A stretch of 64,000 nucleotides of DNA from Leptolyngbya sp. BL0902 (GTDB lineage Bacteria; Cyanobacteriota; Cyanobacteriia; Phormidesmidales; Phormidesmidaceae). Each line of letters begins with the position of its first letter. Positions within the stretch are counted from its first letter, which is position 1. Location: the NCBI RefSeq assembly GCF_016403105.1, contig NZ_CP046155.1, positions 4,149,501-4,213,500 of the forward strand, given 5' to 3'. Under the pieces are notes generated by a model that ran no database searches, was not told the origin of the DNA, and was given only the letters and a program-made list of their open reading frames with translations. Shown one piece after another: positions 1 to 64,000 of this stretch. The position numbers and the translations under genes are program-made.

Positions 1-118
1 GCTCCTCCTCGGATCGGTCGTGCACAAGGGCTAGGTAGAGCGGCACTAGACCCACCGGATCAATCACAACAAAGAGGGTGAGAAATGCCTTGGCAAACAG
101 CGGCAGAATAATCGGCAT
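1..118 (-). CDS. MarC family membrane protein (N-terminal fragment)
   Basis: Only the first 39 codons lie in the window; the rest runs off the left edge. The protein begins MPIILPLFAKAFLTLF and continues with VVIDPVGLVPLYLAL, a hydrophobic first helix with the Asp-Pro-x-Gly signature typical of MarC/UPF0056 multi-pass membrane proteins. The ATG is at 116-118 on the minus strand. MarC proteins are inner-membrane proteins without a settled substrate. The family call rests on this short N-terminus and could be refined only with the missing part. Confidence 0.7.
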   Translation of the reverse strand, partial: MPIILPLFAKAFLTLFVVIDPVGLVPLYLALVHDRSEEE

Positions 119-346
119 GGTAGCAGCACAACAACTGCCTTAAATGTATAGCGAATTTGAGCTAAAAGACAAAAGAACAGCCCCAACCCTGAAATCAGAG
201 TCGGAGCTATTCTACAAACTAGACGGAAATCAAACGAAAATGAGTTGAACGAAATCGAAACAATGAAAGTGAACCACTGAGGATCTCAGCAGTGCCCAGA
301 CCAGCTACTTAGGAATGCCTTCTCACATAGAGACTGATACTTTAGA

Positions 347-524
347 GATGGGTCGATACCGTCGTGAAGAGATGGTTACGTTTCTAGGTATCTAATGCAG
401 GGCTCTCTATCAGGCTAGGGGTAGAAACATCAGTAGCGTGAAGTAGGGCAGGGCTGACGTTGAAGCTATAGACTGAGATGTATCCGAAGTAACAACCTCC
501 TGAAATCAAGAAGACTGAACTTTT
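347..524. repeat. structured repeat unit, copy 1 (candidate ncRNA)
   Basis: This unit shares blocks with copy 2 at 629-802, in the same order and with similar spacing: GATGGGTCGATACCGTCGT, GGTATCTAATGCAG, GCTCTCTA, ACAACCTCCT and ACTGAACT. GATACC (355-360) can pair with GGTATC about 25 bases later. GTTG near the middle can pair with CAAC just before CCTCCT. Conserved pairing with variable loops suggests selection on RNA structure. The transcribed strand is unknown: the plus strand would expose CCTCCT, and the minus strand would read AGGAGGTT. Confidence 0.5.
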
Positions 525-628
525 CAACCATGAACAAAGGCGGTCTATCTCTTCAAGAGAAAAGATGTATCTACAGCCTTCCCAATGCCATGTGAGGGAT
601 TTCCTCAAATAGGTTTCAACTAAGTAAA

Positions 629-802
629 GATGGGTCGATACCGTCGTAAAGGTTGTTGCGTCTCTGGGTATCTAATGCAGAGCTCTCTAGGGATTAGGGG
701 AGGAAATATCAGCCGAGAAACGGAAAGGCTGCGTTGTTGTGCGAGATAGATTCAGACGTTAACGAGATAACAACCTCCTATTTAACGGGGACTGAACTAT
801 TC
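629..802. repeat. structured repeat unit, copy 2 (candidate ncRNA)
   Basis: This is the second member of the pair, 282 bases downstream of copy 1 and in direct orientation. It keeps the GATACC/GGTATC pairing although the intervening loop differs. It also has a longer GTTGTT/AACAAC pairing where copy 1 has GTTG/CAAC, which counts as compensated or extended pairing rather than plain sequence identity. A CAGCC/GGCTG hairpin sits in the middle. CCTCCT follows the last helix as in copy 1. No known RNA family was recognised. Confidence 0.5.
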
Positions 803-1014
803 GATGTGGGAGGGAGGCTTGCCTCACCTCTTGTTATTACCATAGCGCTTTCTAGAACCACTGCTAGGGAATGATACTAAAGTTTATCTTTCGGTTAAGG
901 GTTACTCTCATGGAAGCTAAAGGATGTGTTTAGGATCCCAGAACCTTTGGCAGAGTTCCTTTGGCAGAGTTGGGCTCCACGCCGTTCCCCCTAACTGACT
1001 GGGACAAACAGGGA

Positions 1015-2490
1015 TCACGCCTCGGTTTGGGTGACATTGTAGATTTGGTAGCGCTCCTCAATTAGGCGATCCACGTCCTCGGAGGCTAGCCGTTTCACAT
1101 AGTTCAGTTTCACTTCTTCTAAAAAGTCCACTAGCAGGGTTTCCAGTTCCTCTAGGTTTTCGCTTTCTTGGATCTGCCGTTTGAAGGTATCGGTGAACTT
1201 CTTCACCAGCGATTGGGTGAGGGCAACGCCTTCCTGGTCTTCTAGGCCACCCTTCAGCACACCGTAGGCGTTGGTAGAGAGTTGGGCCACCACCCGCTGA
1301 GCAATTTGGTCGGGCAGGTTGCCGAGCCCCGGCAGTTGGCGAAATCCTTGATAACCGGGGGCCTGATCAAAGGCCGTGGTGACGGTGTGCTTCAGCAGCG
1401 CATCCAGTTCGGGCTTGAGTTGGGGCAATACGCTGTAGACCGTGAGGGTTCCGAGGCGCTGGGCCAGCACTTCCAAATCGTTGACGCCACTGACATCAAT
1501 GTAGCGGCGGTTGCCCTGGTCGCGCAGCAGCATTTGAGACAGGCTACCATCCCGAATCAGCGACTGCATTTGGTCGATGATGCGGAGCACCACAATTTCC
1601 GTGATTTCAACGGCCACATGGCTGATGGCAAAGCGGCTGATGCTGTGCTGGACAGGCTCTAGGTCAATCAGGTTGGACTGGTTGATGCGAATGACGACGG
1701 GGATCGCACGGGACAGGGCCAGCCAGGGCATCCGCAGGGCACTGAAGGGAATGATCAGCAGCAGATCGTACCAGCGCCAGAGCATGGCATCGCGCCAGGT
1801 GAAGTTTTTGTAGCGCCGCCCCAGGTAAAAACTACGGGCCAGGAGTTCTACCGCAAATAGGAGATTAAACCAAACATCAATGCGCCAAAACAGGTCAGTA
1901 AAGCCGCCATGTACCGCCAAACTGCGAAAAAAGTTGGTTTCAATCCGAGGCCGCACCTCGCTGTGGAAAAAGGCGATTTCCTGGGGAAAACCCGCCTCGC
2001 TCAGGTGCTCATAGCTCCAAAAGGTGGTAAACGACTCGGTGGCCGACTCCAGCCCGATCCGATCCCGCATGTCGTTTTTAATCTGCTCCAGGGTACCGGA
2101 TCGATTCGCCAACTGAAACGGATTTTCCGCCACCATGGCCGCACTCTGCTGCTGCAAATCCGCCAAAATCTCCTGGGCCTGGGGAGAGGTCAGCCCCGTC
2201 AGCGCTACCTGTTGCTCCAGCTTGGCCACCGTATCTAGATAGTGGGTGGTGAAGCGGTGGGGCTCAATGCCCTTAAAGGTTTCGCCATACCAAGTAGTGG
2301 CCCTGGGCAGAAACCGCAGGTACAGATCTCGCATGGGAATGTAGCTCAAATCCAACACCACTAGGCCCAGGTTTGCCATCGCGATCAACGCCATCAACCG
2401 CTCGAACCATCGCGCCCCTGCCCGCCGCGCATCGTACTTAGAAAACTGCCGACTCTTTGTCGCTGACCGAGGACGAGATAGCGCTGCCAT
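1015..2490 (-). CDS. conserved cyanobacterial membrane protein, function unknown
   Basis: A 491-residue protein with a basic N-terminus and a hydrophobic helix near residues 30-50. A long mostly soluble stretch follows, then two further hydrophobic helices near residues 205-225 and 240-265. The last 220 residues are charged and helix-rich with no catalytic motif that I recognise. The arrangement of a first helix, an external loop and a helical pair followed by a cytoplasmic tail resembles small channel-like proteins, but that is only a topological impression. It is transcribed away from the adjacent hydrolase gene. No operon partner. Confidence 0.8.
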   Translation of the reverse strand: MAALSRPRSATKSRQFSKYDARRAGARWFERLMALIAMANLGLVVLDLSYIPMRDLYLRFLPRATTWYGETFKGIEPHRFTTHYLDTVAKLEQQVALTGLTSPQAQEILADLQQQSAAMVAENPFQLANRSGTLEQIKNDMRDRIGLESATESFTTFWSYEHLSEAGFPQEIAFFHSEVRPRIETNFFRSLAVHGGFTDLFWRIDVWFNLLFAVELLARSFYLGRRYKNFTWRDAMLWRWYDLLLIIPFSALRMPWLALSRAIPVVIRINQSNLIDLEPVQHSISRFAISHVAVEITEIVVLRIIDQMQSLIRDGSLSQMLLRDQGNRRYIDVSGVNDLEVLAQRLGTLTVYSVLPQLKPELDALLKHTVTTAFDQAPGYQGFRQLPGLGNLPDQIAQRVVAQLSTNAYGVLKGGLEDQEGVALTQSLVKKFTDTFKRQIQESENLEELETLLVDFLEEVKLNYVKRLASEDVDRLIEERYQIYNVTQTEA

Positions 2491-2652
2491 AGCCTCTGAA
2501 CTCCACCTATTTCAATGCCACAATGCCCCGGATTGGTCGGTTTGTCACCTGGGCGGCGATGGTGCCCCAGATTCGCTACTATTTAGGTTAAGTTTTGTAA
2601 AATCCTCTCGCAGCATCACTCTGTAACCTCTCATCCCTGTGTAATCCCCGCC

Positions 2653-3552
2653 ATGACTGCCACCCTCCCCGCCACCGCCTACCGCGCCCCCAGCCAGTAC
2701 TGGACTTGGCGAGACCAGGCCATCCACTACGTCGTGGCGGGGGAGCCGCACCCCAGCCGTCCGCCGCTGCTGTTGGTGCATGGCTTTGGCGCTTCCACCG
2801 ACCACTGGCACAAAAACATCCGGGGTCTGCAAGCGGATTTTGAGGTGTGGGCCATCGACCTGCTGGGGTTTGGGCGTTCTGCCAAGCCCAACTGGGACTA
2901 TAGCGGCAGTTTGTGGCAGGCCCAACTGCATGAATTTATCCAGGAAAAAATCGGACGTCCCACGGTGCTGGCCGGGAACTCCCTGGGGGGATATACCTCC
3001 CTTTGCGTGGCGGCGAACCATCCCGAATCCGCCGCTGGGCTGGTGTTGCTGAACAGTGCGGGGCCATTTTCGGACTCAGCTTCCGATTCAGCCCCCGCTG
3101 CCAAGCCCAACCCCGTGGCCAAGTTCATCCAATCGGTGATGCTGCAACCGTTGCCCAGTTGGCTGTTGTTCCAGTACGTACGCCAGCCCTCGGTGATTCG
3201 CCGCACCCTGAATCAGGTGTATGTGGATAAGTCCGCCATCACCGACGAACTGGTGGAGGACATCCGCCGCCCCTCCTGCGATCCGGGCGCACCCCAGGTG
3301 TTCGCCTCGGTATTCAAATCCCGCCAGGGCGAAAAGGTGGACGAACTGCTGCAAAAAATGGCCTGCCCCCTGCTGATGCTGTGGGGCGAGGGCGATCCCT
3401 GGATGAACTGCCGCGACAAGGGGGCCAAATTCCGTCAGTATTACCCCGCCCTGACCGAGCACTACCTGCAAGCAGGCCACTGCCCCCACGACGAAGTGCC
3501 CGACCAGGTAAACGGCCTGCTGCGGGATTGGGTGATCGGGTTAGGGGCGTAG
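2653..3552 (+). CDS. alpha/beta fold hydrolase
   Basis: A 299-residue single-domain alpha/beta hydrolase. The oxyanion loop HGFGAS lies near residues 43-48 and the nucleophile elbow G-N-S-L-G-G has Ser110. The acid is probably in LWGEGDPW and the catalytic His in AGHCPHDE near the C-terminus, so the triad is complete. The family includes esterases, epoxide hydrolases and dehalogenases, and the substrate cannot be read from sequence. The gene starts at an ATG about 160 bases from the divergent membrane-protein gene and converges on ggt with a gap of only 7 bases. Confidence 0.9.
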   Translation: MTATLPATAYRAPSQYWTWRDQAIHYVVAGEPHPSRPPLLLVHGFGASTDHWHKNIRGLQADFEVWAIDLLGFGRSAKPNWDYSGSLWQAQLHEFIQEKIGRPTVLAGNSLGGYTSLCVAANHPESAAGLVLLNSAGPFSDSASDSAPAAKPNPVAKFIQSVMLQPLPSWLLFQYVRQPSVIRRTLNQVYVDKSAITDELVEDIRRPSCDPGAPQVFASVFKSRQGEKVDELLQKMACPLLMLWGEGDPWMNCRDKGAKFRQYYPALTEHYLQAGHCPHDEVPDQVNGLLRDWVIGLGA

Positions 3553-3559
3553 GCTGGCG

Positions 3560-5140
3560 CTACTCCACAATCACGCAGGCTCCACTGCGGCGGGCATCGC
3601 CAATGCCAGAAAAGTCTCCGGTTTCTGAACGACCGACGGCATGGACACCGCCAAAGAACATATTGGGCGCTTGCCACCAGGTACAGTCGTCCTCGGCCCC
3701 AATGCCCTGCTGTTCTAGGGTTGAGCGGTCATAGCCCGGTTCGAGGTGGAAGGATCCCCGTTCCCAGTGGATCCGAGGAGCGGTAACGGCGGCTTCAATA
3801 TCCATGCCGAAGTCCAGCACGTTGGAGACCACCTGCAAAATGGCGGTGCGGATGCGGTTGGATCCGCCTGACCCCAGCACCAGCCGAGGCTTGCCCTGCT
3901 CCAGCACCATGGTCGGGGCCATCATCGAGGAAATGCGCTGGTTGGGTTGCCACTGGTGGAAGCCGTTGGGGTTGAGGTCTTCCTCGCCCAGCATGTTGTT
4001 CAGCATCACCCCGGTGCCGGGGATCACGTAGGCGGAACCTTCGCCGTTGGAGGTGGTCATGCTGACGGCATTGCCCTCGCCATCGATAACGCTGATGTGG
4101 GTGGTGCTGCCCCATTTGTTGAGGGTCGTCGGTTGCAGGGCGTCGAGTAGCTGCTGACGATAGGGCGCGAGGTGTGGAGAGCCTAGAAACTCTTCTAAAA
4201 CGTCATCGCGATACAGATGGGCATCGTAGCCATCCTGACGGGCCAGGTTGGTGAGGCGCATCACCTCCCGCAGGGTAGCGACGTGGCGAGGGCTGCGGTG
4301 CTCGGTGAGGTCGGCGGTGGCCAAGAGTTCCAGCGCAAAGGCGATCAGTGCCCCGCCAGAGCTAGGGGGTGGGTTGGTCAGCAACAGAGCATCGCGGTAG
4401 GGAATGGCGAGGGGTTGGCGTTCAATCACCGGGTACTGCTGTAAGTCGTCCATCCTCAGATAGCCGCCCTGGCGTTCGCTGGCTTGAACGATCTGCTCAG
4501 CTAGGGGGCCGCGATACATCAGGTCGGCTCCGTCCTGGGCGATCTGATCCAACAGGGCCGCAAAATCAGGCAGGTACAAGCGATCCCCTTCCTTCAGCAA
4601 GGTGCCCTGAGGGGCGTAGAGGGCGCTGGCGGCGGGGGTGGCGGTGAGGATGCTGGCCAAGAGCTGGTAGCAATAGGCTTGAAACCCGTTGACCGTGATT
4701 CCCTGGGTGGCCCAGTGCTGGGCGGGGGCCATCACCGTTTTGAGCGGCAAGCGTCCCAGTTGTTCGTGTACCGTCAATAATCCGGCCAACGTCCCCGGTA
4801 CCGCCACGGAGCCCAGGCCAATGTGAAACTCCTGCACCGTGTCGCCAAAGTTAGCCTGGATGGGGAAAAACTGCACTTGGTCAGCGGGGATCTTGTGGCG
4901 GGGCGTTTGGCAAAAGAAGTCGAACAGACGGTTTTCGCCCTCGGCGGTGTGGGCCAGCAGAAACCCACCCCCGGCGAGGGAGGTCAACACCGACTCGGTC
5001 ACACAGGCCGCAAACGCCGCCGCCACCACCGCATCAAAGGCATTGCCCCCCTGGCGCAGCATCTCCGCCCCCGCCTCTGCCGTCAGCGGATGGCCCGCTG
5101 CAATCACCCCTCGACCCGATTGAACTGAAGCAGCGGCCAT
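3560..5140 (-). CDS. ggt: gamma-glutamyltransferase
   Basis: A 526-residue Ntn-hydrolase of the gamma-glutamyltranspeptidase family, which cleaves or transfers the gamma-glutamyl group of glutathione. The precursor normally cuts itself before a catalytic Thr. The block STTHISV places that Thr at residue 346, giving a large subunit of about 345 residues and a small one of about 180. The GSGGSNRIR block near the C-terminus also belongs to the family. No clear signal peptide is visible, so export as in the periplasmic E. coli enzyme is uncertain. It faces the RibD-like gene across an 80-base divergent gap. Confidence 0.93.
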   Translation of the reverse strand: MAAASVQSGRGVIAAGHPLTAEAGAEMLRQGGNAFDAVVAAAFAACVTESVLTSLAGGGFLLAHTAEGENRLFDFFCQTPRHKIPADQVQFFPIQANFGDTVQEFHIGLGSVAVPGTLAGLLTVHEQLGRLPLKTVMAPAQHWATQGITVNGFQAYCYQLLASILTATPAASALYAPQGTLLKEGDRLYLPDFAALLDQIAQDGADLMYRGPLAEQIVQASERQGGYLRMDDLQQYPVIERQPLAIPYRDALLLTNPPPSSGGALIAFALELLATADLTEHRSPRHVATLREVMRLTNLARQDGYDAHLYRDDVLEEFLGSPHLAPYRQQLLDALQPTTLNKWGSTTHISVIDGEGNAVSMTTSNGEGSAYVIPGTGVMLNNMLGEEDLNPNGFHQWQPNQRISSMMAPTMVLEQGKPRLVLGSGGSNRIRTAILQVVSNVLDFGMDIEAAVTAPRIHWERGSFHLEPGYDRSTLEQQGIGAEDDCTWWQAPNMFFGGVHAVGRSETGDFSGIGDARRSGACVIVE

Positions 5141-5219
5141 GGCAGATGGTGGAAGATAAGGAATGTGCTAATCAAACGGATTTTTCGCGCCGCTGTCAAT
5201 TTTTGCCCTCGTTGCACCC

Positions 5220-5897
5220 ATGAAGACCCAATACTACACAGCCAGCAGTCTCGATGGGTTCATCGCCACCGAGGCCGACTCGATAGAGTGGCTCTTTCCC
5301 CTCGGCGATCCCCAAGATTCTAGCTATCCCGACTTTGTGGCGGAGGTGGGAGCCCTGGCCATGGGATCGGCCACCTACGATTGGATTCTGCGCCACGGCG
5401 ATAGTGTCATGGCCGAAACCGGATCTCCCTGGCCCTACACGCAGCCTGCCTGGGTGTTCACCCGTCGCCGATTGCCCACCATCGCTGGGGCCAAAATTCA
5501 CTTTGTGCAGGGGGATGTGCGCCCCGTTCACCACGCTATGCAGACCGCAGCGGCAGGGAAAAATCTCTGGATTGTGGGCGGTGGCGACTTGGCGGCCCAG
5601 TTCTACGACGCCGGACTCCTCGACGAGATCATCGTTCAGATTGGTTCAGTGACCTTGGGTGGCGGCAAACCCCTGTTTCCCCGACGGGTACTCAGCCCCC
5701 AGCTATCCCTAAGTTCGGTGCGGCACCTCGGCCCTGGTCTGGCAGAACTCCGGTATGCCATTCACAGAGAAGATGAAGCCCTTGCCGACCTCATCGAAGC
5801 CGTAGAAGACGATGAATCCTATGAACAATCCGAAGGGATGGAAGTCTATCGCGCCCTGCTAGATCCAGACCCAGCCCACAAAAAAGGACAGCCCTAA
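5220..5897 (+). CDS. RibD C-terminal / dihydrofolate-reductase-like protein
   Basis: A 225-residue protein that begins MKTQYYTASSLDGFIA, the typical first strand of the RibD C-terminal domain family. AMGSATYDW near residue 45 and IVGGGDLAAQFYDAGLLDE near residue 125 are the NADPH-binding parts of the fold. These reductases act on riboflavin intermediates, pterins or unknown substrates. The gene lacks a deaminase domain, so it is not a complete RibD. The last 40 residues are acidic and outside the domain. It stands alone between divergent ggt and a convergent hypothetical gene. Confidence 0.85.
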   Translation: MKTQYYTASSLDGFIATEADSIEWLFPLGDPQDSSYPDFVAEVGALAMGSATYDWILRHGDSVMAETGSPWPYTQPAWVFTRRRLPTIAGAKIHFVQGDVRPVHHAMQTAAAGKNLWIVGGGDLAAQFYDAGLLDEIIVQIGSVTLGGGKPLFPRRVLSPQLSLSSVRHLGPGLAELRYAIHREDEALADLIEAVEDDESYEQSEGMEVYRALLDPDPAHKKGQP

Positions 5898-6011
5898 GAC
5901 CGTCCTCTGCGGAGATTGCATCATGGTTGAACCGGACAAACTTATTCGCTCAGAGCGTGCAGAACAATAGCATCCCAATCATCAAACCAGAGCGACTCAA
6001 TCTCAGGAACC

Positions 6012-6401
6012 CTAGGCCAGGGTTTCGGGGCAATAGCCCAGCCCCATCACAAACTGGCGGCGGAAGGCTTCAATTTCATCCCGATCAGGCCGACCGTGGG
6101 ACACGATGGCGACTTGGTAGCGGCGCATCACATCTACGGGAGACTGGCCTGTTTCGAGACCCCACAGGGCCATGCGAACACGGATACCCGGATCGTAGGC
6201 GATCCCCAGTTCGTTCATGTAGGCCCGAAAATCTTCGGAGTCGTCAGCACAAAGGCTGTCATTCATTTTGATGCGAATGACCCAGCCGTCGATCTGATGG
6301 ATCACCGTCATAAATTCGAGGGGTAGCCTGGGGGTGCCCAGCAAATGCTCGACCACTCGGAGAGTCAGGCTAGCGTTCGCGAGATAGTAGGTGTATTCCA
6401 T
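6012..6401 (-). CDS. hypothetical protein, 129 residues
   Basis: A small soluble protein beginning MEYTYYLANASLTLRVVEHLLG. It has alternating hydrophobic and charged segments, no membrane helix, no signal peptide and no metal- or nucleotide-binding motif that I recognise. The coding frame is clean, with codon use like its neighbours, and it lies between convergent and divergent genes where no better frame exists. It is probably a conserved cyanobacterial protein of unknown function. The divergent gap to queA is about 110 bases. Confidence 0.7.
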   Translation of the reverse strand: MEYTYYLANASLTLRVVEHLLGTPRLPLEFMTVIHQIDGWVIRIKMNDSLCADDSEDFRAYMNELGIAYDPGIRVRMALWGLETGQSPVDVMRRYQVAIVSHGRPDRDEIEAFRRQFVMGLGYCPETLA

Positions 6402-6513
6402 CGGATGACCTTTGACCAGGTGCTACATTTCTATTGTTGCGTCCAGGCCCCCTTTCCGTTAGGGGCATTCCCCCCGTCCTGACCTGGGTGTATACCCCCA
6501 ACCTTTCTGACCT

Positions 6514-7605
6514 ATGCCCGAATCCGACTCCCTCGACTACTCCCTCTCCGCCTATCAATACCACCTGCCACCGGAGCGCGTCGCCCAAAATCCTGTTACA
6601 CCAAGGGATACGTCTCGGCTGTTGGTGGTCGATTCCTGCACCAGTCACCGCCATCAGAATTTCTATGATCTACCCAACCTGCTGCAACCGGGGGATCTGC
6701 TGGTGGTGAACAATACCCAGGTGATCCCCGCCCGCCTGCTGGGCTACAAGCCGGAGGGGGCCAAGGTGGAGGTCTTTTTGCTGGAGGAGAAGGGCCATCA
6801 CCAATGGCTGGCGCTGGTGAAACCCGGTCGTCGCCTCAAGCCGGGGGCCATCATCCACTTTGGCCATGATCCCCAGCAGCCCGATCTCATCGCCCACGTC
6901 CTAGAGACCGATCCCGACACCAACGGTCGCCTGCTGCGGTTCGAGTTTGGCGAAAACCAGCCCCCCGGCGAATCCCTCTATGCCCTGTTTGAGCGGCTGG
7001 GTAATGTCCCCCTCCCCCCCTACATCACCGAGACCACCGCTTCCCCAGAGCAGTACCAGACGATTTACGCCGAAACGCCCGGAGCCGTGGCCGCACCCAC
7101 CGCAGGGCTGCACTTCACTCCCCAAGTGTTTGAGGGGCTAGACCAGCGGGGGATTGCCCGTGCCCAGTTGACCCTCCATGTGGGGGTGGGCACCTTCCGG
7201 CCTGTGGAAGCCGAGAACATTCTGGAACACAAAATGCACGGCGAATGGATCGACCTCCCTGCCGACACCGTGGAGAAAATTCTGGCCACCAAGGCCAACG
7301 GCGGACGGGTGATTGCTGTCGGCACCACCGTTGTGCGTGCCCTAGAGGGAGCTGCCCAAGGGGGATCGCTAGAACCCCTCCAGGGCAAAACGGAACTCTA
7401 CATCTATCCCGGCTACCAGTTCCGGGTCATCGACGGCATGATTACCAACTTCCACCTGCCTGGATCCAGCCTGATGATGTTGGTCAGCGCCTTAATCGGT
7501 CGGGAACGGCTGCTCAGCCTCTACGAAACCGCCATCCAAGAGTCCTATCGGTTCTACTCCTTTGGCGATGCCATGCTGATTTTGCCGGAGGCGAGAGTCA
7601 TTTAG
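6514..7605 (+). CDS. queA: tRNA preQ1(34) S-adenosylmethionine ribosyltransferase-isomerase
   Basis: A 363-residue QueA. It transfers and isomerises the ribosyl group of S-adenosylmethionine onto preQ1 at tRNA position 34, giving epoxyqueuosine. Typical blocks are [16 protein letters not shown] near residue 65, TAGLHFT near residue 195, [10 protein letters not shown] near residue 222 and the C-terminal [18 protein letters not shown]. Length matches the family. No other queuosine gene is in the window. It stands as a single gene followed by 540 bases without a coding region. Confidence 0.96.
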
Positions 7606-8146
7606 GCAGCGGGGATCCGCTTAGCCTAGGGGCATGGTTAAAGGTGGCTCAGTAAATTCTAAAAATTCTCCAAAAAATACTTCCTAGGGGCGTAAATTTT
7701 GAACCGAAACCGCTATCTTAGTATTGTGTTGATTTACTGACGAGCAATGCCGTAGCTGCCGCCTAGAAATTGCTTCTGGGATGGGTCTGGCTAGGGGTTG
7801 GGAAGCCTATCCCAATGGATGAATTGCCCGCCAAAATCATCATCAGCGATGGGTAGCCGACGCTAGAACAAGCCCATAGTTTGGTTTTGCATAGTTCGTC
7901 TGCGATACAGAGCGTTTGCCTTTGAAGCTGAGGCCACGACGGTATCGGTCGTTTTGAATGCTACAGATTCACCGTCCATAGGCTGGGGTCAAGTCACACT
8001 TGGCTCTACTTTTGGCGGCCTAACTTCAAAGCAAGATCGTGCGCTTCCTAGATGAGCGTTGATCGTTTCATTCGATGAACGCCCATTCATCTATAGGTGC
8101 TCTGCCTCTCCACTTCTATAGTTAACTTCCTAAACAACTGAAATCA
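7606..8146. other. non-coding stretch downstream of queA
   Basis: No ORF with coding character is present on either strand. The queA end has no clear intrinsic terminator. Near 8052-8085 there is an imperfect hairpin in which GCGTT and ATCG pair with CGAT and AACGC around a TTTCATT loop; it lies about 60 bases before the next gene and could be part of its leader. Nothing else was recognised. Confidence 0.6.
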
Positions 8147-8788
8147 ATGGCTATTTTTGAGACCGTAGCTCAACCGTTTTCCCTAGCGTTGATGACCGCA
8201 GCCATGATAAGTACAGCGGGAGGTCTGAATCAATCGACGTCCCTATCGGTCATGGCCCCATCGGTGGCCCAGGCGCAATCCGTTGATCCCCAATTTTTAG
8301 ACAATGCTCTCCCGGTGGAGGTTTGCCTAGACTTGCCCCACTGGCAACGGCCCTCGCCCCAAGCCCAGCAAAAGCACCTGCAAACGATCCCCCAGTACGG
8401 TGCTGCGCTACAGTCTGAGCCGTTACTGAGCGTGGCCAAAGACTGGTGGAGCCATGAAATCTTTTCCTTTACCACCTACGGCCTCAGCGCCCGCACCGAT
8501 CCCCTCTATCTCTCAGGGCTGTGGACGGTGGTGGATCAAACCTGGGCCTGCTACGAAGGCACCCAGCCAGAGGCCATCAACCAGGGCACCTTGGCGGAGG
8601 TCTGGCTGATGAATCATCGTCTGCTGGCGGTGCAGTGGCAGCAAGATCGCTACGTGATGACGGTGGAACCCGCCGAATCGGGGCTGCAACTGGTGCAGTT
8701 TCCCCGCCAAGAACAAGGCCCATCTCTGCCCATCGCCCTGATGACCCTAGCCGGAGATACCCTAGCCGTCATGTCCGGTGACTGGTAA
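8147..8788 (+). CDS. secreted or lumenal hypothetical protein
   Basis: A 213-residue protein whose first 45 residues look like a signal peptide. It has a hydrophobic stretch around SLALMTAAMISTAGG and a likely cleavage after the AxA-type site SVAQAQ near residue 44. The mature part is rich in Trp and Gln, with no recognised domain. Mature residues such as WSHEIFSFTTYGLSARTDP and TWACYEG suggest a small beta-rich fold like other exported cyanobacterial proteins of unknown function. The start at 8147 is the only ATG that keeps the signal. A short palindromic repeat follows at 8817. Confidence 0.75.
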   Translation: MAIFETVAQPFSLALMTAAMISTAGGLNQSTSLSVMAPSVAQAQSVDPQFLDNALPVEVCLDLPHWQRPSPQAQQKHLQTIPQYGAALQSEPLLSVAKDWWSHEIFSFTTYGLSARTDPLYLSGLWTVVDQTWACYEGTQPEAINQGTLAEVWLMNHRLLAVQWQQDRYVMTVEPAESGLQLVQFPRQEQGPSLPIALMTLAGDTLAVMSGDW

Positions 8789-8816
8789 AACCAGCGATCC
8801 CCAGATGCCAACCCCT

Positions 8817-8839
8817 TAGGGGCGAGGTCTCCTCGCCCT
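8817..8839. repeat. short palindrome, GGGGCGAGG/CCTCGCCC family, copy 1
   Basis: A near-perfect hairpin in which GGGCGAGG and CCTCGCCC flank a short loop. Related copies lie at 28676-28697 and, in opposite orientation, at 42336-42357. All three are intergenic. It begins 28 bases after the upstream coding region and could double as a transcription terminator, although no clear T-run follows. Confidence 0.7.
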
Positions 8840-8987
8840 TCCACTCCATGGAGATCATGAATCCGAATTTAGGCTGAATTGGGGCCGAATTTGGCTGAGC
8901 TACCGAGACCGATCCCAGGGTGCTTGATCCAGGGGCGACGGCCTAGAATTCACCCAACCTTAGAACCCTGGGATCTCGCGGCACAGG

Positions 8988-9269
8988 TTAATCAATCGCT
9001 GAAATCGTTTGGGCCAGGGCGAAATCTTTTTCCGTCAGGCCACCCGCATCGTGGGTGGTCATTTCAATCACGACCTTATTGTAGGAAATGGAGAGGTCGG
9101 GATGATGGCCTGCGGCCTCAGCGGGTTCGACGAGGCGGTTTACAAAATCCACCGCCGCAATGAAGTTTTTGAAGGTGCGGGTGCAGGTAATTGCCTTGCC
9201 CTTGAGGCTCCAGTCGGGCAGGTCGCTAAGCTTGGCTTGAATGGCATCGGCGCTGAGTAGGGTGGCCAT
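8988..9269 (-). CDS. 4a-hydroxytetrahydrobiopterin dehydratase (pterin carbinolamine dehydratase)
   Basis: A 93-residue PCD/DCoH protein. The active-site block EAAGHHPDLSISYNKV followed by TTHDAGGLTEKD carries the conserved His-His-Pro, the Tyr, the later His and the Asp of the family. The enzyme dehydrates 4a-hydroxytetrahydropterin so the cofactor can be recycled; many bacteria have it without a phenylalanine hydroxylase and its role there is unclear. The start codon is followed upstream by about 330 bases of strongly structured sequence that could be a long leader (see 9330-9612). Confidence 0.93.
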   Translation of the reverse strand: MATLLSADAIQAKLSDLPDWSLKGKAITCTRTFKNFIAAVDFVNRLVEPAEAAGHHPDLSISYNKVVIEMTTHDAGGLTEKDFALAQTISAID

Positions 9270-9329
9270 GGTGGGGTTTCATAACGCTACGCCCTGATCC
9301 TAAAGCATTCCAGCCTAGCGATCCCCGTG

Positions 9330-9612
9330 ACAGCGATGGGGCTAGAGGTACTCACCCAGGCTTTAACGTCTGCCACCCCGTTTAAAAGACTATCCGCCCT
9401 GCCTGGGGAAGAGAAACTCTTCAAAGGCGAGGGCGGTCTAGCTGGATCTTCGGTTAAACCTGACTGCCGGGAGGAACCCTTATCAGCCAGCTTCAGAAGC
9501 TTAGTTCGCTAGGCGAACACTGAGTCTTAGAGAACGGCCCCGGCGCACAGCCGGCTATCGTTAACCTGAAGACCCATACGTTTACTACTCTCTTGCATGG
9601 GCATCACCTCCT
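9330..9612 (-). ncRNA. candidate structured leader or small RNA upstream of the PCD gene
   Basis: Read on the minus strand, this stretch starts with AGGAGGTGAT, a ten-base complement to the usual 3' end of 16S rRNA, and contains several hairpins. They are GTTCGC/GCGAAC (9504-9518), AGCTTC/GAAGCT (9489-9501) and a nested hairpin with CCGCCCT/AGGGCGG (9394-9436) enclosing GAAGAG/CTCTTC (9408-9422). In addition CCCAT pairs with ATGGG between about 9570 and 9600. Such density of stems outside a coding region suggests a functional RNA. No known riboswitch, tmRNA, RNase P or SRP RNA core is present. Direction is inferred from the Shine-Dalgarno and the gene downstream. Confidence 0.4.
9527..9598 (-). 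CDS. possible 23-residue leader peptide
   Basis: A short ORF, MQESSKRMGLQVNDSRLCAG plus three residues, starts at an ATG eight bases after AGGAGG (9607-9612). It ends inside the structured region ahead of the PCD gene. The ribosome-binding site is far better than those of most genes here, which argues for translation. The peptide has no run of one amino acid as in classic attenuators and no membrane segment. It may be a regulatory upstream ORF, or the site may be a coincidence within an RNA gene. Confidence 0.35.
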   Translation of the reverse strand: MQESSKRMGLQVNDSRLCAGAVL

Positions 9613-9761
9613 GAAGGACTAAAGGGTACAATCTCAAGGGTTCTCCTGCTGGACTTGTCAGCATTAGTGGTTAAGGTAGCACAGTCTTTTTGTCTGTGGT
9701 AGAACTTTACCCGTTGTTACGTAAAAAATTAGTCCCAAACCTCATCTATCTTGAAATCAGG

Positions 9762-9866
9762 CTTGGCCCTCACCCCCAGCCCCTCTCCCACGGGGAGAGG
9801 GGAGCTAGAGGGATACTTCAAAGTCCCTCTCCCAATTTGGGAGAGGGATTTAGGGTGAGGGCCAAG
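9762..9866. repeat. palindromic repeat, family A, copy 1
   Basis: A 105-base element bounded by inverted ends CTTGGCCCTCACC and GGGTGAGGGCCAAG. Two inner hairpins are CCCCTCTCCC/GGGAGAGGGG and CCCTCTCCCAA/TTGGGAGAGGG. Relatives lie at 15210-15285 (decayed), 51759-51857, 59427-59557 and 60567-60668, the last two inside a coding region. It carries no gene. It looks like a non-autonomous REP or MITE-type element. Confidence 0.85.
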
Positions 9867-9894
9867 ACAACGCATTTCACCATGGACTTTGTTT

Positions 9895-10764
9895 ATGCCC
9901 TCCGATTTACCCCTTTCTCTGCCCGCCATTCTGCTCGATCCCCCCCTGCAAAGCTGGCTGCAAGAGGACATTGGCCGAGGCGATTGGTCTACGGCGGGCC
10001 TAGGGGACTTGGCGCGGCGACCGGGGGAGGCGATCTGGGTGGCCAAGGCTCCGGGGATCATCGCTGGGTTGCCCGTGGCGGCGCGGGTGTTTCACTTGCT
10101 GGATCCAGCGTCGAGGTTTGATCCCCAAGTGGCCGAGGGCACATTCTGTGAACCGGGAACCGTGGTGGCCAAGCTGCGGGGATCGCTGGGCACCCTGCTG
10201 ATGGGGGAACGGGTGGCGCTGAACTTGGCCATGCGACTGAGCGGCATTGCCACGGCCACGCGGCAGTATGTGGAGGCGCTGGCGGACTCTCCCACCCAGT
10301 TTGTGGATACCCGCAAAACCACCCCCGGATTGCGCCTGCTCGAAAAGTACGCCACCCGTGTGGGCGGAGCCTGCAACCATCGCCTGGGGCTGGATGATGC
10401 GGTGATGATCAAAGACAACCACATCGCCGCTGCTGGGGGCATTCGGGCGGCGGTGGAACAGGTGCGAAAAGCGATTCCCTACACCCTCAATATCGAAGTG
10501 GAGACCTCAGATTTAGATCAGGTCAACGAAGCCCTGGATTGCGGAGTAGACATCATCATGCTCGACAATATGCCGCCCGATTTGATGGCCGTGGCGGTGC
10601 AGATGATTCGGCAGGCCAACCCCCGCATTAGGATCGAAGCCTCCGGCAACGTCACCCTCGATACCCTGCGCCCCATCGCCGAGACGGGGGTGGATTTTAT
10701 CTCCAGCAGCGCCCCCATCACCCGCGCCCCCTGGCTAGACCTCAGTATGCGGATGGTAGAGTAG
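9895..10764 (+). CDS. nadC: nicotinate-nucleotide diphosphorylase (carboxylating)
   Basis: A quinolinate phosphoribosyltransferase of 289 residues, making nicotinate mononucleotide from quinolinate and PRPP in de novo NAD synthesis. Family blocks are ERVALNLAMRLSGIAT near residue 105, VDTRKTTPGLR near residue 139, GGACNHRLGLDDAVMIKDNH near residue 157 and the C-terminal IEASGNV plus VDFISSSA. An in-frame TTG at 9889 precedes the ATG at 9895; the ATG is preferred. The 3' end overlaps the convergent GGDEF gene by 30 bases. The other NAD genes are not in the window. Confidence 0.95.
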   Translation: MPSDLPLSLPAILLDPPLQSWLQEDIGRGDWSTAGLGDLARRPGEAIWVAKAPGIIAGLPVAARVFHLLDPASRFDPQVAEGTFCEPGTVVAKLRGSLGTLLMGERVALNLAMRLSGIATATRQYVEALADSPTQFVDTRKTTPGLRLLEKYATRVGGACNHRLGLDDAVMIKDNHIAAAGGIRAAVEQVRKAIPYTLNIEVETSDLDQVNEALDCGVDIIMLDNMPPDLMAVAVQMIRQANPRIRIEASGNVTLDTLRPIAETGVDFISSSAPITRAPWLDLSMRMVE

Positions 10765-11664
10765 GTCGCTAGAGTCAGCCTCCTCAGCCAATCCCCCATC
10801 CGCCGTTGCCTGCTCAGGATCCAGACTCTCGCCGGACATGATGCGGTTGCGCCCCTCCTGCTTGGCCCGGTAAAGCTGCCGATCCGTGGACGCCACCAGC
10901 CGATGGGATGCCTGACCAGCCTGCGGCACCACACTCACCACCCCCAGGCTGAGGGTGATGTAGTGGCTCACTTGGGAACTGGCGTGGGGAAGCTGAAGCT
11001 GGGCCACAGCGGCCTGCATTTGGTTAGCCAGGGCGAGGGCACCGGACAAATCCGTGTCTGGCAAAATGACGGCAAATTCCTCCCCGCCATAGCGGCTGAC
11101 CAAATCCGTGGGGCGATTGACGCTATTTTGCAGGGCTTGGGCCACGTAGGTGAGACAGCTATCGCCGAGGAGATGGCCGTAGGTGTCGTTGTATTGTTTG
11201 AAATAGTCAATGTCGGCCAAAATGAGCGAAATGGGGGACTGTTGATCGGTCATCAATGGCCACTGTTCCGCCAAATATTCATCAAAACGGCGGCGATTCG
11301 GAATTTGGGTGAGGCTATCTACCCCGGCAATATGATTCGCTTCTTGAACTTTGGCGTGCCATTGATCATGAATAGCATCCCCATGTTCGCGCAGGGTGTC
11401 GAGGATGATTTCTAAATCAACATTGCGCTGGGAAATAGCGGCCACTAACATTTGCAGACGAGCTTCGGCCTGCTTTCTTTCTCGAATTTCAAGCTGGAGT
11501 CTTTTATTGGCCGTTTGGAGTTCCGCCTCAATGAAACTGCCGTGATCGGCCATAATTTGAATCACAACTTCTAAATCACGAAGCTGATCCTTCAGCTGAT
11601 TATTCTCTGCCTGCAAAGTTTTGATTTGTTGCTCAAAATTTGGGGATGGCGGGTCGCTCGGCAT
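10735..11664 (-). CDS. diguanylate cyclase with N-terminal coiled coil (GGEEF)
   Basis: A 309-residue GGDEF protein with no membrane helix. Residues 10-80 are heptad-like (KTLQAENNQLKDQLRDLE), and the cyclase domain runs from about 130 to 295. The active loop RYGGEEFAVILP is intact. RPTD sits five residues before it, matching the RxxD product-inhibition site, so an active feedback-regulated c-di-GMP synthase is expected. An in-frame TTG at 11772 would add 36 Ser/Pro-rich residues; the ATG at 11664 is preferred although neither has a clear Shine-Dalgarno. It is divergent from the PP2C partner-switch operon, which suggests a link like SiaD in SiaABCD. Confidence 0.88.
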   Translation of the reverse strand: MPSDPPSPNFEQQIKTLQAENNQLKDQLRDLEVVIQIMADHGSFIEAELQTANKRLQLEIRERKQAEARLQMLVAAISQRNVDLEIILDTLREHGDAIHDQWHAKVQEANHIAGVDSLTQIPNRRRFDEYLAEQWPLMTDQQSPISLILADIDYFKQYNDTYGHLLGDSCLTYVAQALQNSVNRPTDLVSRYGGEEFAVILPDTDLSGALALANQMQAAVAQLQLPHASSQVSHYITLSLGVVSVVPQAGQASHRLVASTDRQLYRAKQEGRNRIMSGESLDPEQATADGGLAEEADSSDLLYHPHTEV

Positions 11665-11956
11665 GGCAGGGGAAGGGGAAAGACGCAGGGACAGAGAGGA
11701 GCGGTGGGCCGGGGAGGTATTATCGCTCTGACAGGGACGGGGCGCATGGGTGCTGAATCTCCCCACGGACAAAGTGAGACTCCAAAGCCTGAGAGTCTTT
11801 ACTTTAGGCTGGCTACAACCGGGGGCTATGCAGTCATTTTAGTCGGAAAAATGCCGTAGGATGGCAGTATAGGTCACACTCTTAGTCTGAGTAATGGCTG
11901 AATAGCACGTCCCCCCGACGCGATGCCCCTCCACCCCTGACCCGTTACCCCAATCG

Positions 11957-14086
11957 ATGGCCTCCACCTTCCAACCAAGCCGCAGGATTTCTCTGCGATC
12001 CCTGCTTATCGTCCCCTTTGTGCTGCAAATTGTAGGGGCTGTCGGCTTAGTGGGCTATCTCTCCTTTCGTAATGGCAACCGCGCCGTTAATGATGTGGCG
12101 GCCCAACTACGGAATGAACTCACCGCCCGCATTGATCAACAACTGCGGGACTACATCGAAATTCCCTTTCGTATCAACCAAATCAACGCAGCCTCCTTTG
12201 GGCGTGGGGAGATTGTGCTCACACAGTTGGAAGATGCCTACCCGTTTTGGCAACAATCTAAGACCTTTCCAACGACCAATTTAATCTACTGCGGTGGCGA
12301 GGCCGATGGCGCTTTTTTGAGCGTAGGCCGCGACAACAACCTAGAGATCCGACTGCTGTACAGCAACCCTGCTACAGACCTGCTCTTGCAATACCGAGAA
12401 CTGGATGCGGAAGGCAACATTGGAGCACTCACCCAGGTGGGTCAAAGCCCCTACGATCCCCGCCTGCGCCCCTGGTATGAAGCAGCCGAAGCCGCCGGAG
12501 TGGCCACTTGGAGCGAAATTTATCTAGATTTTGATGCCCAAGTACCTGTGGTGACGGCTAGTCAGCCTGTTTATGACGCAACGGGTGCCTTGAAAGGCGT
12601 GTGTGCCACAGACTTTTTGCTGTCTGTGGAGATGGATGAATTTCTAGGACAGTTGCAGATTGGCCGGTCGGGGGAAGTGTTTGTGATGGAGCGGTCGGGG
12701 CGACTGGTATCTAGCTCCACCGCCGATGAAGAAGGTCTGATTCGGGGCGAGGGGGATGCCATCGAGCGCATTGCCGCCACCGAGAGCCAAAACCCCCTAG
12801 TTCGTAGCACGGCCCAATATTTGCTAGATCGATTCGGCGACCTTAACGCGATTCAGGCAGCCCAGCAGCTCAGCTTTGTGCTGGATGGGCAGCGAGAGCT
12901 AGTGCAAGTGTCGCCCTTTCAAGATGATCGGGGTCTAGATTGGCTGATTGTGGTGGCGGTGCCCGAAAGTGATTTCATGGCCCAAATTAATGCCAATACT
13001 CGCAATACCATTCTCCTAAGTTTAGGGGCGCTAGGGCTGGCGACTGCCCTAGGATTGTTGACCGCCACTCGCATTGCAAAACCTATTTTGCAAATCAATC
13101 AAGCCTCCCAAGCCATTGCCGATGGCCAACTCGATCAACACATTCCGGCCCAAAATATCGGTGAACTGGATGGCCTAGCCCAATCCTTCAACGGCATGGC
13201 CCAGCAGTTGCAGCAAGCGTTTCACGCCCTAGAGGCGGCCAATCGAGATTTGGAAAAGCGAGTTGAAGAACGCACTGCTGAATTGCAAGCCGCCAATGAT
13301 AAGATTCTTTCCCTAAATCAACAATTGCAGTCTGAAAATCTGCGCATGAGCGCAGAACTAGCCGTAGCTAAGCAAATTCAGCAAATGATTTTGCCTCGGC
13401 AAGAAGAACTATCTCAGCTCGAGGAATTAGATATTGCTGGATTTATGCAATCTGCCGATGAAGTAGGTGGTGATTACTACGATGTCTTGCGCCATAATGG
13501 AAAAATTAAAATCGGCATTGGTGATGTGACTGGTCACGGACTAGAGAGCGGCCTCGTGATGCTAATGACGCAAACGGCTGTTCGCACGCTGCAAACCCAC
13601 GACGAAACCGATCCTGTGAAGTTTCTGGATACTTTAAATCGCACTATTTATGACAATATCCAGCGGATGAATTCAACTAAAAACCTCACGCTTATGCTGC
13701 TAGATTATGCAGAGGGCCATTTGCAGCTAAGTGGCCAGCATGAAGAGGTTATTGTGGTTAAGGCTGACGGTGATACTCAGCAAATTGATACCTTTGACCT
13801 TGGCTTTCCCCTTGCTCTAGAAAACGATATCCGACCCTTTATTCAGCCCCTACAGCTTCAGCTAGACTCAGGAGATATCGTGGTTCTTTATACCGATGGT
13901 CTGACAGAAGCTATCAATGCCCAAAAACAGCAGTATGGACTAGAGAGATTAAAAAATATGATTCAGAAGCATCGCCAGCAGTCTGCCACTGACATTCGAC
14001 ATGCCATCATTGCTGATGTGCAAGACTATATTGGAGAAGAACCACTACGCGATGACTTAACCCTTGTTGTGCTCAAACAAAAATAA
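11957..14086 (+). CDS. membrane-bound PP2C/SpoIIE-type phosphatase with sensor and HAMP domains
   Basis: A 709-residue sensor phosphatase. A membrane helix near residues 15-37 is followed by a large extracytoplasmic region typical of dCache sensors (40-340). A second helix lies near 345-370, then HAMP (370-425), a coiled coil ending in KRVEERTAELQAAN, and a SpoIIE/PP2C domain (about 490-708). Metal-binding blocks DEVGGDYYDV and GDVTGHGLESGL are present. It is expected to dephosphorylate a STAS antagonist in response to an outside signal, as IcfG, RsbU or SiaA do. The kinase and STAS genes follow directly, so the three probably form one operon. Confidence 0.92.
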   Translation: MASTFQPSRRISLRSLLIVPFVLQIVGAVGLVGYLSFRNGNRAVNDVAAQLRNELTARIDQQLRDYIEIPFRINQINAASFGRGEIVLTQLEDAYPFWQQSKTFPTTNLIYCGGEADGAFLSVGRDNNLEIRLLYSNPATDLLLQYRELDAEGNIGALTQVGQSPYDPRLRPWYEAAEAAGVATWSEIYLDFDAQVPVVTASQPVYDATGALKGVCATDFLLSVEMDEFLGQLQIGRSGEVFVMERSGRLVSSSTADEEGLIRGEGDAIERIAATESQNPLVRSTAQYLLDRFGDLNAIQAAQQLSFVLDGQRELVQVSPFQDDRGLDWLIVVAVPESDFMAQINANTRNTILLSLGALGLATALGLLTATRIAKPILQINQASQAIADGQLDQHIPAQNIGELDGLAQSFNGMAQQLQQAFHALEAANRDLEKRVEERTAELQAANDKILSLNQQLQSENLRMSAELAVAKQIQQMILPRQEELSQLEELDIAGFMQSADEVGGDYYDVLRHNGKIKIGIGDVTGHGLESGLVMLMTQTAVRTLQTHDETDPVKFLDTLNRTIYDNIQRMNSTKNLTLMLLDYAEGHLQLSGQHEEVIVVKADGDTQQIDTFDLGFPLALENDIRPFIQPLQLQLDSGDIVVLYTDGLTEAINAQKQQYGLERLKNMIQKHRQQSATDIRHAIIADVQDYIGEEPLRDDLTLVVLKQK

Positions 14087-14108
14087 TCCATCTCTGGTAC
14101 CCCCCCCC

Positions 14109-14699
14109 ATGAGTCACGTACTAACGGCCCAAACCTTTGGCGATTTTCAAGATGAAGCCATTGTCAGTCGCGAATATTTAACTATTGTTTTTTCGCCTAG
14201 TTCCTTACCTCTGAGAGAGCGCTGGCGCACTAATCGGCTGTCGGCTAACTTTCTGGCAGACTACTTTTCAACGTTTTTCCCTGGAGAGGGACAGCCCGCT
14301 GGTATGAATGATCCAAAGTCAGAACTCATGGGAATAATTACTTTCATCGCCAATGAGCTTTTAGAAAACGCGATGAAATTTAGTGATGTTGCTGCCACAG
14401 AGGCTGTTATGTTAACTCTGCAACTCTACCCTAACCGACTTGTCTTCCTAACTAAAAATCAAGTGAGCGAAGCAACCAAAAGTCAGTTTTTATCCTTTAT
14501 TCAAAATCTAATTATCTCCGATCCTTCAGAACTCTACATCCAACATATTGAACAACAGGCGATGGATGAAGCTTCTACCAGTTCTGGGCTTGGAATTCTC
14601 ACTATTGTGAATGACTATGCTGCCCGGATAGGGTGGCGTTTTGAACCTGTTGAGGGGGCTGGGACTAGCGTCACAACAAAAGTGCAGCTTGAAATTTAG
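14109..14699 (+). CDS. GHKL-type kinase of a partner-switching module (SiaB/Slr1861-like)
   Basis: A 196-residue protein with the block NELLENAMKFS, the N-box of GHKL ATPases, and SGLGILTIVNDYAARIGW near the C-terminus in place of the glycine-rich boxes. It resembles the cyanobacterial Slr1861 and the SiaB/DUF6272 group, which phosphorylate a STAS antagonist. The start at ATG 14109 leaves 22 bases after the phosphatase; an in-frame TTG at 14064 would overlap it. Context, between a PP2C phosphatase and a STAS protein, supports the role. The C-terminal G boxes are weak, so kinase activity is inferred. Confidence 0.82.
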   Translation: MSHVLTAQTFGDFQDEAIVSREYLTIVFSPSSLPLRERWRTNRLSANFLADYFSTFFPGEGQPAGMNDPKSELMGIITFIANELLENAMKFSDVAATEAVMLTLQLYPNRLVFLTKNQVSEATKSQFLSFIQNLIISDPSELYIQHIEQQAMDEASTSSGLGILTIVNDYAARIGWRFEPVEGAGTSVTTKVQLEI

Positions 14700-14758
14700 C
14701 CTGCCCACTCTGCTAGATACTGCTGCTGACTATTAAATAGATAACGATTAACAAACCT

Positions 14759-15124
14759 ATGGAAGCCCAAGCGAAAAATCAGGACATTCAAGGCGATGAA
14801 TATAATGTTCGCTACGATGCTGCAACCTCAACGGTATTTTTTGAGGGTTCCCTCAGCCTGCCTGGGCTCGAAGACTTTACTCCGGTGATCAATCTACTCA
14901 ATGCAGTGCTGGATAGTGCACCACCAAGACTTATCTTAAATCTCCGACAACTTGAATTTCTCAACAGCTCTGGAATTAGTATTCTCTCTCGTTTTGTGAT
15001 TAAAGCCCGTGGCCAGTCTGAAACGACACTGATGCTCCATGGCTCGGAGACTATTATTTGGCAAAAGCGATCTTTGAGAAATCTTCAACGGCTCATGCCT
15101 TCTATAGAACTGGAGTGGGTCTAG
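14759..15124 (+). CDS. STAS-like anti-sigma-factor antagonist
   Basis: A 121-residue single-domain protein with the pattern LILNLRQLEFLNSSGISIL near residue 60. In SpoIIAA-type proteins the Ser in the N/D-S-S-G motif is the phosphorylation site, here one of the two Ser before Gly. It is the expected shared substrate of the upstream phosphatase and kinase. The sequence around LEDFTPVINLLN also recalls SiaC/DUF1987 proteins, which bind a diguanylate cyclase. The partner that it releases or activates is not shown by sequence. It is the last gene of the trio, 59 bases after the kinase. Confidence 0.85.
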   Translation: MEAQAKNQDIQGDEYNVRYDAATSTVFFEGSLSLPGLEDFTPVINLLNAVLDSAPPRLILNLRQLEFLNSSGISILSRFVIKARGQSETTLMLHGSETIIWQKRSLRNLQRLMPSIELEWV

Positions 15125-15209
15125 GCAGGTTGCGCTAGCCCCTGTCAAGGGCTTCACGCGGAATCAGATCATGATGATGCCCAGGATCGCAATCTCAATG
15201 CTAAGGTCT

Positions 15210-15285
15210 TGCTTCCCTGGGAGAGAGGAGCTAGAAGGAGTCAAAGTGCCCCTCTCCATGGAAGAGGGCTGTAGGGTGAGGCCCT
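15210..15285. repeat. palindromic repeat, family A, decayed copy
   Basis: The sequence CCCTGGGAGAGAGGAGCTAGA followed by CCCCTCTCC and ending in GTAGGGTGAGGCCC matches the outline of the family A element at 9762, but several positions are lost and the terminal inverted repeats no longer pair well. It lies in the convergent gap between the STAS gene and dprA. Confidence 0.55.
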
Positions 15286-15391
15286 AAAGGGCAGATGGAA
15301 GGCGTTTCTCACGATTGCAGTCCTAGTCCGATCCCGACCTCAGGTTAAGCCAGGTGGATAATGCCAGAGATGACTGGGCCCAATGATCGGG

Positions 15392-16579
15392 TTAACAGCG
15401 CTGATAGCGATGGCTACCGGGGGGCGTTTGGGTAACGAGGCCCTCAAGTTCCAGATGCAGCAAGCTACTGAGGATATCTCCAGTGGGCCGATTGAGGGTT
15501 TGCACCAGGTAGTCCAGGGTAATGGGGGCGGTGGTGACGGCGGCCAAGACGGTGGCGAGATCGGAGGGGAGGTCTGCTGGGGCGGCTGTGGGCACGGGTA
15601 AAACCTGGGGATTTGCGGATTTTGGGGCGGTGAGGGCGGTGGCAGATTGGGCCGAGAGCGGCGGAGCATCGAGTTGAGGAATTTGACCGAGGTCTCGGAT
15701 CAGGGTGGTGTCGTCCCAAATCATTTGGGCACCTTGGCGAATCAGGTCTAGGCACCCCAGACTGGAGGGGCTATCTAAGGAACCGGGCAGGGCGTAGACT
15801 TCGCGGCCATAGTCATTGGCAAGGCGGGCGGTGATCAAAGCACCGGAGCGCAGGGGGGCTTCAGTAACGACGGTGGCACGGCTAAGTCCGGCGATGATGC
15901 GGTTGCGGCGGGGAAAATGCGTGCGGTCGGGCGGGGTGTTGTTGGGGTGTTCGCTCAGCAGCAGCCCTTCTTTGGCAATGCGAGCTTGGAGGGCACGATT
16001 CTCCCAAGGGTAGCTATGGTCTACCCCAGTACCCAGCACGGCGATAGTCAGCCCTTTGCTGTCGAGGGCTTGGCTGTGGGCATAGCGATCAATACCACTG
16101 GCCAGCCCCGACACCACAATCACATCATGGCTGGCTAGTTGTTGCACAATGCGGCGCGTCCAGCGTTGGCCATAGGCCGATGGTTCGCGGGTGCCCACCA
16201 TGGCCACCGAGGGCATGGTTTGTACAGCCTGGGCTAGCTCGGTGCGACCTTTGTAGTAGAGCAGGGGGGGTGGGTCAGTAATTTCGTAGAGCAGGGCGGG
16301 ATAGTCTGGGTCGGCGGGAGTCCAAAAGTTGGCTCCCTGTTCCTCGTGGTGGCTCAGAACGTCATCGGGGTTCGTCCGCTGGCGATGCTCCGACATTTGT
16401 GCCGCCAGCAATAGCCCAATGCCCTCCACCTCCAGCAGGGCCGACTCTTCCGCCTGCCACGCCGTCGCCAAGCTACCAAAGTGGCTATGCAACCGCTTCA
16501 GCAATACTGGCCCCATCCCCTTGGCCTGAGCCCAGGCTACCCAGTAGGCACGTTCTGTGGTCAATGGTTCATCCCCCAT
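15392..16579 (-). CDS. dprA: DNA-processing protein DprA
   Basis: A 395-residue DprA/Smf. An N-terminal helical part (GMGPVLLKRL, YPALLYEITDPPPLLYYKG) precedes the Rossmann-like domain with VAMVGTREPSAYG near residue 130. SGLASGIDRYAHSQAL and FPRRNRIIAGLS follow, and a C-terminal winged-helix-like segment (ITLDYLVQTLNRPTGDILSS) completes it. DprA loads RecA on incoming single-stranded DNA during natural transformation, so the organism may be competent. No other competence gene is nearby. It diverges from the Hsp20-like gene. Confidence 0.95.
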   Translation of the reverse strand: MGDEPLTTERAYWVAWAQAKGMGPVLLKRLHSHFGSLATAWQAEESALLEVEGIGLLLAAQMSEHRQRTNPDDVLSHHEEQGANFWTPADPDYPALLYEITDPPPLLYYKGRTELAQAVQTMPSVAMVGTREPSAYGQRWTRRIVQQLASHDVIVVSGLASGIDRYAHSQALDSKGLTIAVLGTGVDHSYPWENRALQARIAKEGLLLSEHPNNTPPDRTHFPRRNRIIAGLSRATVVTEAPLRSGALITARLANDYGREVYALPGSLDSPSSLGCLDLIRQGAQMIWDDTTLIRDLGQIPQLDAPPLSAQSATALTAPKSANPQVLPVPTAAPADLPSDLATVLAAVTTAPITLDYLVQTLNRPTGDILSSLLHLELEGLVTQTPPGSHRYQRC

Positions 16580-16785
16580 GGTGTGCTGTTATTGTGCCCA
16601 CGCCAGGGCGGTTATACACCCCATGGTCGTGGGCTTTCCTCCCTGCCCTCCCACCACTTCAACCGCCATGATCAAAGTAAGCCACGGAGAGGACGCATCG
16701 GCCAGACGTTCCCCTCGGTTCTCCGCCAGATTGCTGATCCGTACCTTCGGGCTACCGCTGTTCCATTGCTGCCAGGGAGGACGTT

Positions 16786-17259
16786 ATGCCAAATACCCAA
16801 TGGTCATCCGTTTGGGATCTCGCCGCTGCCCAGGCGCAACTTGAGGCCATTACCACCGCCATCATGCCGCTGGCGGTGGCTTCCCCAGGACGGGCACAGG
16901 TGCCCTCTATCGAAATCCAAGAGGCGGAAGAGACAGTCATTGTCACCGCCTTCTTTCCCGGTGTAGATCCCCAGGCTGTGCAGGTACGAGCCAGCGCGAC
17001 GGGCCTCACCTTTTTGGGACAGCGCCAATCGGGCTATCGTCGGCCCCTCGGCCAGGGCCTCAGCCTCAACTACTTTCAGCACAGCGTACCCCTGCCTGCC
17101 CCTGTACACGATGGGGCCATGGAGGTTCGCTATAGCCAAGCATCCCTTATCGTTGCTTTGCCAAAACGTAAGGCCCTATGGCAGCGGGGATGGGTCATCC
17201 TAAAAAGCGCCTACCAGCGAGCTATCGCCAGGATTACGGCCATTGCAAAGAGTTTCTGA
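16786..17259 (+). CDS. Hsp20/alpha-crystallin family protein
   Basis: A 157-residue protein with an alpha-crystallin domain from about residue 40 to 127. PSIEIQEAEETVIVTAFFPGVDPQAVQV begins the domain, and LIVALPKRKA is its last strand. The usual C-terminal I-x-I anchor is absent; the tail instead is basic with an Ile/Ala-rich end. Family members are ATP-independent holdase chaperones. The 110 bases after the stop contain a hairpin followed by T residues (17369-17415) that may end this transcript. Confidence 0.82.
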   Translation: MPNTQWSSVWDLAAAQAQLEAITTAIMPLAVASPGRAQVPSIEIQEAEETVIVTAFFPGVDPQAVQVRASATGLTFLGQRQSGYRRPLGQGLSLNYFQHSVPLPAPVHDGAMEVRYSQASLIVALPKRKALWQRGWVILKSAYQRAIARITAIAKSF

Positions 17260-17368
17260 GCACATCCATTCTGCACATCCATTCTAATGTGAGCGCTTTT
17301 CTGTCTGGCTATCCTGCTGGTAATCCCTCGGATAGCCCTGTTTTTCCAGGCACCAGAGGTTAAGATAC

Positions 17369-17415
17369 GTAACGACCCATCAGTGTCGATGATACTTAGC
17401 GGGTCGTTACTTTTT
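17369..17415 (+). terminator. hairpin plus T-run between the Hsp20-like gene and desB
   Basis: A perfect ten-base stem, GTAACGACCC (17369-17378) with GGGTCGTTAC (17401-17410), is followed by TTTTT. It has the form of an intrinsic terminator on the plus strand. It lies 110 bases after the Hsp20-like gene and 22 bases before the preferred desB start, so it either ends the upstream transcript or sits in the desB leader as an attenuator. Confidence 0.65.
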
Positions 17416-17436
17416 ACGGTTAAATTCGGTACCTTC

Positions 17437-18516
17437 GTGCAATTAGAGTCTCTACATCTTCAACCGGAAGGGTTGCCTCAGGGAAATAGCGCCACCGATT
17501 CTGGCTTACCCTTTACCCTTCAAGATTTAAAAAACGCCATTCCAGACTATTGTTTTCAGCCCTCTGCTGGGCGATCCATTGCCTACTTCCTGCGGGATGT
17601 GGGCTTGGTGGTGGCTCTCTACGTTGCGGCCTATACGTTAGATGCCTGGTGGTTTTACCCCATCTTTTGGTTTTTGCAGGGCACCCTATTCTGGGCTCTG
17701 TTTGTGGTTGGCCACGACTGCGGCCATGGGTCTTTTTCCAAACTGGGTTGGCTAAATAACCTGGTCGGGCACCTAGCCCACACGCCGATTTTGGTGCCCT
17801 ACCACGGCTGGCGCATCAGCCACCGCACCCACCACGCCAATACGGGCAACATCGACACCGACGAAAGCTGGTACCCCCTCTCGGAAACCCAGTACCGCAC
17901 CCTGCCCGCCGCCCAAAAATTTGTGCGGTTCTACGCCGCCCTGTTTGCCTATCCGCTGTACTTGTTCCTGCGCTCTCCCGGTCGCCAGGGGTCTCACTTT
18001 CTGCCCAGCAGCCCCCTGTTCCGGCCCTCCGAACGGCGCGGCGTGATGATTAGCACCCTATGCTGTGCGGCCATGGTGGCGCTGCTGCTAGGGCTGGGGG
18101 TGCAGTTTGGCTTAGGCTTTGTCGTTAAGTTCTACCTGATGCCCTACCTGGTGTTCGTGGTCTGGCTGGATCTCGTCACCCTGCTGCACCACACTACCCC
18201 CGAACTACCCTGGTACCGCAACGAAGACTGGAACTTCCTGAAAGGGGCCGTCTCCACCATCGACCACGACTATGGCCTGTTCAACGACATTCACCACAAC
18301 ATTGGCACCCACGTTGCCCACCACATCTTTTTGGGCATTCCCCACTACCACCTGAAAACCGCCACCGAGGCCATCAAACCTGTGATGGGTAGCTACTACC
18401 ACAAGTCCACAGAATCCATCTGGACGAGCTTCTGGCGGGCCTTTTGGGAATGTCGCTATGTGCCCGATCAGGGGGTTAAGGTCTATTACCAACCCGATAC
18501 CCAACAACGAGCCTAA
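17437..18516 (+). CDS. desB: acyl-lipid omega-3 (delta-15) desaturase DesB
   Basis: A 359-residue membrane desaturase that introduces the omega-3 double bond into membrane-lipid fatty acids, needed in the cold. The three His boxes are complete: GHDCGHGSFS, SHRTHHANTGNIDTDESW and THVAHHIF. The second box is the DesB type, not the DesA delta-12 type. Family N-termini start with M-x-L-E, which matches the GTG at 17437 (VQLESLHL); a longer frame from 17383 would start inside the hairpin before the gene. Other desaturases are not in the window. A terminator follows. Confidence 0.93.
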   Translation: MQLESLHLQPEGLPQGNSATDSGLPFTLQDLKNAIPDYCFQPSAGRSIAYFLRDVGLVVALYVAAYTLDAWWFYPIFWFLQGTLFWALFVVGHDCGHGSFSKLGWLNNLVGHLAHTPILVPYHGWRISHRTHHANTGNIDTDESWYPLSETQYRTLPAAQKFVRFYAALFAYPLYLFLRSPGRQGSHFLPSSPLFRPSERRGVMISTLCCAAMVALLLGLGVQFGLGFVVKFYLMPYLVFVVWLDLVTLLHHTTPELPWYRNEDWNFLKGAVSTIDHDYGLFNDIHHNIGTHVAHHIFLGIPHYHLKTATEAIKPVMGSYYHKSTESIWTSFWRAFWECRYVPDQGVKVYYQPDTQQRA

Positions 18517-18584
18517 GCGGCTTGGCCTAGGTTACTGGGGTCGTCCTCGCACCCATGGGGTCTAGGCGTGAGATGTCCCTACCC

Positions 18585-18611
18585 AGCCCGTCTATTCCTA
18601 GGCGGGCTTTT
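18585..18611 (+). terminator. intrinsic terminator of desB
   Basis: AGCCCG (18585-18590) pairs with CGGGCT (18603-18608), and TTTT follows. It lies about 70 bases after the desB stop and has no other gene to serve on the plus strand. Confidence 0.7.
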
Positions 18612-18704
18612 GTATGAGCGGCCATTCCTACGGCCCCTGAGTTGGGAATTATACTAAATCCTGGCTGTCTACCCCTGATTGAGAAATCTATCCCGCTCCG
18701 CCTG

Positions 18705-18784
18705 GACTGGTCGAAGCCTAGACTTGCCGAAACCTAGACTTGCTGAAGCCTGGACTGGTCGAAGCCTGGACTTGCCGAAGCCTC
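18705..18784. repeat. five 16-base tandem repeats
   Basis: Units begin at 18705, 18721, 18737, 18753 and 18769 and follow GACT(G/T)G(T/C)(C/T)GAA(G/A)CCT(A/G/C). They alternate between GGTCGAAG and GCCGAAG forms. The period of 16 is not a multiple of three, and no gene covers the array. Such short tandem arrays are common in filamentous cyanobacteria and may vary between strains. Confidence 0.9.
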
Positions 18785-18902
18785 GATTCCGCTCTGGCGG
18801 AGCTTGTCGTTGGTGTAGCCTTCTCAATGGGGAAAGCCTCAACTTATACAGGGGTTTTCTATTCGGATATCTGCCACAAAGACTTCAATCACCCATTGCA
18901 GC

Positions 18903-19511
18903 CTAGCTTCGCTGAAGCGCGGCTTGGGCCTGATAGAGAGCATCAGCCCTGGGCCAGGGCAACAGATCGAGACTGGCAAAACCAGGGGCGGTGCGGGTCG
19001 CAGGCTCCAGGGTCAGGCTGAGATCCAAGGCCGAAAAAGAAAGCCGCTGGTCGGATAGGTCAACCCGTACTCGCCCATGGGTAGATCCTTGGCACACCTT
19101 GGGAATGGTCAGGGTAGCCGTGAGGCCATAGTCCCCCGGCGGGAGGTCAAAGAAACAATAGTGGCCATCGCCTCCGGTGAGGGTTTGGTCGGGTCGCGGA
19201 GCCACCAACCACTGATGGCGCTCGAAGGTGTTGAACAACAGTTGGGCTAGTTTGAGGGTGTCTGGGGTGATGGGTCGATCACAGGTGAGTCGTCGATAGC
19301 TGGCGATGAGGTGGGGATGATCGGCTAAGGAGTCTTCTAGAACCTTCAGAAAACCTTGAACACAGGCGGCAGGAGCGTGGGTAATACGCACCATCACCTG
19401 GGGTAGACCCTCCTGGGTGGCGGCGTTGATCACCGTTCCAGCAATGGCGACGCGCTGGGGTGAGGCCCCCTGGGCGACCTGACGAGCGGGCTGATGGACT
19501 GACGTAAGCAT
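18903..19511 (-). CDS. hypothetical protein with carboxypeptidase-regulatory-like fold
   Basis: A 202-residue soluble protein. The N-terminal part has GTVINAATQEGLPQVMVRI and the later part has DGHYCFFDLPPGDYGLTATL, the two halves of a carboxypeptidase-regulatory-like beta-sandwich. They are separated by an insertion of about 85 residues. The fold is found in carbohydrate-binding and surface proteins and in accessory proteins of contractile injection systems, but no phage-tail-like gene is nearby. No signal peptide was seen. Function is unknown. A clear coding frame with neighbour-like codon use supports it. Confidence 0.75.
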   Translation of the reverse strand: MLTSVHQPARQVAQGASPQRVAIAGTVINAATQEGLPQVMVRITHAPAACVQGFLKVLEDSLADHPHLIASYRRLTCDRPITPDTLKLAQLLFNTFERHQWLVAPRPDQTLTGGDGHYCFFDLPPGDYGLTATLTIPKVCQGSTHGRVRVDLSDQRLSFSALDLSLTLEPATRTAPGFASLDLLPWPRADALYQAQAALQRS

Positions 19512-19898
19512 GTCCGATTCTCCCTTGCGACGTGAGTATGAAATTGATGCGGCAGCACAGCGCTTAATTTTCCTAGAGCTGTCTTTTAGGACGAAATCAT
19601 CCCGATATTTAGCCTGCTTGTGGCAGCCTTTTTCATGGTTCTTGATCTGCTAGAGCCCTATTCCAGGACAAAACGGCTGTCATCACAATTCTGGACAGGG
19701 CACCTTACCCTGGCCTCAGATACCCCTACCCCAGGCCTATCCTACTGTGAATTACTTCAGGGCGGTGGGATCATTGCGGGAAGTTCGCACAGGCGCAAGT
19801 CCTACTCTAGCGCCAGACTAGCGCCAGACTTTGGCACCGGATGACCTAGGCACGGGCTAACGCAGCAACGGCAAAGAACACAGCGGCAGCGGCGAAGG
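19512..19898. other. non-coding stretch with a short direct repeat
   Basis: No convincing coding region is present; the 74-codon plus-strand ORF at 19620 lacks a ribosome-binding site and any recognised feature. TAGCGCCAGAC occurs twice in tandem at 19808-19829. Nothing else was recognised. Confidence 0.6.
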
Positions 19899-20696
19899 CT
19901 AGGGGTTGGCCCCATCGGCAATGAGAGGCGACAGGTGCAGATGATAGCGATAGAGGGCAACGGGCTGGCCAAGGGCAGCCAGAAAGTCAGGATCTTGGGG
20001 AGACAGGTAAACCGCCGTAACCTGGTCAGCTTCGATGTGATCCCCTAAATTCCAGTAGTCTGTCGTGGTTTCTACTTCGTTGAGGTAGGGCACCGCCGTA
20101 CCGCGAAACACCTGCTGAAAGCGCTCGGCGGTGATGAAGCGATCCGCTTGGGGGGCCTCTGTGGTGCGGGCGGTGACGGTGGATTCGAGCTGTCGGCCTT
20201 GATCGAGCAGGGTTAGTTGGCGATTGGGATTGTTGGGGTCAACCTTGACCGCTTTCACCGCTGCTTCTCCAAGATACGCCTGGGCCATGTTGAGGCCGTT
20301 AAAGGCCCGATCCGCCACAATATCCCCCTGGCTAAGCACCCGTGGGAAAAAGCCGCTCAAAAGCGTGGGTGCTTCCACAAACCGCACCACGCAGGTAATG
20401 GGCTGATCCAGCATCGACTGGTTGCTCTCAAAGCCGGGGGTGACAATGTCGGGGGCGAGGGGAGCGGCTAAATCCACCAGGGTGCTGGTCAACTCCCAGG
20501 TGCCTGCCATCCAGTCAGGATAGGCCAAATCGCCCTTGGCCCCCGGCAGGGGCAGCTTCTCCCAGGCGGGAAAGTCCTGGAATCGATCCGACAGCGGCAG
20601 AGCCACGGCCTCCCCACTGCACAACAGCCAGACCGTCAGCAGCAGCAACAGCCAAGACAGGCGACGGCGGATCAAAATACGCAGGGGGCGAGGCAT
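19899..20696 (-). CDS. exported conserved protein, DUF6816-like
   Basis: A 265-residue protein with a basic start and a long hydrophobic segment (LSWLLLLLTVWLLCSGEAVA) that reads as a signal peptide cut near residue 32. The mature part begins LPLSDRFQDFPAWEKLP and contains YPDWMAGTWELTSTLVDL and VDYWNL-like strands, suggesting a lipocalin-like or beta-barrel lumenal protein. I associate this pattern with the cyanobacterial and plant DUF6816 family, with moderate certainty. It probably acts in the thylakoid lumen or periplasm. It is followed on the same strand, further upstream, by ilvD. Confidence 0.75.
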   Translation of the reverse strand: MPRPLRILIRRRLSWLLLLLTVWLLCSGEAVALPLSDRFQDFPAWEKLPLPGAKGDLAYPDWMAGTWELTSTLVDLAAPLAPDIVTPGFESNQSMLDQPITCVVRFVEAPTLLSGFFPRVLSQGDIVADRAFNGLNMAQAYLGEAAVKAVKVDPNNPNRQLTLLDQGRQLESTVTARTTEAPQADRFITAERFQQVFRGTAVPYLNEVETTTDYWNLGDHIEADQVTAVYLSPQDPDFLAALGQPVALYRYHLHLSPLIADGANP

Positions 20697-20814
20697 GGGA
20701 CGGGCACGAAAAAGGACAGGGCTTGCTGCATTCTACCCTGCCCTTTTCGGGGTCTGCTGTCCACCCTACAGGTCTAGCCGTTGTCGGGGGGACAAGGCCC
20801 ACCTCACAACCGAC

Positions 20815-22506
20815 CTAGAACAGGTTGAGGTCAGTGACGCCACCCCGGCTGCTGGAGGACACCAGTTTGGCGTACTTGGCCAACACGCCTCGCTTATACC
20901 GAGGGGTGGGGGGCACCCAGGCAGCACGGCGCTGGGCCAGTTCTTCCTCGGAGACGTTCAGTTGCAGCAGGTTGTGATCGGCGTCGATGGTGATGGAGTC
21001 GCCCTCTTGCACCAGGGCAATGGTGCCGCCCACCGCCGCTTCGGGGGCCACGTGGCCCACCACCATGCCGTAGGTGCCGCCGGAGAAGCGTCCGTCGGTG
21101 ATTAGGCCCACGGAATCACCCAGCCCTGCGCCGATGATGGCGGAGGTGGGGGCCAGCATTTCCCGCATACCGGGGCCACCCTTGGGGCCTTCGTAGCGCA
21201 CCACCACGATATCCCCCGCCACGATTTTCTTGTCCAGAATAGCCCGCAGGCACTCTTCTTCGGACTCGAACACGCGGGCGGGGCCAGTGATGTGGCGGTT
21301 TTTCACCCCGGTCAGCTTGGCCACAGCGCCCTCGGTGGCCAGGTTGCCCTTGAGGATGCCCAGGTGGCCGATGGGGTACATGGGGTTGCTGAAGGGGCGA
21401 ATCACGTCCTGGTCGGCGCGGGGTTCGGCGGGGATGTCGGCCAGCACTTGCTCGATGGTTTGCCCGGTGATGGTGAGGGCGTCGCCGTGGAGCAAGCCGT
21501 TGACCAACAGCATTTTCATCACCTGGGGAATGCCGCCCGCTCGGTGTAGGTCGGTGGCCACGTAGCGACCGGAGGGCTTGAGGTCGCACAGCACAGGCAC
21601 CCGCTGCCGGATGGCTTCAAAGTCATCCAGAGTCAATTCCACGCCCATGGTATTGGCAATGGCCAGCAGGTGCAGCACCGAGTTGGTGGAGCCGCCCACC
21701 GCCATAATCACCGAAATAGCGTTTTCAAAGGCTTTGCGGGTGAGAATCTGGCTGGGCAGAATTTGGTTGCGGATGGCGTTCACCAGCGCTTCAGCGGATT
21801 TTTCGGTGCTGTCGGCCTTTTCGGCATCCTCAGCGGCCATGGTGGAGGAATACATCAGGCTCATGCCCATGGCTTCAAAGGCCGAGGACATGGTGTTGGC
21901 GGTGTACATGCCGCCGCAGGAACCCGCCCCCGGGCAGGCGTTGCGTTCAACGCCCAGGAGCCGTTCTTCGCCGATTTTTCCAGCGCTGTATTCGCCCACG
22001 GCCTCAAAGGCGCTGACCACGGTCAGGTCTTCGCCCTCGTAGTGGCCCGGTTTGATGGTGCCGCCGTAGACAAAAATCGCCGGAATGTTCAGGCGAGCCA
22101 TGGCAATCATGGCTCCGGGCATGTTCTTGTCACAGCCGCCAATGGCCAGCACGCCATCCAGGCTTTGGCCGTTGCACACGGTTTCGATGGAGTCGGCAAT
22201 CACATCGCGGGACACCAGGGAGTACTTCATCCCCTCGGTGCCCATGGAAATGCCATCGCTGATGGTGATGGTGCCAAAGAGTTGGGGCATCCCTCCGGCG
22301 GCGCGAACTCCGGCTTCGGCGCGGCGGGCCAAGCCGTCTAGGCCCATGTTGCAAGGGGTAATGGTGCTAAAGCCATTGGCAATGCCCACAATGGGCTTTG
22401 TAAAGTCGTTGTCGCCAAACCCCACGGCCCGCAGCATGGCGCGGTTGGGGGTGCGTTGAACGCCTTGAGTCACCACTTGGCTTCTGCGGTTGTCGGGCAT
22501 GATCAA
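20815..22506 (-). CDS. ilvD: dihydroxy-acid dehydratase
   Basis: A 563-residue IlvD, the third step of branched-chain amino acid synthesis, dehydrating 2,3-dihydroxy acids to 2-oxo acids. Iron-sulfur ligands are visible in [11 protein letters not shown] near residue 53, [12 protein letters not shown] near residue 122 and [17 protein letters not shown] near residue 190. The C-terminal [21 protein letters not shown] is the substrate-binding part. Length matches the family. It stands alone; 190 bases separate it from the divergent pentapeptide gene. Confidence 0.96.
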
Positions 22507-22698
22507 TCCTCTAGGTGCAATGCGTTAATATTTCTATCCCACAGGGTTAGATTTTCCCTCAAAATTAAGACCATGGGAGAATCCTGCTAAATTTATTTGG
22601 CTTCTGGCCTGGCCGCTGCGTTAGCGTCTGGCTGTGCTTCTCCATTCGTTTAGCTTGAATCGTTCCAGTTCCGCCCATCGTCACCCTAGAGATCTCCT

Positions 22699-23595
22699 TT
22701 GGATAACCCGCAAGACCACCCCCATGCTTCCCTCCCGGTACCGCCGCCTCCGGTTGCCATCACAGCGGAAGACCTCCTAGAGCGCTATGCCCTTGGCGAG
22801 CGTGATTTTCGCAACGTGCAGTTGATCGGGGCCAACCTGTCCCGCCAGGACCTAAGCGGCGCTAACTTTCGGCAGGCCGTTCTGCGCGGCAGCAACTTTT
22901 CAGAAGCCAAACTGGTGGGCGTTAATTTTCGAGAGGCAAGGCTGGACGATACCAACTTTTACAAGGCCAATCTCACCCTCTGCAACTTTATCGGCGCTGA
23001 TCTGACCGAAGCGTCTCTGGTGGAGGCCAACCTCACCGAGGCCGGGATGCGCAGTGTCAATCTGATTCGCACCAACCTGAGTCGGGCCATCCTGCGGGAG
23101 GCCAACCTGAACGAGGCCACCTTTGACCACGCCGTTCTGCCCCATGCCAATCTGACGGAGGCCAGCCTCAGCCGCGCCAAAATGCTGGGGGTGGCCATGC
23201 CCCACGCCATCCTCGATCACGCTAACCTCACTAGCGCCCTGATGAACGGCATTGGCCTAGAGGAAGCCACCTTGGTCGAAGCCCTGCTCAGCGGCGCTAC
23301 CCTAGAGGGTGCCAACCTCCAAGGGGCTGACCTTAGCCGCGCCAAAATGACGGGCTCCCACTTGGTCAACGTCAACCTCTCCAGGGCTACCCTCCGGGGC
23401 ACCAACCTAAGCTGGAGTACCCTGCGCGGGGCTAACCTGCGCGGAGCTACCCTCTACCGCACCAAACTCTGCTGGACTAACCTGAGCGGGGCCGATCTCG
23501 CCGATGCCGTGATGATTAACGCCAAGCTCGACTATGCCAACCTGCGCCATGCCGACGTCCAGGGCACGGTTCTTCCCGATGGATTCATCCGCTAG
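22699..23595 (+). CDS. pentapeptide repeat protein
   Basis: A 298-residue protein made almost entirely of A(N/D)LXX pentapeptide repeats from about residue 50 to 290, forming a right-handed beta-helix of roughly 12 coils. Typical runs are GANLSRQDLSGANF and SGADLADAVMINAKLDYAN. The first 35 residues are Pro-rich, followed by DLLERYALGERDF, a common cap in cyanobacterial members. The start is a TTG, since no ATG or GTG occurs in frame before the repeats. Function is unknown. It meets the convergent hydrolase gene with a four-base overlap. Confidence 0.88.
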   Translation: MDNPQDHPHASLPVPPPPVAITAEDLLERYALGERDFRNVQLIGANLSRQDLSGANFRQAVLRGSNFSEAKLVGVNFREARLDDTNFYKANLTLCNFIGADLTEASLVEANLTEAGMRSVNLIRTNLSRAILREANLNEATFDHAVLPHANLTEASLSRAKMLGVAMPHAILDHANLTSALMNGIGLEEATLVEALLSGATLEGANLQGADLSRAKMTGSHLVNVNLSRATLRGTNLSWSTLRGANLRGATLYRTKLCWTNLSGADLADAVMINAKLDYANLRHADVQGTVLPDGFIR

Positions 23596-25496
23596 GGCGT
23601 CGGGTGGTTGGGGGGCGGGGTTTGGGCCTGCATCCGCCCAGGTCGGGAGGGCTGCGTTAGAGCCGCGAGGGATGGGGACGGGTTGCGCAGATACGTCACC
23701 ACCTGGCGCTGGAGCAGTTGGATCTGATCTTGCCACAGCATCGACTGAAGCCGCAGCAGTGACGGCCCGTAGGCAAGGCGGCTGGCCCGTTGGTAGTTTG
23801 TTTGGTGCTGCAACCGAGGCCATGCCAAGAGCCGAGGCGGCAGAGTTTGGTTGAACCCTAACCCTAGTTCTGGGGTAGAAAATACCTCTGCGTAGGTCGG
23901 GGACAGAAAGCCTGCGTAGGCCGACGCCTGATCGGTCTGCTGCAAAATAAAGCTCAGACTTATGCCTTGCAAGAAGATGCGTAAATTGCCGCTACTGGCA
24001 TCGGGCAGGGCAGGCATGAAGGGAATGGCTTGTAGGTTGGGATTGAGGTTTTCTGGATCTCCCACACTGAGGTGAGAAGCCCCCATGGCGGTAATTAAAT
24101 ACTTGGGCCCTGCCAATTGGCTAAAGGGGCCAAGCTGCTGAGCGGCCATCGGCGTGACGCTATCTTGGGTACCCGCCAGCATCAGCGTGGGCACCGTTAC
24201 CCGGCTGAGGCCCGATTCCCCAAACAACAGCCCAGTGAGGGGGTTAATCAAGACGAGCTGGCGAATCCGGTCATCGCGCAAATTGGCATACTTGACCGGG
24301 AGATCCAGCGCCGCACACTGGAACCAGTCCGATGGGGATAGCCGGACGGGATCTATCTGCTTGCAGGCTTGACTCAGCAGGCGCAGATCCAGGGGTGCCC
24401 CCGCCAAGGCCAGCCCTGTATAGCCCCCCAGGGAATGGCCAATCAGGGTGACTTGGTTGGTGTTGATGCGACCCCTCAGGCTGTAGGAATAGCGATCCAG
24501 CCGATCCAGCCGACTCAGCACGTAGGTGATATCTCGAGGCCGATCTAAAAACTCTGTGGCCGGGAGGACGCGACTGCCCCGACTCGCCTCCGCCTCACCC
24601 GCCTGGGGCATCGACAGGAGCGCCGCCACATTACTGCCGGGATGCTCCACCGCCGCCACCGTCAGCCCATGGGACGCCAAATGCTCAGCCAAGTAGGCCA
24701 GAAAGCGGCGGTCAGCCCCAAAGCCGTGGGAGATCACCACCAGCGGCCCATGGCTGGCTTGGCTCCAATAGATATCCACCGGAATATTGCGATTGCGCTC
24801 TCGATCCCGCAGCAGCATCTCCCAGTGCTCCACCGCCGCTGGCCCGGTAGAGAAGGGATTAACGCGGCTGGGGGGCCAAATCTCTGGATCGGGAGTTTCC
24901 ATATTGCGGTGCAGAATTTGCCCTAGCAGCGCACTTTCTCGCTGGGCCAGGTGAAACTGCGACGCCCAGGCTAACCAGGCCCCCACATCCACCTCCAGGG
25001 TATCCTGGGGCAACTGCTGCACAACGGTCAACAGCGTTGGCGGAAGTTCTAGGCTGGAAACCTGCTCTAGGGCCTGCTGCAAATCCGTGGGCTGGAGGTT
25101 GGGGACTAGGGCCTGGAGCGTAGCCAGCAGGGGCATCCCCCCAGGGGTATGCAAGATTTCGTCGAGGATAACCTGCCCCACCGCCGGATCCACCGCCAGC
25201 TCACTGTTTAGGGTGGCTTGCACCTGGGCATTCAGCAGAGGCCGATACAGTCGCAACCCTTGGGGCACTTGGCCTGTGGCGGCAAAGGTTTCGAGATCAG
25301 CAATGCGCACCGTTTGAGACAGAAGGCCCCAGCGCAAGGTCAGCCACTCTGCCGCCTCGGCCTGCTGTCCGCCACCGATCACCATGAGCAGGGCTAACCC
25401 TGCACGCACCCACCACCGGGCCAAATCACGTCGGCGGGAAAGACCAGGACGGAAAGGGTTTAGCACAGTCACCACATTAACAAGACCACCTATCAT
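23592..25496 (-). CDS. exported alpha/beta hydrolase with DUF1400 domain
   Basis: A 634-residue protein. A signal-like segment near residues 25-48 (WVRAGLALLMVIGGGQQAEA) is followed by the DUF1400 region (about 50-195), which contains GLRLYRPLLNAQVQATLNSEL. The hydrolase domain carries VISHGFGADRRFL near residue 255 and the nucleophile block GHSLGGYTGLALAG near residue 355. GASHLSVGD probably carries the catalytic His. The family resembles platelet-activating-factor acetylhydrolase and dienelactone hydrolases and is widespread in cyanobacteria with unknown substrate. It probably acts in the periplasm. Confidence 0.88.
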   Translation of the reverse strand: MIGGLVNVVTVLNPFRPGLSRRRDLARWWVRAGLALLMVIGGGQQAEAAEWLTLRWGLLSQTVRIADLETFAATGQVPQGLRLYRPLLNAQVQATLNSELAVDPAVGQVILDEILHTPGGMPLLATLQALVPNLQPTDLQQALEQVSSLELPPTLLTVVQQLPQDTLEVDVGAWLAWASQFHLAQRESALLGQILHRNMETPDPEIWPPSRVNPFSTGPAAVEHWEMLLRDRERNRNIPVDIYWSQASHGPLVVISHGFGADRRFLAYLAEHLASHGLTVAAVEHPGSNVAALLSMPQAGEAEASRGSRVLPATEFLDRPRDITYVLSRLDRLDRYSYSLRGRINTNQVTLIGHSLGGYTGLALAGAPLDLRLLSQACKQIDPVRLSPSDWFQCAALDLPVKYANLRDDRIRQLVLINPLTGLLFGESGLSRVTVPTLMLAGTQDSVTPMAAQQLGPFSQLAGPKYLITAMGASHLSVGDPENLNPNLQAIPFMPALPDASSGNLRIFLQGISLSFILQQTDQASAYAGFLSPTYAEVFSTPELGLGFNQTLPPRLLAWPRLQHQTNYQRASRLAYGPSLLRLQSMLWQDQIQLLQRQVVTYLRNPSPSLAALTQPSRPGRMQAQTPPPNHPTP

Positions 25497-25847
25497 TTAG
25501 GGGACGATGCCCAGAGGCCAAAGGTTGCGACCGAATCCCATTTTTTTTCTGTGGATATTTTCTCTGTGGATTAGCTTAATCTAAACCACTGGAGAACGGG
25601 GGGAAGGAGGCACAATCGTCAACTTTCGTTGCACGGTTAGCGGCAGGGAGCGGCAGGCGGTGCCTTCCCCTGTAGCGGTTCACTTCTGGGGGCGTAGGGC
25701 GGTTAGGGGGTTCCCCGCATCCTGAGAATTCTCGCTATCATCGTAGGCAATCCGTCATGGGTTTCCCGCCCCAGTGAGCGTCTGGGCATACCCTAGGAAT
25801 ATCCGTCCTCAGCCTCACTCCCTATCCTGCCCCTAGGTGCTGCTCCT
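25497..25847. other. non-coding stretch
   Basis: This divergent 350-base gap contains homopolymeric TTTTTTTTCTGTGG near 25540 and two GGCAGG-type short repeats, but no ORF, hairpin with T-run or recognised operator. Confidence 0.6.
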
Positions 25848-26132
25848 ATGCCTGATCCCCAGCCCCCCTCCAAGGACGATTTCCTGTTTCCGCGCAGCAA
25901 ATACTGGGGCGAGTTTAGCCCTCAGCATTTGGCCTTTAACGCCAACCTCCAGGAGTTTGCCCAGCGGGTGTCGTTCATCTGCAACCTAGAAACCGGGGGG
26001 AAAATTCCGCCCAAGCAAGCCTACGATGAAATTAAGCGCCTGTGGAAAGACCTCAAGCGCTCGAAGGCTAACTTGATAGACCCCACGACTCCCACGGACG
26101 GGTCGGCAGAGCCACCCAGCCCTGATCCCTAG
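25848..26132 (+). CDS. small conserved cyanobacterial protein, 94 residues
   Basis: A soluble protein with the core FLFPRSKYWGEFSPQHLAFN followed by LQEFAQRVSFICNLETGGKI and a helical segment ending in DLKRSKANL. The first ten and last 18 residues are Pro-rich and disordered-looking. I recall this core as a small cyanobacterium-specific family (DUF7219-like), but the name is not certain. ATG 25848 follows a G-rich leader. No operon partner; secG converges on it. Confidence 0.75.
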   Translation: MPDPQPPSKDDFLFPRSKYWGEFSPQHLAFNANLQEFAQRVSFICNLETGGKIPPKQAYDEIKRLWKDLKRSKANLIDPTTPTDGSAEPPSPDP

Positions 26133-26246
26133 ACGGTCAATCTAGCCTGGGTCTGAGAAGAGAACGCCCTAGCAGCAGACATCGTCGCGGGTTGGCAGGG
26201 CCATGGACGAGAGCACGGAGCGCTAGAAGCCCTAGCGGGGCTTACC

Positions 26247-26489
26247 TTAAACGGCCGGAGCCTCTAGCCAGCCAGCGCTGAGGATGACGGTCAGGCCCAT
26301 GAACAGCGCCGTCAGCGCCCAGGTGACTCGGTTGAGGGTGGTTTCAGCGCTCTTGGTGCTGGTGAACAGTTGCGCCTGACCGCCCAATCCGCCGAGGCCA
26401 TCCCCCTTGGGACTGTGGAGCATGACCAGCGCCGTCAGCCCCAGGGCCGAGACTAACCACAGCACTTGCAGAATCGTTTTGACAATCAT
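26247..26489 (-). CDS. secG: preprotein translocase subunit SecG
   Basis: An 80-residue SecG, the small two-helix subunit of the SecYEG channel in the plasma and thylakoid membranes. Helix 1 is ILQVLWLVSALGLTALVML. It is followed by the family's SPKGDGLGGLGGQAQLF loop, and helix 2 lies near residues 55-75. It is immediately downstream of gpmI on the same strand, separated by about 140 bases, an arrangement also seen in other cyanobacteria. Confidence 0.93.
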   Translation of the reverse strand: MIVKTILQVLWLVSALGLTALVMLHSPKGDGLGGLGGQAQLFTSTKSAETTLNRVTWALTALFMGLTVILSAGWLEAPAV

Positions 26490-26631
26490 GGGCGCGTTCC
26501 GTTTTCAAGAGTCAGGGTCAAAAAACTTGGCTGGAGTTGGGCAACGGTAGACGCCCCATCCCAGCACAGCCTTCCTATTCTAAGCTGATTTTCAGACGAC
26601 TCCCACAATCATGGCAGTCGTCCGGCTGCTG

Positions 26632-28230
26632 CTAGATGGACAGCCGAACCGGAGTGCGGTTGGCACGGATGTCTACGTCGGCGGAGAGGATCATGGATCG
26701 CCCCGTCATTTCGACAGGCTGGGGCAGGTTGAGGATTTGCAGAATGGTAGGGGCCACGTCCGAAAGGCGGCCGTCTTCCCGCAGTTGCACATCGCAGCCG
26801 TGGGCGGGTACCTTCAGCTTTTCCCCTTCAATCAAAATGAAGGGCACGGGGTTGGTGGTGTGGGCCGTCCAGGGTTTGTTGTTTTCGTCCCACATCAGTT
26901 CCGCGTTGCCGTGGTCGGCGATGATGATGGCAGTGCCCCCAGCTTTGCCGATAGCGTCAATCAGTTTGCCTAGGCTATGATCCACCGCTTCGATGGCGGA
27001 GACAGCAGCCTCCATTTTGCCCGTGTGGCCCACCATGTCGGGGTTGGCGTAGTTGATCACCACCAGCGAGTAGATACCCTTTTCGACGGCAGCAATGGCG
27101 GTCTTCGTGACGGCCTCGGCGGACATGGCCGGGGCTTTGTCGTAGGTGGCCACCATGGGGCTGGGCACCAGTTCGCGGTCTTCGCCCTCTAGGGGTTCTT
27201 CGAGACCACCGTTGAAAAAGTAGGTGACGTGGGCATACTTTTCGGTTTCGGCGGTGCGGAATTGCTTGAGGCCGTGACTAGCCACCACTTCACCCAGAAT
27301 GTTGCTGAGGTTTTGGGGCAAAAAGGCCACCTCCACGGGCAACTCTGGGTCGTACTGGGTCATGGTGACAAAGGCGAGGTTGGGGATCAGTTCCCGCGCA
27401 AAACCCTTGAAATTGGGATCTACGAGCGCCTGGGTAATCTGGCGGGCGCGGTCGGGCCGGAAGTTGAAGAAAATCACCCCGTCCCCAGGCTCGATAGCAC
27501 CAGGGGCGAGGCGGGTGGGTTCCACAAATTCGTCGTTGATATCCTGGGCGTAGGACTCGATCAGGGTTTCCACGGCGGTTTTACCTGTGCCTGTCCCTGG
27601 GTCGGTAATCACCTTGTAGGCTTTTTCTACCCGATCCCAGCGGTTATCGCGATCCATCGCATAGTAGCGTCCGCTGATGGTAACGAGGCGACCAAGCCCA
27701 GCCTGTTCGACGTAGTCCTGAATTTTTTGGATGGCGTTTTTGCCTTCGGTGGGTTTGGTGTCGCGGCCATCGGTGATGACGTGGATGCAGACTTCGTCGA
27801 TGTCTTGGGCCTTGGCCATATCAATCAGGCCAAACAGGTGGTTGAGGTGGGAGTGAACGCCGCCCTCGGAACATAGGCCGATCAGGTGGAGCTTACTTTT
27901 TTGGTAGCGCACCGTCTGGCAAACCTTCAGTAGCGCTTCGTTTTCTTGCAGCGTACCGTCTTCCACGGCGTCGGAAATTCTGACCAATTCCTGGGGCACA
28001 ATGCGGCCTGCGCCAATGTTGAGGTGGCCTACTTCCGAGTTACCCATTTGGCCATCGGGCAAGCCAACATCCTTGCCGGAGGTGCGAATGAGGGTGTGGG
28101 GGTAGGCCGCCCAAAGGCTGTCCATCACAGGCGTCTTGGCGGTGGCAATGGCGTTACCGTCCGCAGTATCTCGATATCCCCAACCATCGAGAATAATGAG
28201 TACCATCGGCGGCACAGACGTCTGATTCAT
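26632..28230 (-). CDS. gpmI: 2,3-bisphosphoglycerate-independent phosphoglycerate mutase
   Basis: A 532-residue GpmI interconverting 3- and 2-phosphoglycerate. The catalytic Ser lies in MGNSEVGHLNIGAGR near residue 64. Metal-binding blocks are ILDGWGYRD near residue 13, DGRDTKP near residue 152, RPDRARQITQ near residue 260 and the C-terminal IIADHGNAE with WTAHTTNPVP. Length matches the family. The 590 bases upstream are non-coding. Its carbon-flow role (toward PEP and pyruvate) fits pta and the PEP-synthase-like gene only loosely; they are not linked. Confidence 0.96.
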   Translation of the reverse strand: MNQTSVPPMVLIILDGWGYRDTADGNAIATAKTPVMDSLWAAYPHTLIRTSGKDVGLPDGQMGNSEVGHLNIGAGRIVPQELVRISDAVEDGTLQENEALLKVCQTVRYQKSKLHLIGLCSEGGVHSHLNHLFGLIDMAKAQDIDEVCIHVITDGRDTKPTEGKNAIQKIQDYVEQAGLGRLVTISGRYYAMDRDNRWDRVEKAYKVITDPGTGTGKTAVETLIESYAQDINDEFVEPTRLAPGAIEPGDGVIFFNFRPDRARQITQALVDPNFKGFARELIPNLAFVTMTQYDPELPVEVAFLPQNLSNILGEVVASHGLKQFRTAETEKYAHVTYFFNGGLEEPLEGEDRELVPSPMVATYDKAPAMSAEAVTKTAIAAVEKGIYSLVVINYANPDMVGHTGKMEAAVSAIEAVDHSLGKLIDAIGKAGGTAIIIADHGNAELMWDENNKPWTAHTTNPVPFILIEGEKLKVPAHGCDVQLREDGRLSDVAPTILQILNLPQPVEMTGRSMILSADVDIRANRTPVRLSI

Positions 28231-28821
28231 GGGTGAGAATCCTTGTGGTTGTGACTAGCGTCTCAGCGATCATAGCATTGGCATTTTAGGGGATATCACT
28301 TGAAAAAGGCGCTTTCTTTGGCGGATAAAGCCAAGCCGCCCAGTGAATCCTCGGTTTTTAATTAGCCCCGAAAATCCTTGACTTAGCCAGGGAAAGGGCG
28401 TTGGTCTGAGCTAGATCGCACCCTGGGAAGTGCCCCGTGGGTAGGGAGTCAGGGAGGCTGGAAAACAAGTTAAAACGGGCTTTATAAAAGTTTTATAAAA
28501 GGGATTTTACTCTACAACCGTCAATTTTTATAATCTGCCCAGCATTTGCCAAGGGGTTGTGGGCTACCCCCAGGGCGGGGATCATTCCCTAGTCCGTTGA
28601 TGCAGCGGATTAGACCTTAGATGGGGCTGGGCAGTTTCCGACTAAAGACAGCCCCGTCCCTACCCCGCCAGCCCGTAGGGGCGAGGTTTCCTCGCCCGTT
28701 GAAACAGTGGGTCAGCCAGCAGAACAGAAGCAGCCTAGAACTATCAGTTCAAGGCCCAGAGAGGGGTGGATTACCAGCGGGGATCGCCTAGGACTGAGCT
28801 TTTCCAACTTTGGGGGATCGC
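28231..28821. other. long non-coding stretch upstream of gpmI
   Basis: It contains the near-direct repeat TTTATAAAAG/TTTTATAAAAG near 28490-28508, an AT-rich patch that could hold the gpmI promoter. There is also a hairpin GGGGCTG (28623-28629) with CAGCCCC (28649-28655), a short palindrome at 28676 and a 34-base duplication of the ABC-F gene end at 28780. No coding region was seen. Confidence 0.65.
28676..28697. repeat. short palindrome, GGGGCGAGG/CCTCGCCC family, copy 2
   Basis: TAGGGGCGAGG and CCTCGCCC flank a TTT loop. It is almost identical to the copy at 8817-8839, differing in the loop. Confidence 0.7.
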
Positions 28822-28847
28822 CTAGGACTGGGCTTTTCCAGCTTTGG
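28780..28847. repeat. 34-base tandem duplication covering the end of the ABC-F gene
   Basis: Two adjacent 34-base units (28780-28813 and 28814-28847) differ at two positions. The inner unit carries the last codons and stop of the ABC-F gene. The outer unit is therefore a spare copy of AGKAQS-stop lying just beyond the real stop. Confidence 0.9.
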
Positions 28848-30552
28848 CCGTCTGCTTGTCTTTCTGTTTTTCCTTTTGTTTTTGGCGCTTAGCCTCGGCC
28901 TTGGCTTGGCGTTCGGCTTCTAAGGCCGCTTGCTTCTCGGCTTCGGCTTCCTCGGCCAGTTTGTCCAAGTAATAGTGGTAGTCGCCCCGGTAGAGCCGCA
29001 GTTCGCCGTCGCGGATTTCCACGATTTTGGTGGCCACGCGGGAGATGAAGTAGCGGTCGTGGGAGACCAACAGCACGGTGCCGTCGTAGTGTTGCAGGGC
29101 TTCCTCCAGCATTTCCTTGGCGGGAATGTCGAGGTGGTTGGTGGGCTCGTCCAGCATCATCAGGTTGGCGGGGCGCAGCAGCATTTTGGCCAGGGCAAGG
29201 CGGGCCTTTTCCCCACCGCTGAGGGCTTCTACCCGTTTGTAGACCATGTCGCCGCTGAATAGGAATCGGCCCAGCAGGGTACGCACTTCCTCATTTGTCC
29301 AGTCGGGCACTTCGTCGTGGACGGTTTCGAGAACGGTTTTGTCTAGATCCAGCGCTTCGGCCTGGTTTTGCTCAAAGTAACTGGGGATCACATTGTGGGA
29401 ACCCATCGTCACCTTGCCGTCGGTGGGGGGTTCCAGCCCAGCAATCAGCCGCAGCAGGGTGGATTTTCCGGCCCCGTTGTGGCCCAAAAAGGCGATGCGA
29501 TCCCCCCGCTCGATCAGCAAATTCGCCCCCAAAAAGAGGATTTTCTCGTCGTAGGTGTGGGTCATGTCTTCGATCATCACCACCTCCCGACCGCTGCGGG
29601 GGGCGGGGGGAAAGCGAAAATGCAGCGTCCGCACCGAACCTGTCGGGGCTTCGATGCGCTCAATTTTGTCGAGCAGTTTCTCGCGGCTCTTGGCCTGGGT
29701 GCTGCGGGTGGCGCTGGCCCGAAACTTCTCCACAAAGGCTTCCTGCTTGGCCAGTTCCTTTTGTTGCCGTTCGTAGGCGCTGAGTTGGGCGGATTGGTTT
29801 TCTTCCTTTTGCAGCAGGTAGGCGCTGTAGTTGCCCAGGTACGTGGTGGAAACGCCGCGCTCGGTTTCCACAATTTGGGTGCAGAGGCGATCCAAAAACT
29901 CCCGGTCGTGGGAGACGATCACCATCGGCGTTGTGAGTCCTTTTAAATAGATCTCCAGCCACTCGATGGTGTCCAAATCCAGGTGGTTCGTCGGTTCGTC
30001 CATCAGCAGGACATCCGGCTCTTGCAGCAAAATTTTGCCCAGGCCCATCCGCATCTGCCAGCCGCCGCTAAACTCGCTGACGTAGCGATCCCCATCTCCC
30101 GCTGCAAAGCCAATTTCCGGCAAAATTTTCTCAATCCGCGCTTCTAACCCGTAGCCATCCATGGCCTCAAACCGCCGTTGCAGTTTGTCCATCTCGTGGA
30201 TCAGCTTGTCCAACTCGTCGGGGTCAGCCTGCTCCATCAGGGTCGGGATATGGTGCAGCTTCGATTGCACCTCGTTGGCCTCGTCGAACACCGTCCAAAA
30301 TTCTTCGCGCACGGTGCGGCTGGGGTCTACCTCAAATTCCTGGGACAGGTAGGCAATTTTCAGGCTCGGTGCCCGCACAATGGTTCCCGCCGTGGGTTCT
30401 TCTTTTCCGGTGATGATCTTGAGCTGGGTGGACTTTCCGGCTCCGTTGACCCCCACGAGGCCAATGCGATCCCCGGCCTTCACCTCCCAGTTCACATCCT
30501 TGAGAACTTCCCCGGTGGGATAAATTTTGCTGATGTGCTCTAAACGCAGCAT
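28822..30552 (-). CDS. ABC-F family ATPase
   Basis: A 576-residue protein with two ABC domains and no membrane segments. Walker A motifs are GVNGAGKS near residue 36 and GHNGAGKS near residue 353; signatures are SGGWQMRMGLGKIL and SGGEKARLALAKML; DEPTNHLD occurs in both halves. The linker between domains is charged (about 245-310). ABC-F proteins act on the ribosome, freeing stalled complexes or giving antibiotic protection; this looks like the housekeeping Uup/EttA-like type. The C-terminal 45 residues are a Lys/Glu/Ala-rich coiled extension that may bind RNA. No antibiotic-resistance context. Confidence 0.92.
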   Translation of the reverse strand: MLRLEHISKIYPTGEVLKDVNWEVKAGDRIGLVGVNGAGKSTQLKIITGKEEPTAGTIVRAPSLKIAYLSQEFEVDPSRTVREEFWTVFDEANEVQSKLHHIPTLMEQADPDELDKLIHEMDKLQRRFEAMDGYGLEARIEKILPEIGFAAGDGDRYVSEFSGGWQMRMGLGKILLQEPDVLLMDEPTNHLDLDTIEWLEIYLKGLTTPMVIVSHDREFLDRLCTQIVETERGVSTTYLGNYSAYLLQKEENQSAQLSAYERQQKELAKQEAFVEKFRASATRSTQAKSREKLLDKIERIEAPTGSVRTLHFRFPPAPRSGREVVMIEDMTHTYDEKILFLGANLLIERGDRIAFLGHNGAGKSTLLRLIAGLEPPTDGKVTMGSHNVIPSYFEQNQAEALDLDKTVLETVHDEVPDWTNEEVRTLLGRFLFSGDMVYKRVEALSGGEKARLALAKMLLRPANLMMLDEPTNHLDIPAKEMLEEALQHYDGTVLLVSHDRYFISRVATKIVEIRDGELRLYRGDYHYYLDKLAEEAEAEKQAALEAERQAKAEAKRQKQKEKQKDKQTAKAGKAQS

Positions 30553-30656
30553 GGAGGGTCTCCAGAGGTGAAGGATGACGGGGCTTTACAAAGAGTAACT
30601 AAAAGTGAGGGCGAGGCGGTAGGGGGTGGGCTGGCAAAGGGCTAAACCGCCAACGT

Positions 30657-30691
30657 AAAAAAACAGGACGCAGCTAGAGAGCGACGTCCTG
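30657..30691 (-). terminator. intrinsic terminator downstream of the 135-residue protein gene
   Basis: On the minus strand CAGGACG (30691-30685) pairs with CGTCCTG (30670-30664), and a run of seven T residues follows (A run at 30657-30663 on the plus strand). It lies 33 bases after the stop of the gene at 30724. Confidence 0.8.
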
Positions 30692-30723
30692 GCACAACGT
30701 TGTGAGATGGGGTTGGCTAGGGA

Positions 30724-31131
30724 CTACTTTTTGATGTCCTTGGCCATTTTGCGGAACATATCCAGGTTGGTGTCGGTTTTGAGGTTGCGGCTGGTGAAGC
30801 TGCTGCTGGAGGGGGTGGACTGGGTCGTAGACTCGGTGGGGATGGTCTTGGCCTTGGGCAAGCCGCTTTCGTCCAGCTTCACGGCTTCCATGGCCGAGAT
30901 TTTGCGCACGCTTTCCTTCTCTTCGGTTTCGCCCCGCTTTTTCGCAAAGGTGCGGCGCACAGTCTTGGAGGTGCGCATAAACTCGATGTTGCCGAAGCTC
31001 TTGGCATCGTCGGGTTCGAGGAAGTAGGCACCGCCAGCGGATTCGATGGTGGGCGGGGCCTGGGCGGGCCGATCCGCTTCACCGGGGTTCTTGGCCTTGC
31101 CGCCAAACAAACCGCGAATAAATCCAGTCAT
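30724..31131 (-). CDS. small conserved cyanobacterial protein, 135 residues
   Basis: A soluble, highly charged protein with the core AYFLEPDDAKSFGNIEFMR followed by KTVRRTFAKKRGE. The ends are low complexity: a Pro/Ala-rich N-terminus after GLFGGKAKNPGEA and a Ser/Thr-rich segment near residues 100-115. The core is one I have seen repeated in cyanobacterial proteins of unknown function. It is the only gene before a clear intrinsic terminator, so it is probably monocistronic. No catalytic motif is visible. Confidence 0.75.
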   Translation of the reverse strand: MTGFIRGLFGGKAKNPGEADRPAQAPPTIESAGGAYFLEPDDAKSFGNIEFMRTSKTVRRTFAKKRGETEEKESVRKISAMEAVKLDESGLPKAKTIPTESTTQSTPSSSSFTSRNLKTDTNLDMFRKMAKDIKK

Positions 31132-31396
31132 AACTCAGTAGCTCCTGCGTCGGTAGGGTGGGGTCGCCAAGCCGAGGGAAAATGCGCCTGTGGGGGCGTC
31201 ACTACCGAAACTGACCTGGCTAAAGTTTTGTTAATACCCATGTTAACTTTTGTTGGTCAAAACGCGGGGGCTAATTGGCTGAAAAGATTGAATTTTCTGC
31301 GGTTGACTGTTTCTGAGAGCGATGATCCTGCGGTGCGGGAGGGCATGGCTCCTCGGCGGTGTCGTTTTGCACGGACGGGGCCAATCTGACGCCATG

Positions 31397-31423
31397 AAAA
31401 ACCCCTCTCCCGTGGGAGAAGGG
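31397..31423 (-). terminator. intrinsic terminator of por
   Basis: On the minus strand CCCTTCTCC and GGAGAGGGG form a nine-base stem around CACG, followed by TTTTT. It lies 45 bases after the por stop. The sequence also resembles the inner hairpin of the family A repeats. Confidence 0.75.
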
Positions 31424-31467
31424 TTGGGAGGGAAGCGTCCTCGCCGCAGCAGATGACCCGGTATAGG

Positions 31468-32514
<1,047 letters not shown>

Positions 32515-32604
32515 TTAAGGATTCCACACACCATGCCGCTAACTCTTAATGTTTTTTGAGATGTCGTTACATCCGACAACTTTTCTTAGGGAGGGCGTTG
32601 GGGA

Positions 32605-34734
32605 CTAGGGCTGCTTTTCCGCCTGGGCTTGGATGGCGGTGATGGCGACGGTGTTGATGATGTCCTCCACGGTGCAGCCTCGGCTGAGGTCGTTGACGGG
32701 TTTTTTTAGCCCTTGCAGGATGGGGCCGATGGCGATGGCTCCGGTTTCGCGCTGGACGGCTTTGTAGGTGTTGTTGCCCGTGTTGAGGTCGGGGAAGATC
32801 AGCACGGAGGCTTTTCCGGCGACTTTAGAGTCGGGCATTTTTTGGGAACCCACGGCGGCATCCACGGCGGCGTCGTACTGGATGGGGCCTTCCAGGAGCA
32901 GGTCGGGGCGGCGTTCGCGGGCAATTTGGGTGGCTTGGCGCACCCGTTCCACGTCTTCCCCTTGGCCAGAGTCGCCGGAGGAGTAGGAGAGCAGGGCGAT
33001 TTTGGGTTCCACGCCAAAGGTGCGGGCGGTGTCGGCGGAGGAGATGGCGATTTCCGCCAGTTGTTCTGCCGTGGGGTTGGGGTTGATGGCGCAGTCGCCG
33101 TAGACCAGAACGCGATGCTCTAGGCACATGAAAAACACTGAGGACACCACGGAAAAGCCCGGTTTGGTTTTCACAAATTGCAGGGCGGGGCGAATGGTGT
33201 GCTGGGTGGTGTGGATGGCCCCGGAGACCATGCCGTCCGCGTCGCCCTTGTAGACCATCATGGTGCCGAAGTAGGAGACATCCATCATCACGTCGAGGGC
33301 GTTGTCGCGGGTGACGCCCTTGGCCTTGCGGAGGTCGTAGAAGGTGTCGGCATAGTCCTGAAGTCGCTCATCCTGGGCGGGGTTGAGGATGGTGAGTTGG
33401 TCGAGGTCGAGGGTGATGGCGTGTTTGTTGAGGGCTTGCTGGATGTCGTGGAGGTTGCCCAGCAGGGTGATATCCACAATGCCCCGGTTGATCAGGATGG
33501 CAGCGGCTTTGAGGATGCGGGGATCGTAGGCTTCCGGCAGCACGATATGCTGGCGATCTCCCTTAGCCTGCTCCATCAGGTTGTAGGTGAACATTTTGGG
33601 GGTCATGCCCTGCATCCGCACGGTGCTGATTTGTTTTTCCAGGCGCTCTAGGTCAACGTAGGTGTCGAAGGCTTCGATGCTGAGGTTGATTTTTTCCCGG
33701 TCGTCGGGCAGCAGGGCGCTGTGGACTTCGTTCACCTGGGCGGCGGTGGTGAAGGTGTCGGTCTTCACCGAGAGGATAGGCAGGGGGTTGGCGATGCCCT
33801 CAATCAGCCGCGCAATGGTGGGATCGGGCTTTAGCCCCGCCGTCAGCAACAGCCCCGCCAGGGAGGGATAGCTGCTGGACTGGTGGGCCTGGAGCATCCC
33901 GGCAATGATGTCGCCCCGGTCGCCAGGGGTGATAATCAGGGCGTCGGGTTGCAGCCAGTTGAGGCTATTCTGCAACTGCATCGCCGCCACAATTCGATTT
34001 GTGGCCAGGTTTCTGATTTGGCGCTGGCCGTAGAGCACCTCCGCCCCCAGTTGGGCGGCAATGTCTCGCACCCTGGGGCTACTGAGGCGATGCTGGTAGG
34101 GAATCACCGACAGCAGCCAGCCCCGCAGGCCAAAATGCTGAAACAGCGACTCCTTAATCGCCTCAATCTGCTCCGGCTCGGCCTTGTTCATCACCACCCC
34201 CACCACCTCGCAGCCGTGCTCTAGGTAGGCATCCACCGCCCGCTGCACGGGGTTAATCATTTCCTCGATGGTGCGCCCGTGGGCGCTGGCCAAAATTAGC
34301 ACCGGAGCCCCCAGATTTTTGGCCACCTCCTGGTTAAAGCCAAACTCAAAGGCCGAGTTTTCGTCTAAATAGTCCGACCCTTCGCACAGCACAAAATCCG
34401 CCCGACTTTCCAGCGCCTTGTACTTGCTGATAATCGTGTCAATCACCTCATCGGCCCGCTGCTCCACCAGCAAATCATTCGCCTCCGGGGCCAGCAGCCC
34501 ATAGGATTCCTCATAGGTTTGCTTGAGGTTGAAGTGGCTGATGAGAAGATCAATGTCCTCGTCCCAATTGGGATGGGCCGGGTCGGCGGAGTGGGCCACA
34601 TCGGGCACATGCACCAGGGGCCGAAAAAACTGCACCTGGGTGGTACGCCGCAGGATTAACTCAATAATGCCGAGGGAAACCAGCGCCTTGCCGCTGCCCG
34701 ATTCGGTGGTGCTGATGTAGAGAGAGTGGGTCAT
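32605..34734 (-). CDS. pta: phosphate acetyltransferase
   Basis: A 709-residue long-form Pta, converting acetyl-CoA and phosphate to acetyl phosphate. The N-terminal BioD-like P-loop region starts STTESGSGK, a DRTGG-type middle follows, and the catalytic C-terminal domain (about 385-705) contains ILKAAAILINRGIVDITLLG and LIFPDLNTGNNTYKAVQR. The start at ATG 34734 is chosen because GGAGG lies nine bases before it; a longer frame to 34770 adds 12 non-family residues. Acetate kinase is not in the window. Confidence 0.95.
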   Translation of the reverse strand: MTHSLYISTTESGSGKALVSLGIIELILRRTTQVQFFRPLVHVPDVAHSADPAHPNWDEDIDLLISHFNLKQTYEESYGLLAPEANDLLVEQRADEVIDTIISKYKALESRADFVLCEGSDYLDENSAFEFGFNQEVAKNLGAPVLILASAHGRTIEEMINPVQRAVDAYLEHGCEVVGVVMNKAEPEQIEAIKESLFQHFGLRGWLLSVIPYQHRLSSPRVRDIAAQLGAEVLYGQRQIRNLATNRIVAAMQLQNSLNWLQPDALIITPGDRGDIIAGMLQAHQSSSYPSLAGLLLTAGLKPDPTIARLIEGIANPLPILSVKTDTFTTAAQVNEVHSALLPDDREKINLSIEAFDTYVDLERLEKQISTVRMQGMTPKMFTYNLMEQAKGDRQHIVLPEAYDPRILKAAAILINRGIVDITLLGNLHDIQQALNKHAITLDLDQLTILNPAQDERLQDYADTFYDLRKAKGVTRDNALDVMMDVSYFGTMMVYKGDADGMVSGAIHTTQHTIRPALQFVKTKPGFSVVSSVFFMCLEHRVLVYGDCAINPNPTAEQLAEIAISSADTARTFGVEPKIALLSYSSGDSGQGEDVERVRQATQIARERRPDLLLEGPIQYDAAVDAAVGSQKMPDSKVAGKASVLIFPDLNTGNNTYKAVQRETGAIAIGPILQGLKKPVNDLSRGCTVEDIINTVAITAIQAQAEKQP

Positions 34735-34885
34735 GGCGCAGAACCTCCGCCCCGGATAGGCCACCCCCATTCAACACCAGCCCGCGAGGGGATCAGGGTT
34801 TATTAACGATGACTTTTGAATCTTGGCCCTTGGCTGAATTCTCACTGTTGGCGGTGCGAACCCCGGCGAAGAGAGCGCATGATTC

Positions 34886-36001
34886 CTAGGCCAGCGGCGC
34901 GGTTTGGTTCGACCTGGGTGCCCCACTTGGGGACTGCGAGAGGGCGTGAATTGCCTGACTGAGTAAGTGATCGCCCTCCTCCACGGTCTGAATTTGGCAG
35001 AGCTGATCCCGCAAGGGGGCCGCGCCTTCAAACCCTTTGACGTACCAAGCCATGTGCTTGCGGGCCTGGTGGATGCCCTTTTGCCCTTTGTAGCGCCACA
35101 GCAAATGCAGATGCTCCTGGGCGCAACGCAGGCGATCTAGGGGCGTGGGTAGCGTCGGCCACTGCCCGGTTTTGATGGCCTGATCAATTTCGCCCACCAA
35201 AAAGGGATAGCCCAGGGTGCCCCGCGAGCACATCACCCCATCGGCCCCAGTTTCGGCCAAACAGCGCAGGGCCGACTCGATGGAAACAATGTCGCCATTG
35301 GCAATCACCGGAATCGACAGCGCCGCCTTGACGCGGGCAATCCACTCCCAGCGGGCGGGGCCGTGGTAGCCCTGGCGACGGGTGCGTCCGTGGAGGGTCA
35401 ACATCTGCGCCCCAGCCGCTTCCATGCGACGAGCAAATTCCACCGCATTGATGTCGTCGTCATCCCAGCCAATCCGGGTTTTGACGGTGACAGGCACCGC
35501 CACCGCCTCCACCACGGTTTTCACAATCGCCTCCGCCACCTCCGGCTGACGCAGCAGGGAAGACCCGCCCCCCTTTTTGGTGATTTTGTTGACCGGGCAA
35601 CCCATGTTGATATCAATGGTTTTGGCCCCCTCGGCCTCCGCCATCCGCGCCGCCTCGGCCATAAAGTCGGGCCGACAGTCGAATAGCTGAATGCTGATTG
35701 GCTGCTCTTCGGGGCCAATGTCCATAATTTTCTCTAGCTCCCGCGCATGGCACAGCCCCGATGCCTGCACCATTTCCGTATAGAGCATCGACTCCGGTGC
35801 ATAGCGGCGCACCAGTTCCCGAAAGGCCCGATCCGTCACCCCCGACAGCGGCGACTGAAGGACTCGGCTGTGGAGGGTCACATCGCCAATCCTCAACGGT
35901 TCGCGCAGGTGGGGGGCCAGGTCAGTCAGGCTTGGGGCAGAAGGAGGATCACCCACCGCTAGGCGCTGGGCTGCAAGAGGATCAGTCATAGAAGCAGTCA
36001 T
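34886..36001 (-). CDS. dusB: tRNA-dihydrouridine synthase
   Basis: A 371-residue flavoenzyme that reduces uridines in the tRNA D-loop. Family blocks are SPLSGVTDRAFRELVRR near residue 49, MGCPVNKITKKGGGSSLL near residue 133 with the catalytic Cys, LHGRTRRQGYHGPARW near residue 203 and VIANGDI near residue 233. The subtype is closest to DusB-type enzymes. An internal ATG at 35989 is an alternative start. The first 30 and last 15 residues are not part of the fold. It is a single gene. Confidence 0.92.
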   Translation of the reverse strand: MTASMTDPLAAQRLAVGDPPSAPSLTDLAPHLREPLRIGDVTLHSRVLQSPLSGVTDRAFRELVRRYAPESMLYTEMVQASGLCHARELEKIMDIGPEEQPISIQLFDCRPDFMAEAARMAEAEGAKTIDINMGCPVNKITKKGGGSSLLRQPEVAEAIVKTVVEAVAVPVTVKTRIGWDDDDINAVEFARRMEAAGAQMLTLHGRTRRQGYHGPARWEWIARVKAALSIPVIANGDIVSIESALRCLAETGADGVMCSRGTLGYPFLVGEIDQAIKTGQWPTLPTPLDRLRCAQEHLHLLWRYKGQKGIHQARKHMAWYVKGFEGAAPLRDQLCQIQTVEEGDHLLSQAIHALSQSPSGAPRSNQTAPLA

Positions 36002-36113
36002 ACCAACTGAGGGGAAAACGGCGACACGGCAGAAAATGGGACGTATCCCACGAAGGCAAGGTCTTCAACCAACAGATCCAACCCCTGGAAACGCGCTACC
36101 CTAGCGCTAGCCT

Positions 36114-37253
36114 ATGGTTCATTATGGCTCCATATCGGCTACCCCCGATTCTGGGGCAACAAGGGCGGCAAAGCGGCTTAAGATCGAGAAGCAATTTTGC
36201 AGGCAGTTCACGGCGTTTGTGGTTTCTCCGGTGGCTTCTTCAAAACACTCTATCGAGCGGGTTCAGGCGGCGGCATGGCGGCAGTCTTGGTCTAGCTTGG
36301 GCCGCTGGCGTCCCTCCCCGCAGCAGGCGTACCTGTGGGGGCTGGGGCTGGGCAGCTTTGCCCTGGGCCTGGTGAATGGAGCCCTGGTGATTTCTACCGG
36401 AATTGGCGTCTTGGCCTATCGCCAACTGGCCCAGCTTTCCCCCGCCCAGCAGCAGGCCCTGCGGCAACGGATTCAGTCTGCGGTGCCCCTGCCCCGTTCC
36501 CTGGGTCGGCAGGCGCTGGTGCTGAGTCTGATGCTGGGAGCCAGCACCTACAGCGTCACCGCGCTCTGGCAAAGCACCCACTCTCTGCTGATGGCCCTGG
36601 TGCTCACGGGGCAAACGGCCCTGACTTTCTTTGTGGTTGTGGCTCTGCTGCGTTCCCCGACTGACCCAACGGCCAATCCTCATCCAACGAAACGAGCCGA
36701 CGATGGCCGGAGGTCGTCTGCCACGGGGTCGGTTGATCCGCTGACGGTGCCCCAAACCCTAGACGTTACACCCGCCCAGTCCGCCGCCGCCGCCCCAGCG
36801 CCCACCGAGGCCGACCGCCTAGAGCAAGCCCTCGCCCACCTCACCCAGGCCGATTCCCTCCAGCGGTTGATTGCCGTGCGTCAACTGGTGCGCCTCGCCC
36901 ACCAAGCCGACGCCGAAACCGCCTATATCGCCGGGGCCGAAGTCTCGCTCCAAGATCACCTGATCGACTGCTTCCACCTCATGCTGGCCCACGATCCAGA
37001 GCCCGTAGTGCGGTCGGCGGTGCGGGAAGGGTTAGCCCTCCTGCGCCAGGGGGCTCAACCCGGCCACCAACTCCCCGCCGGGGGAGAGGCCCTACCCGAT
37101 CTGTCGGCGGTGGCCCCCGATCCCTGGTTTGAGGTGGCCCCAGCCCCCCCGCCGCCGGAGCGCTTAGCTCCAGCCCAGCCCCAGGCTAGCTCCCCGCCGA
37201 GGGCAAACCCAGCCCCCCGGCGCACCGTTGAATACATTGAAGTTGAGATTTGA
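36114..37253 (+). CDS. hypothetical membrane protein with Pro-rich tail
   Basis: A 379-residue protein. Residues 1-70 are basic. Hydrophobic helices are seen near 75-100 (LWGLGLGSFALGLVNGALVI), 133-152 and 160-180 (LLMALVLTGQTALTFFVVVAL). Residues 185-235 are polar and disordered. A helical HEAT-like stretch (QRLIAVRQLVRLA, DPEPVVRSAVREGLALL) occupies about 240-310, and the C-terminus is Pro/Ala-rich. No catalytic motif was recognised. Only nine bases separate it from thyX, so the two are probably cotranscribed. Confidence 0.8.
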   Translation: MVHYGSISATPDSGATRAAKRLKIEKQFCRQFTAFVVSPVASSKHSIERVQAAAWRQSWSSLGRWRPSPQQAYLWGLGLGSFALGLVNGALVISTGIGVLAYRQLAQLSPAQQQALRQRIQSAVPLPRSLGRQALVLSLMLGASTYSVTALWQSTHSLLMALVLTGQTALTFFVVVALLRSPTDPTANPHPTKRADDGRRSSATGSVDPLTVPQTLDVTPAQSAAAAPAPTEADRLEQALAHLTQADSLQRLIAVRQLVRLAHQADAETAYIAGAEVSLQDHLIDCFHLMLAHDPEPVVRSAVREGLALLRQGAQPGHQLPAGGEALPDLSAVAPDPWFEVAPAPPPPERLAPAQPQASSPPRANPAPRRTVEYIEVEI

Positions 37254-37262
37254 GGCATTCTT

Positions 37263-37985
37263 ATGGATCGGTTTACGGTTGAGGTCATTTCCCAAACCAC
37301 CAACCCCCAGCAGACCATGTATGCCGCCATGCATCAGGACTATGCTGAGGGCTTTGTGGCCCACGAACGAGACAAATGGCCCAGCGAAGAACGCTGCGGT
37401 GACATTCTAGTCACCAATTTACTCAAGGGTGGCCGTGGTCACTATGGCCCTCTCGAACACCCCCAAATTGTCTTCAATATCGGCTGGTTTCCCCACAGCA
37501 CCATGCAACAAATCCGAACTCATCGGGTGGGAATTTCCTTCGATGTTCAATCCTTTCGATATACAGGTCAGCGAATTTTAGACGTGGTGGACGGCAAGCG
37601 CGAGGTCGAAGAAGTCTTCTATCTGCGGCCTTTGGGGTTCTACAGTGATCGTCAGGGCAAGAAGTATGAATACACCGCCGAGGCCCGACAGCAGGATATC
37701 AACTGGTGTTTAGAGGCTAGCCGTCGCTATAAACAGCGCATTGAGCAGGGCTTTGCCGAAGAGCACGCCAGGGGGCTGATTCCCTTTGATATTCGCCAGC
37801 ATTGGGTGATGTCGGCCAATGTGCGCTCGGTGATGCATCTGCTGGATTTGCGCTGGAAAGCCGATGCCCAGCTTGAGGCCCAAAAGCTCTGTGAGGAAAT
37901 TTGGCCCCACTTCCAAGCCTGGGTGCCTGCCATTGCCGCCTGGTACGAAGAAAACCGCCTGAAAAAAGCGAAGCTCTCACCCTAG
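37263..37985 (+). CDS. thyX: FAD-dependent thymidylate synthase ThyX
   Basis: A 240-residue flavin-dependent thymidylate synthase, methylating dUMP with methylenetetrahydrofolate. The signature block is QIRTHRVGISFDVQSFRYTG near residue 80, the cyanobacterial form of the ThyX RHR motif. A downstream block, MSANVRSVMHLLDLRWKADAQ, contains the substrate-binding Arg and the conserved helix. Length fits. The gene follows a membrane-protein gene by nine bases. No thyA was seen. Confidence 0.95.
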   Translation: MDRFTVEVISQTTNPQQTMYAAMHQDYAEGFVAHERDKWPSEERCGDILVTNLLKGGRGHYGPLEHPQIVFNIGWFPHSTMQQIRTHRVGISFDVQSFRYTGQRILDVVDGKREVEEVFYLRPLGFYSDRQGKKYEYTAEARQQDINWCLEASRRYKQRIEQGFAEEHARGLIPFDIRQHWVMSANVRSVMHLLDLRWKADAQLEAQKLCEEIWPHFQAWVPAIAAWYEENRLKKAKLSP

Positions 37986-38527
37986 CCTTTCTCCAAGGCG
38001 ACGGGAGGGAGGGAGATCCCCTGGGCCGACTCTACAACGGGAGCGATCATCCCGGCCTGAGTGCTACGACACGATGGGCTGTGGGATGGCCCCAGATTGG
38101 GAGAAGCCGCTAGCCCTATGGTTCTCAACCTGCCTGCAATCGGCAAGTTGGGGATAGTGTTTATGCGGGGTAATATCTTGCTTGTTTCAGTAGTTGTACT
38201 GAGTCAAGATGCCTCGGCTGACGGTTTTGCATGAAAAAGTTGCAAAACATTATGAGCACACATAAATCTTCTGAAAAGGAAGCGTGATCTCCCGGATTCT
38301 TTAGACTAGAAAACGGGGCTTAATATAAGATAGGCACTCAAGCTTTGCTGGCTTCCCTCGGGTTGCCCCCGGCCTGTCTAGCATCGACCCGCCACACTCT
38401 CTAGGGAAAGCGATTGGCCCATGGCGCTTCCCCCTCTAGACTGGGGCCAGCATGTTGAGGAAAGATTGGCTTTTTCACGTTTCTTGTCTATCCAGCCCGT
38501 CTCCTGCTCTCCTGTTGGGATAAGTCC
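37986..38527. other. long leader region of the GAF-GGDEF gene
   Basis: A perfect eight-base palindrome, GTTTTGCA (38224-38231) with TGCAAAAC (38241-38248), lies in an AT-rich patch that probably holds the promoter. The sequence was checked by eye for a GEMM-type c-di-GMP riboswitch core and none was found. No coding region was seen. Confidence 0.6.
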
Positions 38528-39673
38528 ATGAATACCGTTGCCGCTCAAAAGCGCTTGGTTGAGATAATCCGGGACTTGTGCTTTGCCCCCAGTCTAGATA
38601 TCGTGATGACCCTGGTGGCGGTGGCTGCCCGTGAACTTACCCATGCCGATGGGGCTACCTTTGTTCTCAAGGAAGACGACCAGTGCTTCTATGCCCACGA
38701 GAACGCCATCGCCCCCCTCTGGAAAGGGCAGCGGTTTCCCCTACATAGCTGTATCTGTGGCTGGGTGATCAACCACAAACAGGCCGCCATCATTGAGGAT
38801 ATCTACAGTGATGCCCGTATCCCGGTGGAAGCCTATACCCCCACCTTTGTGAAAAGCCTGACCGTGGTGCCCATCGACGAATCGGATCCCCTAGGGGTAA
38901 TTGGGGTTTATTGGGCCGACCGCCACCAGCCCCTAGAGGACGAACTCGATCTTCTGAAAAGCCTTGCTGAGACTACGGCAACGGTGCTGCGGCGGATCTG
39001 TGGCCCCGATGCCTCCCACAAGGCAGGCTTTGAGGAATTGGACGAGAAGACCCTCTCCCGCATGGAACAGCTTGAGCGCACCAACGCTAAACTGCGGGCT
39101 GAAGTGTTGCAGCGCCATACCCAAGAGGCCGAACTGATTCGCCTCTCCCTCACCGATGGGTTGACGGGGCTTTACAATCGGCGTGGCTTTTACCTAATGG
39201 CCAATCCCAAGCTGCGGCAGGCCCGTCGGCAGCGACAATCGGCCACGGTAGCCTTTATTGATGTGGATTATCTCAAGCAGGTGAATGATCACTTTGGCCA
39301 TGAGGCAGGCGACTGGCTGATTTTGGGCACCGCTGAAGCCCTACACCGCACCTGCACCGAGGGTGATGTTTTGGCCCGATTGGGGGGCGATGAATTCGTT
39401 GTCTTTTTGTCTTCCGAGGCCGATGCTGCGACCCTCACCGACCATCTCCGCACCAACGCCGACGCTTTTGTAGCCGAGAACCAACTGCCCTATCCTCTGT
39501 CCTTCAGTGTGGGACTGGCGGTAGGCACCTGGGACGAAGCCCATCTCTCCCTGCGAGACCTAGTAAACCGGGCCGATGTTGCCATGTATGCCCAGAAGCA
39601 GCGCCGCCGCCCCGTCAATATAGCTGCCCTCAAGGCGGCCCAGCACTGGAGCCAAAGCCAAGTGAGCCTCTAG
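38528..39673 (+). CDS. GAF-GGDEF diguanylate cyclase
   Basis: A 381-residue cytoplasmic signalling protein. A GAF domain (about 18-155) contains TFVLKEDDQCFYAHENA and SCICGWVINHKQAAIIEDIY. A coiled linker (170-205) is followed by the GGDEF domain (about 210-365) with DGLTGLYNRRGF and the active loop LARLGGDEFVVFLSS. The RxxD inhibitory site is replaced by TEGD, so product inhibition is probably lost. The GAF domain has a Cys pair (SCICGW) but no classical bilin-binding pocket that I can assign. No neighbouring phosphodiesterase. Confidence 0.92.
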   Translation: MNTVAAQKRLVEIIRDLCFAPSLDIVMTLVAVAARELTHADGATFVLKEDDQCFYAHENAIAPLWKGQRFPLHSCICGWVINHKQAAIIEDIYSDARIPVEAYTPTFVKSLTVVPIDESDPLGVIGVYWADRHQPLEDELDLLKSLAETTATVLRRICGPDASHKAGFEELDEKTLSRMEQLERTNAKLRAEVLQRHTQEAELIRLSLTDGLTGLYNRRGFYLMANPKLRQARRQRQSATVAFIDVDYLKQVNDHFGHEAGDWLILGTAEALHRTCTEGDVLARLGGDEFVVFLSSEADAATLTDHLRTNADAFVAENQLPYPLSFSVGLAVGTWDEAHLSLRDLVNRADVAMYAQKQRRRPVNIAALKAAQHWSQSQVSL

Positions 39674-39751
39674 CTAAATCTGCCTACCTCCCTCTGCCCG
39701 CTTTCCTCGGTTCCCCCCATCGCTTCGGCCCAATCCTGAGCAACTCCGCCG

Positions 39752-40459
39752 CTAAAAAGGAAAGGGCTTAAAGGGAATCCACTGCGCCCACAGGCGGGCT
39801 AGGGTGCCGTCTACCATGAGCTGGGTGAGGGCTTGGTTGAGGGCATCTAGGAGTTCTCGATTGCCCGGTAGCACCCCCACGCCAAAGGGTTGCTGGGTAA
39901 ATCGCTGAAAGGCAACCCGCCACCTGGGGTTATCCGCCTCCGCTGTTAGCAGCAGCACCGCATCCTCTAGCACCGCGTCAATCTCATGGTGGTCTAGGGC
40001 GGAAAGCATGGTGGTAAAGGCGGCATCGCGGTCGGCAAAGGCGACCCACTCTAGGTCAGGGAAATCCTCCTGAGGCAGCATCGGCAACCGGGTATCTAGG
40101 GTGCCCAGCCGTTTCTCGGCCAGATCTTGCACATGATGGATGGGGCTATCCTCACGCACCAGCACCGCCTCATCAAAGCGGCCATAGGGACGGGTAAAGT
40201 CTGCCCAGGCGCGGCGTTCCTGGGTAATGGCCTGGTTAAACCACACCACATCGTGCTGGCCGCTGCTAAGCACAGGGTAGAACTGATCGATGGGATAGTT
40301 TACCCAAACGGGTTCGAGGCCAAGATGCTGGCACACGGCCCTAGCCACCGCTGGCTCATAGCCGAGGCGCTCGTCTCCTTGCAAAAAGCTCATAGGCCGA
40401 GCATCAAAGCGGCTGGCAATAATCGACAACTGACCGGGAAAAACCGTCGTGAAGGCCAT
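39752..40459 (-). CDS. family 3 solute-binding-like protein without signal peptide
   Basis: A 235-residue type 3 solute-binding fold: GYEPAVARAVCQHLGLEP near residue 33, DFTRPYGRFDEAVLVRED near residue 87 and AVLEDAVLLLTAE near residue 160. These proteins usually feed amino acids to ABC permeases from outside the membrane. This one begins MAFTTVFPGQLSIIASRF, directly in the first strand, with no signal peptide or lipobox. No permease or ATPase gene is beside it. It may be a cytoplasmic sensor or effector-binding protein, or the start may be misplaced, though no longer frame with a signal was seen. Confidence 0.8.
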   Translation of the reverse strand: MAFTTVFPGQLSIIASRFDARPMSFLQGDERLGYEPAVARAVCQHLGLEPVWVNYPIDQFYPVLSSGQHDVVWFNQAITQERRAWADFTRPYGRFDEAVLVREDSPIHHVQDLAEKRLGTLDTRLPMLPQEDFPDLEWVAFADRDAAFTTMLSALDHHEIDAVLEDAVLLLTAEADNPRWRVAFQRFTQQPFGVGVLPGNRELLDALNQALTQLMVDGTLARLWAQWIPFKPFPF

Positions 40460-40595
40460 AGTCGCTGCTAAACACCTAGGGTCATTGTGGCATTAAACAC
40501 CCTGGCACCCAAGCGGGGCTTGCCCCCCAAGCCCCTTGAAATCCTTGACCTTTCATGGAAAGGTGAGGGCAGTACTCCCACAACACCCTGCTGGT

Positions 40596-41021
40596 ATGAC
40601 TGTTGGTAATCCTGCCGTAGATCCGGCCTTTGACCAAATCCGCGAACTGCGCCCCCTGCTGCTGAAGGCCCACAAACACCTGATGGAGGCCGAGAAGGAC
40701 ATCTACGAAGCCGCCCATGGCCCCATTCCCCACAAGGGCGAGTATCTGCGCCTGGTACTCAGCCATGAGCAGTTTAGCTGGCTGCGCCCCATCTCCCAGT
40801 TTATTGTGCAACTGGATGAGGTGCTGATGTCTAAGCAACCCCAGCCCCTGGCCCGCGCCGAAGAACTCATGCAGGAGGCCCGTCACCTGCTCCAGGCTAC
40901 GGAAATTGGCCATGCCTTCCAAGAAAGAAGCGCCCTCGCCGCCCAGAATAATCTTGAAATGGCGGCTATGACGCTGCGGATCACAGAATTACTAGCGGAC
41001 GGAGCACCCTCGGCAGACTAG
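40596..41021 (+). CDS. hypothetical helical protein, 141 residues
   Basis: A soluble, almost fully helical protein: DQIRELRPLLLKAHKHLMEAEKDIY, then QFSWLRPISQFIVQLDEVL and RAEELMQEARHLL. The frame is open from 40536, but the ATG at 40596 (MTVGNPAVDPAF) better fits the start of the helical part. No domain was recognised. The 3' end overlaps the convergent small gene by four bases. Codon use is like the neighbours. Confidence 0.75.
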   Translation: MTVGNPAVDPAFDQIRELRPLLLKAHKHLMEAEKDIYEAAHGPIPHKGEYLRLVLSHEQFSWLRPISQFIVQLDEVLMSKQPQPLARAEELMQEARHLLQATEIGHAFQERSALAAQNNLEMAAMTLRITELLADGAPSAD

Positions 41022-41245
41022 CCCAGCATCACTAGGTGCTGCTGACGGTCGTAGTGAACTCGGCCTCGGTCTACCATGTCGCACAGGCTGTCGGCCAGGG
41101 GGGTCATAATTTCGCACATGGGCTCATGGAGTTGCTGGGCGCATTCCTGAGCCAGTTCGCAAATGCTGTAGGCATGGTCAGCGAGCAGGTTCACCACCAA
41201 TTGCTGAAGGGACGCCATGAAGGTCGTATCTGAAGAGTCAACCAT
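41018..41245 (-). CDS. small hypothetical protein, 75 residues
   Basis: A short acidic helical protein, MVDSSDTTFMASLQQLVVNL followed by CELAQECAQQLHEPMCEIM. It has four Cys, none in a metal-binding pair spacing that I recognise. It converges on the 141-residue protein gene with a four-base overlap. It may be a conserved cyanobacterial protein; the frame is supported only by composition and the tight packing with its neighbour. Confidence 0.6.
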   Translation of the reverse strand: MVDSSDTTFMASLQQLVVNLLADHAYSICELAQECAQQLHEPMCEIMTPLADSLCDMVDRGRVHYDRQQHLVMLG

Positions 41246-41506
41246 GAGTATATTTGCCTAACGCTTCATCTCCCATTACGCCACGATCTGCGAAACGATG
41301 CAGGCATTGTGGCAAAGCTGATAGAAAACCATAGGGTTCGTAATCTGTGGTTAGGGAGGTTAACGGTGCTCTCAGAAAAGTGCCCTGCCCTGCCGGAGAG
41401 AATGCAGGCCGTGGCCCATCCTGTGTCAAGATGGTAGGGCTGTGTAGACGAAGATCCCCGCTGATTTCAGGCGTGAGAGGGGATCCAGAAAGGCGAGTGT
41501 GTGTTT

Positions 41507-41743
41507 ATGAATGTCGGAAATCGAGTTCGCATCAAAGCATCGGTTATTTTTTACCACCACCCGCTGCACCGCAATGAAGCCTTTGATGCCAATGGGTTAG
41601 AAGGCACCGTTGTCGGTGTGCTCAATGACTATCAAGGTCGCCCCATCAGCCCCAACTTTCCGGTGCAGGTGGAGTTTGCCGTGGAAGGTGTCAAGCGTCC
41701 CTTCCGCGCCCACCTCAAGGCCGATGAGCTAGAGGTGGTATAG
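41507..41743 (+). CDS. ftrV: ferredoxin-thioredoxin reductase variable chain
   Basis: A 78-residue SH3-like subunit of ferredoxin-thioredoxin reductase, which passes electrons from photosystem I via ferredoxin to thioredoxin. The blocks MNVGNRVRIKASVIFYHHP, GLEGTVVGVL and GRPISPNFPVQVEF are characteristic. ATG 41507 is chosen over an in-frame GTG at 41501. The catalytic chain gene (ftrC) is not here. It is a single gene with about 260 bases of upstream non-coding sequence. Confidence 0.93.
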   Translation: MNVGNRVRIKASVIFYHHPLHRNEAFDANGLEGTVVGVLNDYQGRPISPNFPVQVEFAVEGVKRPFRAHLKADELEVV

Positions 41744-41858
41744 CTTAGGGCGGAGCCGACTCCTCGCGGCGCAGTCCCCAGAGGGTGCCTGCCGATGCCC
41801 CATCTGGTTGGCGGCTTTCCCCTAGGCCAGAGCTAGAGGCAGTGCGGTTTGACCGTCG

Positions 41859-42257
41859 CTAGGATGCCTGGGACTCGACGGGATTGGCCAAAAACTGGCG
41901 CAGACGCACCATCACCAAACTTTGGCCCAGGCTAATCGGCAGGGCCGAAACCCCCTCCAATTGCGACTGCACCCAGCGGTCGCCCCAGTACCACTCGTGG
42001 AAGCCGTCGATGCCGCCAGAGAGAATCAGGCGCAGGTGATTGTTAGAAAGCTCCTGGACTTCGTGGCGGATTTCCACCGGGCCAAAGTAGCTGTGGAAAA
42101 CCAGATCGCCGTGGAGGGCATCGGGCAGTCCGGCCTGGAAGCGCTGGGGCCAAAGCCATCGCCGAAACTGGTCGGGCTGGAGCAGGCTGGCCTGAATGCG
42201 CCCAGCGGCGGCATCCACTTCAATACGGAGGCGGCTTTGCTGAAAGGTGCCAATCAT
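41859..42257 (-). CDS. hypothetical protein, 132 residues, possibly SRPBCC-like
   Basis: A soluble beta-rich protein beginning MIGTFQQSRLRIEVDAAAG, with VFHSYFGPVEIRHEVQELSNNHLRL and GIDGFHEWYWGDRWVQSQLEGVSALP. The alternating strands followed by a long helix (LGQSLVMVRLRQFL) resemble the SRPBCC helix-grip fold. No ligand or catalytic residues are clear. It is probably a conserved cyanobacterial protein. It stands between ftrV and the ABC operon, read in the opposite direction. Confidence 0.7.
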   Translation of the reverse strand: MIGTFQQSRLRIEVDAAAGRIQASLLQPDQFRRWLWPQRFQAGLPDALHGDLVFHSYFGPVEIRHEVQELSNNHLRLILSGGIDGFHEWYWGDRWVQSQLEGVSALPISLGQSLVMVRLRQFLANPVESQAS

Positions 42258-42335
42258 AAACCCGTGGGAAAAACCGCGACAACACCTCCCAGTATGCCAA
42301 AAGTCCCAGCCTCAGCCCAACCCTCTGGGTAAGGA

Positions 42336-42357
42336 GGGCGAGGAGACCGCGCCCCTA
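42336..42357. repeat. short palindrome, GGGGCGAGG/CCTCGCCC family, copy 3
   Basis: GGGCGAGG and CCGCGCCCC in reverse orientation relative to the copies at 8817 and 28676, with one changed base in the stem. It lies between the 132-residue protein gene and the GldA-like gene. Confidence 0.65.
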
Positions 42358-42511
42358 CCCTGTAAATCATGGCGTCCTAATCCCTAACTCCCCCTCTCCC
42401 GTCCCCGGTTCTCCGACTCCCCCCTCTTCCCCTTCCCGTCACCCTCCCTCCCCACAGTGAACCCCTTGTTTGCTATAACTGTCCATTGATCCCACCGGAT
42501 ATGAGGCGTCC

Positions 42512-43492
42512 ATGATTGAAGTTGAGCACCTCGGTAAAACCTATGGCTCTACCCCGGCCATTCGCGATGTCACTTTTGAGGCGCAGCCGGGGGAGATTTT
42601 AGGCTTTTTGGGGCCAAACGGGGCAGGTAAAACCACCACCATGCGGATTTTGTCGGGCTACCTGCCAGCCTCGGAGGGGACGGCCCGGATTGCGGGCTAC
42701 GATGTCCACACCGATTCCATGGCGGTGCGCCAGCGAATTGGCTATTTGCCGGAGTCGCCGCCGCTGTATCCACAGATGACGGTGGAGGGCTATTTGAACT
42801 TTGTGGCCAAAATTAAGGGCGTTCCGGCGGGAATGCGGCCCCAGCGGGCGCAAATTGCCATGGAGCGTTGCGGGTTGATAGATCGGCGCAACACGTTGAT
42901 TCGCAAGCTGTCTAAGGGGTATCGGCAGCGGGTGGGCATTGCCCAGGCGATTATCCACGACCCGCCCGTGATTATTTTGGACGAACCCACCGTGGGCCTC
43001 GATCCGCGCCAAATTAACGAAGTTCGCCAGTTGATTAAGAGCCTCGCCGGAAGCCACACCATCATCCTCTCCACCCACATTCTGCCGGAGGTGAGCATGA
43101 CCTGTGACCGGGTGACGATCATCAACCGAGGGCAGGTGGTGGCGACGGATACGCCGGACAATCTCACCGCTCGTCTGGCTGGGGAAACCGCCTATGAGGT
43201 GGAGATTCGGGGGGATGTGAACCGGGCGCAGTCGTTGTTAACCCAGCTCTCCGAGGTGCGGCAGGTGGATATCCTCAGCCCCGACCATGTGCCGGAGCAT
43301 CACCATCGCCTGTGGGTGGCGGGAAACCAGGGCGCAAACCTGGGCCAAGCCATTGCGGCCAGTCTGGTGAACGCAGGGATAGAACTCCACGAACTGCGCC
43401 GCCAACAGGCCACCCTAGAGGATGTGTTCCTCAACCTGACCACCACCGAACCCAGTGATCCCCCCGTGCCCCCCGTGGAGGTGTCCCAATGA
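42512..43492 (+). CDS. ABC transporter ATP-binding protein, GldA-like
   Basis: A 326-residue ABC ATPase of the ABC-2 exporter group. Walker A GPNGAGKTT near residue 35, a degenerate signature LSKGYRQRVGIAQAI near residue 133, and Walker B VIILDEPTVGLDP near residue 155 are present. A C-terminal extension of about 100 residues (QSLLTQLSEVRQVDI) is typical of this subgroup. The signature reads SKGY instead of SGGQ, which is common in this subgroup. The next gene begins within its stop (ATGA overlap), so the operon is tight. Substrate unknown. Confidence 0.92.
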   Translation: MIEVEHLGKTYGSTPAIRDVTFEAQPGEILGFLGPNGAGKTTTMRILSGYLPASEGTARIAGYDVHTDSMAVRQRIGYLPESPPLYPQMTVEGYLNFVAKIKGVPAGMRPQRAQIAMERCGLIDRRNTLIRKLSKGYRQRVGIAQAIIHDPPVIILDEPTVGLDPRQINEVRQLIKSLAGSHTIILSTHILPEVSMTCDRVTIINRGQVVATDTPDNLTARLAGETAYEVEIRGDVNRAQSLLTQLSEVRQVDILSPDHVPEHHHRLWVAGNQGANLGQAIAASLVNAGIELHELRRQQATLEDVFLNLTTTEPSDPPVPPVEVSQ

Positions 43493-44346
43493 CGAACGCA
43501 AACCCAAAGTTGACTCCACCCTTGAAGAATAATTTGAACAACCTCATCTTCAAAAACATCCTGGCCATCTACCAGCGGGAACTGCAAAGCTACTTCACGG
43601 CCCCTCTGTCCTACGTGATTGCGGCGGTGTTTTGGTTGCTGGGGGGCTTTTTTCTGGTGGCGATTTTGCTGGGGCCGCAGGGGCTGATTGCCGCCGCTGC
43701 CCAGGCCGACCAAGCCGCCCAGATGGGCATGACCCCGCCCTCCTTTGATGTCGCCTACGAGTTCAACAAAGCCTACGTGGGCCTGTTGGGGTCGCTGTCG
43801 ATGTTTGTGCTGCCGATGCTCTCCATGGGCCTCTACACCGACGAACGCAAGCAGGGCACCCTGGAGCTTTTGGCCACCTCGCCCCTGCCGAACTGGGCCG
43901 TTGCCCTGGGCAAGCTGCTGGCGGTGGTGACGTTCTACATCGGCATGGTGCTGCCGTTGATGGTGAGTCAGTCCGTGGCCTTGGGGGCGGCGTCTCCGGC
44001 GGTGGGTTCATCTGGATTTGTGCTGTCCTACGTGGGCCTGGTGCTGATGGCCGCAAGCCTGCTGGCCCTGGGGATGTTCGTGTCCTCCCTCACCGATAGC
44101 ACCGTCTTGGCGGCGATTATGACCTTTGCCCTAATTCTGCTGCTGTGGCTGGTGGATGCCGTGGCCCAGGGGTTGCCCGGTGCCCTAGGGGAAGCCTTCA
44201 GCCATCTTTCCCTGCTGCGCCATTTCACCACCTTCACCGAGGGCGTGTTCGACTCTAGCAGCCTCGTCCTGTTCCTGTCCTTCATCGTCCTCGGCATTTT
44301 CCTCACCGCCCAATCCGTCGAAGCACTGCGTTTCCAGCGATCTTAG
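43489..44346 (+). CDS. ABC transporter permease, GldF-like
   Basis: A 285-residue ABC-2 type permease. The first 25 residues are polar, then IYQRELQSYFTAPLSYVIAAVFWLL starts the first helix. Five more helices follow; KQGTLELLATSPLPNWAVALGKLLA near residue 120 is the conserved cytoplasmic loop that contacts the ATPase. It overlaps the ATPase gene by four bases and is followed, after a repeat, by the auxiliary-protein gene. It probably forms the membrane channel of the same export system. Confidence 0.9.
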   Translation: MTNANPKLTPPLKNNLNNLIFKNILAIYQRELQSYFTAPLSYVIAAVFWLLGGFFLVAILLGPQGLIAAAAQADQAAQMGMTPPSFDVAYEFNKAYVGLLGSLSMFVLPMLSMGLYTDERKQGTLELLATSPLPNWAVALGKLLAVVTFYIGMVLPLMVSQSVALGAASPAVGSSGFVLSYVGLVLMAASLLALGMFVSSLTDSTVLAAIMTFALILLLWLVDAVAQGLPGALGEAFSHLSLLRHFTTFTEGVFDSSSLVLFLSFIVLGIFLTAQSVEALRFQRS

Positions 44347-44352
44347 GGCGGA

Positions 44353-44464
44353 GGATCCCCCTAAATCCCCCTTAAAAAGGGGGACTTTGATGGTGATTCT
44401 CTCTTTCAATAGGGAGGACTTCGACTCCAGTTCCCCCCTTACTAAGGGGGGCTAGGGGGGATCC
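44353..44464. repeat. palindromic repeat, family B
   Basis: A 112-base element with termini GGATCCCCCTAAATCCCCC and GGGGGGCTAGGGGGGATCC and two inner G/C-run hairpins (CCCCCTTAAAAAGGGGG and CCCCCCTTACTAAGGGGGG). It lies between the permease and auxiliary genes of the GldA/F/G-like operon. It is non-coding and resembles common cyanobacterial intergenic repeats. Confidence 0.85.
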
Positions 44465-44535
44465 ACCAACGCCTCCCTCTCCCCAGATTTATTCGTAACC
44501 ATCTCCCCCTAACCCGTCCCGTTTGGTATACATCC

Positions 44536-46197
44536 ATGAACGTTAAGGTGGCCTATCAGAAGTATCTCAAGTACCTTGCCCTGCCCGGTTTGGCCCTGGC
44601 TACGGCGGGGTTGATTGCGGGCTTTGTGGCGGGTTGGACGCCCCTGCCCTCGGCGCTGCTGTTGGGCGGGTTGGGGCTGATGGTGGTGGGCTTGGGCTTT
44701 AGCGAGTATGGCCGCAACCGCTTCTGGAGTCAGCGTTCCACGGAGGCGGGGGCCAATGCCCTGGTGTCCATTCTGGCGGTGCTGGCCATTTTGGGGTTGG
44801 TGAACTTCCTGGCGGTGCGCTACTCCAGCCGGGTGGATCTCACCGAAAACCAAATCTTCACCCTGGCCCCAGAGTCGCGCCAAGTGGTGGCATCTCTGGC
44901 AGAACCAACGCGGGTGCTGGTGTTCGACCCCAGCCAAAACCCCCAGGATCGGCAGCTTTTGGAAAGTTATCGACGGGCGGGGGATAACTTTGCCTTCGAG
45001 TTCGTCAACCCCTACGATAACCCCCGTTTAGCCCAGTCCTTCAACGTTACCCAGCCGGGAATGGTGTTTGTGGAGCAGGGCGACAACCGCCGTCCCGTGC
45101 AGACCCTCACTCCCTCAGATCGCCTGTCGGAGCGCACCCTCACCAACATCCTGGCCCAATTAGGCACCGAAAGCGCCCTGACGGCCTACTTCACCCAGGG
45201 GCATCAAGAATTTGCCATCGACGGTAGCGAAACCGGATTCCTCCAGGCCGCCACCGCCCTAGGGGAAAAGGGCTTTACCGTGGAGCCGCTGGACTTGTCT
45301 ACCACGCCCACCGTGCCGGAGGACGCCAGCGTCGTCATTGTAGCTGGCCCCGCGACGGAATTTTTTGATGCCGAGGTGGACGCCCTCCAAGCCTACCTGG
45401 ATCGTGGGGGTAGCCTGATGCTGATGATCGACCCGCGCACCAACCCCAATTTGGATAGCCTGCTCGACCCCTGGGGCGTCACCCTCGATGACCGCATCGT
45501 GCTGGATACCTCCGGCACCGGGCAACTGGTCGGCCTTGGCCCCGCCGCCCCCCTCGTCACCAACTACGGCGACCACCCCATCACCCGCGACTTTGGCACC
45601 GGGCGCTCCTTCTTTCCCCTGGTACGTCCCGTCAATATCGAAGAAGTGCCCGATGTCATGGCAGTCTCGATCCTCAACAGCAACGCCCAAAGCCGCGCCG
45701 AAGCCATCTCCGAAGCCGGGGAACTTCAGTTCGACGAAAACGCCCCTCCCTCTGGCCCCTACAGCCTCGGTGTTGCCCTCAGTCGTCCTATTAGCGAAAG
45801 CAGCAACGACGATCCGGCGGCGGACTCCCCATCGGAAAATTCCGCCACCGAGGAAGGTGCTGATACGGAGGAAGCCGATCCCCTAGAGGATTTGGTGGGT
45901 TCAAATTCAGAGGATGATCCTGGGAGCCAAGAAGCCCGCCTGGTGGTGATCGGCAATGCCTCCTTTGCCACCGATGGCCTGTTCGAGCAACAGCTCAACG
46001 GCGATGTCTTCCTCAACTCCGTGAGCTGGCTGGGCCAAGCCAACGACGCCACCCTGTCGATTCGCCCCCGTGAAGTCACCAACCGCCGGATTGTGATGAC
46101 GGTGCAGCAACAACTTGGCCTAGGGGTGTTTGCCCTGCTGATTCTGCCCTTGGTGGGCGTGATCCTAGCCGTGCTGCTCTGGCTCAAACGGCGTTAG
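44536..46197 (+). CDS. GldG-family ABC transport auxiliary protein
   Basis: A 553-residue membrane-anchored protein. Helices near residues 13-33, 38-56 and 70-90 are followed by a long extracytoplasmic region, DLTENQIFTLAPESRQVVASL, typical of GldG/ABC auxiliary proteins. The middle contains GGSLMLMIDPRTNP near residue 295. An acidic low-complexity segment near 415-465 precedes the C-terminal SWLGQANDATLSIRPRE and a final helix. It belongs with the ATPase and permease upstream. In Bacteroidetes the set serves gliding; in cyanobacteria its substrate is unknown. Confidence 0.88.
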   Translation: MNVKVAYQKYLKYLALPGLALATAGLIAGFVAGWTPLPSALLLGGLGLMVVGLGFSEYGRNRFWSQRSTEAGANALVSILAVLAILGLVNFLAVRYSSRVDLTENQIFTLAPESRQVVASLAEPTRVLVFDPSQNPQDRQLLESYRRAGDNFAFEFVNPYDNPRLAQSFNVTQPGMVFVEQGDNRRPVQTLTPSDRLSERTLTNILAQLGTESALTAYFTQGHQEFAIDGSETGFLQAATALGEKGFTVEPLDLSTTPTVPEDASVVIVAGPATEFFDAEVDALQAYLDRGGSLMLMIDPRTNPNLDSLLDPWGVTLDDRIVLDTSGTGQLVGLGPAAPLVTNYGDHPITRDFGTGRSFFPLVRPVNIEEVPDVMAVSILNSNAQSRAEAISEAGELQFDENAPPSGPYSLGVALSRPISESSNDDPAADSPSENSATEEGADTEEADPLEDLVGSNSEDDPGSQEARLVVIGNASFATDGLFEQQLNGDVFLNSVSWLGQANDATLSIRPREVTNRRIVMTVQQQLGLGVFALLILPLVGVILAVLLWLKRR

Positions 46198-46231
46198 AAA
46201 AGGTTGAGGCCAGGTGGAGTGGGAATAGCGC

Positions 46232-46591
46232 CTATTTTCCTACCAGGCGGGAAAAGCCCTCCACCAGCACCTCGGCCTTGTCTAACACGCTGCCAAAAAT
46301 GACTACCGTCGCCGCCGCAATAATCACTGTGCGAGAAATCGCGAGGTTGTCTTTCGACAGTTGCAAAAAGCGCTCTTCCCACTTGTCGGTGCGTTCATCC
46401 AGGCGCTTGATGTCGGCATCCAGCTTGTGTTCAATGCCTTGGATGTTGTGCTCTAGGTCTTGAATATTCTGTTCTAAACCTTGGATATTCTGCTCTAAAC
46501 CTTGGATGCGGTGATTGAGGCTTTGATCCAGGCGATCAATGCGTTCCAGCACTTCCACTTGCAGGTCTCTAGGTTCCGGCGTCAGGGTCAT
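46232..46591 (-). CDS. coiled-coil membrane-anchored hypothetical protein
   Basis: A 119-residue protein. Residues 12-80 are a coiled coil with seven-residue repeats (IQGLEQN, IQDLEHN, IQGIEHK). A hydrophobic helix near residues 88-105 (TVIIAAATVVIFGSVL) and a short tail follow. The DNA of the coil contains 21-base tandem repeats (see 46438-46521). Such proteins resemble small tail-anchored coiled-coil proteins in cyanobacteria of unknown role. It sits between the GldG-like gene and the zinc transport ATPase, read in the opposite direction. Confidence 0.75.
   Translation of the reverse strand: MTLTPEPRDLQVEVLERIDRLDQSLNHRIQGLEQNIQGLEQNIQDLEHNIQGIEHKLDADIKRLDERTDKWEERFLQLSKDNLAISRTVIIAAATVVIFGSVLDKAEVLVEGFSRLVGK
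46438..46521. repeat. 21-base tandem repeats within the coiled-coil gene
   Basis: Units at 46438, 46459, 46480 and a diverged one at 46501 follow CTTG(G/A)AT(A/G)TT(C/G)TG. The period of 21 equals one heptad, so gain or loss of units lengthens or shortens the coil by seven residues without shifting the frame. Confidence 0.85.
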
Positions 46592-46745
46592 CGTCCATCA
46601 CAGGGTAGGAAGCCAAGCTGTGGCGATCATAGCAAACCTGTAGGAGGGCCAAAACTGCTAAGGGCGGTGGTTCGGTGGATTGGCGTACAGACTAGGCGTG
46701 TCCTAGGCGCGTCCCGCCCATATGGGCCAAGGCCGAGTATGATAG

Positions 46746-46760
46746 TGATAACGGTTATCA
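46746..46760. promoter_or_regulatory. Zur-type operator palindrome
   Basis: TGATAACGGTTATCA is a perfect inverted repeat with a single central base, 21 bases before the start of the metal-transport ATPase. It fits the TGATA-N-TATCA shape reported for cyanobacterial Zur boxes. A zinc-dependent repressor is expected to bind here when zinc is sufficient. FurA-type boxes are similar, so the exact regulator is inferred. Confidence 0.75.
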
Positions 46761-46781
46761 TTTTTGGCGGCTTTGGCGATC

Positions 46782-47525
46782 ATGCTAGAAGTTCACAACC
46801 TATCCGTCCACTATCGAGGCGTCTCTGCTCTGCGGCAGGTGTCTGTGGCGCTGGCTCCGGGGGAGCTAGTGGGCTTAGTAGGGCCAAATGGGGCTGGGAA
46901 AAGCACGTTTATTAAGGCGCTGCTGGGGTTGGTGCCCCACCAGGGCCGGGTGATGTTCCAGGGGGTGCCCCTGCGGCGGCGGCGGCGGGCGGTAGCCTAT
47001 CTGCCCCAGCGATCCCGCATTGACTGGGACTACCCCATCACCGCTTGGAATGTGGCCCTGATGGCTCAAGCGGCCCTAGCAGGTTGGTTTAAAGCCCCTA
47101 ACCGTCAGGCTAAACAGCGCGTCACCGTGGCCCTAGAGCGGGTGGATATGCTGCACTTGGCCCATCGGCCCATTGGCGAACTTTCTGGAGGACAACAGCA
47201 GCGGGTGTTTTTGGCCCGTGCCCTAGCCCAGGACGCTGACCTACTGCTGCTGGATGAGCCTTTCACAGCCATCGACAAAAAGACTGAAGCCCTGATGCTC
47301 AGCATTTTTGCTGAACTCAAGGCCCAGGGCAAAACCCTAGTCGTATGCAGCCACGAATGGGGTGAGGCGCTGCACCGCTATGATCGACTACTGCTGTTGA
47401 ACCGCACCCTGCTGGCCAATGATGTGCCCCAGGCGGTGATGACCTTTGAAAACATCCAGCGGGCCTACGGTCAGACCCTGACTTCAGAACCTACGCAGCC
47501 AGCCTACGCCGAGTTTTTCTGCTAG
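46782..47525 (+). CDS. znuC: metal (zinc) ABC transporter ATP-binding protein
   Basis: A 247-residue ATPase of the zinc/manganese ABC importer group. Walker A GPNGAGKST near residue 34, PQRSRIDWDYPITAWNVALM near residue 77 (characteristic of the group), signature LSGGQQQRVFLARALA near residue 135 and Walker B LLLLDEPFTAIDK are present. The ATG at 46782 is preferred over a longer frame from 46764, which would lie closer to the operator. The upstream palindrome points to zinc. No permease or binding-protein gene adjoins it, so the partners must be elsewhere. Confidence 0.88.
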   Translation: MLEVHNLSVHYRGVSALRQVSVALAPGELVGLVGPNGAGKSTFIKALLGLVPHQGRVMFQGVPLRRRRRAVAYLPQRSRIDWDYPITAWNVALMAQAALAGWFKAPNRQAKQRVTVALERVDMLHLAHRPIGELSGGQQQRVFLARALAQDADLLLLDEPFTAIDKKTEALMLSIFAELKAQGKTLVVCSHEWGEALHRYDRLLLLNRTLLANDVPQAVMTFENIQRAYGQTLTSEPTQPAYAEFFC

Positions 47526-47643
47526 ACCAAAATGTGTCTTTTCTGGGGTGGCGACGTCTTAGTGACGCTGGGCTAGAGCGGCATAGAACCGCCAGTTAAG
47601 GGTAGGCTAGGGGCAGATTTTTCGTTGGATAGCCTATTGCCCC

Positions 47644-48639
47644 ATGAAAGTTGCGGTTTTTAGCACCAAGCCCTACGACCAACTCTCCTTTGAGCAGGCC
47701 AATGCCCCCTACGGCCACGAGTTCACCTTCCTTGAAGCTCGTCTGACCTCCCACACGGTCTCCCTGGCCCGCGAGGCCGAGGCCGAGGCGGTGTGCGTGT
47801 TCATCAACGACGAGGTGAACCGCAGAGTCTTGGAAAAACTGGTGAATCAGGGCATTCGGCTGGTGGCCCTACGCTGTGCCGGGTTTAACAATGTGGACTT
47901 GGTGGCCGCCAAGGAATTGGGGATTACGGTGGTGCGGGTGCCAGCCTATTCGCCCTATGCGGTGGCCGAGCACGCGGCGGGGTTGATCCTAATGCTTAAC
48001 CGCCGACTCTATCGGGCCTACAACCGCGTGCGCGACGACAACTTTGCCCTCAACGGCCTACTGGGGTTTGACCTCCACGGCAAAACCGTGGGCATCATTG
48101 GCACCGGGAAAATTGGCCAATGCTTTGCCCAAATTATGCACGGTTTTGGCTGTCGGCTGCTGGCCTACGACGTTTACCCCAACCAGTCCTGTATCGACCT
48201 GGGCGTTACCTACGTTGAGCTACCCGACCTATTCGCCCAGGCAGATGTGATTTCTCTGCACTGCCCCCTGCTGCCCGCCACCTACCACCTGATCAACGAC
48301 GAAACCATCCAGCAAATGAAGCCGGGGGTGATGCTGATTAACACCAGTCGTGGGGCGCTGATGGACACCAAGGCGGTGATCGAAGGAATTAAGTCGGGCC
48401 AGATTGGCTACCTGGGCACCGATGTCTATGAGGAAGAAGAGGATCTCTTTTTTGAAGACCTCTCAGACACCATCATCCAAGACGACACCTTCCAACTGTT
48501 GCAGTCCTTCTCCAACGTGGTGATCACGGCCCACCAAGCCTTTTTTACCAAAGAAGCCCTGGGCAACATTGCCGACACAACGCTGGCTAACATCAGCACC
48601 TTTGCAGCCGGAGAACCCTGCCCCAACGAAGTCAAGTAA
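47644..48639 (+). CDS. ldhA: D-lactate dehydrogenase family 2-hydroxyacid dehydrogenase
   Basis: A 331-residue D-2-hydroxyacid dehydrogenase, most like fermentative LdhA, reducing pyruvate to D-lactate with NADH. The nucleotide-binding block [20 protein letters not shown] is at residues 149-168. [11 protein letters not shown] near residue 75 contains the substrate-binding segment, and [15 protein letters not shown] and [10 protein letters not shown] carry the catalytic Arg/His region. Cyanobacterial Ddh enzymes share this pattern. It is a single gene 118 bases after the zinc ATPase; shared transcription is unlikely but not excluded. Confidence 0.88.
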
Positions 48640-48750
48640 CTCTCACCGCCGCCCTCTCTGCGGCTATTATGACCAGGGGGCGGTGCTGGGGCCAGATGAT
48701 CTGTCATGGCGATCTGTTGGTGGGGCAACGCCTGACCCTCGGCAGGTGGA

Positions 48751-49791
48751 TTAAGCCATTTTCCAGGTCAGTTCCTCCCCGGCCCGCAGCGGCACCAGAC
48801 CCGATTCACCAAAGGGCAGCTCATCGGGGATGCGCCAGGGGGTTTTGGTCAGGGTGATCGTATCGGTGTTGCGAGGCAGGCGGTAGAAGTCTGGGCCGTA
48901 GAAGCTGGCGAAGGCTTCTAGCTTGTCCAGGGCCTCTGCCGCCTCGAAGGCTTCGGCATAGAGTTCTAGGGCATGGAGGGCCGAGAAGCAGCCCGCACAA
49001 CCGCAGTCGCTTTCCTTGCTGTGGCGAGGATGGGGAGCGCTGTCGGTGCCCAGAAAAAATTTGGGGTTGCCGGAGGTCGCCGCTTCGACAAGGGCTTGGC
49101 GGTGGGTTTCCCGCTTCAAAATTGGCAGACAGTAATAGTGGGGACGCAGGCCACCCTGAAACAAAGCCGTGCGGCTAAAGAGCAGATGCTGGGGCGTGAT
49201 GGTGGCGGCGATGCGGTCGGTGCTTTGCACATAGTCCACAGCCTCGGCGGTGGTGATGTGCTCCAGTACAATCCGCAGTTTGGGAAAGCGTTGCCGCAGG
49301 GGCATCAGATGGGTTTCGATGAAGACCTTTTCGCGGTCAAAAATGTCGATGGTGGCGTGGGTCACTTCTCCGTGCAGCAACAGCGGCAGGTCGGCCTCTT
49401 CCATGGCTGCAAACACCGCGTCGCCCTTGCGAATATCCGTGACCCCAGAATCGGAATTTGTCGTCGCCCCAGCGGGATAGTATTTCACAGCCTTGACAAA
49501 CGATGATGCCTTGGCCGCTAGGATTTCCTCTGGACGGGTGTTGTCCGTCAAATACAGCGTCATCAACGGCTCAAAAACCTGCCCCGCTGGCAACGCCGCC
49601 AGAATGCGATCTCGGTAGGCTGCGGCTTCCGCCACCGTCCGCACCGGGGGCTTCAGGTTGGGCATCACGATGGCGCGGGCAAACTGTCGCGCCGTATAGG
49701 GCAGCACGGTCTTGAGGGCCTCTCCGTCGCGGAGGTGCAGGTGCCAGTCGTCGGGTCGAGTCAGGGTGATTGTATCCATACGATCCATCAT
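48751..49791 (-). CDS. pyrC: dihydroorotase
   Basis: A 346-residue class II dihydroorotase, closing carbamoyl-aspartate to dihydroorotate in pyrimidine synthesis. [12 protein letters not shown] near residue 15 holds the first metal-binding His pair. [15 protein letters not shown] near residue 100 holds the Lys that becomes carboxylated, and [26 protein letters not shown] and [13 protein letters not shown] complete the active site. ATG 49779 (MDTITLT) is an equally good start. It is the only pyrimidine gene apart from thyX in the window. Confidence 0.95.
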
Positions 49792-49932
49792 ATCGGCTTC
49801 CCCACCTTCGTTGATCTTGCACCTGGATAGGCAATGGATAGCCCGTCTGCCCTCTACCCTTCGGAGTCTTTACCTGACTTGCCGCCGATGCGAGGTTTTT
49901 CTACCTGGGTTTGCGATTCCCCAATAAAACGC

Positions 49933-49958
49933 AAAAAAGGAGGCCGTGGGGGCCTCCT
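49933..49958 (-). terminator. psbD: intrinsic terminator of psbD
   Basis: On the minus strand AGGAGGCC (49958-49951) pairs with GGCCTCCT (49945-49938) around a five-base loop, followed by TTTTTT. It lies 60 bases after the psbD stop and leaves no room for psbC, so the transcript is monocistronic. Confidence 0.9.
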
Positions 49959-50019
49959 AGAGTTTGGGTTTGGGGCTGATGGCGTAACGCCCCAAACACC
50001 GGGATAGACTGCTTTACCC

Positions 50020-51078
50020 TTACAGAGCGTTGCCGCGAGGCAGCACTTCTTCGGGGAAGACAAACTTTTCGTGGGGTTGGTCGGTGGGAGCCATCCAAGC
50101 CCGGATACCTTCGTTCAGCAGAATGTTCTTGGTGTAGAAGGTTTCAAATTCAGGGTCTTCCGCCGCCCGGATTTCCTGGGAGACGAAGTCGTAGGCCCGC
50201 AGGTTCAGACCCAGACCCACCACGCCCACGGCACTCATCCACAGGCCCGTCACAGGCACAAACAGCATGAAGAAGTGCAGCCAACGCTTGTTGGAGAAGG
50301 CGATCCCAAAAATCTGAGACCAGAATCGGTTCGCCGTCACCATGGAGTAGGTTTCTTCGGCTTGGGTGGGTTCAAAGGCGCGGAAGGTGTTGGCGTTCTC
50401 GCCGTCCTTGAACAGGGTGTTCTCCACCGTGGCTCCGTGGATGGCGCAGAGCAGCGCACCGCCCAGCACCCCAGCAACGCCCATCATGTGGAAGGGGTTG
50501 AGGGTCCAGTTGTGGAAGCCTTGGAAGAACAGCAGGAAGCGGAAGATGGACGCCACACCAAAGCTGGGGGCAAAGAACCAGCTACTTTGGCCGAGGGGGT
50601 ACATCAGAAACACGCTGACGAACACCGCAATCGGCGCGGAGAAGGCAATGGCGTTGTAGGGCCGCAGACCCACCAGACGGGCCACTTCAAACTGACGCAG
50701 CATGAAGCCGATCAGACCGAAGGCACCGTGCAGGGCCACAAAGCTCCACAGGCCGCCCAGTTGGCACCAGCGGACGAAATCGCCCTGGGCTTCGGGACCC
50801 CAGAGCAGCAGCAGGGAGTGACCCAAGCTGTTGGCCGGGGTCGAAACGGCCACGGTCAAAAAGTTAGCCCCTTCCAGGTAGGACGACGCGAGGCCGTGGG
50901 TGTACCAGGAGGTGACGAAGGTGGTGCCAGTCAGCCAGCCGCCCACCGCCAGATAGGCGCAGGGGAACAGCAGGATGCCAGACCAGCCCACAAATACAAA
51001 GCGATCGCGCTTCAGCCAGTCATCGAGGACGTCGAACCATCCCCGTTGAGCTTGCGCGCGCCCCATTGCAATGGTCAT
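50020..51078 (-). CDS. psbD: photosystem II D2 protein, stand-alone copy
   Basis: A 352-residue D2 protein, the reaction-centre subunit binding chlorophyll, pheophytin and plastoquinone QA in the thylakoid membrane. It starts [21 protein letters not shown], matching the family start; the in-frame extension to 51165 is leader. Ligand regions such as [20 protein letters not shown] and [12 protein letters not shown] are intact. Cyanobacterial psbD normally overlaps psbC, but no psbC follows here, so this is probably the second copy (psbD2), often raised under high light. GGAG lies eight bases before the ATG. Confidence 0.95.
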
Positions 51079-51225
51079 ACGCGGATCTCCGTAATCATCA
51101 ATGGACAGGTATATACACGGAAGATAATGGCGCTTCCCCAGTGTTTCGTGAGCCAAGCCCGACAACCTGTCAAGACCGCAGCCCCGAATTATGAGGAGTG
51201 TTTACTATTCTTTACCGTAGTGATC

Positions 51226-51254
51226 ATTATAGGGGGTGTTTTTGATGTTCCCAA
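51226..51254 (-). promoter_or_regulatory. psbD: psbD promoter (-35 TTGGGA, -10 TATAAT)
   Basis: On the minus strand TTGGGA (51254-51249) and a perfect TATAAT (51231-51226) are separated by 17 bases. Transcription would start near 51219, giving a leader of about 140 bases that contains the in-frame extension upstream of the psbD ATG. Confidence 0.65.
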
Positions 51255-51446
51255 CCTCTAATCGCCGAATTCCTTAAGATTTAAGGCTTTGAATAGGTTG
51301 ATATACCTAATCTAGATGAGAGAAATCTGGCCCATGTCAGCTTTGGCGTGCCCAGCACTACACTGATAACTATGGTGGGAACATCTATATTGGGTGGAAA
51401 CATCACGCCATTGGCCATCGTTAACGTTACGAGTACTCCTTAACCT

Positions 51447-51719
51447 ATGTTTACGATTGAATTGACCCTCAAGAACACGGCTATGCCCCTCTCGGTGCAA
51501 AAAAAGGAGCAGGAGGCCGCAGAAGCGCTCTACGGATCCCTTGTGAACGACGTTCGCAGTGGCGGTAGCCAATGGCTAGAAATGACCTGCGATCAAATCC
51601 CCAACAAAAAAGTAACGGTGCTCGCCAGCGAAGTCGCCGCCGTGCAAATCTTCGAGAAAGCGGCGGGTGTAGCGGGTGGGCGTCCCCCCGGTTTCTTTGC
51701 CCTCAGCGCTGATCAATAG
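51447..51719 (+). CDS. UPF0367 family protein
   Basis: A 90-residue protein of the cyanobacterial UPF0367 family: IELTLKNTAMPLSVQKKEQEAAEALYG and LEMTCDQIPNKKVTVLASEVAAVQI are characteristic. It is soluble, with two strands around a helix, and its role is unknown. ATG 51447. It is divergent from psbD; the upstream 200 bases may share control signals with psbD. Length is close to the family norm. Confidence 0.88.
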   Translation: MFTIELTLKNTAMPLSVQKKEQEAAEALYGSLVNDVRSGGSQWLEMTCDQIPNKKVTVLASEVAAVQIFEKAAGVAGGRPPGFFALSADQ

Positions 51720-51758
51720 GTTCAGTCGATTACAAACGCGCTCTTGATCCCATAGTCT

Positions 51759-51857
51759 AGCCCTCACCCTACATCCCTCTCCTAAGTTGGGAGAGGGACT
51801 TTGAAGGATCTTCCGGCTCCCTTCTCCCTCCTGGGAGAGGGGCTGGGGGTGAGGGCT
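51759..51857. repeat. palindromic repeat, family A, copy 3
   Basis: A 99-base element with AGCCCTCACCCT and GGGGGTGAGGGCT ends and the same pair of inner hairpins as the copy at 9762-9866. It ends 49 bases before the ECF ATPase start. A longer ORF beginning at 51801 includes half of the repeat and is not believed to be the true gene start. Confidence 0.85.
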
Positions 51858-51905
51858 GGCAAGAGACTTTGCAATTTACCAAAGCTCAAATTCATTGATC
51901 GGCCT

Positions 51906-52580
51906 ATGACTGCCACCCACCCCAACGCCGCCATCGCCGTTCACAACCTGCAATTTCAGTGGCCTTCGGGGCAACCTGTGTTGCAGAACTGTTCCCTGAC
52001 GGTGGAGCGGGGCGAGTTTTGTATGCTGCTGGGCAACAACGGCAGCGGCAAATCCACCCTGCTGCGGATTTTGGGTGGGTTGCTGAAGCCCCAGGCCGGG
52101 GAGTGGTTCATTGAATCCCCCGTCGGCTTTGTGTTTCAAAATCCCGATCACCAACTGGTGATGCCCACCGTAGGAGCGGATGTCGCCTTCGGTCTGGTCG
52201 AAGAAAAGCTGCCCCTGGCGGACATTCGCAACCGGGTAGACGATGCCCTCGCCGCCATCAATTTGTTAGACCTCAAGCGCCGCCCCATCTATGCCCTCAG
52301 CGGGGGCCAAAAACAGCGCGTCGCCATCGCCGGAGCCATTGCCCGCCACTGCCATGTGCTGCTGCTGGACGAACCCACCGCCCTTTTAGATCCTGACAGC
52401 CAAATCGACCTCGTAAAACGGGTGCGAGAACTGGTGAAAGAACGTGGCCTGACCGCCCTGTGGGTCACGCACCGCCTGGTGGAACTAGACTACTGCGACC
52501 GAGCCTTTCTGCTGCAATCGGGCCAAGTGACCGATGAGGGCGACCCAGAGCGCATGAAGGCGTTATTGCAGACGGCCTAG
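51906..52580 (+). CDS. energy-coupling-factor-type ABC ATPase (CbiO/EcfA-like)
   Basis: A 224-residue ATPase of the ECF importer group. Walker A GNNGSGKST near residue 44, the Q-loop VFQNPDHQLVMPTVGADVAFG near residue 78 (the hallmark of ECF ATPases), signature LSGGQKQRVAIAGAIA and Walker B VLLLDEPTALLDP are present. It is shorter than most EcfA proteins. The ATG at 51906 is preferred over the 35-codon extension encoded by the repeat. Membrane partners are not nearby, so the imported vitamin or metal is unknown. Confidence 0.9.
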   Translation: MTATHPNAAIAVHNLQFQWPSGQPVLQNCSLTVERGEFCMLLGNNGSGKSTLLRILGGLLKPQAGEWFIESPVGFVFQNPDHQLVMPTVGADVAFGLVEEKLPLADIRNRVDDALAAINLLDLKRRPIYALSGGQKQRVAIAGAIARHCHVLLLDEPTALLDPDSQIDLVKRVRELVKERGLTALWVTHRLVELDYCDRAFLLQSGQVTDEGDPERMKALLQTA

Positions 52581-52708
52581 TCTAACTACAAAGTCACTGG
52601 CCACCACACCCCCGCCCTGTAGCCAGAGCAACCCCAAACCCCTAAAATCCCCGGTAAGATGAGATTAAGGGATCATGTCGTTATGTAACTGGGGCGGGGG
52701 ATGGGGCC

Positions 52709-53257
52709 ATGGATCAGGGGGATTGCATTGCCAAGCTATTGGTAGACGGCTACAACATGATCGGCGCATGGCCGTTGCTGGTGCAAAAAAAGCAGCAGGA
52801 AGGCTTTGAGGCCGCCCGTCGCGAATTAATTGAAATCCTAGCCAACTACAGCGCCCGCAAAGGGTTGGATACGCACCTGGTGTTCGACGCCCACGGAGTA
52901 CCCTCGCCCAGCGTTCAAGAAGTCGTCACCGACCGCCTTTCGGTACACTACACCGACTTTGGCCAAACCGCCGACACCTACATCGAAAAAGTCTGCGCCA
53001 GACTCATGCACCAATCCCGCCGCAACCACCGGATCATTGTTGCTACCTCCGACCGTGTGCATCAACTCACCGTCACGGGTTACGGGGCTGAATGGATGTC
53101 GGCCCGCCAACTGGAAAGCGATATCCACCTCATCCACCAGCAAAGCCTGCGCCGCCGCCCCCGGCGTTCCCAGCCAGCCCGTCGTTCGTTGATGAGTGGT
53201 TTGGATCAAGAAGCCCAGGAAAAACTGATGCGCTTGCGATTTGGCCACCGGGGCTAG
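52709..53257 (+). CDS. NYN domain protein (YacP/Rae1-like ribonuclease)
   Basis: A 182-residue protein with a PIN-like NYN domain. LLVDGYNMIGAWP near residue 10 supplies the first Asp, VFDAHGVPS near residue 55 the second and IVATSDRVHQLTV near residue 110 the third, so the acidic metal site looks complete. The C-terminal RRRPRRSQPARRS stretch is basic and may bind RNA. In Bacillus, the related Rae1 cuts mRNA on the ribosome. It is followed by tRNA-Asn but is probably independent. Confidence 0.88.
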   Translation: MDQGDCIAKLLVDGYNMIGAWPLLVQKKQQEGFEAARRELIEILANYSARKGLDTHLVFDAHGVPSPSVQEVVTDRLSVHYTDFGQTADTYIEKVCARLMHQSRRNHRIIVATSDRVHQLTVTGYGAEWMSARQLESDIHLIHQQSLRRRPRRSQPARRSLMSGLDQEAQEKLMRLRFGHRG

Positions 53258-53327
53258 GTGCAAGGGTGGGTCAGACTCGCAGAAGGTGGGCCGATTCCGG
53301 GAAAAAAAACTTTTTTCGAGAAAGGGG

Positions 53328-53357
53328 TTGTCAAAGGGGGGCTTTTCTCGTTACTAT
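53328..53357 (+). promoter_or_regulatory. tRNA-Asn promoter (-35 TTGTCA, -10 TACTAT)
   Basis: TTGTCA (53328-53333) and TACTAT (53352-53357) are separated by 18 bases, with a likely start near 53364, about eight bases before the mature tRNA. This is a plausible sigma-70-type promoter. Confidence 0.6.
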
Positions 53358-53371
53358 TAGTTTCGACTTAA

Positions 53372-53443
53372 TCCTCAGTAGCTCAGTGGTAGAGCGGTCG
53401 GCTGTTAACCGATTGGTCGTAGGTTCGAATCCTACCTGGGGAG
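53372..53443 (+). tRNA. tRNA-Asn (anticodon GUU)
   Basis: A 72-base cloverleaf without encoded CCA. Acceptor stem TCCTCAG pairs with CTGGGGA, with one T-G pair. The D stem is GCTC/GAGC and the anticodon stem GTCGG/CCGAT frames the loop CTGTTAA, whose anticodon is GTT. The T arm is GTAGG TTCGAAT CCTAC. The discriminator base is G, as expected for tRNA-Asn. No other tRNA was seen in the window. Confidence 0.97.
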
Positions 53444-53602
53444 TTTTGAAAAATCACCGTTTTTTCAAGCCTAGTTGGTTTGAAGAGAGTTGGCGCTTAG
53501 TCGCCAAAATAGCCGAGTATTAGTGGTCTGCCCTGGGTTAGTTCTGTGGCTCAGTAGCTTCAGCTATTTTCTAGATGGGGAATTCAGGTGGGCAATAGCG
53601 GG

Positions 53603-54340
53603 CTAAAACAGGCTGGCTAAGGCGATCACCAGCGGCCCTAGGGCCAGGGCTGGCAGAAATGACGCCACCCGAATTTGAGCCACCTCCAACAGGCTGAGGC
53701 CGATACCGAGAATCATCAGCCCACCCATGCCCGTAATCAGCAGAATGTACGGGTTGGTGGTGGGGTCGGGAATTGCCGCCCCAGACACACTGGCCAGCAG
53801 CGACAAACTGCCCTGCACCACCAGCACGCTCAGGGCCGAAAACCCCACCCCCACGCCATAGCTCCCGGTCATGGCAATGGAGGCCAGCCCGTCCATGGTG
53901 GCCTTGAGGGTGAGTAGGGTGTTATCCCCGGCTAGGCCGTTGTTGAGGCTACCCAGGATGGCCATGGGGCCAATGCAAAAGAGCAAGCTCGCCGCCACAA
54001 AGCCCTCCGTAAACCTGCCGCCGCCCTTTACCTGGGCCTTGAGCCAGTCCCCCAGTGTGGTGAGGCGCTGCTCGATTTGGCCCCATTCCCCCAGCAGCCC
54101 CCCCGCCACCATCACCAGCAACGCCAGGATGATGCCATCCAAGGGGCCAACCTGTACTGCCGAAAGACTCCCGGCCATGGCTACCCCAATCACCAGGGTC
54201 ATCAGCCCCACGGCCTGGGTAATTACCTGCTGCATGGCGCGAGGCAGGCGGCTCCGCAGCAGAAGCCCCAGGCTGGTGCCTGCAATCACGGTGGCCACGT
54301 TAATCCAAGTGCCGCTGGTTTTGGCCCACAGGCTGAGCAT
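53603..54340 (-). CDS. DUF554 family membrane protein
   Basis: A 245-residue protein with about seven hydrophobic helices, beginning SGTWINVATVIAGTSLGLLL. GPMAILGSLNNGLAGDNTLLTLKATMDGLAS near residue 125 is the conserved central block of DUF554. The family has an inverted-repeat architecture and no known substrate. It is a single gene separated from the MoeZ-type gene by about 140 bases and read in the same direction. Confidence 0.9.
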   Translation of the reverse strand: MLSLWAKTSGTWINVATVIAGTSLGLLLRSRLPRAMQQVITQAVGLMTLVIGVAMAGSLSAVQVGPLDGIILALLVMVAGGLLGEWGQIEQRLTTLGDWLKAQVKGGGRFTEGFVAASLLFCIGPMAILGSLNNGLAGDNTLLTLKATMDGLASIAMTGSYGVGVGFSALSVLVVQGSLSLLASVSGAAIPDPTTNPYILLITGMGGLMILGIGLSLLEVAQIRVASFLPALALGPLVIALASLF

Positions 54341-54479
54341 AGATGCATCCTTGACGACTGCTTGAGGGGTTGGGGGTTGGGGCGCTGGGATCGATAGCCC
54401 TTCTCTCGGCCATGAGGAACCCCCTAGAAGCGCTCGGCTTCCAGAGGGTGATGAGGGTTCGCGTTAGGGCCAGGGGCCT

Positions 54480-55652
54480 CTAGTATTCGGGCACGGAGGG
54501 ATCAACGTCCTTGCTCCAGGCTAGGATGCCGCCTTTGACGTTGGTACCATCGATGCCGTGCTGCTTGAGGATGCCCAGGGCCTTGGCCGAGCGCCCACCC
54601 ATTTTGCAATGGACAATCAGCCGATGGCCGTTGAGCAGTTCCTTCACTTGGCTAACGCCGTCGCCGTTTTCGATATCCGGCAGAGGCACCAGCACGGATC
54701 CGGGGATCTTGGCGATTTCGTACTCGTTGGGGTTCCGCACGTCCAGCAGCAGAACGTTATCTGCACCGCTGTCGAGCACCTGCTTCAGTTCGGTGACGGT
54801 CATTTCGGGGATGCCCGCCTTTTCCTTCTCCGCCTGGGCCTGGGCCTGGGGAATGCCACAGAACATTTCGTAGTCGATCAGGCCTTCGATCACCGGGCGC
54901 ACGGGGTTGGGCCGCAGCTTCAGCTCCCGGAAGGTCATATCTAGGGCGTTGTAGAGCAACAGGCGACCGCTGAGGGTTTTGCCCGTGCCCAAAATCACCT
55001 TGATGGTTTCATTGGCCTGAATGGTGCCGATGATGCCGGGAAGCACCCCCAGCACGCCACCTTCGGCGCAAGAGGGCACCATCCCCGGCGGGGGCGGTTC
55101 GGGATAGAGGTCGCGGTAGTTGGGGCCATCCTGGTAGTTGAACACCGTGGCCTGCCCCTCAAACCGGAAAATGGAGCCGTAGACGTTGGGCTTGTTCAGC
55201 AGCACACAGGCATCGTTGACCAGGTAGCGGGTCGGGAAGTTATCGGTGCCGTCTACCACCACATCGTAGGGCGCGAAAATATCCAGGGCGTTTTCGGCGC
55301 TGAGGCGGGTTTCGTAGAGGTCGATCTGGCAGTGGGGGTTGATTTCTAGAATGCGGTTTTTGGCCGATTCAATCTTGGGTTTGCCCACCCAGGATTCGCT
55401 GTGGATGATTTGGCGATGCAGGTTGGACTGATCCACCACATCGAAATCCACAATGCCGATGCGACCAATGCCAGCGGCGGCCAAATACAGCAGCAGGGGC
55501 GACCCCAGCCCGCCCGTGCCCACACAGAGCACGCTAGCGGCCTTGAGTTTCTTTTGCCCCTCTAGGCCCACCTCCGGCAGAATGATGTGGCGGGAGTAGC
55601 GCTCGTACTCCTCTTTAGTGAGTTGGATATCGTCTAGGTTGGGATTGAGCAT
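54480..55652 (-). CDS. moeB: MoeZ-type E1 adenylyltransferase with rhodanese domain
   Basis: A 390-residue fusion of a ThiF/MoeB-like E1 domain (about 12-270) and a rhodanese domain (about 280-390). It adenylates and sulfurates the C-terminus of small ubiquitin-like sulfur carriers. The nucleotide loop VGTGGLGSPLLLYLAAAG, the block SNLHRQIIHSE and the catalytic Cys in VPSCAEGGVLG are present; the rhodanese Cys is in VHCKMGGRS. The zinc-binding Cys pairs of classical MoeB are replaced (NYRD in place of CYRC), as in actinobacterial MoeZ. ATG 55652 is preferred over 55688. The JAMM gene lies just upstream. Confidence 0.92.
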   Translation of the reverse strand: MLNPNLDDIQLTKEEYERYSRHIILPEVGLEGQKKLKAASVLCVGTGGLGSPLLLYLAAAGIGRIGIVDFDVVDQSNLHRQIIHSESWVGKPKIESAKNRILEINPHCQIDLYETRLSAENALDIFAPYDVVVDGTDNFPTRYLVNDACVLLNKPNVYGSIFRFEGQATVFNYQDGPNYRDLYPEPPPPGMVPSCAEGGVLGVLPGIIGTIQANETIKVILGTGKTLSGRLLLYNALDMTFRELKLRPNPVRPVIEGLIDYEMFCGIPQAQAQAEKEKAGIPEMTVTELKQVLDSGADNVLLLDVRNPNEYEIAKIPGSVLVPLPDIENGDGVSQVKELLNGHRLIVHCKMGGRSAKALGILKQHGIDGTNVKGGILAWSKDVDPSVPEY

Positions 55653-55781
55653 GGTTTCCAGGGCGGAAAGGGAAGGGATGACAGCCAAAGACTATCTATG
55701 ATAGCCAAAACGGTGCGGGGTATTACCGACTTGGCACATCTCTTCAGCTTAGGCCATGGTCGGAAAATTGTTAGTGGATGA

Positions 55782-56348
55782 TCACAGGATTGTGATGCTT
55801 TCTGCCTCGAACTGCTGGGCTTCGTTGAGTCGCCAGCTTTGCACATCCACCACCTGGCCTTCGCGTACCGAGGCAATCACATAGGAATAGACAGGCCATG
55901 CCAGCTGCCGATCACATTCTGAAGGAATCGCCGGATGGTCGGGGTGAGAATGGACAATGCCGATGATTTCCAAATCCTGATCACGCGCTTCTTTCTGAAT
56001 CCGCAGCAGGTCGGCAGGGTCGATCCAGTAGCGGTCGTGGGCTCCGTGGGTCAATGTCTGATGGGGCCTATCGCCACGGTTGAGATCGCCCACGGACTGG
56101 GCGTTTTTCTCCCCGCCCACCTCATCCAAAAGCCCCGGCTCCCACGCATTGGCGACCGGAATCACCTGCACCACCTCGCGGTAGGCATCCTGCGGCATCG
56201 CTTGAGCTTGTAAGCCAGGTTGGGGTGTGTCTGCCCCTAACTCAAACACCCGTTTCCCCACCAGCACCCCACAGCCCTCTTGGGGATAGGTGGCTTCCAA
56301 TGCCTCCCGCATTCGTTGATACTGAGATGTAGAAATGTGAAGCGTCAT
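55782..56348 (-). CDS. JAMM/M67 family metalloprotease (Mec-like)
   Basis: A 188-residue zinc protease. The catalytic Glu is in YPQEGCGVLVG near residue 24, and the JAMM block HSHPDHPAIPSECD near residue 135 has the two His, the Ser and the Asp. Bacterial relatives cleave amino acids from thiocarboxylated sulfur carriers (Mec on CysO) or deubiquitinate-like substrates. The MoeZ-type gene follows on the same strand after about 130 bases, supporting a shared sulfur-carrier pathway. The carrier itself is not encoded here. Confidence 0.88.
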   Translation of the reverse strand: MTLHISTSQYQRMREALEATYPQEGCGVLVGKRVFELGADTPQPGLQAQAMPQDAYREVVQVIPVANAWEPGLLDEVGGEKNAQSVGDLNRGDRPHQTLTHGAHDRYWIDPADLLRIQKEARDQDLEIIGIVHSHPDHPAIPSECDRQLAWPVYSYVIASVREGQVVDVQSWRLNEAQQFEAESITIL

Positions 56349-56362
56349 TGACTCATCCTGCC

Positions 56363-56626
56363 ATGCCCCAGACCATGCTACCCCAGCCCAAACCGCCCCA
56401 AACCTACTGGCAAAGCCTGCGGGATCCCCACTATGCCCCCACGGCGCTGCGGGTAGCCCTGGTAATTGGCACCCTTCTGTTCACGATTAACCATGGCGTG
56501 GCCCTCTGGCAGGGGCAAATGACCCGCCAGCGCTGGTTCTCTGCCGCCTTGACCTATGTTGTACCCTACTGCGTAAGCATCCACGGCCAACACAGCCGCT
56601 CCGCTCGCCCTCGCCCTCGGCCTTAA
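56363..56626 (+). CDS. nrtS: NrtS-like small membrane protein
   Basis: An 87-residue protein with two hydrophobic helices, LRVALVIGTLLFTINHGVAL and WFSAALTYVVPYCVSIHG, the pattern of cyanobacterial NrtS nitrate/nitrite transport proteins. The ATG at 56363 is preferred; an in-frame TTG at 56348 would touch the divergent JAMM gene. It lacks the nrtS partner often seen, a nitrate assimilation operon. Its C-terminus is Arg/Pro-rich and short. Confidence 0.75.
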   Translation: MPQTMLPQPKPPQTYWQSLRDPHYAPTALRVALVIGTLLFTINHGVALWQGQMTRQRWFSAALTYVVPYCVSIHGQHSRSARPRPRP

Positions 56627-56788
56627 ATTCCCGTTCACCCGCTCTAGGCGGGTCTAGGGCGGCGGCGGCGGGGCAGGGCCGTAACGTATCATTTGAATAA
56701 GGTGAGGATGCACGACCGAATTGCGCCATGATGGCCAACTAATCTGGAAACCGCCCGAATGAACCCCTGCTGGAGGGAACAGTTACCC

Positions 56789-57436
56789 ATGGTTAGCATT
56801 CAGCTTCGGCAATTAGATGTACCACCGGGGCAGCGGTTGGTGCTGCGCGATGTCAGTTGGGCCGAATTTAACGCCATTTTGGAGGAACTGGGCGAACAGC
56901 GCAGCACCCGCATTGCCTATGACCACGGACTGTTAGAGATTATGGCCCCCTTACCTGAACACGAATACTTCAAACAGTCTCTTAGTATTGCCATTGAAGA
57001 TATTAGTGAAGAACTTGATTTAGACTACGAAAGCTATGGGTCTACCACCTGGAAAAAACAGGCGGAGCAGGCTGGCATAGAACCCGATAATTGCTTTTAT
57101 GTACAAAATGAAGCCTTGGTACGTGGCAAACTCACCCTAGATTTAGACCAGGATCCGCCCCCAGATTTAGCCTTAGAAATTGACCTCACCAGCAAATCAA
57201 TTCATCGGTTTCCTATCTATGCACGGCTAGGGATACCCGAAATTTGGTGCTACGACCAAGGCCAACTCACGGTTTATCTGCTGCAATCGGGAGCGTATCA
57301 ACCTGCCGCCCAAAGTCTGGTGTTTCCAACCCTTAAGGTGCAGGAATTACCTGGTTTAATTGAAGCCCATCGTACCCAAGGACGGCTGGCCCTACGGCGG
57401 GCGGTGAGAGCCTGGGTGAGGGATCAGATTCAGTAA
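56789..57436 (+). CDS. Uma2 family endonuclease-like protein
   Basis: A 215-residue PD-(D/E)xK-like Uma2/DUF820 protein. WAEFNAILEELGEQRSTRIAYDHGLLEIM near residue 20, DLALEIDLTSKS near residue 128 and GIPEIWCYDQG near residue 150 are the family blocks; E and the Asp/Lys pair could form the nuclease site. Cyanobacteria carry many copies with unknown purpose. The ATG at 56789 is preferred over the longer frame at 56759. No toxin-antitoxin partner adjoins. Confidence 0.88.
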   Translation: MVSIQLRQLDVPPGQRLVLRDVSWAEFNAILEELGEQRSTRIAYDHGLLEIMAPLPEHEYFKQSLSIAIEDISEELDLDYESYGSTTWKKQAEQAGIEPDNCFYVQNEALVRGKLTLDLDQDPPPDLALEIDLTSKSIHRFPIYARLGIPEIWCYDQGQLTVYLLQSGAYQPAAQSLVFPTLKVQELPGLIEAHRTQGRLALRRAVRAWVRDQIQ

Positions 57437-57469
57437 CGATCCTCGGCACAAGGGGAACCAGGGTTTGAA

Positions 57470-58594
57470 TCACCCTGTTGAGCCAATCTTTTGAACTACC
57501 ACAAAGCGCTTGTAGAAAAAGACTTGGTCTTGGGCGTGGAGGCGATGGGCCAGATCCTCTAGAGTTTGCCAGTGGGAAGAATTGGGCGGACAGATACGGT
57601 CGCTGAGTCGATTCCAAAAGGCCATTTTTGCCCTAGGAGCGGCGTGGTGGTGCAGGGTTTCTAGCACCGTTTGAAAGTGTGATTCGGACATATATTCAAA
57701 CACATTGCTGAGGTTGAAACGGTCGATGGGCTGGTCATTTCGGCTCAGGAAATCCTCTAATGAGGTGGTGTGCCACTCTAGGCGATCTAGGTTTTGGCGG
57801 ATGGGTTCAAAATTTTCGGGACGCAGGGCGTAGGGCAGCACAGTATCGTAACCACCGAGGACAATCCAGTGTAGGTAAGGGTTTTGGGCGGGGTCGAGGG
57901 CGGTGAGGGCGTAGCGGGTGCGCCCTAGCAGGTGTTCGGCCAAGGACTGATCGCCATAGCGGAGAAATTCCGGGTCGGTGCCCAAATGGCCCAATGTGAA
58001 CCGTGAAAAGAAGGCTCGAAATAGCCAACGCCAGCGCCAGCCCTCCCACTGATTGGCGTACCAATTTTCGCGTTCTGTGGGGGAAAGTCCCTTGAAAATC
58101 GGTTGCCACACCTGGGGAGAATGCACTAAAGGCAACACCCAACGGCGAAAGAGGGCCAGATAGCGCTCGAATTTGCCGCTGTGCAAAATGCCTTGGGCGA
58201 TGGCCTTCGGGTGGCTGTCCCAAAATTTCCTAGCGGGGGGCGAGAGTTCCTTTCGGCAGCGCTGGTAAAGCTCTGCCCGCAAAGATCTCAGGGTTCTCAA
58301 AAATCCCTGGGATCTGGCTCCCAGCAGCATCAGCATTTCGCCATGGCTCAAGCACCGAAAGGCGGCAACTTTCAGTTCTAAACAAGCGATTTGGGCGGGG
58401 CTGAGGTCTACCGCAATCACCCGCTGGGGGCCACGGCTGAGCAAGGCCAAGGTATTGTCGCCACCGGAGGCGATGGAAAGGCAGGTGTGGTGGGGCTGCA
58501 CTGCCAGGGCCTCTAGCAAAATGTCGGCATCTTCCCAGCACTGGGCATAGCGCAAGTGGTCGAAGCGAGTGTGGCGTTCAATTTCGCTGGGCAT
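57470..58594 (-). CDS. DUF3419 / BtaA-like methyltransferase-fold protein
   Basis: A 374-residue protein of the DUF3419 family. FDHLRYAQCWEDADILLEAL near residue 12, LSIASGGDNTLALLSRGPQRVIAVDLSP near residue 38 (an S-adenosylmethionine-binding loop) and FNLSNVFEYMSES near residue 300 are family hallmarks. In other bacteria BtaA moves the aminocarboxypropyl group of S-adenosylmethionine to diacylglycerol, making a betaine lipid. Betaine lipids are not usual in cyanobacteria and no btaB is nearby, so the substrate may differ. It is read toward the Uma2 gene. Confidence 0.85.
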   Translation of the reverse strand: MPSEIERHTRFDHLRYAQCWEDADILLEALAVQPHHTCLSIASGGDNTLALLSRGPQRVIAVDLSPAQIACLELKVAAFRCLSHGEMLMLLGARSQGFLRTLRSLRAELYQRCRKELSPPARKFWDSHPKAIAQGILHSGKFERYLALFRRWVLPLVHSPQVWQPIFKGLSPTERENWYANQWEGWRWRWLFRAFFSRFTLGHLGTDPEFLRYGDQSLAEHLLGRTRYALTALDPAQNPYLHWIVLGGYDTVLPYALRPENFEPIRQNLDRLEWHTTSLEDFLSRNDQPIDRFNLSNVFEYMSESHFQTVLETLHHHAAPRAKMAFWNRLSDRICPPNSSHWQTLEDLAHRLHAQDQVFFYKRFVVVQKIGSTG

Positions 58595-58631
58595 GGGGTG
58601 ATTCTACCGTTTCGGCGGGGGGAGATTGGGC

Positions 58632-61571
58632 CTAAGACTCAGGCGAAATGCGCTGCACCCGTCCCGTGCGGCCATCCACCGCCACCCAGTCACCCTCTTT
58701 CAGCAGGGTCGTCACGTTGGGGAGGTCGCTCACCATCGGCAGGCCCAATTCTCGCGCCACAATCGCCACATGGGAGAGCACACTGCCCCGCTCCACCAGA
58801 AGCCCCTGGGCATGGGGGAATAGCAGCACCCAACCCGGATCGGTGGAGGTGGCCACCAAGATTTGGGGTTCCTGATTTTCCTTGGGTGCCCCCTGCCGCT
58901 GAAGCCATTGGCGCGGATGGCTCACCAAACACACCCGCCCCTGCACCATCCCCGGCGCACAGCCCGTGCCCTGCCAGGTGTCGTTGCTATCGGTAACTTG
59001 TGAGATCCCTAAATCCGTGGAGAGTTCTGCCTCGAAGCTGGGTACCGATGGGGACGACAGTCCCAAACTCGGCAGGCCGAAGGTTTCGAGCCGTCGGGGC
59101 AAGGCCGGAGCTGCGAGGTGCTGCTGATACTGGGCTTGGCGAACGCTGACTAAGCCGCGCAAATCCAGCGTGGTGGCGGTGCCTTCCACTAATCCCATGA
59201 TTTCCTCGACTTCTAGGAAAAAGATGTCGGCGGGATCATCCAGCCAGTCCAGCGCATAAAACCGTTTACCCAGTTCCACAAACACGCGCCGAGCTTGGCC
59301 GAAGACACGGGTTCGCTCGAAGCGTAGATTTTCCCGATTGCGGACGAGGCGGCGAGTGTTGTGTAGCACCCAGCGGAAGAGGATGGCCCTAACGCCCAGA
59401 ACCTTGGCCCTCACCTCCAGGTCTTTGGCCCTCACCCCCGGCCCCTCTCCCACGGGGAGAGGGGAGTTAGATGGGAGAAGATCGTTAGAACAGTGAGTAT
59501 TTTCTGTCCGGCCTCCCCCTCGCCCTTGGGGAGAGGGGGACTGAGGGGGTGAGGGCTTCTTCTGCGCCATGTAGCCCACGGTTCGCAGCAGGGGCAGCGG
59601 GTCGTCGGAGAGGGTAGGGCTTTCGAGTTTGAGTTCTTCTAGGCAGCGGTCGCCAAATTTGGCCAAATACTGCTGATAGGCGGCGGCTAGGGGTGGAATG
59701 GTCTTCAAAGTGCGCTGAATCTCGGCCAGAGAGCCGTTGCAGAATACGTTGATGGATTCGGGATAATCGGCCAACATTGCCGCCATTTCCGTTATGCGCT
59801 GGGCGGGTTCGGTGCTGATGATGTCGCCCGTTAGGCTGATTAGGGTATTCTGCAATGCTCCGGTGGTGTCGTCGTACCAACGAGTCACCAGTTTTTTGAG
59901 AACACCATAGAAAATCATGGCGAAGAAATCGTTAATCAGCGGTGCGTCCCAGTGGGTGAGGAGTTCGCCTTCGATGCGGCGATAGATTTTTACCAGTTCG
60001 TCGGGCCGTTGGTCGGGCAGGGTGGCCAGTTGGTCGGCAGTCATCAGCACTCGACCGAGCCGCTGGTGGTAGCGCTGGATGCGGCGATTGAGGGTGGCAT
60101 AGTTGGTCAAAATGCGCCCGGTAGACCAGGCCAGCCGCAGGGCATCGGCGGCGGGATGGGTCTGATTTTGGCGGCGAATATCGGCCATCACGGCATCGGG
60201 CAAACCCTGCTGCACCCCCAGCATTTGCTCTAAAAACCGCGCATTTAGCCGATATCCCGGCAAAAACGTCAGTACCCGATACCAGCTCAGCAGATTGTAG
60301 TAAATTCGCCCCTGCAAGAAGCCAATCATGGTCTGAAACACCTGGCGATGCTGGGCAATCACCCCATCGGGCACCCCCATAAAGCGGCAAAACTGCTGAT
60401 ATACCTCGGTATAGGCCTTGCGGGCAAAGGAAAAGGTCAGGGGCGTGGTGACGCCGCTGTAGCTTTCCACAATGTTGCTGTTGTCCCACAGGCCATAGGT
60501 GCCGTCGGGGTCGGGTTGAGTGGCCAGGGTAGTGATGGGACGGGCTTGCAGGAGGTAGAGGTTGGCGGCCCTCACCCTAAATCCCTCTCCCAAGTTGGGA
60601 GAGGGACTTTGAAAAGTTTCCGGCTCCCCTTCTCCCCTAGTGGGAGAAGGGGTTGGGGGATGAGGGGGTTCTTCCACCCAAGCCCACTCAATATCCTGGG
60701 GGCGGGATTGGTGGTGGCTGATTTTTTGGGCCAGTTGGGCGATGTCGAGGATTTGGCTATCGGTCAGCACCGCCCGCTGCTGGGCCTCGGCGGGGACGGG
60801 TTCCCAAGTGAGATTCCCCGATGTGTCGATTCGCTGCTGCTGAGTTTGCAGAGCTAGACGACGTTCGAGAATTTGCCCCTCTCGGCTGACGAGGTACGTA
60901 TCTCCCACCACATCCCCATTCACCAAGGCCGCAGAGAGACCGTAGACTGCTTGGATAACCGTTACCCCTCGCCTGCCGCTGATCGGATCGGCACTGAAGG
61001 CCACCCCTGCCGCGACGGGGTTGAGCATGAGCTGAATCAACACGGCGGGCGGTTGTAAGTGGGTGCTAGTCGCTGATGTTTGAAGACTCGACACCTCGGT
61101 ATCTGAGGTTTCTGAGTTCGGGGAATCCTGAGCCTGACGATAGGCTTGCAGCGATTCGGAAAAGGCAGATTGCCAAACCTTGAGAATGGCGCTTTCCAAG
61201 TCCGCCAACGCGACACCGAGGACAGTCTCTAACTGTCCGGCGTAGCTTTGCTGGGTGCCATCCTCCGCCAAGGCCGATGAGCGCACGGCCCACCGTTGTT
61301 CTGGCGCTTCTATGGCTTTTAGACACCGCCGTACCTCGGCTATCACCGCTGGAGCGATGTGGGTTGGGATGTGGTCGTTGGTCAGGGTGAGGGCATCCCG
61401 GTGATCCAGCGGCAACGAAGCCCAAAAGGCCTGGGGCAAGAGAACAACCCCCGGTAGCACTGGGAAATGGGCCTGGGCTAGGTGCGCTAAGGTCGCGGCC
61501 TTGCCGCCCAGGGGAGGAAGGGAGTTGGGCGGCGGGGTTTGTTCGGGACTCAACCAGACGCAGTACAGCAT
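58632..61571 (-). CDS. PEP-synthase-like phosphotransferase with in-frame repeat insertions
   Basis: A 979-residue protein of the PEP/pyruvate-dikinase family. The N-terminal ATP-grasp domain begins LGGKAATLAHLAQAHFPVLPG near residue 22 and contains RWAVRSSALAEDG and QLMLNPVAAGVAFSADPISG. The C-terminal phosphohistidine domain has ERGSVLSHVAIVARELGLP near residue 925. The middle differs from classical PpsA and recalls rifampin phosphotransferase-type fusions. Two palindromic repeats (59427-59557 and 60567-60668) are translated in frame as PTPSPTRGEGEP-type and LPVGEGPGVRAKDLEV-type inserts, neither within a catalytic block. Substrate is unknown. Confidence 0.85.
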   Translation of the reverse strand: MLYCVWLSPEQTPPPNSLPPLGGKAATLAHLAQAHFPVLPGVVLLPQAFWASLPLDHRDALTLTNDHIPTHIAPAVIAEVRRCLKAIEAPEQRWAVRSSALAEDGTQQSYAGQLETVLGVALADLESAILKVWQSAFSESLQAYRQAQDSPNSETSDTEVSSLQTSATSTHLQPPAVLIQLMLNPVAAGVAFSADPISGRRGVTVIQAVYGLSAALVNGDVVGDTYLVSREGQILERRLALQTQQQRIDTSGNLTWEPVPAEAQQRAVLTDSQILDIAQLAQKISHHQSRPQDIEWAWVEEPPHPPTPSPTRGEGEPETFQSPSPNLGEGFRVRAANLYLLQARPITTLATQPDPDGTYGLWDNSNIVESYSGVTTPLTFSFARKAYTEVYQQFCRFMGVPDGVIAQHRQVFQTMIGFLQGRIYYNLLSWYRVLTFLPGYRLNARFLEQMLGVQQGLPDAVMADIRRQNQTHPAADALRLAWSTGRILTNYATLNRRIQRYHQRLGRVLMTADQLATLPDQRPDELVKIYRRIEGELLTHWDAPLINDFFAMIFYGVLKKLVTRWYDDTTGALQNTLISLTGDIISTEPAQRITEMAAMLADYPESINVFCNGSLAEIQRTLKTIPPLAAAYQQYLAKFGDRCLEELKLESPTLSDDPLPLLRTVGYMAQKKPSPPQSPSPQGRGGGRTENTHCSNDLLPSNSPLPVGEGPGVRAKDLEVRAKVLGVRAILFRWVLHNTRRLVRNRENLRFERTRVFGQARRVFVELGKRFYALDWLDDPADIFFLEVEEIMGLVEGTATTLDLRGLVSVRQAQYQQHLAAPALPRRLETFGLPSLGLSSPSVPSFEAELSTDLGISQVTDSNDTWQGTGCAPGMVQGRVCLVSHPRQWLQRQGAPKENQEPQILVATSTDPGWVLLFPHAQGLLVERGSVLSHVAIVARELGLPMVSDLPNVTTLLKEGDWVAVDGRTGRVQRISPES
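59427..59557. repeat. palindromic repeat, family A, coding copy 1
   Basis: A longer member of the family inside the PEP-synthase-like gene. It has GGCCCTCACCCCCGGCCCC and GGGGGTGAGGGCT ends and inner hairpin CCCCTCTCCC/GGGAGAGGGG. GGCCCTCACC is also repeated once just outside the left end, so the copy seems to have a tandem partial extension. Confidence 0.8.
60567..60668. repeat. palindromic repeat, family A, coding copy 2
   Basis: A 102-base copy (a multiple of three) inside the N-terminal part of the PEP-synthase-like gene. The ends are GGCCCTCACCCTAAATCCC and GGGGGATGAGGGGG. It lies between ATP-grasp blocks, adding about 34 residues that have no counterpart in the family fold. Confidence 0.85.
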
Positions 61572-61656
61572 AGCGGTCAGGGGTAGGACACAGCAGCCAT
61601 CAGACTCATTCTGAGGGCTACCGTGGTCTTGGAGTGGGCGGGGTGGCCCAGAAGCC

Positions 61657-62436
61657 TCACTGGCTGTCCGTCATCCGCACGGGCACCTGGTGATCTTGGA
61701 GGTAGTGCTTCACCTCGGCAACGGTTAACTGGCCATAGTGCAGCAGGGAGGCCAACAGGGCGGCTTCGGCTTTACCCTCGGTGAGGGCTTCGTAGATATG
61801 CTGGCAGTTGCCCGCCCCACCGGAGGCAATTACGGGCACGGGCACCCGGTCGGCAATGGTGCGGGTGAGTTCTAGGTCGTAGCCCGCTTGGGTGCCGTCG
61901 GCGTCCATGCTGGTGACGAGCAGTTCCCCAGCCCCCCGGTTCACCATTTCCTCGGCCCAGGCGATGGCGTCGAGGCCCGTGTTTTCTCTTCCGCCGCGCA
62001 CGTAGACATCCCAGCCCGGATTGGCGGGATCGGGCCGACGACGGGCATCAATGGCGACGACGATGCACTGGGAACCAAAGCGGTCGCTGGCTTCTTGGAC
62101 AAATTCTGGCCGCTTCACCGCCGCCGAGTTAATGCTGACCTTATCGGCCCCGGCCCGCAGCAGCTTTTTGATGGTATCGAGGTTGCTGATGCCGCCGCCC
62201 ACCGTCAGCGGAATGAACACCTGCTCCGCCGTTTGGTAGACCACATCAATGATGATGTCTCGGTCTTCGTGGGTGGCGGTGATATCTAGAAACACCAGCT
62301 CATCGGCTCCGGCTTCGTTGTATGCCTGGGCTAGCTCAACGGGATCGCCCGCATCGCGTAGATCGACAAAATTAACTCCCTTCACCACCCGTCCCGCCTT
62401 CACATCCAGGCAAGGAAGAATTCGTTTTGCCAGCAT
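61657..62436 (-). CDS. hisF: imidazole glycerol phosphate synthase subunit HisF
   Basis: A 259-residue TIM-barrel cyclase subunit of histidine biosynthesis, closing the imidazole ring with ammonia from HisH. Catalytic residues are in [15 protein letters not shown] (Asp at residue 11) and VVAIDARR near residue 130. [20 protein letters not shown] near residue 84 and VIASGGAGN near residue 222 bind phosphate. The ATG at 62436 (MLAKRILP) fits the family start better than 62466. Other his genes are absent. It is divergent from petP. Confidence 0.96.
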
Positions 62437-62550
62437 TGCCCTTTCCGCCACCGACGCATTACCCATTCACGATAGATCATTAGGGGGCAAGCGCTGATAA
62501 ACTGTGTCTTGGTTTTATCGTGACGTAAGCAGTTGGAGCCGTTGATTGCC

Positions 62551-62748
62551 ATGGCTTTAGAGATCGGCCAGAAAGTGAAAATTGTCCGCCTGAGAGATCG
62601 TGTTTCCTCCGATGTTGCGGGCCGCCTCGGTAAAAGCGGTACCATCAGCAACTTCAAAGTGGTGGATGGCCGTGGGATCGGCGTGGTAGTGGAATTTGAC
62701 GACAAGTACGCCACCTGGTTCTTTGAAGACGAGCTATCTCCCGCCTAG
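62551..62748 (+). CDS. petP: cytochrome b6f peripheral subunit PetP (DUF2862)
   Basis: A 65-residue SH3-like protein beginning MALEIGQKVKIVRLRDRVS, followed by GRLGKSGTISNFK and VVVEFDDKYATWFFEDEL. This is the cyanobacterial PetP family, a small cytoplasmic-side subunit of the b6f complex affecting electron transfer. The ATG at 62551 is preferred over the longer frame at 62533. It is followed by a clear intrinsic terminator, so it is transcribed alone. Family assignment is by sequence pattern. Confidence 0.9.
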   Translation: MALEIGQKVKIVRLRDRVSSDVAGRLGKSGTISNFKVVDGRGIGVVVEFDDKYATWFFEDELSPA

Positions 62749-63119
62749 GCTAGGTTTTCACCCATTTTGAGAGCATTTGACTGGATTTCGCCTAGATAAC
62801 GTCCACAATCAGGCCAAATCTCTAGAGCAAGGGGCTTAAGCCCCTTGTTTTGTATCGTCCCCTAAGATGGACGTCGCCCAAATCCCCTAGCCTTGCAGGG
62901 TGGGCACCGCCCACCATCCGCGCTACCTTGCTAAGTAGGATGGCTAAATTAAAATTAATTTTGGCTCTGGGTTTCGACTGCGCTCAACCCTTTTGCTGCT
63001 TGGCGTGGGGGCCTTGAGCGAAGTTGAAAGGCGTTTTACTACGGCTGGTTTCAGTGGGCATTGCCCACCCCACGGTTGGTCACATCCGCATCTACGTCCT
63101 TTAGCGTCTTTGAGCAGTT
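62749..63119. other. intergenic stretch after petP with terminator and short palindromes
   Basis: It holds the petP terminator and two short GTGGGC-type palindromes, GTGGGCACCGCCCACC-like near 62900 and GTGGGCATTGCCCACCCC-like near 63054. Otherwise no coding region or RNA was recognised. Two possible promoter-like AT-rich patches occur near 62940-62965. Confidence 0.6.
62828..62852 (+). terminator. petP: intrinsic terminator of petP
   Basis: CAAGGGGCTT (62828-62837) and AAGCCCCTTG (62838-62847) form a strong inverted repeat, followed by TTTTG. It lies 80 bases after the petP stop. Confidence 0.85.
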
Positions 63120-64000
63120 ATGGCAAAAATTCTGACCTTCCTCGGCAAAGGCGGCTGCGGCAGCACCACCATGGCCATTGCCACCGCAAAGCAACTGGCA
63201 GGATCGGGCCAACGGGTGTTGCTGATGATCCAGGATGTGACGCCGGGGCCAGCCATTTTGCTGGGGCAGACGCTCAGCGCCGAGCCGACTGTGATCAGCT
63301 CCAACCTCACGGCGGTGCAGATGCACAGCGCCACCCAGCTAGAGGCCAGTTGGCAAACCCTGAAAGACCTGGAACGCCAATATCTGCGGACGCCCTTCTT
63401 GAAGGATGTCTACGGTCAGGAATTGGGGGTGCTGCCGGGGATGGATCAGGCGTTGTCGCTGAACGCCCTGCGCGAGTACGACGCCAGCGGCCAGTACGAC
63501 GTGATTATCTACGATGGCACCGGGGGCATGGGCACCCTGCGGATGTTTGGCCTGCCGGAAATCTTGGATTGGTACGTGCGCCGTTTTCGGAATGTGCTGC
63601 AACAGTCTGACCTGTGGCGGTCGCTGTCGCCCTTCATTCAGCCCGTGTCGGCGGCGGTGCTGTCCACCGACTGGTCGGGGGATATTTTGGATCGACCCAC
63701 CGGAGAAATGCGATCCATGCTAGAGCAGGGCCGCGATGCCGTCAGCAATCCCAACCGTACCCTCGCCTTTTTGGTGACAACCCCCGCCGCCGATGCCGTG
63801 GCTACGGCCCGCTACCTGTGGGGCAGTGCCCAGCAGATTGGCCTCACGGTGGGCGGAGTGCTGGTCAACCACGGCGATCTGGGTTCCGAGCACGAGGGAG
63901 CCTTTGCCCCGCTGCCCCACTTTGCCATCCCCAGCCAGCACAACCACGGCTGGGAGGCGGTGATCCAAGCGCTTCCCGATGTTGACCAAATCGCCGCCCA
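63120..64000 (+). CDS. ArsA/GET3-like ATPase with degenerate P-loop (partial)
   Basis: The first 293 codons of a protein of the ArsA/GET3 family; the end lies beyond the window. It starts MAKILTFLGKGGCGSTTMAI, in which the second Lys of the GKGGxGKTT P-loop is replaced by Ser. The family block D-x-A-P-T-G-H-T-L-R appears as DGTGGMGTLRMFGLPEIL near residue 138, so the switch residues are also changed. Cyanobacterial relatives often differ at this Lys. It may bind nucleotide poorly and act as a partner protein. ATG 63120; a weak leader precedes it. Confidence 0.8.
   Translation, partial: MAKILTFLGKGGCGSTTMAIATAKQLAGSGQRVLLMIQDVTPGPAILLGQTLSAEPTVISSNLTAVQMHSATQLEASWQTLKDLERQYLRTPFLKDVYGQELGVLPGMDQALSLNALREYDASGQYDVIIYDGTGGMGTLRMFGLPEILDWYVRRFRNVLQQSDLWRSLSPFIQPVSAAVLSTDWSGDILDRPTGEMRSMLEQGRDAVSNPNRTLAFLVTTPAADAVATARYLWGSAQQIGLTVGGVLVNHGDLGSEHEGAFAPLPHFAIPSQHNHGWEAVIQALPDVDQIAA

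Follow-up and report, generated by a model that had tools for sequence, protein, structure and literature searches.

The 64,000-nucleotide stretch of Leptolyngbya sp. BL0902 DNA that we analysed (the window) carries near its beginning two similar segments, at about 347-524 and 629-802, which are located between open reading frames (ORFs). What are these segments, on which strand are they encoded, and what might they do? A sequence-only reading had taken them for two related tandem units of a candidate undescribed RNA family. The relatedness was borne out, as an alignment of the units over 187 positions showed 72% identity and relatives are conserved in other genomes. By DNA search, 25 of 26 same-genus and 33 of 63 same-family genomes proved to contain relatives, and nine named records were matched in a pattern scan (four in Nodosilinea, one in 'Leptolyngbya', two in Leptolyngbyaceae, one in 'Phormidium' sp. 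FACHB-1136 and one in a filamentous cyanobacterium). Model R1, made from 33 copies read on the plus strand, matched all 26 genomes of the genus and 44 of the 63 genomes of the family. With model R2 (84 copies, plus strand), matches were obtained in 81 of 386 genomes and 47 of 143 genera of a phylum-wide cyanobacterial sample; in two Nostoc-like genera, 13 of 13 and 42 of 53 genomes were positive. Model R3, which represents the minus strand, matched 98 of the 386 genomes and 58 of the 143 genera in the search of cyanobacterial genomes with a new model that the sequence-only reading had suggested, the filters used in these model searches being such that weak matches are lost. None of the 98 genomes positive with R3 belongs to group f20 (1.6-3.0 Mb among the genomes listed).

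Genomes possessing the RNA contain one to six copies, some of them in tandem, and most Nostoc-like genomes have one or two. Four loci (L154, L168, L090 and L267) carry between two and four copies arranged in tandem, and the members of these arrays diverge widely. The genome from which the window was taken harbors a third, more distant copy at C1:35,699-35,861 (L178).

The units do not match any Rfam 15 family at the gathering score, as the Rfam search proposed along with the sequence-only reading revealed. The sole match in the 64-kb window was a tRNA at 53372, and across a set of 40 related loci the search detected NsiR1, IsrR and a tRNA, none of which overlaps the unit RNA, and nothing else. 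Even at E<=10, the region 150-1020 gave just four weak matches, all far under their gathering scores; the best one (E 1.3) scored 16.9 bits, where 65 would be needed for gathering.

Read on the minus strand, the two copies contain the following elements (both copies are training rows of R3, to which the scores refer):

568-736, minus strand: P1-P4 domain of copy 2, the 5' unit of the minus-strand RNA (R3 101.6 bits, E 2e-24)
284-458, minus strand: P1-P4 domain of copy 1, the 3' unit of the minus-strand RNA (R3 89.1 bits, E 3.2e-21)
722-731, minus strand: 5' strand of P1 in copy 2, pairs with 574-582
574-582, minus strand: 3' strand of P1 in copy 2, pairs with 722-731
446-457, minus strand: 5' strand of P1 in copy 1, pairs with 285-298 (-19.1 kcal/mol)
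285-298, minus strand: 3' strand of P1 in copy 1, pairs with 446-457
700-707, minus strand: 5' strand of P2 in copy 2, pairs with 598-606
598-606, minus strand: 3' strand of P2 in copy 2, pairs with 700-707
637-672, minus strand: P4 hairpin of copy 2 (637-642 with 667-672)
355-392, minus strand: P4 hairpin of copy 1 (355-360 with 387-392)
746-800, minus strand: P5 hairpin of copy 2 (746-755 with 792-800), whose loop contains a Shine-Dalgarno-like word

Sequences of the same genus alone reveal P3, P4 and P5. The first consensus fold, based on alignment A2 into which 33 of 36 copies had been taken, comprised just 13 pairs, and its 3' half was devoid of any. In extended sequences, the conserved block UUGGGUGYUGUUG was found to pair with a segment about 60 nt outside the first model. 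The duplex P1 had a mean energy of -18.2 kcal/mol with its own partner and of -13.9 kcal/mol with permuted partners, and none of 40 permutations was as low; the control with the other flank was itself slightly better with the own sequence (-11.19 versus -10.93, 1 of 40 as low). For a wider comparison, eight named rows that were partial or doubtful were dropped from 125 copies, the remaining 117 were thinned to 95, and 72 of these entered alignment A6; A9 contains 70 of the 72 (L120 and L154 were left out). Both are MAFFT alignments in which the pairs were placed by eye.

In the minus orientation, the P1-P4 domain of A9 exhibits 35 pairs with 86.4% of cells paired, and two-sided changes occur in 33 of the 35 pairs over these 70 diverse sequences. 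Thus, covariation in homologues, on which the sequence-only reading had made its proposal depend, was found. The covariation score was 0.358, compared with 0.215 (sd 0.007) for shuffled and at most 0.145 for slid alignments, values that do not translate into a probability because the placement of the pairs was visual and related sequences enter the count more than once. All 15 pairs of P1 and all eight pairs of P2 show changes on both sides. The support for P2 comes from these paired changes and not from its permutation test, which was marginal (-9.0 versus -8.73, 3 of 60 as low; control flank -6.91 versus -6.79, 12 of 60 as low). P4 corresponds to the GATACC/GGTATC helix recognized by the sequence-only reading, and it is real: two-sided changes affect four of its six pairs among 33 copies and all six among the 70 sequences of A9, where 78.2% of its cells are paired. 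For P5, all nine pairs displayed two-sided changes in an alignment, fitted to the model, of 84 copies from the GTDB family of the window. In Nostoc-like genomes the P5 stems differ (GGCAGAU/AUCUGUC and AACAGC/GCUGUU, by eye).

Other helices that had been suspected did not hold up. The segments of the CAGCC/GGCTG hairpin in copy 2 (710-714 and 727-731) do exist, but 722-731 pairs with 574-582, some 150 nt away, to form P1, and the local partner is gone in the relative L003 (TCATCC). The GTTG/CAAC and GTTGTT/AACAAC helices are absent from the consensus fold and from the pair counts, in which they had no separate tally. The conserved purine block is one strand of P2. A pseudoknot between this block and CCUCCU (GAGG/CCUC) was rejected, since the own sequences gave -6.5 and permuted ones -6.61 (n=122), and the value was at least as low in 34 of 40 permutations. 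Altogether, we are confident that the units are tandem copies of a real RNA family encoded on the minus strand, and the idea of an undescribed family is supported by the covariation, by the lack of an Rfam match and by a Shine-Dalgarno-like word not followed by a start codon in 61 of 66 copies. Covarying changes in 33 of 35 pairs, matches in 58 of 143 genera and no match in Rfam 15 suggest that well-studied cyanobacteria still hold uncatalogued conserved RNAs. The outcome is an alignment, a strand, an architecture and a set of testable elements, namely P1, P2, the Shine-Dalgarno-like loop, a conserved upstream element and a neighbouring gene, c1.

As the RNA is read from the minus strand, the CCTCCT that had drawn attention to the units becomes AGGAGG, a Shine-Dalgarno-like word inside a hairpin:

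774-779, minus strand: AGGAGG (CCTCCT on the plus strand) of copy 2
496-501, minus strand: AGGAGG (CCTCCT on the plus strand) of copy 1

Contrary to the initial description, CCTCCT is not placed directly behind the last helix; its position in copy 2 is within the loop closed by 746-755 and 792-800. When the 5' part of the RNA was compared with the complementary sequence of the 16S rRNA tail, the longest common word had a mean length of 6.44 nt, compared to 4.61 nt in letter shuffles (n=125), and was at least 6 nt long in 87 of the 125 copies. The commonest shared words were AGGAGGT (63) and GAGGT (25), while GTGAT, which is not a Shine-Dalgarno core, was the best word in eight. Depending on the clade, the loop reads AGGAGGU, AAGAGGU or AAGGAGU. 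We also considered a small ORF behind the word and rejected it: 66 of the 72 copies possess the word, and in 61 of these 66 no ATG, GTG or TTG is present at a distance of 4-11 nt. Thus, the Shine-Dalgarno-like word is not an ordinary ribosome binding site. In the predicted folds, the word and the entire RNA are equally open (0.40 versus 0.40), and the word is above average in 60 of 125 copies.

Our proposal is that the window encodes two tandem copies of a structured minus-strand RNA with an estimated length of about 270-290 nt per unit, each of which comprises a short 5' hairpin, the hairpin with the Shine-Dalgarno-like word and a closed 3' domain, P1-P4; up to this point the proposal is structural and supported by the computations. 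By base pairing in trans, the purine-rich loop could bind a CU-rich partner: the 16S rRNA with its anti-Shine-Dalgarno tail, or an anti-Shine-Dalgarno-like sRNA such as Yfr1. P1-P4 might serve as a scaffold that stabilizes the loop or binds a protein, and the RNA might regulate translation or act as a sponge. Taken as a whole, with its mechanism included, this explanation is the best we can offer, although we put its chance somewhat below even. Its trans-pairing step, our preferred guess, is rather unlikely when considered separately; the mechanism is weak, and folding predicts no open loop. Against the pairing also speaks that the wording of the loop varies by clade, whereas the 16S tail is not known to vary, and that GTGAT is the best word in 8 of 125 copies. 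If the loop did act on the ribosome or on Yfr1, this would bear on translation control in cyanobacteria. A wider version, in which a phylum-wide RNA titrates ribosomes or anti-Shine-Dalgarno-like sRNAs through the loop on its P1-P4 scaffold and has been expanded in tandem in some lineages, we regard as improbable; were it true, the RNA would be a global RNA regulator of cyanobacterial translation.

The alternative that survives best retains the minus-strand RNA and its scaffold, to which a protein would bind or which would form a ribonucleoprotein, while the Shine-Dalgarno-like word would be structural or incidental. It agrees with the two-sided changes throughout P1 and P2 and with a word that is not predicted to be open, but against it the word is kept, in several wordings, and no candidate protein is at hand except for c1, at 13 loci. 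This explanation is possible, if on balance doubtful, and a scaffold role without Shine-Dalgarno function appears about as likely as trans pairing of the word.

Under our proposal the RNA would usually be a standalone gene, which we consider probable. The signals that bear on this in the window are:

833-888, minus strand: region taken to be the promoter, GATAAACTTTAG ... TATGGT (judged by eye to be homologous to a conserved element)
164-213, minus strand: intrinsic terminator-like hairpin with T tail after both units (18 pairs, hairpin 213-174)

By inference from these, one transcript comprising two units would start at about 830 and end with the terminator at 213-164. Counts of upstream elements and terminators were based on 123 of the 125 copies. 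Upstream of the minus-strand RNA, the core of a conserved element, GTAAAGTTTAGTTGCA, was found in 33 of 123 copies, compared to 0.16% in shuffles. Outside the family of the window (f1) it is present in 32 of 47 copies, inside that family in 1 of 76; the window itself is absent from the 33 matches. The element is a possible binding site of a transcription factor. Outside the family of the window, it is situated about 25-30 nt before a -10-like box. A promoter-like site at 898-871 of the window is at chance level (one found versus 1.3 expected). Two terminator-like sites were found in 1-1100, where 0.7 were expected, and the terminator hairpin of the window has counterparts in the two nearest relatives, L002 and L003. 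Past the 3' end on the minus strand, terminator-like hairpins follow 18.7% of the 123 copies versus 8.7% in shuffled sequences; the respective values for the plus strand are 4.9% and 6.7%. Two observations speak against our proposal: the upstream element is all but missing from the window's family (1 of 76 copies, the window not being the one), and the terminator is present in only 18.7% of copies.

Leaders of minus-strand genes had also been considered by the sequence-only reading, which was right about the strand. Among 99 loci examined, 71 had a downstream ORF of at least 150 aa, which shared the orientation of the RNA in 40 cases and had the opposite one in 31, a ratio that argues against a general leader; upstream ORFs were oriented similarly (43 same, 34 opposite). 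All 13 loci that bear the gene c1 (256 aa), which come from five GTDB families (L174:306-1076 and 12 more), have it downstream of the RNA and co-oriented, suggesting a cis or co-transcribed role there. Without these loci the downstream count is 27 same versus 31 opposite. A cis-acting leader, attenuator or riboswitch of the downstream minus-strand gene, ancestrally c1, which was later moved or duplicated, would account for this consistent neighbourhood and for a shortest distance of 18 nt to the next co-oriented ORF. Yet it is at odds with the overall orientation counts, with the tandem copies at several loci and with the terminator that, in the window, separates the units from the next minus-strand ORF (start at about 118, by eye). 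We therefore consider it unlikely as a general account; it may hold beside c1. The c1 protein showed no match above threshold in Pfam, PADLOC or NCBIfam and no PDB relative at E<=1. Alignment A8 comprises 12 of the 13 c1 proteins (L121 was left out), and below threshold these resembled Nuc_deoxyrib_tr (5 of 12 members, best E 0.016), Peptidase_S48 (3 of 12), DUF7588 (1 of 12) and CAP12/TIR (1 of 12), so that a likeness to nucleoside deoxyribosyltransferases and, in one member, to CAP12/TIR was noted.

The sequence-only reading had favoured the other strand, namely a plus-strand sRNA with an exposed CCUCCU. R1 and R2 were likewise plus-strand models; they detected the family, but the plus-strand reading was overturned by pair statistics and fold energies. 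A CCUCCU-like word is indeed conserved, and the pairs largely form on the plus strand too (82.6% of cells, score 0.245, for 29 pairs without P4 in an alignment different from A9). We counted isolated non-Watson-Crick positions flanked by Watson-Crick pairs within the helices. In the plus reading of A6 there were 105 A.C, 24 G.T and 40 other mismatches, and in A3 57, 30 and 58, respectively, the others in both alignments being unaccounted for by a strand reading; P4 of A3 alone showed the opposite trend (23 G.T versus 19 A.C). Because an A.C mismatch becomes G.U when the opposite strand is read, the minus strand is favoured. A3, A4 and A5 had been fitted to the plus model and are thus biased towards plus. 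Furthermore, the P1 duplex was stronger on the minus strand in 84 of 125 copies and weaker in 40, and the minimum free energy of the whole domain was lower on the minus strand in 51 of 72 copies and on the plus strand in 21. Paired cells amounted to 81.0% (plus) and 84.7% (minus) for P1, 87.3% and 91.9% for P2, and 77.8% and 89.6% for the outer P3, values that derive from different alignments. In genome G157, which is outside A9, the E-value improved from 1.0e-5 with R2 to 1.1e-16 with R3, which is no test of the strand alone because the two models cover different parts of the RNA. Terminators, the upstream element and R3 are weaker indications in the same direction, terminator-like hairpins on the plus strand being no better than shuffled. 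By these comparisons the minus strand is the favoured one; CCUCC, which characterizes an anti-Shine-Dalgarno sRNA, would then not be on the transcribed strand, and a plus-strand sRNA is very improbable. Least credible of all is a mobile or repeat element with conserved ends in place of a functional RNA: up to six copies per genome and tandem arrays would suit it, but most Nostoc-like genomes carry one or two copies, 33 of 35 pairs show paired changes, and c1 recurs as a neighbour.

A minus-strand RNA in tandem copies remains our reading of the units, which differ from a second region to which they had been likened:

9527-9598, minus strand: 23-codon ORF behind AGGAGG (CCTCCT 9607-9612), part of a different RNA near 9600

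The features on which the supposed common arrangement was based, CCCAT/ATGGG and CACCTCCTGAA, are present, but the likeness is superficial. Run without filters over 20 loci, R2 found no match to this region, its best value (E 0.45) falling on another part of a locus, and homology was dismissed as profile searches in both directions were no better than shuffled. The RNA, which extends over 9372-9650 on the minus strand, folds better on that strand in 32 of 33 sequences. Its region gave a single match in each of the 26 genus genomes and, by blastn, matches in 116 of 386 genomes and 67 of 143 genera; no Rfam match was obtained for 9250-9760 at E<=10. Alignment A7 contains 33 of 34 references (L220 was left out; 15 same-genus loci lacking the anchor word were skipped), and in all 33 sequences the minus strand has, after GGAGGUGAUGCCC and thus behind GGAGG, an ORF of 23 codons that begins with AUG and is closed by a stop. 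In the window the ORF is located at 9598-9527 (MQESSKRMGLQVNDSRLCAGAVL), preceded by an extended Shine-Dalgarno sequence, AGGAGGUGAU. Codon differences (894 synonymous, 2599 nonsynonymous) disclosed no obvious selection on the protein; hence, this RNA may act as RNA. Section 15 of PMC4734099 describes ncl0160 as having 83 homologues and an ORF of 23-25 aa that is provided with a ribosome binding site, and the RNA at 9372-9650 agrees with that description in its ORF (33 of 33), its ribosome binding site and its wide occurrence (116 of 386 genomes). It is probably the published ncl0160, matched by description and not by sequence. The units share with ncl0160, as described there, the Shine-Dalgarno word and the wide occurrence, but at 284-830 they have no 23-25 aa ORF and no detectable homology to the ncl0160-like RNA. 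At 9770-9870, an inverted repeat rich in CCCTC/GAGGG was noted by eye upstream of the ORF at 9889. Recurrent ORF neighbours of the RNA near 9600 are, as we take them to be, pterin dehydratase and nadC or psbA/psbD.

How does the unit RNA compare with known systems? OLE, GOLLD and ROOL are large structured non-coding RNAs of bacteria whose function is not known. The unit RNA is like them in its strong covariation; it differs in that no Rfam 15 model reaches its gathering score over it. A published description of the unit RNA was not found in a literature search whose coverage was thin for subscription journals and which did not extend to supplements. Among the sRNAs predicted in Nostoc PCC 7120, Table 1 of PMC4734099, which is devoted to those with homologues in heterocystous strains only, lists 268249f (340 nt), 4261534f (344 nt) and 2462444f (258 nt), of which the first and the last were verified by Northern blotting. 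They are similar in length to the unit RNA, the comparison being one of length and description and not of sequence, and the unit RNA may be among the sRNAs of similar length in that table.

Yfr1 is, according to section 15 of PMC4734099, a widespread cyanobacterial RNA whose motif, CACUCCUCACACC, is presumably unpaired and resembles an anti-Shine-Dalgarno sequence. In the genome of the window, the motif has one exact match, at C1:3382085, outside the window. The loop of the third copy, L178, reads AAGGAGUGAAA, and 7 nt of it are complementary to the motif (by eye). Yfr1 and the unit RNA have in common that they are widespread in cyanobacteria, and the loops of the units are, by eye, partly complementary to CACUCCUCACACC. 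They differ in that Yfr1, as first described from the marine lineage (PMC4734099), is only 54-57 nt long and opposite in sense.
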